64,000 nucleotides of DNA from Acholoe squamosa (lineage: Eukaryota; Annelida; Polychaeta; Phyllodocida; Polynoidae). Shown here in pieces: positions 1 through 64,000 of this stretch (positions are counted from its first letter, which is position 1; every line of letters begins with the position of its first letter). The stretch is taken from NCBI GenBank assembly GCA_949317995.1, contig OX439043.1, positions 42,661,560 to 42,725,559 of the forward strand, read 5' to 3'. The notes under the pieces were generated by a model. That model saw nothing but the letters and a program-made list of their open reading frames with translations. It was not told the DNA's origin and did no database searches. The position numbers and the translations under genes are program-made.

Positions 1-37
1 AACTTGTCCAAAATAAGGAATTCCCTTTTGCTCATTT

Positions 38-169
38 GCGACCTACATGACTCATTCCGTGATCTACATCACTCATTCCAACCTATTCAAATTGTAGCTG
101 ACCTACCTGGCTCATTTCTGACCTTTTTAGCTCTTTTCCAACCTACCTGGTTCACTCCTGACCTACCTC
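38..169. repeat. imperfect 20-21 bp tandem repeat
   Basis: About seven imperfect units of roughly 20-21 bp, built on GACCTACCTGGCTCATTTCT, follow each other. The open frame across them is a by-product of the repeat and has no recognisable protein features. Confidence 0.7.
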
Positions 170-2004
170 CCAGTAGAAACTACTTAGTAGATGGACGTCA
201 CACAGAGGTATAGCTACATAGAATTTTGGTGTCAACTACCTAGAGTCCATTATTCCTTGTAAAAGTGCCATAAAGTACTGTAAAATATAAATAATGGAAC
301 ATAATTTGGTTCACTAACCACCATCAACATCCTCAACAGGTACAAGGCATGAAAAGTAAATATAACAGGTGGATGTTATTATTACAGATTATTATCTTTA
401 TCATCATAAAGGGCCTGATGAACTTTTTGAAAATTCTTTGTTTTCCTATGTGCTGAGAAGCTTTATAATATATGCAGAGTAAACTATGCATGTCATTAAA
501 AAATTTCGATCACTTTGATATGCCCTTGTTCACACTAGGAGGTGTACTACAAGAACAGTAACTATGTGACATCTGTTTTTGGCCTGTCTTCACCTCTCAG
601 TTGTACAACTCAATTATAGGAAAACTTATGATCAATTTAAGAGTGGTCATAATTTTAACAGGTATCCATGTACGGTTAAATCATGTTTTAACATTGAAAA
701 AATATGTAAAATCTAACCAGAAAATGCCCATAACATGTGGGCACCATCTATGACATGATAGCATTTTGAAAAATTACATTTGCATACATTTTTAATAAAC
801 GTGGCCATGAAATACCTCCACATGTTTTGACCCCTAGAAACACCAGACAGTAGTCATAAGACCAGTTGTAAAAAGTTACAACTGCTGTCACAAACCAGTT
901 ATATCTCCTTCTGAAACAGATAGTTATGACCAGTCATAGCCTACTTATGACTGACCAGATATAATAATGGTCATAACTTTACAACCAGCCCTCTCCAGTC
1001 ACAGAAATGGAAAAGTTCTGACTATTATCTGTGCCTTGTGAAACACCCAACAGGTGTAAACGTCGGGATGGTTATTGGTGGCGTTGCAGAACAGTTAGTT
1101 TTAAAGCTTCTTGTAAAAATGGTAATTTCTGCCTAACTTTGCAATGGACTATGAACCATTACCACGAGTAGTCATCAATATACAGGTAGTGGTCGCCAAT
1201 ATAGCATTGTTTCTGATGACGGTTAATCGTTGTATATAAATGCAAAAAATACAAGTTTGTTTGACGAATGCATCAGTTTGGAGTCCCGCAACCACACACC
1301 CCATCAGGATGAATAACCAGTCTGATAACCGCTATTTCTAATCCAGGAGATTTGCCTCCCATATACTAGAAAATTTGTAACCATCCTGCGTAGGGCTGCA
1401 ACGACTATCCATAACGAGAGAATACATAATAACATAGATAATCTCATGTTGAATACGTTTAATGCTGAATACTGCTTAATATATGCAACCTGTACTCAGT
1501 GAATACTCTGGAGATGGTCATGGTCTAATTTAGAGCCCTCATAAGCTGACAAACAGCAGGCAAGGCACAAAATGTCACGATCAACAAGTAGTCCGTACTA
1601 TTTTATATATGTAATCTAATGTTAGTGTGACGATCACATTATATACATAAAATGTTTTAACGATACCAATCGACTATACAATTTGTAAACCTATATTTCT
1701 GATTTGTCATCACCAAGATATGCTATTACATATGTTCTCATCAAATTGTCAACTCCTTGCATCTTGCTTTAGCAAGACCTCTGTAAATCTTTACAGAGAG
1801 AACTGAGGAAAAGGTGTATAGCTTTACTCGTTTTTATAGTACCCATTGATATTATATCAAAATGCATGGTAAACTCTTTTTCGGATGTAAAAAAGAGAAA
1901 AAAAACGTGCACGTTTCATCCTAGTGATTATCTAAGCACTCTGCCTGCTGCACATCAACCCCTGAATGTTAACATGGACTTCCTGTAACAAGCAGACTCT
2001 AGGA
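170..2004. other. AT-rich stretch without a recognisable gene
   Basis: No coding frame of note. Around 540-1030 the words CAGTTGTAAAA, GTTACAACTG and GTCATAA recur in both orientations, which suggests remnants of an old DNA transposon, but I could not define its ends. Confidence 0.4.
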
Positions 2005-2357
2005 GGGGGGGGCACTCCTCTGGATTTGGATACCATGTGTGAACACAATTTCAGGGGAAATGGGCCCTTTTGGACCCACTTTGGGCCCACTTGAGGGCCC
2101 CAAAATGAGCATTTTCACTTGCATCATAGAGAATTTTTCTGACATGTGCTTTTTGTTGATGCCATTTTTTCAGTCCTTCTTGGGGTTATCCAGAATGATG
2201 TCAGGACAACATTTATTTCATTTCCGGGTGGTTTGTGGTGTCCCCCATGTAAAGCATTCTATCAATATGATGCGGTGTCTTCCATGATTAGGGCACGTGA
2301 CCCCGGGGCTTGTTTGCACATATAAACTTTAGAAAATAAAGGGAGTGCCCCCCGCCC
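2005..2357. mobile_element. short TIR element (MITE) with G-run ends
   Basis: The left end GGGGGGGGCACTCC (2005-2018) is the inverse of the right end GGAGTGCCCCCC (2342-2353). The interior has no coding capacity. About 350 bp long. No clear target-site duplication. It is followed by C-rich, A-rich and (CAA)n simple sequence. Confidence 0.55.
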
Positions 2358-2382
2358 AAAAAAAAGACACCCCCCCAAAAAA

Positions 2383-2404
2383 CAACAACAACAACAACAA
2401 CAAA
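2383..2404. repeat. (CAA)n microsatellite
   Basis: Seven AAC/CAA triplets directly right of the G-run MITE. Possibly a retroelement tail, but no element body is recognisable next to it. Confidence 0.85.
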
Positions 2405-3493
2405 AACAGTAGACATTACCAGATCATTAAAAAAAATAATTTTTAAACATATATATGGCCGTGGTATTATGTTAACCCTATCTTTGCTATTCAACATTAA
2501 TTTACACGAATTCCCATACCTGCCTGCCTCAGCCGTGTACTGGACCCCAGGGTATACTGGACCATCTTTCTTGTATTTCCCGGGAGGCGGAAGTGCAAAT
2601 AGCCACCATTAATGAACTACCCGGATGGATCTATACAGAAGGGGTCAGAATGCCAAAGCCTATCCCCAAATGATATCATCTCAGGGTGTGGATGGTGTGA
2701 GCATGTTTGTGCATATCAATATAGATGGGGCAGGAGGAAGGGTTAACATCCGGGTGTTATAGATTACACAGAACACCCAGAAACATCCGAAGAACTTCGG
2801 AATCCCTAATTGAGAATACATTAGAGCTGTGGAGAAGATTCTGCACATGCATGGTGTAGATAAGTCAAACCCCTGATTTCAAGACACCTTCTAGGTCTAA
2901 AACAATATAGCACAGAATCGATAACTGTAGCATTGCTGCCATTGCTGACAGTGGACCACTGAGATATTGTCTTGCTAACCATCTAATTATAGCTATTCTA
3001 ACATGGCAATTACTGGGAATGCTTAAATCACTTTCCTGTGAAAAAGGACCAATATCACACTGTCCTGTATACATACATTCTCCTAACAAGTAGACGTTTC
3101 TTTTAAATAGCTTGCAATCAAATCATTCCCGAATTCATAGGAAATATACATTGTGAGTCATGGATATATGTCTGAGCAAGGTGCACTTGCCAACCCCCAG
3201 AATTCCCCTCCCTTTAGATCGTGAAAATATAGTAGTCACCTGTTAGTCATTAGTGGAATTACTGAAAGTGCTTCCCCTTTCTCACTCACCTGCAGCTCTG
3301 CCTCTGTACATGTACTTTAGATGTGGCCTACAGTAATCCTCTTTCATATCCTGAAATGTCTTATAAACCAACAAGGTTTTAAGTCTCAGTTCTTACTTCA
3401 AACTTCCTATACTGTTGTGTTTTTCTTGAAAGCAATTAAGCTCTCTGGCAGCTGGTCAGAATCTACAAACACGCAGAATATCAGAGTTCACAA
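2405..3493. other. no recognisable gene
   Basis: Apparently single-copy, AT-rich sequence. The open frames are short, lack domain features and overlap on opposite strands, so I do not call them. Confidence 0.4.
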
Positions 3494-3924
3494 GGCCACT
3501 TAAAAAAGTTTTCAGCTTTGCAGACCCGCCCGCACCATATTATAAAAAGGGCTACATTACAGCTTTTTATTTCATATTTCCTGTAAAAAATAGTGTAAAA
3601 ATCCGCATCCATTGAGAACAAATATCTTTAAGACAAAATTGTCCATATCTCAGCAAGTATTTTGAGTAGAAACATAATTTAAACAGCATATTAATTGCCA
3701 TTCCACTATTTACATTCTGATTATGTTATTTACATGGGGTAAATGTTTATTGATGATGATACTTGAAAATAGCTTTTCACCAAAAATAAATTAAGAAAAT
3801 AAAAATAAAAAGGGCCCTCCCTCGTCATCCTAAACCCAAATAAAAATAAATAAAAAAAAGCCTCCCTTCCGCACCCTTCTTTACAAAAAAGTGTCCGCAA
3901 AGCTGAAATTTTTTTTTAAGGGGC
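3494..3924. mobile_element. TIR element K, about 430 bp
   Basis: The left end GGCCACTTAAAAAAG runs into TTTTCAGCTTTGCAGAC. The right end is the inverse, with GTCCGCAAAGCTGAAA followed by T-run AAGGGGCC. The arms match over about 30 bp with a few differences. The interior is A-rich and non-coding. A non-autonomous DNA transposon; superfamily not assignable. Confidence 0.65.
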
Positions 3925-5016
3925 CTAAAGGTTGTCATCGTGAAGAGAAAGGAAACGTAATAAATGTGTTTCCAAAAACATCATCGCCTTGTTCTCCAAA
4001 GGACCCGTCTGTTTTAAATAGAGTATTTGTGACCTTCTACGCACCTGTCATAACTAGAGAGGGATAAGGTAAACACTGAACAATAGAGCGTCACAATTGT
4101 TCTTTTCGTGAATAATTGATGACAACCTTTCACTTTTAACAAACGTGACTGCATATTTTCTGTCAGGCTGAAGAGTCACAAATAAATTCATTCATTTATG
4201 AAACATTTGAGAGCAATTTAGAGGTGGTGGAACACGATGATGAAACCTCGCAATATGTATACAAAATCCTATGCATGTCAATCAAACTATACCTATCATC
4301 ACTTCTAAGCTTTTATAAACCACTTACAAAAAAAAAATACCAATGGTTGAAAATACACTTGGTCAGTGTGGTGTCTCACAAGTTGGCAAGATTTACAACC
4401 GGTCATATCTAGATGTGATAGCAGTTTTAAGATTGCTTGTAGGCTTACAATGGCAGGTGTTTCTATAAATGTCATCAGTATGTTTCTCTATATGACCTTG
4501 CAACGGTCACAATTTGACTTTAGAAATGGATATTTTATGATTATCATCATCTTTGTCTTGTGAAACACTGCACAGGTTTTCCAATAACATAATTATATTC
4601 GCCCCCCTCGTTGCATGTTTGATATCAGGCACAAGTCATGACATATCCATTAACTACTTATTTTATTACATGCTTAATCAATAGATAATCAATAGAACAT
4701 CAATAAATTCAATTTGAAAAAAAAAATTCTTCATCTCCCCATGGGACTCGAAGCCTGCCATAGTGTGTGTACACAAAAGGTTTGACAGCTTGTACTGTGA
4801 AAAAGATGAACGCCTGCACATTGGGTTCGGAGTGCGACTCGATGACCAATATACCATCAGTACACACGTTGGCAGTTTGTCACGCTGTATTACTGGTGTG
4901 ATTGCCTCTATAATTACAATGCCATTCTCACCTTGCAGATGCGAAATGCTGGGGTCACTCCTAACCAAGCCCAACCTATGACATTGTAAATACAGGCAAA
5001 CACACACACTTTCTCA
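3925..5016. other. no recognisable gene
   Basis: Overlapping open frames on both strands at 4678-5007 (109 and 72 codons) show no domain I recognise. This is non-coding or an unidentified repeat. Confidence 0.35.
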
Positions 5017-5165
5017 TCAGTCCCTGTGGCGCAATGCATCTTGGGGTCTTCCAATCAGGAGGGTATGGGTTCGACCCCTGCCCTTGGCATTAGAATTTTT
5101 GTAGGTTTTACCATGTGACATATGACATGTAAGGTGTGCCTGATATCCATGGATAACCACACTGC
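5017..5165 (+). mobile_element. tRNA-derived SINE (family S1), copy 1
   Basis: The head TCAGTCCCTGTGGCGCAATG carries an A-box-like stretch, and GGTTCGACCCC is a pol III B box. The downstream body (TTTTACCATGTGACATATGA, then TATCCATGGATAACC) is shared with copies at 24.7 and 38.9 kb. It sits at the broken 3' end of the minus-strand pseudogene, so it inserted into that gene or marks its truncation. The anticodon region is diverged, so it is not a functional tRNA gene. Confidence 0.8.
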
Positions 5166-8110
5166 TTCTGAAAAAATGACGCTTCTGAACAAAGGTCTCA
5201 TACTCCTCCTGTCCCCTGTTTGGTAAGTGGTAGAGATCAACAGTAACCTTATGAGGCATAATCCTTTGACTGATGAGACCCAGGAGTTCCTCCCCATCAT
5301 ATTTGAAGGGATCTGTAGATGATTTGATCACATTAGCTAGCTGTTCAACATTTTTTTCCTGTGTTGCTTGCAAAGCATGGGATAGTTCATGATGATGTGC
5401 CCAATTCTTTTCCTGTAGACCTGGCATTTTAGATGTCTCCTATGGTAAACGAGCAAGCTCAGGGGCAATGAAAAACAGCCTTGCTCTAGCATTTTCATTA
5501 ATGGTTATGCCTATCAGTTCACCTGAAACTTTCATCCATCGATTCTCATGTTCAATTGCGTGGTCAGGACTCATTCCAGATCTCAGGATCTGATTGCTCT
5601 AGACCTTTCATATCAGAGAGATATGAGGGGACCATTCTTGCATACTTGAGCTTGTCAAGAGCAAAAAATACTTTTTGGCCAGACTCTCTAGGGATGCCAA
5701 TTGAAGGTCTCAGTCACCCTTCTGTGTTGCTTTGATGAAACTTAGTGGCACCATAATCAGTTCCATGTAGTCTAAAAAGAACTTGAACATGGGGTTTTCA
5801 ATGTTGTCTTCATTGAACTTATCTATCTGTAATGTGACTTTCTTCTTGATTTAATCTGTTAGGTAATAGTGTTTCTCCACCAGGTCTTGGGTATCATCAT
5901 TGCATGCTCTCAATAAAGCTTGTGACAGTGCAATACATTCTTCATGTAGCTCCACGTTGTCACTGAAGAAGTATTCCTGGTAGAGAGAGAAGAGATCTTG
6001 CAGAGTTAGTACATGGGCACTGACTGCTCTCTTGATATGATTATACTCAAGAATTTGCCTTGTTGTGCTTGGACTGTATAAGTCTGCCTCAACCCAAGCA
6101 TCATCTAGCCCACTTCCTTCAATCATGCTAGGAGCTGTTCTGATCACAACCATAACAGTGTGGAGTTCCCCTATCCGCAGCAGCCACTTACCCTTACACT
6201 CCTCTCTTGCCATCTCAATCTGCTTTGCCTTCTCATAGAGTTGCATGTCTAGAGTGATGACAGTCTTCCACTCTAGGCCAACTACCCTGGTGTTGATGTG
6301 TTGTGCTTGCTTGAGGACTGTTATCAGTGTTGACCAGTTTGACACTGGTGCTTGCAAGAGACCTTGACAGAAGCCAGGTCATATGCTGTGAACTATGATA
6401 CAGCAATAAATCTCTATCCTCTCCTAGTACAAAGGTTTCATTTGAAGGTGCCTTTGGTTTGGAGGCAGGCATATGGCAAGATCTGTGTCAACTGGATTCT
6501 GAAATGACTTATTTGATGACTTTACTGGTCTTGTAATGCTGCTGTTGTCCCCTTCATATGATCGCTGGAAGATTGCTGTAGCAGTTGCGTGTGTTGTGTG
6601 CTTTCCATCAGGCGTATCCTTGTTGAAGTCAGAATTGTCAATTGCAAAGAAAATGAAGCACCCTTGCACCCAATTTGGTGGTACATAGAGTCCTTCTTTG
6701 AAGTTGTTGGCCACAACTGAATTGGCAAGTTGTGTTTCAAGGCGCAAAATCCTTGCATAATCTATGCATAGTCCAAACCTGTGTAGGACATCTATGAGTT
6801 CTTTACTACAAGTTTGCCTGGTGAATGGTGATACCAATTCCAACTTGTAATGGCCATTCTCTCTTTGCACAAAACCCTCCCACTTCTGATTTGGGGTTGT
6901 ATGTCACCTGCCTATCTGATTTATAGGCATTTAGGATGACATCAGATACTGTCACAATGTCTTTGTGAATTTTTTCAGAACGGTTTGCACTGCCAATGCT
7001 CAATGTTGGTCAAGCTATGACCCAACGCAAGAAGGAGTATAATTGTGGTGGAACATGATCATCACTGTGCAATAATGATCCATTAAACTCCCACTCCTCG
7101 GTGCAAGCAGCTTTAATGCACTTTCTTAGTATACCTGCACAGTTGAATAGGGTTTGCATGTTGTCCTTTTGGCTCTTGGCTGTTTAAATTGCTTGATCTA
7201 TGGCTGCATCTCCAACACGCTTGATGAAGACTCTCTCTGACTTTTTTTTTCTGCAATGCTTTTCCAAACTGGATATCAGGGAAATTCTCCTTCAGTTGAC
7301 GCTTGACGGTTGGTCTACTGATGTCAGGACATGTGACACCATTTAAATTCCTTAGATTTATATATGTGTCTTGCAGAGTAGCAATCTCCAGAATTTAGCC
7401 ATCTTGCAGCAGTGACTTGACCATCCTAAGGAATTCGATTTCTGCCAAAGCCAGCTTTTGACATTCTTGTAATTCTGACTCACACTCTTTGTTCAGTATT
7501 CGATCCACATTTGTGACCCAACATTTAAGATGATATTTTACATCAATGCCTCTTGCATCCTTGGGATCAATTGATGTATTTAGTCATCTGAATTGGCAGC
7601 AGCAACTGCAGACTTAAGCTTTTCAGCATTGAAGGATGTAACCTCATGAAGTTTACCCAATAAAGGATCAGCTGTGTTGCAAACATAAATGCATTGAATA
7701 TGGATCTGATGAGGACCTTGTAAATGGGACTGTCTGACTAGTTGATGGTTGGGCCTGTGGAAGTGTCAAACGAACAGGGCAGCCAGGTCATTGGTTGAGG
7801 ACTTGTGATTGTCCTGTATGTAATGCTTTGGCATATCTCTTCTTCATCGCTTCCAAAGCTTTCTTATGACAGGTTTCAGAATAGCATTCTTTGTGCCATC
7901 TAACATGACTGTCTTGCAGATGTGTACTTGTAAGACCCTGTATGCATGAAGATATAGCTGGATATGGTTCTTCCATTGATTTAAACCTTTTCTGGATGTA
8001 GTACAGGATTTTGTCATATGTTTCTAGAGCAGGATCGATCACAAAGTCCCCATCTTTCTGGTCTCCCTTCTAGCTTTTTTCTTTGGGATGATATTAGCTA
8101 GAGAATCCAT
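5166..8110 (-). pseudogene. decayed member of a multi-copy invertebrate protein family
   Basis: The reading starts at an ATG (8110) beginning MDSLANIIPKKKARRE and continues in several frames through 7788-8042, 6424-6870, 5851-6357 and 5166-5427. Landmarks in order: a C/H-rich segment HVRWHKECYSETCHKK; YARILRLETQLANSV; FIFFAIDNSDFNKDTPDGK followed by HATATAIFQ; a segment with TVLKQAQHIN, GELHTVMVV and EADLYSPSTTRQILE; then DHAIEHENRWMKVSG and HHELSHAL. From memory this order matches large uncharacterised proteins that occur in many copies in corals, lancelets, hemichordates and molluscs, whose longer members end in a FEN1/PIN-like nuclease domain. That C-terminal part is absent here, and a SINE sits at the break. 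At least five frameshifts or stops disable it, and 6900-7790 keeps no long frame. The function of the family is unknown to me. Confidence 0.7.
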
Positions 8111-11100
8111 CTTGATAGCCTGATGTTTTATCAAATTCCAACATTCACTCTACTGTGGGATCTGACAGTCAGCCTGGAAAAGGAAAGAAGGGCAGCAATT
8201 ACAGTTTAGAACTGAAGAAAAGGGCACCTTCTGGTGCCTTGTACAGGAACAGGGGTAGGGGATATCAAGTGAACAAGAAACTAGCAATTTTGAAGCACTA
8301 TATGTCATGATAACCAAACCTTTCTGGTGAACAATAACCCTGTATCATCAATGTGGATGGGATATCATTCTTAATTTCACTCTGCTTATAACGTGTTAAC
8401 TTTTATAGATGTACTTAAATCAACTAGATAGTGAGTGTAATATAATCAAATGGCTATTATGTGGTCCCTATCTTGGTATCTGTTGTTTCATTCTACATCC
8501 TGAGGCTGATTGCAAAGGTCACTTGCCAAAAATACTCTCAGGAGGGTGATTCATAAAAACTCAACATGTATAATTGCAATTTTTGTTAGGTTGATATTTT
8601 TATATAATTTCTAGATAAAATTAGCCATATGTAACACTGGGAATACATAATTATTTTTAAAATGTGGTATCTTCTTTCTCTAAAACATTTGGTTCTAAAT
8701 GCATTACATGGCCACAGATAGATGATCATTTTTTATGAATTGCCCTTGTTTGACTGTTTTCAGAGTTTACACCAGATGACAGGGCAGTTATTTGTCAGAC
8801 TATTCTAGAATATACAGCGTTATTCTGTGCAAAGTGCTCCTTTATTCTGCCAAATATCAGGACCAACTGAACCATAATTTGCTCATCACATTAATTAACA
8901 GTAAAAGGATGCAATAGAATCATATCTTAGATAATTCGGTTAAGTCTCAACTATACAAAATCGTAAGACACTCATGTCATAGATTTCATAAATGGACAAA
9001 CCCCACATGCCCTGAACCCAACAACATGTCCAAGCTAAACCGATGTAGTGTGTGATACTTACTCTTGGCTATGAAAAGTATGTTTAAAATGATGGTAGTG
9101 ATGAGAATATGATAAAAACCATCATTTGATGTGTTTGGTATGGAATAAATAGATGACAATACAGATTTAAATACAGGAATTCAGATCTTTCTGAGGTTAA
9201 AGTTACGTATTGAAAATATTGGAAACAAATGGTTTTCTGAGGTTAGAATCACCCAATAAAAACATTGAGACAAACATTTCTTAATGTTCTTTGAGTTCAC
9301 AAAATTACAAGAACATTTAAACCTAACATTTGCAAGCCTTTTATTACCATTTAAATCACGTTATTTTGTTCACTGGGTATGATGAATGGAACTAGGTCTG
9401 ATTAATAAATCTTTATTGACATTTAACCACAGAAGTATAACATGTCGTAGTCATGTCAGGATTAATTTTTTTACTTCAAATCTTCGTCCCATTGTTAAGC
9501 ACTACCTGTGCAATGAGAAACATATGGAATCAGAATACATGCTACCCTGTCTACATCCTTTAGGTGCAATGTAAATTGGACTTAAGGGTGGTATCTGTCG
9601 TTACGCAGACTGAATGCTTCAGTAGATAATCATGTCCCATATCTTTAATAATAATAGCTAAGAGAAGCCTGTTTGTGGACACATGCTCCTATGTATAAAA
9701 GATGATATCATGGCTTAAAAATATTACAATGAAAGTTGATTTTTTCACCCCTCTGACCCACCAAGATGTCATATTCGCAACCTTGGCTCAAAATTAATAA
9801 CAATGGGCGTGAATCTAGTATCTTTTAAATGAACACTGGGGAAGTAGGAGTTACAATATTATCACAATTGTGTCCATCAGGGATAAAATAACTGTTCATT
9901 TTCAATGAAATAAGGTATTTTTTCTACTCCATTATGTTCTTACTTTAAAAATAATGTATGATTGAAAGGGCCATAAAAGAGTAAGGCATAATACTGGGGC
10001 CCCAAGCACAGACATGGGTGAAGTTGTTGCTAATAGAACAGTAAGGCATGAAATCAGAGACTAGGAGTGTCATTGATATCCAATTAATTTCGACTTCAAT
10101 TATTATCATTTTTATCTTGATGAATTAATCATATTAATTATTGGGATAATGGACTTTGTTAGAGTGTTGGTTCATGTCATATTGATAAGTTTATTCGATT
10201 CCATAAATAATCATGTCAAAAAAAGAAATAATTTATGGGGTTTCAAAAGGGCAATTTTAACCTGGAGTCACTAGAAACATTCACCTATTGGCATAGAGTA
10301 TTTGAAACATTGATTATCCATAATTCCTTTGATAAGGAAAAGGTATGTATGATATTAGGAGAAATAATACAGTGTGAAGTCTTTTTTTCATCAGAACTAA
10401 CCTTATCTTGACCATAGTGTTGGACCTAGACAATATGAATAAGGACTTTCTTCTTCATAAAATCATAAAATACTTCCCAAAATTACCACACTGAAAATCA
10501 CATAAAGGTTGATTCTCAGTATATATTTTCTTCATAGTTATTAAGAATAATACATAAATTATTACATGTATTTTGGACCAATGATTCCACCATATTTCAA
10601 ACATTTTATTAGGAAATCATTGATACTAAGTGTCGGACTCAAGGTATGTGTCCCTCTTAGGGTGAATCTACCCTAGATGATTTGAGCAATTTAAGCTATT
10701 ATTTAAACAAACCTAAGAGTTTCAGGGAATCCCTGATATTGTAACAACTTTTAGGACACGTTTAAAGTTATGAGGCAATGCAGCCTTTGATATGTACATT
10801 AGGTACTGTTGATATAGATCATGAAGCTACACTGCAGGTAAGGGGATAAACACTGTACCCTATTCACCACAGAAGAGTAACTGACACAGTACCAGCACAT
10901 GGAGCATGGAGGCAGGTGCCAGGGAGGTGGGGAGCTAGGGGGGGCATCACACTATACCGCTAGAGTGTACTGCCCTGCTGTGTCATGTCCACGATTTTTA
11001 CTGCAATCTAACATTTCCTAATGTTGATTCAACACATTATGAAAGTTTAAACAACATTAAATTGACATTGAATTGTTACCTGGGATATATAGGCTATATA

Positions 11101-11523
11101 CATATATATTGGGTAAAATAATACAATGGCTTACCGTCAAGGTAGTGTAGATCTCAGAGATCTAAGTTGATAGGCTTTGCATTAGACAAACACTAGGGGC
11201 TGAAAAAGATCAACAATTTTTTATGTTATCATTAAAACTGGATACATTTTTGAGTAACAATTATCTACAATCATTATTTCCCATGGTAAGGGTATCAAAG
11301 CATGCTGTCTCAGCTTTTGGTTGGTGTCTTGCTGAACCATATATGTTAAGAATTTGTTCAACTATGAAGTAAAATGTAAAGTAATATTTGAAGAGTTGCA
11401 ATACCGTACTGGACTTTGTTTGTTTACATTTCCAGGTTCTTTACATAGCAGACAGTGTCCTGTCACTTAAATCTCATCATTTTATCATTATACAAAATAA
11501 TAATTTCTAATGCAGAATAATAA
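8111..11523. other. 3.4 kb AT-rich gap
   Basis: No protein-coding signal, RNA gene or clear repeat boundary. A 62-codon open frame at 9386-9574 has no supporting features. This could be old, unrecognisable transposon sequence or neutral intergenic DNA. Confidence 0.4.
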
Positions 11524-11616
11524 CCCAGCAAATTGTGGTGACCTTTTGCCATCTTGTGTAATGCCCTCACGACCGTGGTCTTATGAAAAAAAATCTGGTC
11601 ATCTGTTGCTATAGCA

Positions 11617-11815
11617 CAAGGTCACCAGGGATGACGATGGTCGTGAGCACGCAGGGTCACCAGGGATGACAATGGTTGTGATCACACAGGGTCACCACAG
11701 ATGACAACAGTCATAATCACACAGGGTCACCACAGATGACAACAGTCGTGATTACACAGGGTCACCACAGATGACGATGGTTGTGATCACGCAGGGTCAT
11801 GCCGGATGGCAAACA
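11617..11815. repeat. 35-bp subterminal tandem array in element A
   Basis: Five full units and one partial unit start at 11617, 11652, 11687, 11722, 11757 and 11792, an exact 35-bp period. Each contains AGGGTCACCA followed by GATGAC and a GTGATCAC-like word. Subterminal arrays in DNA transposons often bind transposase; that role here is inferred. Confidence 0.9.
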
Positions 11816-13019
11816 AATTTTTTTTGGGGGGGGCGGGGGTTCTTTTATTCATCAATTTAAACATCATTGATTTAGCTGTTCATTAATTTGTGGTCCTCTC
11901 CATCCATGCTTCTGTTCTTGATGCTCCCCTGAATTACTTGTGGAAGTCCCTGTTTAAAGATAAGGAAATAAAAGACATTTAATCATGAATACAGTACTAT
12001 ATCACAAGTTTATGAAATATGTGTATAGCTTTTATTATATCATAAATAATAATTCACACAAAGAGGGTGCATGGCAAATTTTATGCAAACCTCTATTCCC
12101 CTCTCCTGGTTAAGCATTAATGACATGCACAGCCATGCATGGACATTTAATGGTGGAGGAGGTCTCAAAAATCCACCATTAGATTTACCAATTGATGTGA
12201 ACAACCAGCCAAAGAATATGACTGCTGCCTGCTATTCTTTAAATCAGAAATGAATGTTATTAAACAAGGTGTACAAGACCTAACTGACAATATCAGTTGC
12301 TGTATATGTCACAGTAAACTGTATATTGTACAAATTACGCGAGGAATACTAGGAGCCAACTCACCTCACATCTGTTCTCCTTGGTCTCTGCCTGTCTGTT
12401 GTGAAATCTGGGTAAGGTTCTTTGTTCTCAGAAATTTGGAGGGAAATTTGAAATGGACCAATCAGAACATAGTGAACTAGGCTGGTGGTCATTGTCGGTG
12501 ATAGCTGGTCATGGTGAGTGAGACTGCTGCTGACATCGTGAGGATGTGTCATGCGTCATGAGAGATGCTATGATTTGGGTCAGACAGGGTATGTTCCCCT
12601 ATTATCACCCAATGCAATAATGTAATGCTCTATCACTAACTGTTCTTACCTCTTTCCAATAGATTTAATGCACCATAAAGGTCAGAGCACATCAAATTTT
12701 CTTATTTTTGTCAGACCAAGGCCTATTAATGCCTACATACAATGTGTATTGGGCACAATGTCAACTCAGTGTTAAATCCCATGTAGACAAAAGAAACTAT
12801 CATTTATTTCTTAAATATGAACACATAACCACAATTATAGCATTCATTATGCTCTATATGTTCATGCTATTTACTAGCATATAAAGGACCTGATCCATAT
12901 ATAGCCTAGGATTATGTATAATAACATTTATTTGCAATGCCCCATCCATAAAGCAAAGACAGCATCAACTATAGAGTTATCCTAGTCTGTTAATGCTGAC
13001 ATCCTGGTGATGAATCGTC

Positions 13020-13260
13020 ATGATGAGTTGAAATTGACAGGGGTTGGCGAAAGATCATGCAGGTTCAACTAACGACTTATGTGATATTGGTGATGATTCG
13101 CCATGATGAGTGAACCCTCACAGGGGCTGGCGAAAGATCACGCATGTTCAATTCACAACATTTCTAAGGCAGGTGATGAATGGTGATGATGAGTGAATAC
13201 TGACAGGGGGTGGTGCAATGTCATGCCCTGCATTATCACTAGAAAAGTGATTCACCACCC
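13020..13260. repeat. right subterminal repeats of element A
   Basis: Three diverged copies of a roughly 80-100 bp unit with GGTGATGAATCGTCATGATG, GACAGGGGTTGGCGAAAGATCA (quoted in part) and a GTTCAA word. The same GGCGA/GTGATGA vocabulary fills the right side of element B. Confidence 0.7.
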
Positions 13261-13579
13261 ATCACCAACTATGACAGGAGATGACGACAATTTGCTGGGA
13301 ATTCCTTCAATTTTATGTGCAGTTACCACAATCAAACTGCCTTTAACCCAATTCAATTAGAAAAAAAAACTCACCCAGAAAGGCAAATGCACTGTCACTG
13401 TCAGCCATCTTGTTTCTGTTGTCAAAAAGGTGTCTCACATGAAATACTTACCCCTGATGAACTTTGTGAGAAAATCAAATTTTTTGTTCCCTTCAGAAGT
13501 AAAAGGTTTTGTTGTAGAGGCACTCATTGGATTTACTTGATATTTGGCATGTGTATTAGTGATATCCTCTGGATGATAT

Positions 13580-14010
13580 TGGTCATTGCATGAAGGTCAC
13601 ATCAAGGTCAATGTCATCTATAATAAGTTGGAGAAAGCATAGCCTGATCATCTGGCATTCATACCAGTAGACCTACATAAATGTGGTTTATATTATTTTG
13701 GTGTCTGACCTTGTGCTTTTGCCAAGGTCATCACCAAGGTCAAACCAAGGTCAAGGTCATGCCCAAGGTCATGGGGGGTGGGGGTACAATAGGGGGTCAA
13801 AAGTCAAGGATCAACTCAAATTGCAGTTTCCTGATAGATTTTTCTCTGTCTTACCTCTTACTATGGCTCAGAGATGAAGTGTACTACTGCATATAAATTG
13901 ATGGGATCATTGAACCTCAGAATGGAAGTAACCTTCAATGTCAATGTCACCTCTCTCAAGGTCAAACTGCATTTTATATTCAGGTAAAGGTCAAGAATGT
14001 CAGGGTCAAA
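13580..14010. repeat. AAGGTCA-rich low-complexity stretch
   Basis: AAGGTCA occurs at 13724, 13736, 13747, 13753 (overlapping) and 13765, with more near 13593-13610 and 13958-13990. The heptamer is identical to an extended nuclear-receptor half-site, but the repetitive setting makes a repeat origin more likely than an enhancer. Open frames of 64-71 codons across it are repeat artefacts. Confidence 0.6.
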
Positions 14011-14125
14011 TATCAAAATAGAAAAACCTTAAAAACCATAACTCAGTAATGGTTATAGCCTATAAGCATATCAATTTGGTGACACTGGCATCCCTGGGAG
14101 TACTTAAAAGAGAAAGTATGGCTCT

Positions 14126-14349
14126 GTTGCTAGGCAAAATCATGAATAAAGCCGTGTTGCTAAGCAATAGGAGTGCCCATAACTCACAGCCTAGAAAAAG
14201 GAAAGGTTAGGGACGATAATGGATGGTCTTGAGAAGTTATTTCTTGATTTCCCAATTCATATATGCTCCATTAATAGATATCCTTTGTTATTTTTGGGGC
14301 ATTTTCTGTGATTTTTTATGTTGCTAAGGAAATTGGTTACCATAGGAAC
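14126..14349. promoter_or_regulatory. cluster of X-box (RFX)-like half motifs
   Basis: GTTGCTAGGCAA (14126), GTTGCTAAGCAAT (14156), GTTGCTAAGGAA (14320) and GGTTACCATAGGAAC (14335) resemble RFX X-boxes (RYYNYY-N-RRNRAC type). No promoter or gene is recognised alongside, so functional binding is unproven and a repeat origin is possible. Confidence 0.2.
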
Positions 14350-14399
14350 AGAAATTGATAGAAAAAATTTCCAACATGTGGTTTCTCAATATTTATTTA

Positions 14400-15640
14400 T
14401 GTTGGAAAAATTAACATCCAATGTGCACTAGACCCATGATAGGGACACATGCCCATGCACTACACTGCAATGTCTTCTCACCTCTTTAGTCTCTTCATCT
14501 TTCCTTCCTTAGCTACTGTCCCCTTCTGTTCAACATTATGGCGGCGTCTACTATATCTGCCTTGCCCACATCCTCCAGACATATCAAACATAGAGCATGC
14601 AATGAACTAGTTACAACTAACCTACTCTATTAAATCTTCTGAATGATATCATACCAATGAAGGTCAATTTAAAGATGAGTCCTAGAGATGGCCATGGATA
14701 TTTGAACCTTTGTGGTGTCGGGCAATTCCCAACTGGACATAAACCCCTTTCTGGGGAAGGCACCATCCCCCAGGACATGACTCCCACACAATTAATTAAA
14801 GCTTACACAATTGTGGTAGGGCTGGGTTAGAGCTGGATTAGGGTTTAGATTATGGATGAACTGGGGAGAATTGTAGAATAGGAACAACTAAAGGGAGCTG
14901 GGTAATTGTTCTTTCTTACCATTATAGCTGATTATAGGGGTACTATGGTCATAGTTTATTTCGTGCTGTACATATTTTCACGAATTTCACGGAAATTAAA
15001 AGTCCGTGAATTCATGTCTTTAGCAGATATTTTTCTTTCAGGACTCCTTCTCCAGGTGGGCATGGGGTAGGGGTGGAGGGTGCGGGAGGGTGCAGGCATT
15101 AGCTGGGGGTGTGGGGGTGGGCATTGGTAGGGAAGTGTTTGTGTTTGATGTGGATGTGGTTAATATCATTTAATATTGTTTTCTCTTGTCTTATATTCGT
15201 ACAATTCTTTCAAGTACTGGGACCAACATACTGGTTTTCACTACCGAAAACGTTTCTTGTCATCAGAATAAGAACATATGAAAACGTTTTATAGAAACCA
15301 GATATAGAACATTATTGAAATCTTTCAGATACACATGTATTTGGTAATAACAAAACCAAATCAAACATTAATCAAAACATAGAGGAAATATATGGAACAG
15401 AAGCTTATGCCATTCACGGCAAACACACACCCTGAAGTAGAAGGGGGCGGCCTCCACTGCTGACGGGAGGAAGCAGGGTGCAGGTCGTCACCCTGGAGAG
15501 GGGTAGTCAATATCAGAGTCACTGGAGGGCTGCTTGCTGTGATAGTAAGACGTTCAATCTGGCATATCTCTGTCATTTCTCATATGTTGATAATGCTATA
15601 AATGGTTTTCATGAAGGAAGAAAGTTGTTCTTCACCCCTA
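14400..15640. other. no recognisable gene
   Basis: Mixed unique-looking sequence with a G-rich patch at 15050-15120. Nothing in it supports a gene, RNA or defined repeat. Confidence 0.35.
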
Positions 15641-15644
15641 GACA

Positions 15645-15752
15645 TTATAGAGTTTAAGATACGGCAACGTGTACGTCTAGAATTATATGGAATGGTAGGC
15701 TAGACGTTGCCATACACGTTACATGTAGGGAAATCTTAAACTCTCTATTATA
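15645..15752. mobile_element. hairpin MITE, about 107 bp
   Basis: TTATAGAGTTTAAGAT on the left is inverted on the right as ATCTTAAACTCTCTATTATAA. Inner CAACGTGTACGTCTAG and CTAGACGTTGCC also fold back. It lies just downstream of the transposase pseudogene, but I cannot show it is that element's terminus. Confidence 0.5.
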
Positions 15753-15883
15753 AGTGCACATTACTTTGATATTTGTTATGGAAATAATATGTAAACAACA
15801 GGTGTATAATAATGGATTACTACAGAATGACAGCATGATTTATCCTCCTGGAATCAGGTCTCAAACTACATGTACTGCATGTA

Positions 15884-16277
15884 TTAAAGTCCTGCTCTGA
15901 TGAAGCTCTGCATGATCAATGCTCCCTTCTCAGAGATAATTTTAATGGCCTCAATTAGCCACTCTGCATGTTTGGGTTTGATAACTGTACGTCTCAGATT
16001 GACCTTGACAGCTGCCACATTGGCTTCAGTACCCTCTTCCTCCATGGCAGACAGCTGTGAAACCACCTCCTTGGTATACCACGAGTGGAATTGCCCCTTC
16101 AGAGCATCTTTGAAGGGTTTGTTGATTGACAGGTCCAATGGATGTAATTTGTCCGTACATGCTGCAGGCACAAAGATGAGAACACAGCCGGCATCTTCCA
16201 TCTTTTTGATGACAGTACTCACTCGATGGGCAGCAAATACATCCAATATTAAGAGGGCCTTTTGGTCTTGGTTGTTA
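15884..16277 (-). pseudogene. pogo-type DDE transposase, C-terminal half (3' of the insertion)
   Basis: The frame runs from NNQDQKALLILDVFAAHR to the natural stop after SFIRAGL. LILDVFAAH carries the second catalytic aspartate of the DDE_1 (pogo/Tigger) fold, and LHPLDLSINKPFK carries the third. The tail has KGQFHSWYTKEV and VIKPKHAEWLIEA, typical of pogo-like transposases that are abundant in marine invertebrates. The enzyme would cut and join DNA in the nucleus. The 5' part of the same coding sequence resumes at 19677, beyond element B. Across the duplicated TA the two parts join in the same frame (ARG-ASP-ARG-ILE then ASN-ASN). Apparent residues upstream of NNQ in this frame belong to element B. 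The antisense frame at 15900-16295 is a shadow. Confidence 0.85.
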
Positions 16278-16309
16278 CCCAGCAAATTGTCGTGACTCCT
16301 CGTCAACCT

Positions 16310-16970
16310 GTGTGAAGTGGCTCACACATGTCGCTAGATGGAACACGTCGCTATAGCACAAGATCACCAGGAATAGCAATGGTGGTGATCACATGGCCTC
16401 ACCTCAGATGGCGAGGATGGTGATCACTTAGACTCACCAGGGATGGCGACGCGGGTGATCACTCACCTCGCTAGATGAAACACGCACCTCGTCATAGCAC
16501 ATATTCACCAGGGATGGCGAGCATCGTGATCACTCATCCTCACCAGGGATGGTGACATGAGTGATTACTCATCCTCACCAGGGATGGCGACACTTCGCTA
16601 GATGAGACGCACACCACGTCATAATGCAGATTCACCACGGATGGCAAGGATTGTGATCAGTCACCTCGCTAGATAAAACGCGTACCTTGTGACGATCTTG
16701 ATCACCCACACTCACCAGGGATGGCGACACGAGTGATCACTCACCTCGCTAGATGAAACGCACACCATGCCATAGCGCATGTTCACCACGGTTGGCGAGG
16801 ATCGTGATGACGCACACTCACCAGGGATGGCAAGGTGGTTGATCACTCACCTCGCTAGATGAAACGTGCACCACATCATAGCGCAGGTTCACCATGGATG
16901 GCGAGAGTGGTGATCACTCAGACTCACCAGTGATGGCGACGCTGGTGATCACTCACCTTGTTAGATGAAA
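16310..16970. repeat. left subterminal array of element B
   Basis: Irregular units of about 80-110 bp alternate CACCTCGCTAGATGAAACG with TCACCAGGGATGGCGA and GTGATCACTCA. CTCGCTAGAT-type words recur near 16466, 16663, 16741 and 16848, with a TTGTTAGAT variant near 16957. GTGATCAC is itself palindromic. This resembles clustered transposase-binding sites; the function is inferred. Confidence 0.8.
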
Positions 16971-17526
16971 AGCTCATAATCATCGACATTGGTAATCATG
17001 CAGCCTCACATCTGCCAGATCAAATTATGTTTTGCCAGAGAAGGTATTGCCATATGTATCTTCCCTCTAACCACAGACAAGGTGTTCATGTTGATATTTC
17101 CCTATGTATTTTTCCTGTAACCAGAGAAAAGGTGTTTATGGATAGTTCCTTTCATTTTAGAGATACCTCTATCTAAATTCAATTGATATTCTCTCTATAT
17201 AATCTTGTTTGATTCAACTCTGAAGTATTACATGGAAATCAGTGTGAAACAAAGCACATTTGATATGTATGGGACTTATACTTCATGCTCACACTTCCTA
17301 GATAGGCTACATGTTGAACAGTGGTGCTGTCTCAACAACTTTGGCAATGGTGGTGATAAGTTGCCACTGTGAGTCAGAGTGAGTGACAGATGATGCAATC
17401 CTCAGAGAGCATTGACTTGGAGTGACACAAATTCACGTATTGAGTGAGACCAATGTTGGCAATGGTGGTGATAAGTCACCATTTTGAGTGAAGATTAACT
17501 AGGAGTGATACACACTCACGCAGTGA

Positions 17527-19361
17527 CCCAGTAAACACACTACGTGTTTCAACGTAGATTTCTGGTAGATCTAGGTTGGTTTTCTACTGAACCTCTATAT
17601 GAGGTTCCAGCAACGTAGATATCGGTTGGTGGATATATGTTGATAAATAAGGTTTATGCTTCGCAATTTTAAGAGGTTTATCCACGTAAATCTTGATCCA
17701 TATTTTTGATTGGCTTTGTTCGTAGGTAGAACGATTGTAAGACGTAGATATTGGTTGGTTCATGTATGTAGATTTTGGATAAAAACTTCTAATGATAAAT
17801 AGTATTGTTTCATTTATCTAACCAAACTTTCATTTGCCTTATAAAGATCAGGGATGAATAATGATGAAAATCAATCACTTGACATGAAAAAAGATAACTC
17901 AGCTGGGCCTAGGTCTACAAGAATCCTGTACATATCATGGTGTTTAGAGTCCAGTACAGATAGATAGGATAAATAACAGATTGACCCTGGAATAAACCAT
18001 GTTTTCTATCATAATCAAATCTATTGGTGGACAAGCATCTGACCTACATGCAGTAGTTGTAATTATGTGCACTTTTAGGTAATAATGGATAATAATTCCT
18101 ATTTTCATATCACTATGGGGATTAACACTGTATTGACATTACATCTTAAATATGCATTGTTTAAGCAAGAGTATTTGTTGGTCATATAAAATATATGTAC
18201 CATATGGGTTAGAGCATCATGTGGCAAAATCTCATTCAGTAATGAATTCTAGATTCCAAACAAACAGTGGAAATGTAGGTGTGCAGAGGGTGATAATAGG
18301 GAATATAGAAAGCACATGGTCATAGAGGTTGGAAATACGTTAGATTACGTCCCACATACGTTATTTTGTGCTTCACTCCTATCTCACTAGATGGCAGCAT
18401 ATCCAATACCAGTACAAATATGAAAGCTGTATGGTTACAGCTATCAAACATAGTCTAGGTCTATCTAAATGTAGAAAATAAAAATCACAAGGCAGATTCA
18501 TTTCCATTTAGTGCTCACCTAATCTGTTCTAAATGTTTCTACACGAAAAGAGGTCTGAAATACGTAAAATTACGTTTATCTACGTATTTCTGTACTTTCA
18601 GTTTATCTCAACAGGTGTCACTATTGCTGAGCATTGTATTTAATTTAGACCTCCATGATGATTGTCATCTATACTGATCAACTATACTAATTAAAAACAC
18701 ATTATTGAGAACTCATTGTATCAACCTTTCATTTGGGAATAGGTTTGTGCAAAATATTCAATGATTGATGATGCTACCATGTATATTTTGGGATCCAGGT
18801 ATGGTAAACACCCATGCTGTAGTATTAAGAAATAGACTTAAACACCTAGCATCACAGAACCTTCAACATACAATCCGGAATTATACTTGACTCTTAATTC
18901 AAATGATGAAACTGATGGCTAAAGCATTGGTGTCTCTTGCTAAATACTGGCCCTGAATATACCAGTATTATAGAATGAGACAAGGAAATAACATTCTTAA
19001 ATGAATAAAGTTAACTGAGGGTATAGGGGTAAGTATATGAACGTCTCTTTGAGGTAATTTTACGTATATTGGAGCATAACCAGAACCTGCAAAACTACAT
19101 TCATCGTAGTTATTAGTATAAAAGTATTGAACATATACATTGGATATCTAAATATATAGGAACATTTACGTTTAAAGAACATAATTTTTCTTCGTTAATT
19201 CGGGTAATAATGAGGTATATGTACGTAAATTCTACATCTACGTCAGAAATACGTACATCAGCATACACGTTTATACGTTATTCTACGTTGAGAAAATACG
19301 TAAATGTACTGAAATTTCTACGTGCAATCTACGTATGTATAACGTAACTGTGTTTACTGGG
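17527..19361. mobile_element. TIR DNA transposon, element C (1.84 kb), nested in B
   Basis: The left end CCCAGTAAACACACTACGT and right end ACGTAACTGTGTTTACTGGG are inverse over about 20 bp. GA flanks both ends (2 bp); alternatively AGTGA flanks both ends if one extra G is allowed on the right. The interior is non-coding and rich in TACGTA/ACGTAAA words, dense within 350 bp of the right end and again near 18330-18370 and 18555-18600. It interrupts the right subterminal repeat of element B. Confidence 0.8.
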
Positions 19362-19676
19362 GAGTGAGAGCCATGTGGCAATGCAGGTGAAAAGTTGCCA
19401 TTCTGACTGAGAGTTGACAGGCAGTGGCACATACTCACGCAGTGAGTTAGATCCATGTTGGCGATGGTGGTGATAAGTCACCATGCTTTGTGAGGGATGA
19501 CAAGGGGTGGCACATACTCACGCAGTGAGTGAGATCATGTTGGCGACTGTTGTGATAAATCGCCATGCCATGTGAGACTGACACACAGTGGCGAAAGATG
19601 ACGCAGTGAGTTATCACTCAGAAAGGAGTCACCATTGATGATCAATCATGGCGACAGATAACGACAATTTGCTGGG

Positions 19677-19881
19677 TAATCCTATCCCTGAAGACCTGGA
19701 TGTAGGGCTTTAGCACAGTGTCCACATACCTTAGCATAGTCTCCTCCGTGGACCAGTGGGATGGATTGTGTTTTACATCCCATCCTGGAGGGAAATTAAG
19801 GGACATTTTGAGGGTGGCAGCGTTCTGTTTTGCCTGAGTAGATAAGCTGAGGTGGGAGGGTATCTCCAGCTTTGGTAATCC
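19677..19881 (-). pseudogene. pogo-type DDE transposase, upstream exon (5' of the insertion)
   Basis: Open frame with LPKLEIPSHLSL, KHNPSHWSTEETMLRYV and LKPYIQVFRDRI, the stretch that precedes the LLILD motif in pogo-like transposases. It ends at the duplicated TA and continues in frame at 16275. On the minus strand a T-rich stretch ending TTTTAG stands directly before GGATTACC, a plausible splice acceptor at 19882-19883, so the gene probably had introns. The exon(s) with the DNA-binding helix-turn-helix and the first catalytic aspartate were not found further upstream in the window. Confidence 0.75.
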
Positions 19882-19889
19882 CTAAAAGT

Positions 19890-20877
19890 ATCGTCAATAT
19901 TCTTACTCCTTTACTCTACAATATAGGGGCCAATGAGGCATATGTATACATTCAACAATGACTTCTTCAGCCCTTTAAGTCCTCATATCTCTCAGACGAA
20001 CGATTTCCTGGGGAAGATGGAGTCTTAGCTCAATGTCCAGCCAATACTGTGGTTTTGATTTGAAGGTATTTGGGTCCCTTTTAAGCATCTATGGAGGGGA
20101 ATGGTGTTCTCCTATATTATCGGTATGATTCTTTGCGTATTGTTTTAAAGTTCAAAATATTATAGAATTAGTCTTTTCTCTCTTCTCTCTGATCTACAGA
20201 GCATCAGACAAGCAAGATTTCACATGTAATATGATTAATTAGATATGCTGACAGCCATGGCTATGGATAGATATTTCTCATAGGTCTGTACCTGGTATTT
20301 GATTTCGGAGTGTGCAGACAGTCACTGGTCTCTGCTTTCGATCCTTTCCTTGATTCCATCTATCTTAGGTCTGAGGGCCATTTGGCAGTTGGTATCCTAT
20401 TCAACTCCCTCTCCAGGATTCACTCAAATGTTGTTTTTTTTCATAACTAGCTATCATAGCAAAGACCAATTTGGATATGGGAAAATATAAGCATCTGCCT
20501 ACTTATGTTCTATTACATTTGGACTTAAATTCTCAGATGATTTGTGTCCTTAGGCATTTTCCCAATCTAGGCAAATGAGGGATAACTTAGAAATTATCAT
20601 GATTAGACACAAACTATTCATCTGCTGATAAATGCAATTGTAACTTTTCATAACTCAGTAGTATTCTTTATCAGTTTTTATATCATCAGGCATGACTTTA
20701 GTGATTACAAAGATAATCGAACTCAGCTCATAATATTTGGTATATATAATGTACAATTGCAATTTAAAATGAAATGTTATTCTGCACATTAATACGATCA
20801 CATCTTCATTCTATGTTTGATGATTGCTAAGTTATTTACAGTATTACTTATGCAAATAAATTTATCTGTCATAAATA

Positions 20878-20880
<3 letters not shown>
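19890..20880. other. no recognisable gene; possible intron of the transposase pseudogene
   Basis: AT-rich sequence between the likely splice acceptor and a (AT)n tract. No further transposase exon was recognised. The 63-codon frame at 20299-20490 has no features. Confidence 0.35.

Positions 20881-20926
<46 letters not shown>
20881..20926. repeat. (AT)n microsatellite
   Basis: An uninterrupted run of 23 AT dinucleotides. Confidence 0.97.
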
Positions 20927-20929
<3 letters not shown>

Positions 20930-20974
20930 TATGGCATGTGAATATTTCATCCTAAAGTGATCTTTAATCATGAA

Positions 20975-21290
20975 TAGTATAAGCCATAGTGCCCAAAGCT
21001 TTATAGTATTAAATGAAGTGGGTGTTCAAAGAACAAAGGTCTCACAGAAATAATGAAGTGGACTTCCAACTTATTTTGTAAAAACAGGTCACATATGATA
21101 GTTAATGATTTATACCTTATCAAGGTGGTGGCTGAATGCAGAGATATTGAGAGAATTGTAAAAGCCATAGCGTCCAAATTTTAAACTATTTAGAAAGGTA
21201 AGTTTACAAAGAACAAATCATGCAAGCAACGTCATCCCATTTTGTAAAAACAGGTCACATGTGATAGTCTATTAAGCCTTTCAAGGTAGT
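20975..21290. repeat. imperfect tandem duplication, about 170-180 bp
   Basis: Two diverged copies share AAGCCATAG, a central TTTTGTAAAAACAGGTCACAT (at about 21070 and 21240) and a terminal TTTCAAGGTAGTG / TATCAAGGTGGTG word. Confidence 0.7.
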
Positions 21291-21299
21291 GCCAGAGAG

Positions 21300-22814
21300 A
21301 AGGTAACAAACATATTTTGGCTAAATACAAAGATACAAGGAAATCAGTCTAGCAAAATCATTGTCATTATGTTTTTGCCATTTTCAATGGGTGATATACG
21401 ATACTCCTTAAAAAAACAGTCTGTCCTTCATGTAGATTTTCATTATGTCATTTCTATGTGACTAAGGACTAAAAAAAAACATGGTATGAAACTATTGCAA
21501 TTTGTTATGGCTATATCCATAGATTGACTGAACTATGAGGTGAAGTGTGCTTGCATCGTTTGCATAGGAATTTCAGTCAATAAATCTACTTATCTACATC
21601 TTTCTCAAGATGGTATTACTAGACACAACCAGTATGACTTGAAAACCCTCAATATCAGAGTGGGTGATCGTAGGTAACATACTATGACTACTCTGTACAA
21701 TCAGCAGTTAATGCAGTAATCACATAGGGTTTGGTAGGGCAGTCGTACCAGTGCAACCATTAGCGACCATATGCAGGACTGTAATGGCATTTAACTGAGG
21801 GATCTCACTACGACTTGTAAGGGGTCTAGTCGTACCATCTTGGGAAATACCTTCCTGACCCCAAATAGGTTAGCTCATTCTAAGACCGACCCAGGCCCGA
21901 CACCAATGACCAAACCTCTTGGGCTCAAACTAGGTAGGCCAGTGTGGTCCACAAAGGAAGCCTGCTGTGGCCAGACAGGGGACACGTCTTGTTTGCTCAG
22001 CTTACATTGTCCTAAATTAATGTGCACTGTCAGACTGCGCCAAGCTTTTTTTACAGTAGATTGCTTCTATATTTGGAAAACAGTAGGAGCTGCTGTTAGT
22101 ACAAATCCAATGAACTGATGTAGGTTGCCCTTTAACCAGTACAGTGGTCTTTATAGCCCATTTACAATTGGGGCTGAGAGTGTGTAAGGCAGTTGAAGGT
22201 CGTGAATGAATGAGAAATGTCTGTAAATTGGTTTACCACGAAGTATGTCATTATTCTGGTTACATCGAAACACGCTGAGGCACAATTAAACCTTTACTGC
22301 CTTCAGATGAATCTTAAATCCAAGTTTTGCATGTGTGTGAAGCTCATGAGGATGCCACAGACCCCATATATGAGAATGTCACAAAGTCACTATTAAAATT
22401 TCATTTAAAAAATGCAAAGAGAAAAAGATGTTATTATAAATCATATTGCTATCTATAACAAAGTATTGATATCACTGCCATTCCTATGATGTAATCAAAT
22501 GGTTTTTACTATATTTTTCCAATTTTCTGTCTTTTCTGGAAAAATCCTTTACAAATACAAATAAATTAATAATCTGTTACTTTTTTCCATCAAAAACATT
22601 TAAAAATACTAATTTGGTAGAGAGGTGCTTGAAAATGCAATGGAATGATTGGAAATTTTCTGTAGATGTAAATAGACACTTTTAGAATTCAAAAATATGC
22701 ATTTTCTGCATATTTACAACTTTTTTATCTCAATGTCACAAAACAACCATGTTAAGAGTGTCCGTTACGCGTCCGTTACACCACATGGGGTCATATGGCA
22801 CCCCATTCACATCC
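21300..22814. other. no recognisable gene
   Basis: The frame at 21840-22118 (92 codons) lies in unique-looking sequence without domains or codon bias I can judge. I treat it as chance. Confidence 0.35.
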
Positions 22815-22875
22815 TTTCACAGGAGATAAGGTCCTGTGAAAAGGTCTTTCTTTCACGGACCTATCTCCTGTGAAA
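22815..22875. mobile_element. short perfect hairpin (MITE-like)
   Basis: TTTCACAGGAGATAAGGTCC and GGACCTATCTCCTGTGAAA are inverse arms with one bulged base, separated by a short spacer. A transcript would form a stable stem-loop. Confidence 0.7.
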
Positions 22876-23319
22876 TCCCCCATTATAGATATGAATGGGA
22901 ACAGCACTGGTATTTGAAAGTAGCGCTGGTGGTGACCAATGGTCTATATAGGCTGGGAATGAGCTATATGATACTGGGTGAAGCTAATTAGGTTGCAACA
23001 AATAAAAGTTTAAAAATCATAGTGATTACTGCACTGGAATGAGATACGCACCTATAGCTATATGATTCTTTCATGGGGTATTGTTCTCGTGAAAATAATC
23101 TGTTATATCACAGTTATTCCTCATCCCCCATGAAATTGTGACAATTTCAGGTATTAAATGAAGACAATTTCAGGTAAAAGTGCATGTTGTTGAGCAACTG
23201 TTATATGGGCTTCATTTGGCCTTAGTGACGTATGATGGCCACCTTTAGATGGCCGTTTTGTTACATTGACTTTAAACCTTTCTGAATTTGCCAAAAACAT
23301 ATATTATTAACCCTTTAAG

Positions 23320-23605
23320 GGCCGATGCTGCCCTCAGACAGCAATTAGATGCCCCTGAAATGATGCCTCAGGGCAGCATCATTGGGCTGCCCAAGGCCAG
23401 CACTACCATATCGCTGACATCCCTATGTTCAAAGATTATTACTTAAGTACCAATGTAAGAGTGTTTCTATATGAGTGCACATGTATCCTCTTTAGAAATA
23501 TTCAAATACCCATAGTCATTGATGTATTTTTAAAACTCTTAAACTACTCATTCAGGGCAGCATAAATCTAGGGCAGCCCATTCTGCTGCCCAAGGGCATA
23601 GCACG
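23320..23605. repeat. GGGCAGC-rich inverted words
   Basis: CTGCCC and GGGCAGC occur repeatedly in both orientations at the two ends of this stretch (23327-23400 and 23553-23596), suggesting the subterminal regions of a small transposon. Exact ends not resolved. Confidence 0.35.
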
Positions 23606-23609
23606 TGCA

Positions 23610-24240
23610 TACCAAGTCATCAGCAAGACAGCCCATGACTGGCAGGAGTGAATATTACCAAGCAATCAGCACACATTAAGTGATTGACTAAATGAGAACC
23701 ATTTATACAGTAATTCAGTTCTTCAGATATATATGTTAAATAGGTGAGGCGATAAGATACCCCCCTGCCATACACCATTTCCAACTCTGAAGTAAGCAGA
23801 TTCGGCACCCCCTATCTGATTGAACCCTTCTGTGAGGTGTACTAGTATACCAGTATTCGAACAATATAGGGACCCCTTGAACAACCAGTTTGCTAAATAG
23901 TTTTGCATGATTAACCCTGTCAGGTGCTTTCGATACACCCAGAAAGCACATAAACAGTGTGGCATTGGTTACCGTCCTGCCATCCAGTGCATAGATCTAT
24001 ACACATATCTGTGCCATGCTTCCTCTTCAACCCAAACTGATTGGCATTAATGATAATGTAATCTTCGATCATTGACAATAGCACCATTTCTAATACTTTA
24101 GATATTGTACTGGTTAGAGCTATATTACTTTCCCTGTATTATTCTTGATAACTGGGACTAGAACCACAGATAGCATCCTATCTGACAGTGTTCCATGAAT
24201 CATAAAACCTTTTAGTCAAGAAGAAAGCGTCTTTAGCATT
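23610..24240 (-). pseudogene. non-LTR reverse transcriptase fragment (eroded)
   Basis: Read in order across frameshifts: HGTLSDRMLSVVLVPVIKNN; LEMVLLSMIEDY; INANQFGLKRKHGTDMCI; then CFLGVSKAPDRVNHAKLFSK (the palm motif A region, where families show FLDxSKAFD); GNGVWQGGILSPHLFNIYI (QG motif B); and LNYCINGSHLVNHLMCADCL, where the catalytic YADD is CADC. Frames change at least three times. It lacks endonuclease and C-terminal parts. The wording differs clearly from the 50-55 kb element, so it is another LINE family. Confidence 0.85.
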
Positions 24241-24544
24241 CGTTGACTAGAACATGTCAAATGTTGATACATACCATTGTTATGAATCGAAAGCTCTGAA
24301 TTCAGTAACACATTGCTGTAAAAAGGACTGAATTGTTGACGGTGAGACAAGTGAGTGTGTGATAAGAGAGCATATCCTCTGCTGCCACCCTGCCAGTTAC
24401 TATTGCTGCATTTTGTTCATTGCCCTGAGCCTCCCTTCTAGCACAATGGGTATGGACTGGATGGGTGATGATGCTTTCCCATGCCAAAGTAGCTGCATCT
24501 CCGCAGTCGTCGCCTCGCCGTTATGCGAGCAGTAGCGACAAAGC

Positions 24545-24878
24545 TGGGGGGGGGGTCACAACCCAGACTGCAGGGGATTTTCACACATTGAATGTATACT
24601 AGTTATATTTGAGTGCCCTCCCCAGGCTTTGTATCATAACAAGACCTGGTTCTAGCCAACCACTTGTCGTCAGTCCCTGTGGCGCAATGCATAGGGAGTT
24701 GGATTTGGGATCTGAGACTGCAGGTTCGAGCCCTACCCTGGCCATGATAATTTGGTGGGTTTTAACATGTAACATATGACATGTTAGGAGTGCTGATACC
24801 CACCCCAAACCATGCTGATATCCACCTTAAATAGTGCTGATATCCACCCCAAACAGTGCTGATATCCACCTAGGATCT
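24545..24878 (+). mobile_element. SINE S1 copy 2 with 5' extension and 22-bp repeat tail
   Basis: The tRNA-like core starts at 24670 (TCAGTCCCTGTGGCGCAATG) with B box GGTTCGAGCCC near 24723. About 125 bp upstream (GGGGTCACAACCCAGA onward) is shared with the 39-kb copy, so the repeat is longer than its tRNA-like part. The 3' end runs into four units of 22 bp at 24791-24878 starting TGCTGATATCCACC. Confidence 0.8.
24791..24878. repeat. 22-bp tandem repeat, four units
   Basis: TGCTGATACCCACC, then three TGCTGATATCCACC units at a 22-bp spacing, at the end of the SINE. GATATCCA also occurs in the SINE body of copy 1, so the array probably arose by local amplification of the tail. Confidence 0.85.
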
Positions 24879-25162
24879 GCTCATATGGGGTCGCAAAATA
24901 TGCAGGAATATCAGAAGTAGGATATCCAGGAAAAGCACCCTGAGTCACAGAAATCGTGTAATAAACATAAATACACACATCATCGATTAGTTTTATCTTT
25001 ACGTCATATATACAGGGACCTGTCAGTCTCCAAAATGATTTGTAGGTATAGATTCAAGTTTATAGGTTACCGTCCTGCCACATATTTGCTGATAACGATT
25101 ATTATCGAAGTGGTATAAGGAAGCACAGTAAATTGATTATAAAAGAATATTCGGGGAGCATG

Positions 25163-25507
25163 CACTGCAAAAATAGTGTTTAGATCCTAAACAAAATTAT
25201 AAACATATTCCTGCAACATAACCACGTGTACCTTAAGTTTCTAAAGGTATTTAGCCAGAAAAGTGCTTAGCTCAAGTGTATGAAGTGCATGAGGACCCAA
25301 TAAACAGGTTTAGCAGCCATGACGTACATCACCTGTGCCTTTAACACAGACATAACAAAGCTGTGAGTAGGCATATCTGTATTATATTGCCTACGTAGTT
25401 GTTCCTATACCTGTCTATTATCTTTGGATAACAATGAGTAACACACAAAGTAAAACGTCAGTCCTATACCCATTTATCAGAAAATTTTAATATATAACGG
25501 CAATCTA
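25163..25507 (+). mobile_element. left end of a CACTG-type transposon (family D), isolated
   Basis: CACTGCAAAAATAGTGTTTA at 25163 matches the terminus of element D at 28118. No matching inverse end was found downstream, so this is a partial copy. Confidence 0.6.
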
Positions 25508-25750
25508 CACTACAAAATTGGTGTTTACATCCTAAACACAATTAACATTTTTGCGAGCACAATATCCTCCTAAACACATTTAACATTTTTAGAAATATGC
25601 TATGTTTATAGCCAATAGCAATCTGCTTACATTTCAGAGTGTTAAGGTCCATACTTTATTTTCTGATTTTAAGAATTTTGCTTAGATTGTGCTTTCCACT
25701 GAGATTGTGTTTAGGAACTGCTTGTGAATGTATTTAGGTTGAGGACCCAA
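25508..25750 (+). mobile_element. second, diverged left end of family D
   Basis: CACTACAAAATTGGTGTTTA followed by repeated CCTAAACAC/TTTAG words, as in element D. The right terminus is missing. Two left ends lie 345 bp apart in the same orientation. Confidence 0.55.
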
Positions 25751-26140
25751 TGTCATTCATACCCACACTCTGGAGGAATTCTTTAGGCTACAGGATACAA
25801 CTAGGCCTACAATGTGCCACTATTTCATCCCCGACTGCTTTATGGATTTTAGAAATTCGCAAAATGGGTTTCCAAGCACCAAATCAATCCTTATATATAG
25901 TGCAAACGTATCAATGGCCATATCTAATTGGCTCCTATCTCACAAATATTTGTGCGAAAGGGGTCATTTTTGAGATAGGAACATGTGAGTTCCCTATGTT
26001 TCAAAAGCCTCTATCCCCTATCCTTCAAATGGATTATCGATGTTTTTTTATTCACTTTAGGGGTCTGGCAGGATTCTTAGAGATGCAAGGTGCTTCTCTC
26101 ATACGTTTCGTTTGATTTATCCATATTGACCAGATTTGAC

Positions 26141-26587
26141 CCAATTGACACATCTAACAGTACCCCATCTCATTTGACCCAAATTCCACCATGTGAGTCA
26201 ATTTGTCCCAATCGACCTATTTTGACACAGCCATATTGACTTTGGTACTCAAAGTGGGTCAAATAGACAAAGATTGGGCCAAGTGTAGTCAGATTGACCC
26301 AAATTTGGTAAATTGGATCAAATCAGGTCAAAAGAGGTCAAATTAGCCCAAGATAGGGCTAAGATATAACCCAATTTACACATCTAACAGTACCCCATCT
26401 CATTTGACCCAAATTCCACAATGTGAGTCAATTTGTCCCAATCGACCTATTTTGACACAGCCATATTGACTTTGGTACTCAAAGTGGGTCAAATAGACAA
26501 AGATTGGGCCAAGTGTAGTCAGATTGACCCAAATTTGGTAAATTGGATCAAATCAGGTCAAAAGAGGTCAAATTAGCCCAAGATAGG
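26141..26587. repeat. 230-bp tandem duplication
   Basis: The segment CACATCTAACAGTACCCCAT onward is repeated after exactly 230 bp with almost no differences, ending in AATTAGCCCAAGATAG. The duplication is therefore recent. Both copies lie in a longer stretch of degenerate GGTCAAAT/TTGACCCAA words (26120-26900). Confidence 0.95.
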
Positions 26588-26900
26588 TCAATTAACCAAG
26601 ATTGGCCAAAATTGAGTAAGATAGACCAACAATGGGTAAACTTGGTCGGTCAAATCAGGTCAATACTGGTAAAGGTCAAAATGGCCCAAGATAGTTCAGA
26701 TGACCAGAGATTGGACCAAATCGTGTCAGTTATATCCAAGATGGCTAAATTGAGTCAAAACAGCTCAATATGCATCAAGATGGCTCAAATTGTCCCTGGG
26801 GGCCAAGTTAGCCAGAGATGAGGACATTGGTCCAAATAGAGTCAGATTAGCATACGCTTGGTACATTGGGTCAAGCTTCAAGTCAATTCAAACTGTTTAA
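26588..26900. repeat. degenerate GGTCAAAT-type short repeats
   Basis: Words such as TAGGTCAA, TTGGTCGGTCAAAT, AGGTCAA and ATGGCTCAAATTG recur every 10-25 bp. Open frames across them are repeat-driven. Confidence 0.6.
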
Positions 26901-28117
26901 CAGATAGGCACTTCACTTAGGCCCTATGTCTCAAGCAGAGAATTTCGAGAGAGGCATTTTGAGAATTACAACGTCACCATCGGGAAAAGGTGTCTTCAGG
27001 CAATGGTTCATACATGAACAAACACAAAATAAGGCTATGCAAAGTGTTATTTTCAATCTGTTTGAAATGATGATGTACTGTAAAAGATGTAATTATTATG
27101 TGTTTGTCCAAGTTGCCTGAAATATGGTGACATTTGGCTTTTTCTGGGAGTTCAGTGAGGATTAATGTCAGTGTGGCAAGTTATGTACTGACATGTATAG
27201 GTGGCAAATGCTTCATGGGCAACCATTGAAAACTGGCGATGTATGGCGAACGAAGTCTATGGGACTAATTTGTTAGAGCGAGACCTGTATCTGACCTGGA
27301 GATTATTTCAAAGTGACCTAATATAACCCTTTTTGTGATTTTAGTGTTGGTCAGATCTTTGGATTTTATCATCACCTGTGATAGTGCTCTCTGTAGATAG
27401 TGATGTTAGCTTCCTCAAATTATCAATTACTATTTCACCCACACTCTTGGTTTAACCCTCCTAACACAAGGGGTGCTGTTAGTGTATGTTGTGCTCCCTC
27501 TAACAGACCCTAATTGGATAGTGCAGGCTACGCGGATAGCTGCAGGCACATGCTACCAGAGCACAATGTGATAGGCATGGATTTTGCTAACATAGCAGGG
27601 TGGGGTTAGGTTAGGCTATTTTGAAAAAAAAAAACAACTCCCGCTTCACTTAGTTAAGGGTCAGCAGGGCATTTCAAAACGATATATATAGCTGTGGTTT
27701 TGAAATGCCCTCCTGTTTATGCCTTATCCTTATTTAAAACCTTTCAGAGGCTGCCATAAAGAGTGCCTTTCTCATGGTCTTTTATACCAGTTTTCCATTT
27801 CCTTTGCTGTCAGCTGTCTAGATCGAATCAACAAACACCTTTTTCCTCTTTGAGATATTTGTAGAACATGTAGCGTGGCAATTAGGGTTCCTGGAAGACG
27901 ACAATGCATGAACGGAGGCGGACAGGCAATTGAGGGATTCCAGCCATCCCCTTACCTTCATTTCCGAAACTCCTGTTAGTCTGAGAGAGAAAGAATAAAC
28001 AACAAATTAACTACTATCCTTAAACAACCTGTTATCAGTGCAGGAGGGTGTTGCTCCTATAGTAAAAGAAAGAGCTGGCTAAAAATGCCCTCATTTCCAG
28101 TCCTTTCTTTTCGTGTA
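26901..28117. other. no recognisable gene; one 15-bp stem-loop
   Basis: Otherwise featureless sequence containing the hairpin at 27666-27711 and an A-run at 27626. Confidence 0.35.
27666..27711. repeat. perfect inverted repeat (stem-loop)
   Basis: AGGGCATTTCAAAAC and GTTTTGAAATGCCCT flank a 16-base AT-rich loop. The flanks pair only partly. It could be a MITE core or a small RNA hairpin; nothing favours a miRNA strongly. Confidence 0.6.
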
Positions 28118-28988
28118 CACTGCAAAAATGGTGTTTAGATCCTAAACACAATTCTAAACATATTCTTGCAATGTTTTTGTAATCACATTAATTTCCTACA
28201 CATGTTTAGCCAAACAATGTGCTAAGCTCAAGTGTTTAGAAATCTAGATGTTTAGGTTTAAACTTTGTGTTTAGATATCTATGAATTTTTGTGTTTAGAT
28301 GTCTAAATGCTTTGACAGAGAGTTGTGGTGTGCAGACATGTATATATTTAAAAAAAAGATGTCTTTTGTTTGTCTCTCATTTACTGGGGGGGGGGGGGTA
28401 TTTACATGTCAAAGTCTCCAAAGATGTCAGCCACACCTATTTTTGTGTGCGTGTATGTACACACTGCATCAGAATGAGAGACTTGAGAAAGTACACCAGC
28501 TTGGCAGGAAGGAAATTGCTTTGTCTATTCCAGAATAACATGAAATAGTTGTCCGTCATTGAGCTTATTGATTATTTCATGCTAATGATGGTGGTGTAAG
28601 GTGAATCTAGTCAACTTTCTATTGCCCTTTCTATTCTCATGACATCCAATGAATAGAAACTATAATAAACATGGGGTTTGGGTACATTTGTCACAAAAAT
28701 TGATTATAATTGTGTAAGGATAGTCCATTTAAAGGTAGTGCTGCTACCTGGTATGGATTCAACATCCAAGTATCTAAACATAATGATGTTTAAATCTAAA
28801 CACCTATTATTCAACTGTTTAAACTCTAGACATCTAAACATGTTTAGCAAAAATGTTTATGTAGTTAGAATAAAAGTGTTCATTTCCTAAATGTGTAGTC
28901 AATGAGACACCTAACTGACCTATATCTTTAGGTTTTAAACTTGTTTAGACCTAAACATGTTAAAAATTTAAACACTATTTTTGCAGTG
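28118..28988. mobile_element. TIR DNA transposon, element D (871 bp)
   Basis: The left end CACTGCAAAAATGGTGTTTA and right end TTAAACACTATTTTTGCAGTG are inverse over about 20 bp, with TA duplicated outside both ends. Subterminal words GTTTAGATCCTAAAC, CTAAACAT and TTTAGACCTAAACAT recur on both sides. Non-coding, hence non-autonomous. The CACTG terminus and 2-bp duplication fit the CMC/EnSpm group (inference). A 14-G run interrupts it near 28385. Confidence 0.85.
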
Positions 28989-30131
28989 TAGCTATAACTT
29001 GTCCCTTTTGTTGCTCACAAGTGGTCATTCAAGTATGGTGCTAAAAAAAGGGGGATTTGAGTAAGTACCTAGTTGGGAGAACTCAGTCAGTATAATATAC
29101 TATAGAGTGTGTGACATGAGTAGGTAGCTGATAGTGCAGCTCTCTCTGTTTTAAACAAGGCAGGTGACTTTTCAGACTAATGTTGTGAGTGTAAGTTAAA
29201 TGGTGAAGCAGAGTGTGACTTCTTTTGAAAAGAGGATACCTACTGGCAGCTCTTTTTACCATAGGAGCAACACGCTCCTTGGAACACAGCTGTAAACCTA
29301 GTTCCATCCAATTGGTGCTTGAGCATTGAATGTTTAAGATATGAGATGTCCCTATACATATCAAATGTGTGAAAGCAAGACTATCCAGCATATTTTGAGA
29401 ACACAGGGACGGTCATGAAAATGTGCTATAACAAATGTGAACACTTTTCTTTTTTGAGTTGTTGTCGTAAACCACACTAACCCTTCGGCCCCAATATCCT
29501 CTATACCTTTAAACATCAAACGTTTTCCCCAATATTAGCACTGCTCTTTATAAGGTCCTGACGCCTGTCCACCTGTGGGAGGGGTTGGGAAAGGCAGGGC
29601 TGACCAGCCTGTCGTTTCTCAAATGGCGACAGATAGATATTCTTTGCAGGAACTAGACAAGCCTTATACCCCGGGCCTTATACCGCTAGTCCACAAGGAC
29701 TATCGCCAGATTTGATATAGGCTATGTATGGCTCAGTCACGTGGTACAGGCAAAATGGACTAAGAGTTTTAGGGTCCAAACTGTACAGAGGACATCCATT
29801 TAGTAAGCCTACATGAGACCCTACATGAGGCAGTACAGATGGCACTGTATAAACATATCATCCTACATAGGGAGAGCATCCTGGACCATTTGACCCGGTC
29901 CATCCGTCCCTTCGATGGTAGGTTTTTAAACGTTCTTTGAATCATTTTCTACATCAAACCGATATGTGCTATGAATATAAGGGTTATTTTGACTATAACC
30001 CTGATTTAGAAGATTCCTAATAGTAGCCCGGGAATTGTGGCTATGCATTACCATGCAGGTGTTCTGAAATTGTCAGTAGAGTAGACAGGCAAGATAGGGT
30101 GCACAGGGGCAGCACATACAACGATTTCTGG
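28989..30131. other. no recognisable gene
   Basis: The frame at 29083-29391 (102 codons, minus) has no domain features. Nothing else stands out. Confidence 0.35.
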
Positions 30132-31086
30132 TAGGGTAGATTAACCTAAAGACGACCACATACCTTTAGAGTCGACCACCTGTCAGCTAGATCTTTCTCA
30201 CTCTCACATGTACTGCTTTGGTCCTGAACCCTAATATTATTGAAATAGAGGTGTTATAGTACCCTATAGAATGATGCCCTGGAATATATGAAGTAATTGC
30301 CATTGCATGATAAGACTCTAAAGTTCCCATGTTTGAATGGTTTTTACCATGACCAGCTAGCCATTTCATCACAATTCTCCAGCTTTGGTTCAATAATTTG
30401 AAGATGACAAGTGCTCACATATACAACATTTTGACTCTAGGAATTGATAATATCTTTGCTAAATGATAGCATAAGGAAAAGTGCAGAAATGTTAAATACT
30501 TTCTGCATAGGACTTATTTCCTAGAACATACATATTTTCTTATGATGCATTAGTATTATTTATGCCATTTTACTGCATATCTATATAATACACTTATTCC
30601 TTTTTCAAATAATAGTTTAATGATCATAGTGCCATTAAAAGGGTAGTTATCAAGTGGTCCACTCAAGGTGCAAGGTGGTCATCTCAGGGTGAAAATAGAC
30701 TAAATAAGATGGTCTTAGAAATGATGAAAAACAGATACTGCATATCTATATAATACACTTATTCTTTTTTTCAAATAATAGTTTAATGATCATAGTGCCA
30801 TTAAAAGGGTAGTTATCAGGTGGTCCACTCAAGGTGCAAGGTGGTCATCTCAGGGTGAAAATAGACTAACTAAGATGGTCTTAGAAATGATGAAAAACAA
30901 TAGATAAACTTTACACATGGATTTGAAAAAGGTAATTGGTCAAAAGGCCCAAATAATTGCCTTTCACTTAGTACCTTGGGGAACCCTAAGGACCTATTAG
31001 ACTCAAAGATATTAGCTACCGCATTTCCCTTATTGAAAACCTGCACAGGAACAGTCATCTGTAGGTTAAAAGAAAAGACAACCCTA
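30132..31086. mobile_element. TIR element family F, copy 1
   Basis: Left end TAGGGTAGATTAACCTAAAGACGACC (20 bases of it diagnostic). The right end is worn: ACAGTCATCTGTAGGTTAA and then ACCCTA. The interior (GGTGTTATAGTACCCTATAG, GGTGGTCATCTCAGGGTG) matches copy 2 at 34.9-36.1 kb. Non-coding. It contains a 165-bp internal duplication. Confidence 0.75.
30571..30899. repeat. 165-bp internal tandem duplication in F copy 1
   Basis: TACTGCATATCTATATAATA begins at 30571 and again at 30736. The two units differ at only a few positions. Copy 2 of family F has one unit, so the duplication happened after the family spread. Confidence 0.95.
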
Positions 31087-32640
31087 TTTACATGTTGATT
31101 TATTTTGATAGGCTTTGTGCTAAGAAAAATTATTTTGGCATACTCACTGAACTAGGCACTTCTATAAGGGAGAGCAGCAGGCACTTCTGCTGCATTGTAT
31201 GACGTCACAATTGACCAAATGCAGCAGAACTGTGACTGCACAGCACTGCTGAACAACAGTCAAATGCTTTCCATATCTTTATCTGGACCATGGTTATTCA
31301 TCTACTTTGAAAATAGGCATTAAATGGCCCATGGGAGGGTCCCAAAATGATATAATTACGTTTTTTTTCTACTTCAATACTCTATTTATAAACGTATTTT
31401 ACAACAGCCTTCATACGTAATCAATACAGTTCCTCATGAAAATAGGGTGTTTTTTTTTTCTTTTTTATCTACCCTATAGACTACAACACAATGTTCAGTA
31501 TCTCTCGGTATGACTTATCACATTCGTTTAACTTTTGTATACATGAAAAAGCATTTATGCAGTGGAGATAACTTTAAGACTTTAAGAGAATGCATGCCAT
31601 AAGCCACAGCAAGGGTATGAAATGGTCTTTATTCCTTACGTCTATGTATGTAATTCTACCCCCTTTGTAAACCGCCCCCTAAACTCATGAAGACTCTATA
31701 AGCCGCATTAGACCCTTGAAATAGTCCCTTATAAGTTATACATGGGGTTTTACTATAATTCATACTCGTTTTAGGTATCCATAGCTGCGATAAGGGGGAT
31801 GTCCGGGGTGAGGTGGGATTTTTCACGGGGGAAGGGTCTCCTAGAACCATTTAAGTGTGGGGTCTGAGAGAAGTCCTTGCTATATAAACATTAATATTTG
31901 TCAAGTTTTGGTCGACTGTTAGCAAATACGATGATAAAACAGAATGTCAATAAAACTGAATATACGTTTGGTTTATGTGGTTCATAATGGGATGTTCAAA
32001 TGCAATCGGACCAAGTCAGGTCACCATTGCATTCCCCATCATTCAATGCCATGAAGTAATCTAAACGTCAACTGAGGACACAGTTCTTTCAGGTAACACA
32101 CGCTTCTCTTCATTGTCCTTAAGGCTATTCACAGACCCAGTTTCTCAGTCACATACTTCGCATGAGGTCAGTGTGAAGCCAACATGACTAATCCGCCCTT
32201 TCAGATCCAGTTCTTATCTTACTCCGGGGCCTATGGATGATATAATCAATGATAATGGATTCTATATTCCAACCACCATGATCGCCTGAGGTAGATTATT
32301 ACACCATCTTACCTTCTTATCTTATCATCTGTCTCGTTGAATTGAAAAAATAAAGTTCATATTCACAGTTGCATCTGTATCAATAACAGTATTGCCTGTT
32401 ATAAGTATGGGCTAGGACAGGCCAAAGATAAAAATTGTCCAGGTTGTTAAGCTATCTGGATCAAAAGCATTATATTTATCCCCTCCCCATCGTAACCTTC
32501 CCTAATCCAAAATCATAAAAGAGCATTATCTATGTTTGTATGTTTCATATAAAACAGTATGCATTCCACTGAGATGTAGCCTACGGTAATAAATATCTTA
32601 ATGTCAATATTCACAATCTCTAAAGGAATTGATTTGATTA
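31087..32640. other. no recognisable gene
   Basis: Contains a small inverted repeat with CRE-like TGACGTCA in its loop (31185-31229). Otherwise no coding or repeat signal. Confidence 0.35.
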
Positions 32641-32699
32641 ATGAGAATGGCACAATGGTATCTAGTATGCGTGGGCTGTCGACTTCACCCCATCTAACA

Positions 32700-33060
32700 C
32701 TCCAACACTTTATAGGACACTTACTAAATTGACTCCCCAGGTAAGCCCTGATATACTTTGTATGGTATCTGAAATTGAAAGCGCCTGTATCAGAGTCTGT
32801 AGGAGCCTGTTCACAGCTATCAGGCTTAATTACCTACACCTTGGGATATGGCTAATCTACCCATGTTCAGTTTGATAACAGCACCAGTGCCGAGCTCCGA
32901 GTCTGATTGCATTAGTCTAGGCTAATTAAGTCTCTGTAAACAGCTCAGGTGGGATAGTACGTCTACAGTCCGCCAATCATGATGATTCCCTCTTATCCTA
33001 ATGCAAAGCCGAGTGCTATTTCCATAATATTACAAGATAGTTAATGGTGCCCACCAGCAG
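32700..33060. promoter_or_regulatory. candidate cis-regulatory stretch
   Basis: Unique-looking DNA with homeodomain-type cores (GGCTTAATTACC, GGCTAATTAAG, CCAATCATGATGATT) and E-box-like CAGGTG/CAGCTC words, about 1 kb upstream of the possible first exon at 34040. Only motif density supports this. Confidence 0.15.
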
Positions 33061-33449
33061 GTGTGGCTGCAGATGGTATTGCGAGATGAGTCAACGGGTG
33101 GCACCATCAGATCAGCCAATTTAGCCATCATATGAGTCAGATATGTCCTATATAAGGTAAAGGCACCCATTTCGGATGCTCCTGATCAAACAATAGGTGA
33201 CCAACCTGAAAAGGCTGCAAATTCTTATCTATGTGCCATCCTTGTGAGCATACGTTATATGGCTTTATACCACTATTCGGCCACCTGGCTTACTGTTATG
33301 CCCTCTCCTACCAGTGCATTATGAGAGCATATACGCACATGTGCATTTTTGGGATTTTTGGATATACTTTTTCGAGGTCAAGTTGGACTTAGAATATTTT
33401 GGGAGACGCTGGCGGACATAGAAATTTAGTCTCGCCATTGTTTCAAGGT

Positions 33450-33535
33450 GAAAAATCGTCCAAACTCGTACAAGGATTGAACCCCGGCCGCAGTGGTGGT
33501 AGGCGAAGGCCTTAGCCATTGCGCTACACTGAACG
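33450..33535 (-). mobile_element. tRNA-derived SINE head
   Basis: On the minus strand TAGCGCAATGGCTAAGG is an A-box-like element and GGTTCAATCC a B box, about 30 bases apart, with a CCTACC anticodon-side stretch between. No intact cloverleaf is evident. A different family from S1. Confidence 0.65.
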
Positions 33536-33699
33536 GTGATGAAACCCAATGCGAAGGTAAATAAGTTCTAACCTGGAGTCCTAGCCGTATGTTTTCAATC
33601 AGTTTTCGTCCTGAATCCAAGCTTTTCATGTTATAATATTGAAATCCCAAGACGTTTTCGATCCACAGACGAGGAATGCGTGCTAATTTTCTCCATTTT

Positions 33700-33900
33700 C
33701 TTCGATATAAATAAGAATCCATTGATTTTCCCAACGTACGCGGGTCGCGGTCCGGCCATTCCCACCCGCCTCCTTGTCCGGCGAAAGTGTGTCAGTGGCC
33801 CGGATGTAGATATAGGTCAACTGCTCGCTGTACAAGAAAGACGCCGAAAATTTCGGACCGTTTTGGAAAATCAATGGATTCTTATTTATTTTGAATATAT
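33700..33900. repeat. inverted repeat flanking a CpG-rich core
   Basis: AATAAGAATCCATTGATTTTCC near 33710 is inverted as GGAAAATCAATGGATTCTTA near 33864. The 130-bp core (CGCGGGTCGCGGTCCGGCC, CCGAAAATTTCGG) is far more CpG-rich than its surroundings. Possibly a MITE; it also lies just upstream of the candidate exon. Confidence 0.6.
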
Positions 33901-34039
33901 CGGACATATCAAGCATGGAGTACTCATCTAGAATGTCTAAGGATATGTATGTTTTAATTTGAAAACTTGTCATGGTTGGATTCGATACGAAAAGTGACTG
34001 TATACACAGCGGTACCTCTCCTGGCAAGGAACAAAAACA

Positions 34040-34123
34040 ATGGCTTCGCGCAGAGCGCTGACCCAGGCCGTATCGCTTGCTTTTACAAAATGCCTTCTCA
34101 TGGCTATATTCTGTGGATATCAG
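34040..34123 (+). CDS. candidate first coding exon with signal-peptide-like sequence
   Basis: An ATG in good initiation context (ACAAAAACAATGG) opens a frame of exactly 28 codons that ends at CAG/GTAAGA, a strong splice-donor match. The peptide starts MASRRALTQAV and continues through hydrophobic SLAF and CLLMAIFCGY: a basic n-region followed by a hydrophobic segment, as in a signal peptide or N-terminal anchor. I found no downstream exon, promoter element or homologue. The next recognisable features are transposons. A chance arrangement or a transposon exon is equally possible. Confidence 0.25.
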
Positions 34124-34166
34124 GTAAGAAATTAATACAAAATGGAGGAAAAGGTGGTATAAATGC

Positions 34167-34285
34167 AATATGGCATAAATATGCCAGCACACGGGTGGTA
34201 TATTGACGATATTGCACTCGGCCTAACGGCCTCGTGCAATATTCGTCAATATACCACCCTTGTGCTGCCATATTTATGCTATATT
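34167..34285. mobile_element. hairpin MITE, 119 bp
   Basis: The arms AATATGGCATAAATATGCCA and the inverse TATTTATGCTATATT enclose GGTGGTATATTGACGATATT and its inverse, with a central GGCCTAACGGCC. Nearly the whole element pairs with itself. Confidence 0.85.
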
Positions 34286-34341
34286 CCATTAATATGTGTT
34301 TGTGAAGGAATTCGTTAGGAAGCTGTTATTGTATTCATTTC

Positions 34342-34616
34342 ACTGCAAAACCTAAAAAGATCCGAAACTCGTCAGTGGTGACAACTTCAGGTACTCAGAT
34401 TGACAATAACTAAATCTTCAACTTTAGGTGGTCAAAATGACGACTTTAGGTCGTCATGATGGCGACCTAATTCATCAGTATGACAATACTGACAATACAG
34501 AGTTGTCATAGTGATGACTTAGACAGTCAGGATAACGACCTAAAGTCATCATTTTGACCACCTAAAGTAGTAGATTTAGGTATCGTGACATATTTCGGAC
34601 CTTCCTGGTTTTCAGT
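34342..34616. mobile_element. palindromic MITE family P, copy 1 (diverged)
   Basis: Ends ACTGCAAAACC and GGTTTTCAGT. Inner blocks (TTTAGGTGGTCAAAATGACG, CGACTTTAGGTCGTCAT) are mirrored on the other side as ATGACGACCTAAA-type words. Same family as 60655-60956, with more differences between arms. Confidence 0.85.
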
Positions 34617-34931
34617 GTTGAAAACATCACATTGCACCTAAAGTCGGACACATTATGTCAGATCCTACCCTAGAGTCGGATACTACCTTTCTCATTGATT
34701 CATATATATATATGAATGTATACAGACCAGAATTTAAGGTAAAAGAAATCATTGAATGATGTTTGAATCAAAATACACCTAGATGCACGGATACAATATT
34801 TTCATTGTATTAAACATATTTACTACAAACAGGTCCCATCTTATCAAACAATAACAATACAGACTATATGTCAGAACCAAAATCCCTGGCCATGACCTCT
34901 TATGTGTATAATGCAAAGCCAATCTGTCATG

Positions 34932-36102
34932 TAGGGTAGGTTAACCTAAAGACGACCACATACCTTGAGTTGACCACCTGCCACCTTGTTTTTCTCACTT
35001 TTACATCTACTGTATGGGGCTGTACCTCTAGTATTAATGAAATAGAGGTGCTATAGTATCCCATGGACTGGCCACCTATGATATGTTGAGTAGTTATTAT
35101 TGTATAACAATACACTGAAGTACCCATGTTTGACTGGTTTTTATCATGGCCAACTGGCCATTTCTCCAGAAATCTTTAACTTTGGTTGCAGATTCTAAAC
35201 ATTGAGATTGTTCACATGTACCAAATATTGATTCTAGACATAAATATATATCATAAGTAAATGATGACATAAGCAAATGTTCAGAAATGTTAAATACTTT
35301 CAGTTTAGGACTCATTTTCCCAGGCATGCCAATTTCAACATGAGATGACCACCATTCCACCTTGAGTCGACCACCACTCACAGAGAGAGTTATGCCTTTA
35401 ATTGAGTAGAAACCACTGATTATGTAGGATTACATTAAAAGATTCATATCCATAATATCTTGGGACATTGCATTCTCTGGATTATATCTCTATGCATGGG
35501 TTTCAAACTTTGCTGTTTTCCTATTATGAGTAATATGCAAAGGAACCATATGACATCAAGAACATAAATGCTAAGTCAAGCAAAATGTTACTGTGGTGGA
35601 TTTTGATCATAAAACAAAGGCTTTTTAATACAGGGCTAGGATTATTAACTCTAATTGGATGGGAATGGCAACTACGATGAACATAATCTTTACTGAAATA
35701 TCCCTTCCAATTTAGCTGCTGCAAAACATATATTTTCATTATAGTGCAGCACCATCAACAGTAAAATTATATTGTATATTTATGTAAGACACTTTTTTTT
35801 TGTTGAAATTATGGCCTAATGAAAATGGCCCCATTCAAAGGCTGTGTATCAAGTGGTCGTCTCAAGGTGTAAAGTGGTCATCTCAAGGTGAAAATGAACT
35901 AAATGGAATGTTCTTAGTAATGATGATAAACTAGATATATATTACACACATGGATTTAGCAGGTAAAGAAGCCTAAACAATTATCTTTCATTCAGTGCCT
36001 TTTGGAAGTCTGAGGACCTAAAACTCTCAGAGATATTACCCACTACAAATCCTTCATTAAAGGCCTGCAAAGGAACGGTCGTCTTTAGGTTAATCTACCC
36101 TA
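34932..36102. mobile_element. TIR element family F, copy 2 (1.17 kb)
   Basis: Left end TAGGGTAGGTTAACCTAAAG and right end CTTTAGGTTAATCTACCCTA are inverse over about 26 bp. Subterminal GAGTTGACCACC and GTGGTCRTCTCAAGGTG words recur near both ends. No coding capacity. Better preserved at the right end than copy 1. Confidence 0.85.
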
Positions 36103-38100
36103 CAGTGATGTGTTCATAAATGCATCTGGTCGCCTTCTCAAATTTTTGACCTGGCCGGAAGTGGACTGACGTCATACCACCCCATAAACATTTCATTCCT
36201 TGAGAGACCCATCCGGCCACATCCCCCGGATAACCCCACCCTTTCAGATGAGATCTCATCTGAAAAATAATCTTCCATGTAAGTTTCCATAAGTTTCAGA
36301 TGATCTCATCTGAATGTAATTCAAATTCAGATGAGATCTGGCATATATCCTTGATCGGGGGCAGAGCCCCCGAACCCCCGTTTGGCCAGAAAGAAACAGA
36401 GAGGTGAACCATAATTATTTGATGAGACACGGAAGGGGTGGAAAGAGCCACCTGGAGGATGAAGAAGGAACTAAAGGCGACATCTAGAGGAAGGAGTGGG
36501 AAACAGAGGGCCAGGTCAAATCTGCAAGAAGTGACCCTTTTGCTTCATAAATAGAGAAAGGGAAAGTGGGGGAGGGGCGGGCTAGCACACATACATCTAG
36601 TTATGTACAGGTGAAATGAGTCATGAACCCTTTTAAAAATTGCTCAAGCATCAATGCTTCATGGCCATGGGACATAATGATGTATGAGTGTCCTGGGGAT
36701 CTTACCAGCAAGGACTGCATGCATGCATTCATATTGACCATAAAGGACAGCCTTTTTCTAACCAATATGTTCTACATGATGTCGGCATTAAGACGTGACA
36801 GATAGACTCACAAGAGCTGCATTCATATCATGATGATCGATGGACGAGAGGCAGTAATTCATAGCGAAACCTTAAGGGTTAACATGTTGTGTCGGACACA
36901 GGGTACTGTTAATGTCCCACTTTAGGTATAATTGGAAGATGATGTTGAAATAGCTAATTTGATAATGTTTTTGAAATAGCTCTCAACAAGGTAGTATTCA
37001 TGTATATGAAGTCTTTCAAAACATTTATATCTTGCCATTACAATTTATATATAGAAAGACTGCACTTTCAAAATTGGAAACACAGCAGAGTGAGCAATTA
37101 ATCCAGTTTTCCATTGCTAGAGGTTTTCAATTCTCAGAATACAGCATAAACAACACTGAAAATATAAGTATTAGATAGGTACTCTGTAGTGATCACCTTT
37201 GGTCATCTTGTTGATGATGTCATAGGAAAGTACCCTGTGATCTTTAGGGTGATCACTACAGAGTACCTATCTGACTTGATCAGAGAGGAGTTTGTGAATG
37301 ATTACAAATGTTACAAAATCTGTCTGCCCTTACTCTACAAATATATGAAAACAAGTGTGAAAACCTTTCCTCATTCTATGCTTTTAATACACTTTTCTTT
37401 TTCATTAGAAAATCTTAGTTAGGGCATGGATACTTATATGACTGGCAGTTACCCTTATAACTTCTGCACTGTGGCCACCCATGTGGAATATAATCTGGTT
37501 CAATATGTATTCGTGGAAGGCAGTGTTATATTAAGCTATGAATTTGGATGTTGTTTCATAGTGTGTTAATTTAGATTAAAGACAAATATGGAGAATATTG
37601 TGGCCACTATAAGTTATGAGTGTAAGTCAACTATACTGTCAGGTAAATATGATAGAACTGGGGTTTCTGTGGTGCTAAAACAATACTTAATTATCAACGA
37701 AATAGCATCATGTTAAACACGTACCGTACCCTGAATGTCAATTCAGGTGTGTGATAAGACCTAGTTCCACCATGCCACACCAACGTCCTTCCACAGTACC
37801 TTACCCATCCTGTTTGCATGAGGATACATTTTCAGGGAATATACTCCTACACGTGTGGTAGATATCAATTGTCAGAGAGTCAAGCCCCAGACTGCAGCTT
37901 TCTCTTTTGGACTCATCTGAGCTAAGGTCTACATCTCGGCTCTGACACATCACACTGGCCCCCATACTAGGCTGTGCTCGGTGATGCAATTTACATGGAT
38001 CTTCATTTACTTACATTGCAAGGATAATGTGATCATAGATTCGTGGTGACATCCCTCTTCCTTCCCCCCCCCTATACAGAACAGCAAAAATAGACAATAA
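36103..38100. other. no recognisable gene; palindromic words and one hairpin
   Basis: At 36243-36350 the palindromic word CAGATGAGATCTCATCTG occurs once and related half words twice. A hairpin lies at 37171-37274. The 77-codon frame at 37189 is inside that hairpin's reach and is not supported. Confidence 0.4.
37171..37274. mobile_element. hairpin element with 26-bp arms
   Basis: TTAGATAGGTACTCTGTAGTGATCACC (first arm) is inverted as GGTGATCACTACAGAGTACC at the right, with one mismatch over about 26 bp and a 50-bp spacer. Confidence 0.8.
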
Positions 38101-38102
38101 TT

Positions 38103-38105
<3 letters not shown>

Positions 38106-38172
<67 letters not shown>
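38106..38172. repeat. (TA)n microsatellite
   Basis: About 33 uninterrupted TA units, 60 bp left of element J. Isoleucine/tyrosine-rich open frames here are artefacts. Confidence 0.97.
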
Positions 38173-38175
<3 letters not shown>

Positions 38176-38819
38176 ATGACAAAGTAATGTAGTCAAGGGT
38201 CCAGAGTGTAGGAGCGATAGAGGGACCATGAGCACTGGGGGGATAGCAATGTCACTTCACGGATCTCGATTCGGTTGAGCGACTTTTGGGCCTCCTATAC
38301 TTAAGCATTGCAACTGATGTACCGTAAAGCATTACTGCGATGTACCGTAAAGCGAAAGGCTATTTTTACTGATGATCTCCGTGAAGCAGTCATATTATCC
38401 AAGGTTTTACCTGCACATTTCAGGTCATAAGATTGTCATATAATAATATGCTTAGAGCACTAAATGCATGCGTTGTCTATTGATATACCATAAAGCGTAT
38501 TTTCACAATGTGCCAACTTTATTGCTTTCAGGTGATCTCCGATCAACTAGAGCTCTATAAACATACTTTCTATTTGTTGAATATGCATCACTGAATAAAA
38601 TCATATACAATGTGTTATGGACTGTTGTAAAAATCCAACTGACTTTTACATGATTTTTTATTACCCTTGTGCTTTGTTGAACATTATTCCATGATTTCTG
38701 GGATTCTGAGTGCTTTTTCTGGATATTCCCATGCACATACCTGTCGATATTGCACACCATGAAGGCTGTAGCATCACTTTTGTAAGGCGTGTGGTTATCC
38801 AAGGATAACAGGCACCCGG

Positions 38820-39100
38820 TGCCATTATCCATGGATAACCTGCCACACCTTACATGTCCCTACATGTAATATGTTACATGTTAAAACCCACGAAATTTCA
38901 TGGCCAAGGCAGGGCTCGAACCTGCAGTCTCAGATCCGTAGTCCAACTCCCTATGCATTGCGCCACAGGGACTGACTGGTAGTGGCTGGCTAGAACCAGG
39001 TCTGGATATGATACAAAGACCGGGGAGGTCACTCACATATAACTACTATACATTCAAAGTGTGAAAATCCCCAGCATTCTGGGTTGTGACCCCCCCCTAG
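38820..39100 (-). mobile_element. SINE S1 copy 3 with 5' extension
   Basis: On the minus strand TCAGTCCCTGTGGCGCAATG starts at 38974 and the B box GGTTCGAGCCC follows. The tail has TTTTAACATGTAACATATTA and TATCCATGGATAA. The upstream 125 bp matches the extension of the 24.5-kb copy, ending in a G-run and GTCACAACCCAGA. Inserted into element J. Confidence 0.85.
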
Positions 39101-39199
39101 CAAGCCTAGCCGGGCGCCAAGGTGTGTGTACCGATCGTGCATACATAACCACGGGACGCGTTCAAAGCAATCCAGGCCAAGACGAGCACTGAGGGGTGA

Positions 39200-39285
39200 G
39201 ACGCGGTGGTCTAGTGGTTAGCGCATTGCGCACAGCCATTAGAGAGGTAGGCGGGTCGAGTCCCGGTCTGGGCACATCTTTTTTT
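39200..39285 (+). mobile_element. second tRNA-like SINE head inside element J
   Basis: GGTGGTCTAGTGGTTAGCGC resembles the A-box side of Glu/Asp/Gly-type tRNAs, and GGGTCGAGTCCCGG is a B box lacking one T. A T-run follows at 39281. The acceptor arms do not pair well, so a SINE or tRNA pseudogene is likelier than a working tRNA gene. Confidence 0.6.
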
Positions 39286-40176
39286 CGCTGTGTGCGCTGT
39301 AGCTGTCCGCTGCCATCCCTGTCCAATCACATGCCTCTAAATTCGGTATCGGGGCACCGAGAGATGGGGGTTTAACCAGAAATATAATTTCTCCTTGTTA
39401 CATTCGAATTATTTATCACTGTAGGCCTACATAATTATATAGATATGGTGTAAATAGCCATTTGTAAGTCTTATCTTTTCTGTCCCCTCTATGTGTGTGG
39501 TGCAAACCTGTGGAATCATGTAATATAAGCAATATGAATATATGACTTTGACTGTCAAAATGGCATTAAGGATCTATTAATCCCTCACTCACCATTTGTA
39601 AAATATATCTCTACCGACTTTTTCTGTTATAGGCATGGCAGCATATATAGATGCTAATCCTGTACATATTCAGATGAGAATGTCACAGATTTTTTACACC
39701 ACTTCATTGAGAGTCACAATCAATATGGAAGAAATAACTTCAATAATAGCATATATCAGTAGCTGTGGTTCCCATCACCAGAATTCCTTCTTATAGTAGA
39801 GAGATGATATATTAGGTGAAACTGTGAGTGGGGCCTATATATGCATGTTCATGCATGCCCTTTACTGAGATCACTTCTTCGAGTAGGGTATTTTCATTTT
39901 CATCAATGCATGAATATTACAACAGAAGTAGTTGCCACAGTTTATACATGTTGTCTCAAACCACAACATTTTCAATTTGAAAAGGTAGAAAAGGGTTTGT
40001 AGCAAGTTTATCACTCATGTTACGGAGATCTTTTAAATGCTTTACGGAGATCCTAGCCAATTCTGGCAAATTGCTTTACAGTACATCAGTTGCAATGCTA
40101 AAGTATAGGAGGTCCAAAGTCACTCAACCTAATCAAGATCCGTAAAATGCTTTACGGACATCGCTTTCCCACAGTG

Positions 40177-40768
40177 ATGAGGGCCTATCCCGGCCTATAC
40201 TGAGGTTTCGGGATCCTTAGTAGGGGGCGCCATTGCTTGATCTGGTACCTGGAGATAGGCAATGGTAACAGCCACCCTGATGGGTACCAGTTGTTATGTA
40301 AAGCATCCTTAAGGTCTTAACTGACTGAAGGGAAATTCCAAAATTGTTACCAGCAAAAAGAGACAATAACAGGCCCATACAAATTTTAGATATTGATGGA
40401 CAATTCTTACAAAAGTAAGATATTCCTTCTTTTATCATTACATATTTTGCAAATATAAGCATTACACTGGCACAAAACTTCCCTAATGAATGGTCTTAAT
40501 AACATTTGTACTACTTAGTCTTCTACTATAGATTGTATTAGTTCCTCTATTTTTAAATCCATCTTCAAAAGCTCTAAAACACTTGGCTCATATTTACACT
40601 TCTTCCTTATGTAGTTCACAAAAGACTCCAATTATTTGGAAGAAAATTAGAATGGAACATTTATTACCGAATCTGGGGTGGCTAACTTAAACTGATTATT
40701 AATCGGTAGCCCTTTCATTCCGATACTGGACTATGTTAAATGAAAAAAATTGAATTAGTATGTAATTG

Positions 40769-40783
<15 letters not shown>
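40177..40783. other. no recognisable gene
   Basis: AT-rich sequence between element J and a (TA)n tract. Confidence 0.35.

Positions 40784-40838
<55 letters not shown>
40784..40838. repeat. (TA)n microsatellite
   Basis: About 27 TA units preceded by GTATATATACATA. Confidence 0.97.
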
Positions 40839-40842
<4 letters not shown>

Positions 40843-40849
40843 ATGTTTA

Positions 40850-41994
40850 TATAATGTGTACTTTACCAACGACAATGTTCAATTATCAGCCAAGAAACAC
40901 TTTTCTATCGACCTGTGAGCTTCATCACATGCCATATGCAAATACATAGTAGAAATCCTGAGCCGTGTAAGGGAGTTACCAGATGCTGTAGCCTCATGAA
41001 TAGCATATAGCCCTTTAGATCAAATCTTCACTGTGGTCATAAGTTCTATTCCCACCCGCAGTGACCTTTTATGGCACATATACCATGTATGTACAGCTGA
41101 GATGGAGGGTGCTGTCACATGTAGGAAATGTACTAGCTGTCAATACACATCAATCTGTGTCGATGTCAACTCAGTGTTTGTATTATCTAAGGAACTCACA
41201 TTGTCCAGTTTGGGCAGCATAAATCATGCCGAAAAGTGATAACCGTGGTATGATTTACAGCTATTTCCCTGGTGGTTTGAACTGTATGTTAAAGATCCTT
41301 GCTGATGCCCACAGAAATGGGCATCAGCGAGGCACCCCTGCTCCCTTCTCTCAAGAAAGATTTGCTTCCTACTCCTCTTGAAAATAAAACAGCACCAACA
41401 GCAAGGTTGACAATATTGATGTAGATGAAGTCACACTGGGATTCGTATATGCATGTTGGAAAGTACTCCCTGATTCAAAGAAAAAGACATCAGCATCATA
41501 TCCAACTGCCCCTTCTATGAGGGGTGGACGAGGTTACTGTCCCTTCTGCTTCTGCACAATCCCAAGATGAGGCAATGTGTCTTAATAGTAACCATTTTAG
41601 GCACACTGCATTATTTGTAAGGTACAGAGGGTATAGATATAGCAGGGTATACGGCGGTTGACCTATGGTTACTTTGAAGTACATTTAAAACATTGTCCTC
41701 CTTGTAAGGTTCTGTGTAACACATGGGAGCTCATTATGAGACAACAACATGTTTTGTTGTTGTTGTTTTTATCCTGTCCATGTGGAGTTGTGAAGTATTG
41801 TATTATGAAAATTGTGTGTAGGGAGAGTAATCCAATGTAACGTATGATAGCATTCCTGTAGGGCTGGTGAGGTTAGTCGTTCTGAATCTAAAATAATATA
41901 CACTACCACCTGTACTGTGGGGTACAAAGGGTCTGAGCATAACCTATAGCTACATAACAGACAATAACTTAAAAACAATAGGTGTGTTTCAGTT
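40850..41994. other. no recognisable gene; one perfect small stem-loop
   Basis: GCTGATGCCCA (41301) and TGGGCATCAGC (41318-41328) form an 11-bp stem with a 6-base loop. The frames at 41033 and 41769 have no domain features. Confidence 0.4.
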
Positions 41995-42122
41995 CTGGAG
42001 GTTAATTCAAAAGGTCCTGGGATTTCTACCCCTGTGATCTTAGTGTAGGGACATATCATAAGACCTAGCCAGTCTACCCTATCTAATGCAGTGGTTGCAG
42101 GCCAGTCAGGCACAGCAAGTCA
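41995..42122 (-). mobile_element. family G terminal fragment, inverted
   Basis: CTGGAGGTTAATTCAAAAGG to about 42115 is the inverse of the right end of copy G2 (63050-63170), including GCAGTGGTTGCAGGCC and CATATCATAAGACCT. It directly abuts the left end of G1. Confidence 0.75.
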
Positions 42123-42955
42123 TGGAGGTTAATTCAAAAGATCCTGGGATCGCAACCTCAGCGATCTTAGGAATTATTCTGCCTTATCCTATTAAGCAAT
42201 CTTAAGATTAGACTGCGTTCACTTTTCCTAGCCAGCACTAAGATCACATCGATCTTAGCCTCAGCCCTCCTACACTATTCCAAGAAGTACTGACTGGGCA
42301 CAGGGGTAAGAGTCCCAAAAAAAAATTGAATAGCTGTGGAGTCACTCTTCTTCACAACAGTGTTTATACCATCGTTCCCTGTCCCTATATGGGCTAACAA
42401 AAGAGCACAGGGTGCAGTTGACCCCGACAGTATTCAAGAGTTGTTCCGATGAATGTGTGATTTATGCTTGCCTATTAGAAGCGTTGTGCAATCTTAGTGA
42501 AATAATTGCATAGTGGTTTCACCTGAGTACAAGAACACTCCTGCTCCCAAAAGTGAATGCCCCTGCTGTATACATATAGAGGGGAGGGAGGATGTTTGCT
42601 GAGAGTCCTTGAGGGCTCTTCAGGCTACTCAGGCATGAAGTGCACTTGAATACTGTACAAGGTCAACTGCACCCTATACTCTATAAGTGGCTCATATGGG
42701 GGGGGGCTTGTGTAATCACCCTTGTGAGAAGGAGTGTTTCCACTGCTATTCTTTCAGTATGGGCTTCTTGCGCCTGTGCACAGTGTGTTCTACTTTGAAT
42801 GGTGTAAGAGGGATGAGGCTATGATCACTGTGATCTTAGTGCTGGCTGTGAAAAGGCAAGACAGTCTAATCTTAAGATCGCTTAATTGGATAAGGCAGAA
42901 TAATTCCTAAGATCGCTGAGCCAGCGATCCCAGGACCTTTTGAATTAACCTCCTG
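42123..42955. mobile_element. TIR element family G, copy 1 (833 bp)
   Basis: The left end TGGAGGTTAATTCAAAAGAT and the right end CCTTTTGAATTAACCTCC are inverse. Next to them CCTGGGATCGC, CAGCGATCTTAGGAATTATT and GATCTTAAGATCGC-like words are mirrored. The core (GGGCACAGGGGTAAGAGTCC, TAGCTGTGGAGTCACTCTTC) is shared with copy 2. Non-coding. Confidence 0.85.
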
Positions 42956-44250
42956 GAGTATACCCGGGACTGACGCAAAACACTTTTCATCTAATTAATA
43001 GCAAATTACGCTTTTAGGGATTCATGCTGTTCATTTGAATTTCTTTAGAAATATGTGAAGGTCTATAGAACTACAAGTCCTGAAGTCTATTTCAAAATGG
43101 CCTGACATCACCCCCCCCCACCCCACCTTGTGATGTTAGCGAAATCTATACCTATCACCACATGCTTAACATGTGGCTGCCCCCATCCAAATGGGTACTT
43201 TCAGGATTGTCATGCAGGAGTTTAATCCGGAGGCATTCTGAGTAAATTAGGCGGCTTATGATTCAAATATGTAGAGAATTTCGAGGCACAAGGAAGCTCA
43301 CGACTTTTCTAGTTATTGCGTGCAATACAGTTATGCATTTGGAGAACCTATTGGGTCCGAGAGGACATTGCATGGTTATAGCAATGGTTATTGTGGTTGA
43401 GGTAGTATTTACCATTTGCGCTATTCACTCTATATATTACCAAAGGTCACAATTTGATAGCAGTCATCCATAGATGATTTCGTGAGTTCTATGAATCACC
43501 CAAAGAAACCAAATCCGACCTTTATAATCTAATATAGACTACCTGTATTTTTGGACAATTAGAGACCTGCAGATCTCTAATTGTGAACATAAACACATTA
43601 CAAGGGTAATAAATGTAAAAAAAGGTTAATTTTTTTTTTGTTATTTCCTCGACCTATATCATCTATTGCTATTATATATGCACTGCTATACTTAACTAAG
43701 GAAATAGAACCAAACAGTAAATATAGTTTGTCACAATTGGCGCTCTTAACGCCCTTAATTTATTAAGGAAAACACACACAAAAAATGTGTGTGGTGGCTA
43801 CCTGGGGGACAGGTGACCTAGATGAGACTATGCAGGCCTGCCCTCTTTGTGAGTCCCAGGGTAGCACACACATATATAGTAGCAGAACCGCTACACATAT
43901 ATATCGTTATAATAACTTGTACCGAGATAATTATAACACCCATTTTCAGTATTAGCACATTCCTTTAAGGTGAGTTTGAGTTTTGAGCTTTTGAACTTTT
44001 TTACCACCAAGATCACAATAGTGGTAATTGCATATACCATGCAATCGACATCAAAATAAATGTCTGCCTTATGAACTGGAGGCCATTTCTCCCCAGCCTA
44101 CGACTGCACCCTCCCAGTAGTAATAAAATCCCCCATAAGAATAGCATCGGCATTTGTAGTTGTAGGGCTGTGATTGGTCTTAGTACCTTACACTGACAAA
44201 AAAAAAGCATCGGCCTGAGTTTCACCTAGTCTCTGGCGCTGCCTGAGTAT
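42956..44250. other. no recognisable gene
   Basis: Includes an 11-bp stem-loop (ACAATTAGAGA / TCTCTAATTGT, 43554-43583). The 71-codon frame at 43258 is unsupported. Confidence 0.35.
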
Positions 44251-44273
44251 CATGAGAGCCTCTGCTAGAGGCT
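44251..44273. repeat. perfect 10-bp stem, 3-base loop
   Basis: GAGAGCCTCT GCT AGAGGCTCTC. Too short to assign; near a tRNA-like module. Confidence 0.7.
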
Positions 44274-44474
44274 CTCCCCTGACATGCCATACTCATGCTG
44301 AGCCTGCTTCAATGCCACACATTGGGAAAAAGGATCAACAAGAGTATGGCACAAGGCTCAGGCATGGTGCCATACTCAGTCTGAATCTAACTGAATACTC
44401 CAGCAAAGCAGGGGGTCTAGCCCTTACACTGATGTCTGAGATTATATCATATCCTAGCACCAACCACACCATGT

Positions 44475-44545
44475 GCCTCATTAGCTCAGTTGATATGGCA
44501 CTGAAAGTTGCATCTGAAGGTGGCAAGTTTAAGCCCCATTGAGAA
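44475..44545 (+). mobile_element. tRNA-like module 1 of the 44-46 kb cluster
   Basis: TTAGCTCAGTTGATATGG resembles the D-arm/A box and AGTTTAAGCCCC a worn B box, at tRNA-like spacing. Acceptor pairing is poor. Likely a SINE head or tRNA pseudogene. Confidence 0.5.
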
Positions 44546-44879
44546 ATTTTGTAAAGATAACTTATTTCGGTAAGTCAATCGTATTGCTACAATGTGAGCA
44601 TGAATATGCATTCATAATGGGTTTGTGAGAAAATTGTTCCCTATTAAGCCCATCCCTCTCACCCATTCTTGCACATACTCAATATCCTTTCTATTACCCT
44701 CTAGTCCTTGTAACCATGATATCTAAGAATTATAATCTTATCTAAATAGGAATATAATAGGAATTAATCACTAAAACATTTAGAGTATGATCATATCTTT
44801 GCAGTAAATGCAAAAGTGACATATGGTCCCAGGCATATTTCTAATGTTTTGGGGCTTGGAAAAAAGTAGAATACCAGCT

Positions 44880-45630
44880 TTATTGTTGTTGTTGTTGAAT
44901 AATTTTATTTGGCAAAGACATTCATATAAATATGCTTTTCATAGTCACCAAAGAGATTGCTATCGGTACTCAAAAAACAATATCACCGGACTTGATAGCG
45001 GCAAAAAGAACATACATGAGCTATAGTTGTTCATGTTATTTGACGTTAAACAATTCAAATGATTGTCACACAACTGGGTCCATGAATGGAGGATAACTAA
45101 TAATTACATCCGGTTAAGCTCATATCAAATATTACAATATAGGCACGCAGTAATTGGGGCTGAGAGATCTTCAATCATGAATCAGTGACAGGAAAGCCTT
45201 CCTATTGTCAGTTCTTTGAGTAACATGGTCTAATTCATCCCAATATTTTACCCCTCTGTACAGGGGACTTTTTTTCATATAAGACCCCACTAGCTCGCTG
45301 GGTCTTTATTTTCACATGGTTATTGCCTCTCAGATTGCGTACCGGTACGATCACATAGTCTTCATTTTTCGAAATATCATACATTTGAATAAGCAGACTC
45401 TTCCTCCTTCGGGTCTGGAGGCAAACAACACCAGATATAGAATGCAATTCTTCACGTGAAATATCATATGGATTCAGTATCCGCCAGGAAACTCGTAGAC
45501 AGGCATTTTGCAGAGTCTCAAGTGATTTGACTAATGTCTTAGTGCTACCATCTATGATGAGATCACCATAGTCCAATATTTCAACACACAGAGGAAGCAG
45601 ATCATATGAGATTTCAAGTGGAGATCTTTA
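44880..45630 (-). pseudogene. 3' end of a second LINE family (ORF2 C-terminus and 3' UTR)
   Basis: The minus-strand frame reads SPLEISYDLLPLCVEILDYG, ETLQNACLRVSWR, QTRRRKSLLIQMYDI, then (after a one-base shift near 45245) VKYWDELDHV and NRKAFLSLIHD, the layout of the region after the reverse transcriptase in CR1/Jockey-like ORF2 proteins. A 3' UTR of about 270 bp ends with AATAAAATTATT and a (CAA)n tail at 44880-44898, so the true 3' terminus is kept and the 5' part is lost, as in typical 5'-truncated LINE insertions. It resembles neither the 24-kb nor the 50-kb element closely. Confidence 0.85.
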
Positions 45631-45636
45631 AGCACA

Positions 45637-45710
45637 GTCAAGATGGTGTAGTGGTAACACCTTCATATGAGAAGATCCTGAGTTTGATTCCAGCCCAGGG
45701 ATGCCCTTCA
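45637..45710 (+). mobile_element. tRNA-like module 2
   Basis: GATGGTGTAGTGGTAACACC (A-box side) and GAGTTTGATTCC (B box) at tRNA-like spacing. It starts within about 10 bp of the truncated LINE's 5' end. Confidence 0.55.
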
Positions 45711-45895
45711 AAGGTGCAAGTTTTCAACCAGAATTTTTTTGTTATGCAAAGAATTTATTTTCTTGCTATTTTCTGACTTGGCAGATGTTGAAGATTCTGT
45801 CAGTTTTCAAGCAAGCATCTATTTCAATTAGTTACGAAGTTAGGTCTTAGAGAAATACACTGCTATAGATGAGATGTTTCCTATTAAACTGAAAA

Positions 45896-45978
45896 AATGA
45901 AACCGAGACTTGAACCTGAGACCCCTCACATGCAAAGCGAGAATCCTACCGCTGTGCAACCACTACAACCGTTGAGCC
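45896..45978 (-). mobile_element. tRNA-like module 3
   Basis: On the minus strand GTGGTTGCACAGCGGTAGGA and the B box GGTTCAAGTCTC. The internal sequence resembles a tRNA with a long insertion; not predicted functional. Confidence 0.55.
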
Positions 45979-46183
45979 AGGTTGCAATAGGCATATAAGT
46001 AGGACTGTGCCCTACTTACTGAGGACATTGTGGATATTTGTCCTTACTATGGCCATTTTTCCTTACTATGGTCACTCCAGTCTGTGTTTCCTATTAGTCT
46101 ACTGGGCCTCATATGACCAATGACATCTCACTGTAGTAGGTCTATGGTTGTAATATCATATTGATAGTGCCACTTTCAACACC

Positions 46184-46256
46184 TGCCCTGCTAGCACAGG
46201 TAAGGGCACAAAGGAGTCACAATAAGGAGGTACCTGGTTCAAATCCCACCAAGCAG
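46184..46256 (+). mobile_element. tRNA-like module 4
   Basis: CTAGCACAGGTAAGGGCAC and the B box GGTTCAAATCCC with a GCAG end. Degenerate acceptor stem. Confidence 0.55.
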
Positions 46257-49200
46257 CAATAAGGACACTGAAACCAGGAATGCACAAACTATTCATTCAA
46301 TGTTTGACCATCTGAAATCCTTGTGTGTATGAAATAATGGGCTTTTGTCATACGGTAACCTCAATTTCTATTTCTTTATAGTGTTTAACAAACCACTCAT
46401 GTGTTGGGCTTAATACACCCTACAGCTAAGTAGTTTAATAAGGGCTACAAATGCAGGGCTACATAACCATTACAATTTAAACTGTCTGTAAGCCCTATGT
46501 AATCCCTACAATGCAGTACTGATCAGCGCCTTCGGTGCTGGGATTATGGTAAAAACATAAGTTGTAATTTCTTTTAACAAACTTGAAATTTTGAAACCCC
46601 GACATATCCACATCGAAGTGAGATTACCCTTGTGGCGTAATGCCTACATAATGCCCTGACCCTTAGAGGGACAATGTTTTAAGCCTGACACCCTTAGAGG
46701 GACAGAACACGCACAGGCTCTCAGTGTAGCCGCCACTGAGCATGGACCTGGAAGTAAGCACCCTCTAGGACGCTAGCCTGACCTACTTGCCGACCGTAGA
46801 CCTGGCAAACATGAGACACCACAGCACACATTGTTTTCAAATCAGAATAATCTCACCACTTTTCTAGAGTAATTGTATGATTAATTGAAAATAGATTTAG
46901 AAACATTCTGTCAATTCAGAAGTTTGATTTTATGTCTGAGATTGGCATTACATCTCAATATACAATGGGAGATCATTGGCCTAAGACACCACCTCCAGTG
47001 TCTACCAATGGTGCAGTAGGCCACTGAGATGCACGCTTGGCAAGCAGCAGGTTCGTTATGTACTCCAAAGGGCGCACTGCTTGCATCAGGTTCTGCTTAT
47101 CAGGTGCGACTCTGTTGGTCTGACGTCACAGGCTGGAGCATAACTTTAAAAGTCTAGTGTAATTAGTAACTCATTAAGTGGGGTTGTGCCCACTGGGGGG
47201 TGTTGCCTGACCCACTCTGAAGGTAGAATCCAGCAAAGTGTGATCCTATGTATTGGAATACTCTGGCAGTGCATGACACCATTGGTAAGAAAGACTCCTG
47301 CAATATTGGAGCCTGTTCAGGTAGGATCCAGCATTGCCTGACCCTCTTCATAAAGATACTCAGGCAATGTCCTATTCTCTTCTATTATGTTACTCCAGTT
47401 GACCCTGAGCCTGGCTCTAAAGAGACGCCTGCCCTGTGAGAGTATGTCAGTAGAGAGGGTACAGCTAGGCCATAAACAATCTAGAATAGAGTGTCAGGTA
47501 TTGCTGGAGTATGCCTACACCCTAGGCTCACCCTGAGTATCAAAATATACTCATTTTGGCGACATTTGCCTGAGGCTAGCATCAGGCTCACTGTGAGTAT
47601 CAAAATTTTCTCTGTGTAGGAAATTTCTACGATTGTGCCCAGCCTGTGCTATTCCTATGGAAGTTGTATGATGGACTAATGTTAAGCCCTAACCATATTG
47701 ACTGTGCTATATTTCAGCTGATTATGAGAAATCCGACCATGACTTGTGTTTACATATGAAATTATGATATTTTTTCACATATGCCTGTCGGACTGATATA
47801 CACGCGCACCATCTGTTGTGTCATGCCTTTAACATTGCTTCTCCCCCATCAACGTCAGATGTCACATGGTCAATTTAAGCATGATATTGTGATGGCCATG
47901 TCTCTGGTAACTTGTCCGTACTACAATAACAATGGCCAGACGAGGAAAAGATGAGTGTGAGTTTTGATATTTTGAAATATTTCATTCCCAAGATGTTATT
48001 AGTGGTCTGCCAAATGCAGTGTAATTTTTAGGCCATGACCCAAACTTTGAAATACATGCATTTTAGCCTGACGACCTGGAGGCCATTTCTACTATTGCAC
48101 CCAGTGCTACGAGTGCAGATTCCTGTGCTATTCTTCTGATAGTTTTGGTATGACTTGAAGGGCCCAGTTGTATAGTATGTCGGGAAATGACCCCCTGCAT
48201 TAATAAGTCGACTTTTATAATGTTACTCTTCTAGATGTAAAATCCTGTAACTATTGACCAACTGCCCTGCCCTCAGGAGGCCATTTCTCAATAGTCATAT
48301 TTAGCATTGTTGAGAAATACCCTGCTGTAATCGTGGCTATTAGTAGACCTCTGCCCTGCTAGACTCCTGAGTCTGCTATCTTATTTGTAATGACGTCATA
48401 GACAAGTGCTGGTCTGATTGGACAGTTAGATGGACAGCGTCTGGGAGCTGAGGTAGAGGACGTGCCTAATTACTAACGACATGGGGCCAAGGAGGAAGGC
48501 AACAGCAGGCAGGCAATCAATCATGGTGGACTAAAGAGAACTAACTACACACCCGGGCTGTGGACATTTTTTTAACAAGATGGAAGGTGATGAACCAGAC
48601 CAGCAGTCCCAGCAACAGGGGTCAACGTCAACCCATAACGTTATGACATCTTGAGTTGGAAGAATCCTAATATGGTTCAATATGAAAATTAAAATGTGAG
48701 AGGGTGCTTGCAAAGTTTTAGCGCAGAAAAATACTTGGCCACTGTAAACCCAACAGCATGCTTTCACACAGGATGGGTCAAGAGGTTTCACACAGTATGA
48801 GGCAAAAGGCAATATTTGTGATTTATATGGTTCCTTAGCTGAGGGAGGCATCTCTGATGTGCTTTACTGGGTGTTGGAGCACGAGGATGGTGGGTCTAGG
48901 GGTAGTGCATATGATATATTATAGGGGGTCGGAGCAGGATGAGGACGGGGTGTATCTGTTCGCCTTAATGATGTGGTATTCAATATCTGAATGATCTGTA
49001 GGGTGACTCTTTTAAAGACTCCTCCATGCCAGGTGTGATGTTAGTTCTCCTTAGTTCACCATGACTTTTCTAATACTGTTTGGATGGAGCAATAAGTACC
49101 TGTTTATAAATAAAGGCTATAGAAAGATAGGGTGATAAATGTATTAAAATTAGGTGTGTCATTTTCATTGTTTTAGCAGAACGTTGAATTCAAGCACTTT

Positions 49201-49740
49201 ATAATAGGGGATTCACAAGGAAGTTCCCTTCCTAGGTGTATATAAAACTTTCAGAAGCCTACTGTAATATTTGCGTTATTGGCAGTTAATGGCTGTAAAT
49301 ATCTCAACATAAATAGTACAATTCTAAACTAAAAGAGCTAAGCTGTTAGTCCTGCCTGAATTTTAAACTGGCATGTAGCTAATCAGGATGTAGAAGACGG
49401 GTCATGATTGGACTTTATTTTTCTTACGTGAACTACTTTTTAGCAACCAGTTTGGAGGGTTTGTGGATCGGAATTTGTCATTGCACTGGATGGCCGGTGT
49501 ATTCTTAGTTCTAATCTTATGTAAATTATAGCAATCTATTATGAAATATCATGTAACCATGGACGCAACAGTCAGGGCCCATATCTACATGTCGGAGGGA
49601 AACTTACTTAAATCCCCCAAGATGAGGACAGTGTACTACCCGCCCAACAACAGCTTAGCCTCTTGGATGAAGTTCAGATAAAGTCGATAGCCTACTAGTA
49701 CTACACACATATTATAGAGTAATACTGATCTATTAGATTT
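46257..49740. other. 3.5 kb without a recognisable gene; weak internal repeats
   Basis: 47560-47660 and 48050-48140 share ATTTCTAC-ATTG-GCCCAG and CCTGTGCTATTC words, and ATG-containing stretches at 47938 (ATGGCCAGACGAGGAAAAG) and 48481 (ATGGGGCCAAGGAGGAAGG) look related, so this may be an old, diverged tandem repeat. No domain-bearing frame. The minus-strand 106-codon frame at 48531 is unsupported. Confidence 0.35.
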
Positions 49741-50160
49741 TTAAGTTGAATTTTCTTTATTGTCTCAGTTCAAAGCATAGTGACAATTACAAAGTTACCA
49801 AGTACATATCACATTACCATAAAACAAAGAAGTCTACACAGAAAAGAGTTGATATATTGAAAATTAGGAATACTGAGACTAAAGAAGGTAGTGGACCTCA
49901 TCCCCACCACATAGGGTGTATGGGTTGATACTTCTGGTCCAACCTGACCTGTTAGTATATTTGTATAGTGTTGACACACAAATTGCGAATATATAAAAAG
50001 AAATGTACCAACATGGAAAGAAAAAGTAGTTAAAGACCAAGGAATTATTTTAGAAATCAATTTAGTGTAGTTTAGAATAGAGAGGGAGGGGGCCAAAAAA
50101 TAAATTGGTTTAGTAATAAATCAAAGTAAAGGAAAAAAAAAGGTTTAATAGTTGGGGTGC

Positions 50161-53028
50161 TCACCCAACTTTAGGAACAAGTTCAGGTAATAATTTTTTA
50201 CTATTTGACTTAAAAATTGACAAAGTTTCAGAATTCCGTCTTATGGTAGGGAGAGCATTCCAACTAATGGCACCAAAGTACTCAACACTTTTCATATATG
50301 AAGCAGTGTTAGGGAATAAAACCTTACATGTGGGAGCCAAATGTTGTCTTGTTCTTATTTGCCTATGATCAATATAATTATCACATCTAGATCTTGTATA
50401 CATGTAGTTCAATAGATGCATATGTCTCCTATCAGATAAAAGATTACTGTTGGTGATATTATGAACATACAAAGTATCAGTAAGGTGTGGCACTTTGAGA
50501 CAGATTTTTAAACAACGGTTTTGAGCGTATTGGAGCATTTCCAGGTATTTTTCATATGTAGAGTGGAAAATAATGTCAGCATAGTCCATATATGGTAGAA
50601 TGGTAGTTTTAAAGATTCTAAGAGATAATTTAACATCAGTATACTTCCTTAGGGTACACAAAAGGTAAGTTTTATGAGAAATTGTTTTAACCTGATTTTT
50701 GATATGCAGACTATAACTCAGTAGGGGATCCAAGGTGATCCCAAGGTATTTATAACTTGGTACAACTTGCAGTAACATATCACTCATGGAAATATTGGCT
50801 GACAAAGTATTAAGTTTCCAGGTACATGATGAGAAAATCATTATTTTGGTTTTTGCAATATTAACAGAAAGCTTGTTTTGCTCACACCAAGTATTATAGG
50901 TCTCTAGATCTTCCTGTAAACACACTTTAGCAGCCTCAAAGTTATTGTGAGATGTGTAGATAACAGTGTCATCAGCATATAATCTGATTTTACAATTTTT
51001 AATACATTTAATCACATCATTGACATAAACCAAAAAAAGCAGGGGTCCCAGAATCGATCCTTGGGGGACACCGCAGACCACCTTGCACATTCTAGAAGCA
51101 ATACCATTAGCATTAACAACTTGCTTTCTATCAGCCAAATAATTTTTAAACCAGTGGTATGTATCAGACCTTATACCATAATTATGTAATTTAATAAGGA
51201 GTACCGAGTGGTCTACGGTGTCAAATGCTTTCCTCAAATCTATGAAAGCAGCAACAGTGGATTTTCCAACATTAAGGTCTCTTTTGATATCATCAGTGAA
51301 TTTAGATAGAGTATCAACAGTGCTATAGCCAGGGCGAAAACCACCTTGATAATTTGTTAAAGTATTTTCATCATTTAAGAAACCATACAGTCTATTATGA
51401 ACAATTTTTTCGATTAATTTACAAGGTAAAGGAATAAGTGAGATAGGCCTGTAGTTATTGACCATCTTTAAATTACCAGATTTAGGGATTGGGGTGACTT
51501 GGGAGATCTTCCATTTGGTGGGTACTGAGGCGGTTGCAAAGGACAAATTGAACATTCTAACCAATTTATCAGGATCATGAGAAAAAACTTTTTTTTAAAT
51601 CCTAGAAGATATCTGATCAATGGCAGAGGATTTAAGTGGATTAATATCACAAATAAGTTAAATAACTTCTTGGGTATTGGTTTCAAAATTCTCCATAGAG
51701 TTAGGGGTAGGGGGGTCATAACCTTTCCAAGGTGTGTGCATGTTAGTAGCTAATTTGGGTCCAATGTTAGAAAAGTAGTCATTGATAAAATCAGAGGTTT
51801 GATTTCTCGGAATGGCTATATTGTCGTTTTCATGATCCACCAAGTTTATTTCACCAGTTCTGTTCTCGTGGCCAGGAATTAATTTATTTATAACACGCCA
51901 GAATTTCCGATGGTTATTTTTATAGTATTCTCCTTGTTCTTTATAAAATAATCTACGTGCTTTGTTAACCAATTTGTTTGATTTATTTCGTGATTTGTCA
52001 GCAATTTTCCAATCATTTTCAGTCCCAGATCTACGAGCTGTCTTTAGTTTTGGATTTTTATCTCTAATAAGCTCTATCACTTGGGGGGTAATCCATGGAT
52101 CTCTTAATTTGTTAACAGTAAACTCATGTACAGGACAATAGGTATCAAGGATTGATCGCACAGCTTTTTCATATTCATTCCATACAATATCAATGTTATT
52201 AGCCTGATTAAATACAGTCCAGTCATATTCATCAAATTTGGCAAGCAACAAATCATCAGAAAGTTTCAAATATGAACGACCTTCAATCACAGTTTTGTCA
52301 GGTTTAATATACCATTTCTTTCTAACCAAATAGATGGGAAGGTGGTCCGAGATGTATGAATCCAAAATTCTTGTTTGAATATAGTTCCTCCTCAAACTAG
52401 TAAAAACCAGATCCAGAATAGCATTTTTACGAGTAGATTGATTAATTTCTTGCGAAAAGCCATGACCCTTCATTTTATTTAACAGTTGATTAACCATATC
52501 ATTATCATCCCTAGTATTGAAATTAAAGTCACCCATGATAATGATCTCGTAATTATTTCTGTCATTTACACTATCGATAGTATTTAGTAACGAGTCTATG
52601 AACATTTGTTTAAGGCCTTCTTCAGGCGGTCTATATACATTAAATACAATTATAGGCTTCATATGTGCCTTTGTAAGCAAGACATTTTGGATTTTAATGT
52701 GTTCCTCAGAGAGGTTCAAATTTTCAAATGAGCAATAATCATGGGGTACACCATGCCGTATGTAAAAACACAAACCTCCACCAGTTTTAATATTTCCCTT
52801 CTCATCTAAAGTTTGTCTATCTGATCTATATCTGACATAATTAGAGAATTGATATGAGGTCTCAGGGTCCTCACACTTTAACCAAGTCTCAGAAAATGAG
52901 AATATTTCTATTTTATCATTATACAATTCTGTACATATGGTGGGGTAGTTAGCCCTTAGGCTTCTAGCGTTCAAATGAACAAAATGAATACCTTTGGTGC
53001 CAGCCAAACTAATTATGTCTTGAGACAT
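50161..53028 (-). pseudogene. LINE ORF2: APE endonuclease and reverse transcriptase, two stops
   Basis: One frame of about 955 codons. The first 456 codons hold the APE-type endonuclease: FVHLNARSLR (Asn20), SETWL (Glu47), VYRPP (132), GDFN (166-169) and SDHLPI (His229). After the linker, the reverse transcriptase shows NYRPISL, GGFRPGYSTVDTL, AFIDLRKAFDTVDH (motif A), GVPQGSILGPLLF (motif B), the catalytic LYADDTV (YADD at about 50979-50968) and KYLGITLD. The C-terminus has FGAISWNALPTIRR, then LPELVPKVG and a stop. Two in-frame TAA codons lie in the linker (51658-51660 and 51595-51597), the second beside an A-run; the frame is otherwise continuous. The product would nick target DNA and copy its own RNA. 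These stops should prevent a full-length enzyme from this copy. Confidence 0.93.
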
Positions 53029-53441
53029 GTTAGTGCTTGGAGTACAACCAGATATTTCGACAATCTCTCAATTTCCCTTATTACAAGCTTGGGAATATAA
53101 TCAAAATATTGGTCAATAGGATGTAGTTGATACAATATAACATTGGTTAATATAGGTACCGTAAGACGGGTATAGGCCTTATTGCCACCCATGGTACCGG
53201 TATGGGGTTGAGTCTTCAACTAGTTTCGGGGGGCATTGGGGTACCAGGGAAAATTACCAAAGAAAATAAATCGAATCAAATATAACATACATAATAGGGT
53301 TTCGATGGGACATGGAGTAATACGACATCAGAACAGGTGTATAAGATGTACCGGTACACTATATAGTAAAGTTCATCAGAAAATCATTGTTCATGAGCCG
53401 TTTGGTGGTCATTAACTCCAATAGTATGTAGAGATATCCCA
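53029..53441 (-). other. ORF1-ORF2 spacer of the LINE
   Basis: About 410 bp without a supported frame, unusually long for a LINE inter-ORF region. The 68-codon frame at 53013-53219 lacks features. It may hold the signal that lets ORF2 be translated; nothing specific is visible. Confidence 0.5.
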
Positions 53442-54930
53442 TTAGGCCTGGGACTGGTTAAGGTCTTGGTTTCTTGCCATTTCGAGTCGTACTTCTTCAG
53501 CTGTTTTGAGGGGGTCTTCACCTGTGTGTAACCTACGCACTTCTACGAGAATTTCTCCCAACTTATTAGCACAGTCAGACTTTGCCACATTTGTTATCAC
53601 GATGTCCTCTTTCTGACCTAGATGGTACCCACAGCCATATGTTTTATTATTTGTGGCCTCATACATGTATTTTCCTTTGTAGGATGTCAGTTTGTTTCTG
53701 AGGAGAGGGTTATTGAATTTAATTTCAACAAGTTTGTATATGGTAGACTCCTCTTCGTCAAACCATTCATTTGTTTTTTTACAACTTTTGGCTGCAAACA
53801 TTGCTTCAGTAGGAGTACCAGCTGCCATAACTTTTCGTAGTACATGGGGTTGGTTGGACTTAACACACATCTCTGCACAGTATGCCCTTTAGACTGAGTC
53901 AAACATCTGGTCATGATATTGTATTTGGCAGGGATAGAGATTCGAGAAGACTGAATAAGGCCCTTGGAAAGCTACACCATCAGGGGTATTTATTGTCTTA
54001 GCATTCTCCAAGGATAATCTATTGGGCAGGGTGCCAAGTTCCCCATAGCCATAGGTTACACCATCAACAATAATGGAATTTCCTCTTATGGTGGAGTTAA
54101 TCTGTTTGCTCCTGGCTAGGGCCTGTATGGATCTTAGGTCTTTCTGCATTTTGTTTTTCTTTGGGAGACATGTCATCTGAGAGATGGACCCCTTTCCAAT
54201 TGACATTGTATCGCAACTTACTAATGTTGGCGAAGATCAGGGATTTATAGTGTGTAGCAGTAAATACAACAATTACAGGCCTATTCCTAGGCTTAAAATT
54301 AGGGTTATTCCTTTGTCGAGGGGTTGGTTCAAATTTTCTACCTCTACGGTAAACTGCTTCTGCACATGTATTGTCAAATGACAGGCCTATGTCTTGTATT
54401 AGCTGATCTAATTTATCCCTTAAAGTAACTGGTGAGTCTTCACTAATACCATCGATTACAAGGATTTTTCTCTTTCTGTCAGCTTCCATTTTTGTGAAGT
54501 TTTCTGCATAGTTGTCACAGTTGGATTTGACTTTATCGACATCACTAGTGTTTTTAGTTATGCTGTCACTATGGCCCGATAACGTAGTGTCAATGCTGTC
54601 AATGCGAGTTTCCAACTGGGGTAGTGTCACTTTGGACTTGACAGCACCCTCTTCACCATAAATACGTTTTTCTAGACCCTGCAGTAATTCCAATGTACGT
54701 TGACTAACAGAGGCTTGAAGGTTTAACCTATTCTCAATCTCATTAATCTTGTCGATGATGTCTTTAGGTTTGGAATTATAGGTTAATGGTGGTAATAGCG
54801 GTATGGTCTGCTCACCGTCTGGTTTGTTTACCTTGCTGTTGTCCGCCATCTTGGGTAGGCCTTTGTCGTCAAGACAGAGCAGCGGTTGTGTACAACTTTT
54901 CCTGGTCGATATGGATTTAGAATCACTCAT
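53442..54930 (-). pseudogene. LINE ORF1: coiled coil, RRM, C-terminal domain and NADAR domain
   Basis: About 495 codons if unbroken. Residues 56-152 form a charged heptad-rich coiled coil (DKINEIENRLN, LPQLETRIDSID), the trimer-forming part of LINE ORF1 proteins. Residues 155-236 form an RRM (KILVIDGISED, PVIVVFTATHYKS), then the usual C-terminal domain (HLSDDMSPKEK and, after a net one-base shift near 54150, KDLRSIQALARSK and GNSIIVDGVTYGYGEL). What follows is not standard: GPYSVFSNLYPCQIQYHDQ, then EAMFAAKSCKKTNEWFDEEE, EIKFNNPLLRNKL, NKTYGCGYHLGQ and CANKLGEILVEVRRLH. These match the successive NADAR (YbiA/DUF1768) motifs: the SNF/Y-P start, W, KF, YGxG and N-LG-R. A TAA at 53889-53891 stands where the family has its conserved Glu. 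NADAR proteins bind ADP-ribose and some remove it from guanine; activity here is inferred. Confidence 0.88.
53460..53978 (-). other. NADAR domain region within LINE ORF1
   Basis: The domain lies C-terminal to the RNA-binding part, in the same frame on both sides of the stop (frame of 54206 and of 53870). About 160 residues, the usual NADAR length. Motifs in order: VFSNLYP, DSV followed by the stop, RAYCAEM, W in NEWFD, KF in EIKFNNP, YGCGYH and NKLGEILVEVR. Confidence 0.85.
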
Positions 54931-55075
54931 TGAGGGTGACAGTGTGTGGACCGTGCCTTCATGAAGTATATGTGCAAAATTAAAGGTTGAGCAATGTCCC
55001 AGTACTAATAAATCGATAAGTTTCCCCGGGAGCCCTTTCGCCGACTTCTTCTAGCCGTGTGTCATGGTTGCGCAA

Positions 55076-56810
55076 TGATGACAGAGCACACAAGGTCAGC
55101 TTATAGAGTAAGCTGACATCTATCATAAATACGATTTATAACCAGATGATACAAAGTCAGCTGACTAATTAAGTGGCCATAAAGAAATCTGAGGGCTGGA
55201 GAAGGAATAAATATGCCAAAAGAAAGCAGGATACATAACAGCAAGCAGAATGTTGATATCTGTTATATAACCTGAAATGTGGAGAGAAATATATGTCAAC
55301 AGAAACCTATAGGGGATTGTGTGTTTGGTTGGTGGTAACCAGTATTCTGTGCCAATGCAGTGCTTGATGCATCTAAAAGCCATCATGGTACTCTACTTGC
55401 CCACACCGATAGTTCAAGGGTGATCTTTTGAAAGGGCATTATAACACACCTAGACTTTGCTAAAGAGGTACGATTTTGCACATTAAATGTTTATCCTGCT
55501 ATTAGGGGTACGGTTTCTTGCCATTACCTCACTCAAGGTGATGTACACACATGGTATCCATAAATTTGTGAGAGTACACCCCCTCCCCAGGCCTAAATTA
55601 GGGAAGAGGGTACAACACACAGGTAAACCTGGATAGCTGTGGGTCATTCATTCAGGTTCAGTTGGAAATGCTCGCACTTAAGGGATACATGTGTGTATTT
55701 TTCCCCCCTTTTTTACAGCATTTAAATAAAGTCTCTATGCCTAAGTGAGATGGGTAGGTGGGGAGGGATCATGGGGGCAGGGTCCCCTGCCTTCCTATAT
55801 GTGTTGGCATCTTTCGATCTTAGTCAATTCTTGGAATGCCTATGTTCATTCTGACTCCTGTGGATTTAGATGGAACATACTGGTACATGATGAAGTAGTG
55901 GAGGGGGGATAAGCCAAGGAACAGGGAAGGCCAAGGAAGTAGAAAGGCGTATTAATATCCATACTCAATGATATAGTGCAATCAATATGTGGATGTGCCT
56001 TGTATACACAGCATATGGTAAAATGGGCTATGGGGATGAGTACGGAGGGATGGGGGCTTGGGTATTGGAGATAAAAATGAACATACATGTATATGGCATA
56101 TCAGGGGAATCTACACTGCTAAACAGGATCTTATTTTTATGTGTCCTGACCGAACAAGCACTGGATTGTATATAAGCAAATACCTCCACATTAGCTGATT
56201 TTTCGGTACTTTTGCAAGGCCGATCCCACTCCCCACAGGTTATACCCATGTTAATATTTTTGTGATTTGCCATGTTTTTGGGTCCAAACGCATAGTTTGA
56301 GATAGTCCCCGAAGAAAAGTAGATTTTTCACCACCCCCCTCCCCAATATAAACGGCATAACGGGTTTGGGTGGAATATATAAGTAATATAATAGTAATGT
56401 GGTAAACATTGTAAGCATATATTCATTCTGTATTGTTTATTAATCATGAATAATGTAAAACCTGCTTCATAATGACCTGGTCCTCTACGTCCAGGGAATA
56501 ATCGATATAAGATTAATGCTAACCTGCCAGAAAATGAGATTCAGCTTCACCTGACCTTCTGTGTCCAATTTCTGTACCATCCACACATTCATCATCTGTA
56601 TCAATGTAACCCATCTATATGCTAAATACATTGTGGATGAGCTAGCCTTATGTGATGGGTTGTTACATCTACCTTAAATGGTGTGATCCTATTTCACAAT
56701 AAAGCCTAAATAATCTTGGATTATTCCAGATATGGCAGGTACTTCTTATAATTCATTCTGTTCATGGCATGAGGTTGTGTTGCTGTCTAAAAGGAAATTA
56801 CCGGTTTGGT
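55076..56810. other. no recognisable gene
   Basis: Contains a perfect short palindrome (GTCAGCTTATAGAGTAAGCTGAC, at 55096) close to the LINE's 5' boundary. Frames at 55846-56273 on both strands are unsupported. Confidence 0.4.
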
Positions 56811-57007
<197 letters not shown>

Positions 57008-57031
57008 GGAATGTTGATCATTTTATTATTT

Positions 57032-57709
57032 AAGGTTGGTCGCTACTTGTTGAAAATGAACCTACTGCACAGGTCTCTGCACATATAGGTTATCTTGCTT
57101 AGAATTCACAATATTTGGTGGGCATATAAATAAATAAGCCTTGAATACCCACACGAGATTTTAAGTCATTTTGTTTAAAATTGAGCACTTTATGACAATT
57201 TGAAATTTGTGCATATTTGCAGCTACATTTCATTTAGATTTGTCACACTTTTTTCTCTGCCTTTTATTCATAACACTCAAATGTTCTAAACAATGATGTG
57301 GAACTGATGATAATGTTTAGAATATTCAAGGGTATAACTAAAAACCATTTTAGAATATAATTGATGCCATTTTACCCATAATGCAATGCTCCAAATATGA
57401 GATTTTCTTCATTTTTAGAGTACTTTTTTATTTCAAGGGGCCGAACCCCTAAAACCATGCATGGACCATATGTCAAAATTATTTTCATAAGAAAGGTATT
57501 TATGTAAGGTATTTTCTGAGAAAATTGTAAAAAATTCTATGTACTCTGAATACTGTTTTTAGGCAAAATTGTTATAAGATTAGGCCAAATTGTTCCTACT
57601 CGTTCCTAATACATTGCACTTTTATCCTGATTCTGCATGATTTAAGGTACTTTCAAACAAAAAATGAAGAAAGTCTACGTACTTTCACTAAAGAGTAGCG
57701 ACCAACCTT
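57032..57709. mobile_element. TIR element H (678 bp)
   Basis: AAGGTTGGTCGCTACT at the left is inverted as AGTAGCGACCAACCTT at the right. The interior is AT-rich and non-coding. A TTAA-like word precedes the left end but is not matched on the right. Superfamily unassigned. Confidence 0.75.
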
Positions 57710-57720
57710 TTTCTTTCTGT

Positions 57721-57961
57721 AGGTCGAATCCCACATGGCGAAAAATGGCTGAAATATCTCTGTGATTTTGTCCCTTGTGTTGTATGGCCCTTGTTGAGGC
57801 CATAAACGCAAGGACTACTGCAAACCTGACCCTAAACCACTGTGGGATTCGGAATGAGTTGGTCAATCTTTGCGTTTTATGGCCCCCACAAGGGCCATAC
57901 AATGCAAGGGACGAAATCGCAGAGATATTTCAGCCATTTTTCGCCATGTGGGATTCGACCT
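57721..57961. mobile_element. palindromic element I (241 bp, arms about 92 bp)
   Basis: AGGTCGAATCCCACATGGCG through GGCCATAAACGCAAGG is repeated in inverse at the right, ending CGCCATGTGGGATTCGACCT. The arms differ at only a few positions. The 55-bp centre is unique. It starts 12 bp right of element H. Confidence 0.9.
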
Positions 57962-59043
57962 TATAGGGGGGATGGGGGTGCAGACAAAAGCCATGCCCCG
58001 ACTACTCTGGAACCCCCCTTTCCCCTCCCAATAAAACTACTGCAATAAGGTTGATATCATTTCGGGCAATATAGTACTTAATGCCTCAGTTATCGAAGCT
58101 CTCACAGTGGGAATGTCCTTTTCTTAGTTTAATAGTAGGGCCAGAGCAGTTAAAACTCTGAAATAATCATTTGCAGCTTGAGTGATTGCTGCCCTGATGT
58201 TTTATGACTCCATCATGCTCAAAGTGAGAAGATCGATAAAATCCAACTTAATTCAGGCGATCGTAAAATTAACAATTGAATGAGAAGATAGCAGATCCCG
58301 TAAAGCGATAACATGATGTGAGAATATTGGAAAGGTAACATGACATGTTTGCCGCACGGGACATCGTATTCTTTGACAGGTATATTGTGACAAAGATTTC
58401 GGTGAGGGATTGGGCAGCTTTAGTGGAGCTTGAGAGGGTAGATGTACTATAACCATTGATAGTTCTTGACCGTTAACACGATATTATTTGGGTATCAGTC
58501 TTACGTCCTGAAAAACGAGTGAGAGGCAATATGCCCATAGAAGAGGCTCCTTCTCTCCCTCTCCTTCAATCTGTCCCTTTAAATAGCATCGTAAGTAACA
58601 TTAAGTGCTTTTCACATTTCATGGTTTCTTGGCCAATTGCGATGAAATATGGGAAGGTGTGCGTGGCCCCTCTGCAAGTGTGCGCTAGCTGTTATAAGTT
58701 ATGACTTCAGGTTTTTAAGCACAACTCATTCAAATCCCATTTCCGATAATCGCTCTGCATAACCAATGCATATAATAACGATCAGAGAAAGCTCTCCTAT
58801 GTGGTTCCACTTCTCTCTAACATTTCCAATATGTTCACTGTTGTTTTGGCCAGCATCACCTTTTTGCCAATGTTTTGGACAATGCGTGATTGATGGATTT
58901 ATCGGAACAAAAGAAAAGATCTCTCTCAGGCTGCAGTGAGGAGATAATTTCATCTCAGGCCTCTAGCACATTAAAATCTCAGAAAAATATACTCACAGTA
59001 GTGGTGAGGTAAGCACAGGTAAACTTCACAATGTCATATTACA
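57962..59043. other. no recognisable gene
   Basis: Nothing beyond short unsupported frames. Confidence 0.35.
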
Positions 59044-59120
59044 CCTATAGTCCACTGGGCCTCTTTGACCAATTTTGGCCATACATAAAAGTTGGCCGAA
59101 GAGGCCAAGTGGACTCTGGG
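59044..59120. repeat. hairpin family Q, copy 1
   Basis: ATAGTCCACTGGGCCTCTTT pairs with GGCCGAAGAGGCCAAGTGGAC. An imperfect stem of about 30 bp with a short loop containing GGCCATACA. Confidence 0.8.
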
Positions 59121-59871
59121 TATATGGCTATCTAGCATAACAATTCGTAATGATGTAGTGACAACTATCGATCTTCTCACCAAGTATAGGACTGATCTAC
59201 AGCATGTGTTAACTGAAGGGAATTTTTCAGTGTAAATATATTTTGCAAGTCATTTCTGTTTTGATCATGCAGTAGATAGTGGAGGTTACACTACGCGATT
59301 TTTTGGCACATTCTCACTAACTGCTATCCCTATAGTGCCTAAGCTATAGGGTGTTGACATTCCTACATTGTAAATATGAGATTCTAAAATGTAAACATGA
59401 GATTTTAGGGGTCATTTCATGGGTGATCTCTCTCCTTGTGTGCTACATTTACAAACTAACCTGCATAGACTCTGTGATTTGGTGGGAGTTTAATGTATAA
59501 ACATCAACACAGCAAAATATAAATAACAACACAGCAGTCACACAGATCACAGGGTCTTGTACTGTAAACATCAAACATGTCTGATATTGAGTTGCAGAGG
59601 CTCCCCAATGTGAAAGTCTGCAATGTTTGCATAAGATCAGCTTGATTTAGTCAACAAAAACATCTCTTTGACAACACAAGCATGCTTGAGATCGCACACA
59701 ATCATATCCCCAGATAAACAAATAGCTCCCTCAACTTACACATTCTACCTTGTAATGATAACAAATACTACTCTTTTACCCATGTTTGTCTCCCATTTTC
59801 TGAGAATTGCTGCGATTCTCTGCAAAAATCGCATAGTGGAGCCCACTGATGCCTTACACATCATTTCTAAA

Positions 59872-59956
59872 ACCCATGGTCCACTTGACCTCTGTCGTGC
59901 GATTGAGCCATACATTTCCTATGTAAATTTCTGTGACAGAGGCCTAGTGGACTATC
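59872..59956. repeat. hairpin family Q, copy 2 (diverged)
   Basis: CCCATGGTCCACTTGACCTC pairs with GACAGAGGCCTAGTGGACTA. The loop holds GAGCCATACA, matching the family core. Confidence 0.7.
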
Positions 59957-60287
59957 GATATAAGCAGGATAGATGAGAATTCAGGAGAATATTTCTTTTT
60001 TAGAGCTAAACACTTGATAGGAACCACCTCCGATAGGGGGCAACTTGGCATAAACAAGACTTTATTCTGCCACAATTTTATAGCCATGGTCCACAGAGGG
60101 AGGCTGACAAGGGGGGTAGATAATCAAAGTCGGGGATGTTTTGTCGGGAATTTCTTAATTATTGTCTGGCAGTTTACATCTGGAAATATCAAATGATTTG
60201 ATAGCATCTCTCCTTGAATGATCGGCCATTTTTGTCAGATTTTTTTTAAGTCAGGTAATCATTATTTGCAAACACCTAACACATTTC

Positions 60288-60385
60288 AAAGTCCACAGGA
60301 TATTCCCTACCCCGTTTGTCTGCCGATCATGCATTATCTGCCCCATATGGTTGGCCGATAGAAGCTCTGTGGACTATGGGTATTA
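60288..60385. repeat. hairpin family Q, copy 3 (partial)
   Basis: AAGTCCACAGG on the left and GGTTGGCCGATAGAAGCTCTG then TGGACTATGGG on the right. The left arm is eroded. Confidence 0.55.
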
Positions 60386-60421
60386 TGGAGCATTGTGTGT
60401 GCCATAGAGAAGGTGTTAAGG

Positions 60422-60501
60422 CTCATAGTCTACTGGGACTCTTCGGCCATCTTTGGCCATACAAAAAATAAGTCGGCCGAAGAGGCCCAGTGGACTATGG
60501 G
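60422..60501. repeat. hairpin family Q, copy 4 (best preserved)
   Basis: CATAGTCTACTGGGACTCTT and CGGCCGAAGAGGCCCAGTGG form an almost complete stem around GGCCATACAAAAA. Confidence 0.85.
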
Positions 60502-60654
60502 TATTATATCATTTGCATCAAACACAGATTTTGTAGTTTTAACCCAGCCTTCTATGAAATGCACTATTGTCAGATTTCTCATGATTGAACATAGTAGGAC
60601 AACTAATAAGGGTCCTTCGTCTACCAATATAGGCCCATTCCTTCCCCACATATC

Positions 60655-60956
60655 ACTGAAAACCTAGAAGTTCTGAAACTAGTCAGCGGTGACCACTTTA
60701 GGTCGTCAAGTTGACGATACCTAAAACTACAGCTTTAGGTAGTCAAAATGACGACTTTAGGTCATCATCCTGACGACCTGAGTCATCAGGATGACAATAC
60801 TGACAGTACAGAGTCGTCATATTGATGACTCAGGTTGTCAGGATGACGACCTAAAGTTGTCATTTTGACTACCTAAAGCTGTAGTTTTAGGTATCGTCAA
60901 CTTGAGGACCTAAAGTGGTCACCGCTGACTAGTTTCAGAACTTCTAGGTTTTCAGT
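60655..60956. mobile_element. palindromic MITE family P, copy 2 (302 bp, near-perfect)
   Basis: The ends ACTGAAAACCTAGAAGTTCT and the inverse at 60937-60956 continue inward almost without mismatch for about 130 bp per side (CACTTTAGGTCGTCAAGTTG, CTACAGCTTTAGGTAGTCAA, TGACGACTTTAGGTCATCAT and their mirrors). Only the centre is unpaired. Any transcript would fold into one long double-stranded hairpin. Confidence 0.92.
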
Positions 60957-62441
60957 ATACTAGAGAGAGGTGTAATGAGTACGAGATATCAGAGAAAATC
61001 ACATATAGTGCATACTTTTTACAGATATTAGATCATGCAGAAATGACTGACCGCAACCTCTTGTGGTTTAAAAAAACACCAATTAACTGGACAGTGACGT
61101 ACTTCCACAGCCCGTAAGCTTAATGGGTTGATGGTATTTTATTTGATATTTATTCTTCATTTTTCTAGCCTATCTTTAGACAAATCAACCTTAAATTAAT
61201 TTGTATTTCGCTCTACCGAAGTTGTGCCCTTACAGCTAGTAAATGTCAGGACACTTTACATTCAGATAAAGAGATGGGACTATGGAATTTAGATATGTCC
61301 TCAGTTAAGACAATGCCTGTTATCACTTAGAAGGGTATTGGAGAGGTGGGAGGGGACAGGTATGTTCATACATTGTATAATACTCCGATTTGATATAAAT
61401 TAAAGAGGAATAATTCCATTGGTAGAAGCTTGGGTAGAATTAGGGAACACGAATGACAGAGACAGATACAGGCCACATAGGGAAGTAGGCAGAGAGGAAC
61501 AGATCTAAGTATAAAATACCAGAAGCCTCAATGAAGCTGACGATGACGTAGCCCTCAAACCAAGAAATTCACTATGTGTCATAAAGACTGGCCTGTCAAA
61601 TCCTAAATGAATTGGCGCACATATAGGAACCAATCTTAGGGTCGAATATGCCTGATGACAGCAAAGATCCCCAGCAATGTTTCCAAATCATCAGTTGATT
61701 TTCAGATCTTCAGCATTATCCTGACAGGCCATAGGAGGACATTTATTCACAAGATCCTATGATTGGATGTTGTAAATGCAACAGCATAACACTCTATATT
61801 CGCGGCAGTTATTCTCTGCACCACTACAATAGGTCTAATAAATCCTGAATGCTGTTTACATTGGTGCTGATCTGACTAACAAGGGAAGTGACTATGATCA
61901 CACAAATTTCAGGGATGGGGTTTACTCGTATCCTGGCGACAAAATAGGGCTCAAATCCTTAAGAATATCACTTTGTGCCACTCACATAGCCCGGTCACAT
62001 AGTGCCCTATAGTAGTCCCTGCAGCGCTACTACGTAGGCACCAGTTTTAGTATTTTAAAACGATATTTGACGAAAGCCTGGGCCTCCAGTAACATCCCAA
62101 AGTCGTCAGCGGAACTTGGGATCGTCAGCAATTTAGAAACAAGTCCATCTTTCTGAAATGACATGCAGTCATCTGCTAGGATATTGGAGCACTCAGTGAT
62201 AATGAAGTAAGCCTCAGAAATGCTGACATCAATGCAGCCGTACAGAATTAAAGATCATTAAGTAGGGTAAGTCGCCCCTGACTTAACGTTTCTATACCCC
62301 CTAGCTAGGATGATTCCTATAGAATGAATTGTTCACTATCCATAGTACTGGTAATATTGCATTGAGGATAATGTCATAAGTCAAGTACTATGAGTAGAAT
62401 GTATCTGGGTCTGTAGGTGGTCACTCATGCAGAACATTACA
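60957..62441. other. no recognisable gene
   Basis: Apparently unique AT-rich sequence. No supported frame or repeat. Confidence 0.35.
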
Positions 62442-63170
62442 CCTGGAGCTTAATTCAAAACATCCTGGGATCATGACCCCAGCGATCTTAGGAATAAATC
62501 AGCCTTATCCTATTAAGCGATCTTAAGAGTTGACTGGGTTCACATATCCTAGCCAGCACTAAGATCGCATCGATCTTAGTCTCAGCCCTACTACACTATT
62601 CCGAGAAGAACTGACTAGGCACAGGGGTAAGAGTCCCAAAATAAAGGAATAGCTGTGGAGTCACTCTTCTTCACAAGAGTGCTTATACCATCGTTCCCCG
62701 TCCATATGGGCTAACAAAAGAGCACAGGGTGCAGTTGACCCCCATATGAATGTATGATTTATGCTTGCCTATTAGAAGCATGGTGCCCTCCCCCCAGGAC
62801 AAAGAGAGAGAAGGGAAAAATTACCTTACAGTGCACTTAACGCATGAGTAGCCCTAAGAGCCCTCAAGGACACTCAGCAAATGTCCTCCCTGCCCTCTAT
62901 ATGTATGCAGCAGGCTATTCACTCTTTCGATCAGGAGTGTTCCCTGTAAGTGCTCTTGTACTCAGGTGAAACCACTATGCATTTCTTTCACTAAGATTGC
63001 AGTGATCTTAGTGGTGGAGATGGAACAGTGAAGTGATCCCAGGACTAGCTATTCTTGACAGGCCTGCAACCACTGCATTACATAGGGTAGACCAGCCAGG
63101 TCTTATGATATGTGCCTACACTAAGATCGCTGGGGTTGGGATCCCAGGATGTTTTGAATTAAGCTCCAGG
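62442..63170. mobile_element. TIR element family G, copy 2 (729 bp)
   Basis: CCTGGAGCTTAATTCAAAAC and GTTTTGAATTAAGCTCCAGG are perfect inverse ends, followed by mirrored CATCCTGGGATC and AGCGATCTTAG words. The core is shared with 42123-42955. Non-coding. No clear target-site duplication. Confidence 0.9.
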
Positions 63171-64000
63171 TCAGCCTGGTAATGTTATGTATCTTTGTAA
63201 TGGTGTGTATACCTGCACTGTGGGAGGTCTGTAACTGCAGTGATTAAGTCAGGGATATATGTGATATATTGACCTAAGGTACCACTAAAGCTATGATGAA
63301 AATCAGTCTAAATTATAGAAATTGAATGGAAATTTCTCACATCTTGAAGCCCTACATCCTTGAAATAGATTACTTGCTAAGGATCAATGAGGAATTTGAT
63401 AAACAGGTGAAGTGTAGATATACAGTAAGGCATCATAGGAAGACTATTTTATGAAAACACATAAGGATTGGCACTATCTACCAGAAAATGTTGACCCCTG
63501 TGGTCAGATGACTATATGCCTTAGTCACTTATTAGTCATAGATTTAGTCATTCTGACTACGTGTAGAGCTCACAGACTGATGACATCACATCATTTCTGT
63601 GCACAAGAAAAAGAGCACACATTTATGGATGCCTGGACAAGGAGGCAATCCTTCATCAGAACAGGTTAGTCATCTATTTGTCATATTGGCAGGTATTACA
63701 GAAATGGGAGAGTTATTTCTGGCATAAACAGATCATCACTGGGAAGGTATATATTAGCCATCTTGAGTTGGGTGGATGCTTTGTTTACATTGCTCTGTCT
63801 TAAACCGGCAATGGTCAAAGAGGAGGGAGATAGCCAAACAGAGACAGAGAGACAAATGGCTAGACAGACAGACTATGGTGGACGGACAGAGGACTACCTA
63901 GTGCTATTTTATGCCACTATTATAGCGCAGAAGGTACTAGGGTAACTGCCAGTTACCCCATCCAATTTTAAGGGTCGTATGCAAATGAGTGTGAACACAT
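63171..64000. other. no recognisable gene
   Basis: Short unsupported frames only (63451-63669 and 63763-63945), the latter across an ACAGACAGA-like simple repeat. Confidence 0.35.

Follow-up and report, generated by a model that had tools for sequence, protein, structure and literature searches.

What does a NADAR domain do in the ORF1 protein of a LINE, and does it belong there at all? The question is raised by a retrotransposon on the minus strand of the window, by which we mean the whole stretch of 64,000 nucleotides from Acholoe squamosa that was analysed. A preliminary description, made from the letters of this DNA, had proposed that ORF1 ends in NADAR and that the element might use the domain to erase ADP-ribose. 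Here we demonstrate that NADAR is a genuine component of ORF1p, conserved and under selection, in a LINE family of many copies, and we weigh what its altered active site suggests about its role.

A decayed LINE carries NADAR in ORF1

The element and its parts lie in the window as follows.

49740..55073, minus strand: LINE (non-LTR retrotransposon), decayed yet full-length, about 5.3 kb; limits of similarity to other copies
53442..54930, minus strand: ORF1, with probable coiled coil, RRM plus C-terminal domain (CTD), and NADAR; from open reading frames and other copies
53523..53978, minus strand: NADAR domain of ORF1 (VFSNLYP ... KF ... YMYEAT..YGCG ... NKLG); PF08719 match, limits drawn by eye on the alignment
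53889..53891, minus strand: in-frame TAA, at the codon for a glutamate conserved in NADAR (E43 in the P. nicotianae enzyme)
51658..53067, minus strand: ORF2, endonuclease part; PF14529 (Exo_endo_phos_2), E 8.7e-10
50161..51594, minus strand: ORF2, reverse transcriptase (RT) part; PF00078 (RVT_1), E 1.4e-41

Similarity to other copies starts at 55,065-55,076 in 25 of the 29 compared at the 5' end and stops at 49,737-49,827 at the 3' end (three copies compared). ORF1 opens with a Met at 54,930 and closes with a stop at 53,442, the span given in the preliminary description, and lies in three pieces, separated by a frameshift near 54,150-54,160 and by the in-frame TAA. Endonuclease and RT follow downstream on the same strand, as had also been described and as expected of a LINE; the ORF2 frame is broken between 51,658 and 51,594 in this copy, and many other copies have an unbroken ORF2 of 964-996 aa. 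Rfam and tRNA scans gave no matches. Elsewhere the window holds a foldback repeat at 57721-57961 (two arms of 86 nt, 93% complementary, spacer 69 nt) and a long CT-rich microsatellite at about 56820-57010.

The profile comparison that had been suggested for the domain gave a significant match: the last piece of the window ORF1 covers positions 53-160 of the 163 in PF08719 (E 2.6e-9, 38.0 bits; curated cut-off 35.1 bits), and the first third of NADAR (VFSNLYP..) stands just ahead of the stop codon in the same frame. The intact 495-aa ORF1 of another copy, L061, matches positions 9-160 (E 5.5e-13, 49.9 bits), and the window-family domain has the YbiA/NADAR fold. A chance resemblance of motifs is out, as 28 of 42 ORF1 DNA matches, the window counted, run nearly end to end and hence include NADAR. 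When the window piece and the relative P0001 were compared with PDB sequences, no NADAR was found. Five relatives from other sources (P0001-P0005) are ORF1-like proteins in which NADAR is also present. The rest of the layout read from the letters was upheld in part. RRM and CTD, for which the window ORF1 gave no Pfam match, were recognised by fold comparison of P0001 with human LINE-1 ORF1p, and the coiled coil is probable, an AF2 model of a 30%-identical relative predicting a helix at residues 26-132 at low confidence (pLDDT 57, pTM 0.31).

Tx1 is a LINE of the L1 group. The RT of the window element has no preference for L1 ORF2p over other LINEs, its best L1-type chain scoring 44 bits and R2 47 bits, so that, judged by its RT sequence, the element is a LINE outside the L1 group; we presume that it falls in the Jockey/CR1/L2 group.

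NADAR belongs to a many-copy element

The genome assembly (1.48 Gb, 63 contigs) holds at least 42 matches to the window ORF1 DNA, at 79-96% identity besides the window itself, with 40 of 232 candidates scored. An open frame of at least 400 aa spans ORF1 in 17 of the 30 loci fetched, and six of these 17 are exactly 495 aa long with a starting Met. Among the best 150 of 1,730 candidates scored with the NADAR piece, 92 have at least 78% identity, and the 58 at 58-63% make up a sister subfamily, in which many frames are open over 510-525 aa. The RT search gave at least 89 scored copies among 25,379 loose candidates, many of them with the long ORF2 mentioned above. For 57 of these 89 RT copies a window-family NADAR is present upstream within 8 kb and in the same orientation, at a distance of 1.6-2.3 kb in 52 of the 57, which together with the copy number rules out a one-off insertion.

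The preliminary description had raised the possibility that other copies of the element lack the domain. We looked at 20 RT copies with an ORF2 of at least 928 aa, drawn from 67 unpartnered in a shorter list. Twelve hold NADAR at the expected site; among the other eight, seven have no element similarity there and one has 90 nt alone. In all four of these eight that were followed further downstream, element similarity ends 1.46-1.77 kb ahead of the point where RT begins, so these four copies are 5'-truncated. Together with the counts above, this makes NADAR a part of the element. No natural NADAR-free version was seen among these four, of the 32 unpartnered RT copies. Many copies accompanied by 5' truncations are likewise what is expected of a LINE.

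The domain is under purifying selection

Pairwise dN/dS (Nei-Gojobori) over 15 open copies has a median of 0.077 for NADAR (101 of 105 pairs usable); in the same copies RRM plus CTD gave 0.063 (95 pairs) and the coiled-coil part 0.088 (92 pairs), the restriction to open copies bringing in some bias. Pairs with saturated dS, or with dS up to 0.1, were dropped; L042 and L043, in which the open frame departs from the NADAR frame, were left out, as was L046 in a repeat with 14 copies. The repeat gave 0.080 for NADAR read in its own frame (87 of 91 pairs); the two wrong frames gave 1.67 (56 pairs) and 1.52 (61 pairs). With broken copies included, nine pairs gave 0.09-0.36, and since dN/dS stays low even then, most of the divergence arose while NADAR was needed. 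The selection that the preliminary description had asked about is thus evident.

The window family has an altered active site

Residues were numbered via 8bau, with an offset of two, and the 12 residues tabulated from PMC11543638 all land on the correct letters. Window-family rows retain E43, W89 and E125, and carry replacements at K50 (Met), G78 (Ala), R79 (Lys), D130 (Asn) and W133 (Tyr). Counted over 42 copies, the window's own among them, the K50 position is Met in 41 and Val in one, D130 is Asn in all 42, and W133 is Tyr in 41 with a gap in one. W89 is kept in 41 of 42; E125, in the last strand, is Glu in 40 and Lys in two; and E43 is Glu in 37, Lys in two and Ala, Gly or a stop in one each. 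Decay may explain the loss of E43 in five and of E125 in two of these copies. Mere decay of the window copy is ruled out for K50, Met being common to 41 of 42. The table leaves aside L050, which the search pattern overlooked, and P0003, P0005 and most loci stand outside table or tree.

These replacements fall on residues with known roles. The lysine (K95 in E. coli C7, K50 in P. nicotianae) is reported as essential for efficient hydrolysis of guanine-ADP-ribose, Arg being tolerated in its place in vitro (PMC11543638), and the window family lacks it. Nor does the window family have the Asp and Trp (D130, W133) of the YbiA N-glycosidase; it does have the glutamate of YbiA-type NADARs (E125). In the account of PMC9303266, SNA-3 is impaired when homologues of critical YbiA N-glycosidase residues are mutated; we take the mutated residues, Asp and Trp included, to match E43, D130 and W133.

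Among the relatives, P0001, P0002 and P0004 keep K50 and W133 and have His for D130. Translation places K50 in L100, from the same genome, and Met in the sister-subfamily copy L096. In the NADAR tree, from which five near-duplicate or broken rows were omitted, the window clade forms one group of 10 rows with support of 99/98. Lysine in relatives and in L100, together with the support for the clade, suggests that the loss of the lysine was probably derived within the window clade.

Other NADAR LINEs and genes in the same genome

A PF08719 search of the genome gave 3,224 candidates; the best 150 were scored, all 150 lay above the cut-off, and 30 loci were read and sorted into types by their open frames. 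Two of them, L001 and L002, are probably NADAR genes of the host, a single open frame spanning the entire domain in each; they retain E43, K50, G78, R79, W89, E125, D130 and W133 and lack R93. Besides these, NADAR occurs in at least three further LINE types, one of them L1/Tx1-like, and endonuclease and/or RT lie downstream on the same strand in all seven loci that were extended by the next 3 kb.

Eight loci (L003-L006, L008, L012-L014) are ORF1s or ORF1 remnants with the layout of the window; three of them were aligned to the window-family ORF1, with which L006 shares 23% identity. In L006, L008, L013 and L014 (with the adjoining L031, L037, L035 and L034) the space between NADAR ORF1 and ORF2 contains one or two further ORFs, about 150-390 aa long. 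A GGFNDLC-type motif is present in these ORFs in L006, L008 and L013, and there they look SGNH/GDSL hydrolase-like by eye; in Pfam, one of the two in L006 had no match and the other reached Lipase_GDSL_2 at E 0.14, below the cut-off. Five loci (L007, L011, L015, L016, L029) form one type, in which the RT of L015 scores 210 bits against human L1 ORF2p and 72 bits against R2. At G000:C16:863131-870087 one strand has two NADAR matches separated by about 6 kb; the first is L011, of this L1/Tx1-like type. Fourteen loci (L009, L010, L017-L027, L030) form a type in which an esterase-like region comes after NADAR; it is seen at least in part in 13 of them, all but L010. The first ORF of this type reaches 774 aa; in L019 the esterase-like region matches SASA (PF03629) at E 0.0012, under the cut-off, and ORF2 begins in frame directly after the ORF1 stop. 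The remaining locus, L028, is a short NADAR ORF1. The backbone of the NADAR tree has support of 49/79 and long branches, so that the number of acquisitions by LINEs is not separable in it.

Ten rows of these other LINE types retain E43, E125 and D130 and have Lys (seven) or Arg (three) at the K50 position, and such types may, by their greater number of catalytic residues, be true hydrolases. R79 is replaced by Asp or His in all ten, and W133 is missing from five, so that even here the residues do not assure catalysis.

Possible roles of NADAR in the ORF1 particle

In L1, ORF1p binds RNA and forms trimers in the particle. The window holds a decayed copy of a many-copy LINE of which many other copies are open in both frames, and the L1-like body of its ORF1p, probably coiled coil-RRM-CTD, would be expected to bind the RNA of the element, with the YbiA-type NADAR at the C-terminus of ORF1p staying in the RNA-protein particle as a lasting component under selection. 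From the family and the fold we infer that NADAR recognises ADP-ribose, and from the residues of the window clade that canonical catalysis is lost: the domain would still hold an ADP-ribose-like ligand, be it on nucleic acid, on protein or free, and its hydrolysis would have been abandoned or would no longer be canonical. As a recognition module it could help the particle to handle host protein or RNA, cDNA and target DNA that carry ADP-ribose. We thus favour, tentatively and as somewhat short of probable, a reading in which NADAR serves the ORF1 particle as an ADP-ribose-binding or altered-hydrolase module. Against it, the loss of K50 could abolish binding of ADP-ribose as well, because K50 contacts adenine and pyrophosphate (PMC11543638), and nearby lysines, such as the Lys at the R79 position, might restore catalysis. 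A bolder form would have this LINE clade turn a captured ADP-ribose hydrolase, its catalytic centre dismantled, into a reader that recognises ADP-ribosylated nucleic acid or PARylated chromatin and guides or shields the particle, with the LINEs of the same genome that have more complete NADARs acting as erasers; as a whole we hold this to be distinctly unlikely.

The fold may instead have been reused as a contact surface for protein or RNA in the ORF1p particle, with no binding of ADP-ribose, which we consider rather unlikely. Changes in the active site alongside strong purifying selection on the domain are in line with such reuse, as is the essential trans-splicing protein SNA-3, in which NADAR1 lacks catalytic residues (PMC9303266); other LINE ORF1s are also reported to bear varied extra domains, for example PHD or esterase (PMC4120745). 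The retention of E43, E125, which with E43 lines the distal ribose, and W89 seems to go beyond a purely structural need, although this argument is weak because dozens of other columns are invariant too.

That the domain is an active eraser, stripping ADP-ribose off guanine in the RNA, cDNA or target DNA of the element as counter-defence or repair, is the proposal of the preliminary description, and it was not borne out for the window family. Its attraction lies in the enzymes of the family, since bacterial and oomycete NADARs hydrolyse guanine-ADP-ribose (PMC11543638), the same activity is reported for several NADAR types of E. coli hosts and phages (PMC11125620) and NADARs of animal RNA viruses have been argued to target host ADP-ribosylation (PMC9503650). 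Both glutamates are mostly retained in the window family, and the ten rows of other LINE types keep E43, E125 and D130 with Lys or Arg at the K50 position. Yet K50, D130 and W133 are all replaced in the window family, and mutagenesis found K95 of E. coli C7 indispensable, with Arg a tolerated substitute in vitro (PMC11543638), and the same ten rows are altered at R79 and in half of the cases at W133. By these residues the eraser idea appears weakened for the window family, for which we regard it as unlikely; it may hold for the LINE types that keep more of the active site.

Finally, that NADAR is a passive passenger, a host fragment picked up by one element and without a role, agrees with the broken state of the window copy and is highly improbable given that 92 of the best 150 copies scored share at least 78% identity, that at least 6 of 30 loci have an ORF1 open over 495 aa and that the same domain occurs in the ORF1-like P0001-P0005 from elsewhere, while a dN/dS near 0.08 leads us to reject a drifting passenger.

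Comparison with known systems

We know of no substrate for animal NADARs. Their physiological role is called unclear in PMC11125620, SNA-3 aside. A single genome in which many NADARs, open and diversified by nature, are joined to RNA-binding LINE proteins, some LINE types retaining the greater part of the active site and one clade being without its lysine, makes two questions directly testable: whether animals ADP-ribosylate retrotransposon nucleic acid or proteins, and how NADAR acts without the catalytic lysine.

The closest parallel is found in oysters. The preliminary description was unsure whether the fusion had been described, and it has been, briefly: PMC12477816 mentions, in one sentence, a YbiA-type NADAR in ORF1 of several Tx1 LINE families of Crassostrea gigas, so that the NADAR-LINE ORF1 fusion as such is already published. 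The oyster and window elements are alike in bearing a YbiA-type NADAR in a LINE ORF1; they differ in that Tx1 belongs to the L1 group, whereas the window RT, unlike that of L015, favours neither L1 nor R2. The account of Tx1 in the relevant part of PMC12477816 comes without a selection test or an active-site analysis, both of which are given here. The same source places a YbiA-type NADAR in Pol of Gypsy elements of the brown alga Ectocarpus, a second retrotransposon setting shared with the window element, and, describing the role of NADAR in the oyster LINEs as unknown, proposes RNA processing as a possibility.

The DarT1-linked, YbiA and P. nicotianae NADAR enzymes belong to the same domain family and share the glutamates E43 and E125 with the window family (PMC11543638; PMC11125620), which differs from them in its Met, Asn and Tyr at K50, D130 and W133 and in its fusion to an RNA-binding ORF1p. 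The N-terminal two thirds of the window ORF1 probably have the layout of type II LINE ORF1 (coiled coil-RRM-CTD; CR1, L2, L1) described in PMC4120745; some type II subtypes carry PHD, and the terms 'NADAR' and 'DUF1768' are absent from the text of that source. Nematode SNA-3 also has NADARs, one of them without catalytic residues, in an RNA-processing protein, and unlike the window ORF1 it is a host protein with three NADARs and no retrotransposon (PMC9303266). Compared with these systems, and as far as literature searches go, a NADAR in a LINE outside the L1 group, the test for selection on it and its altered active site appear to be previously unpublished.
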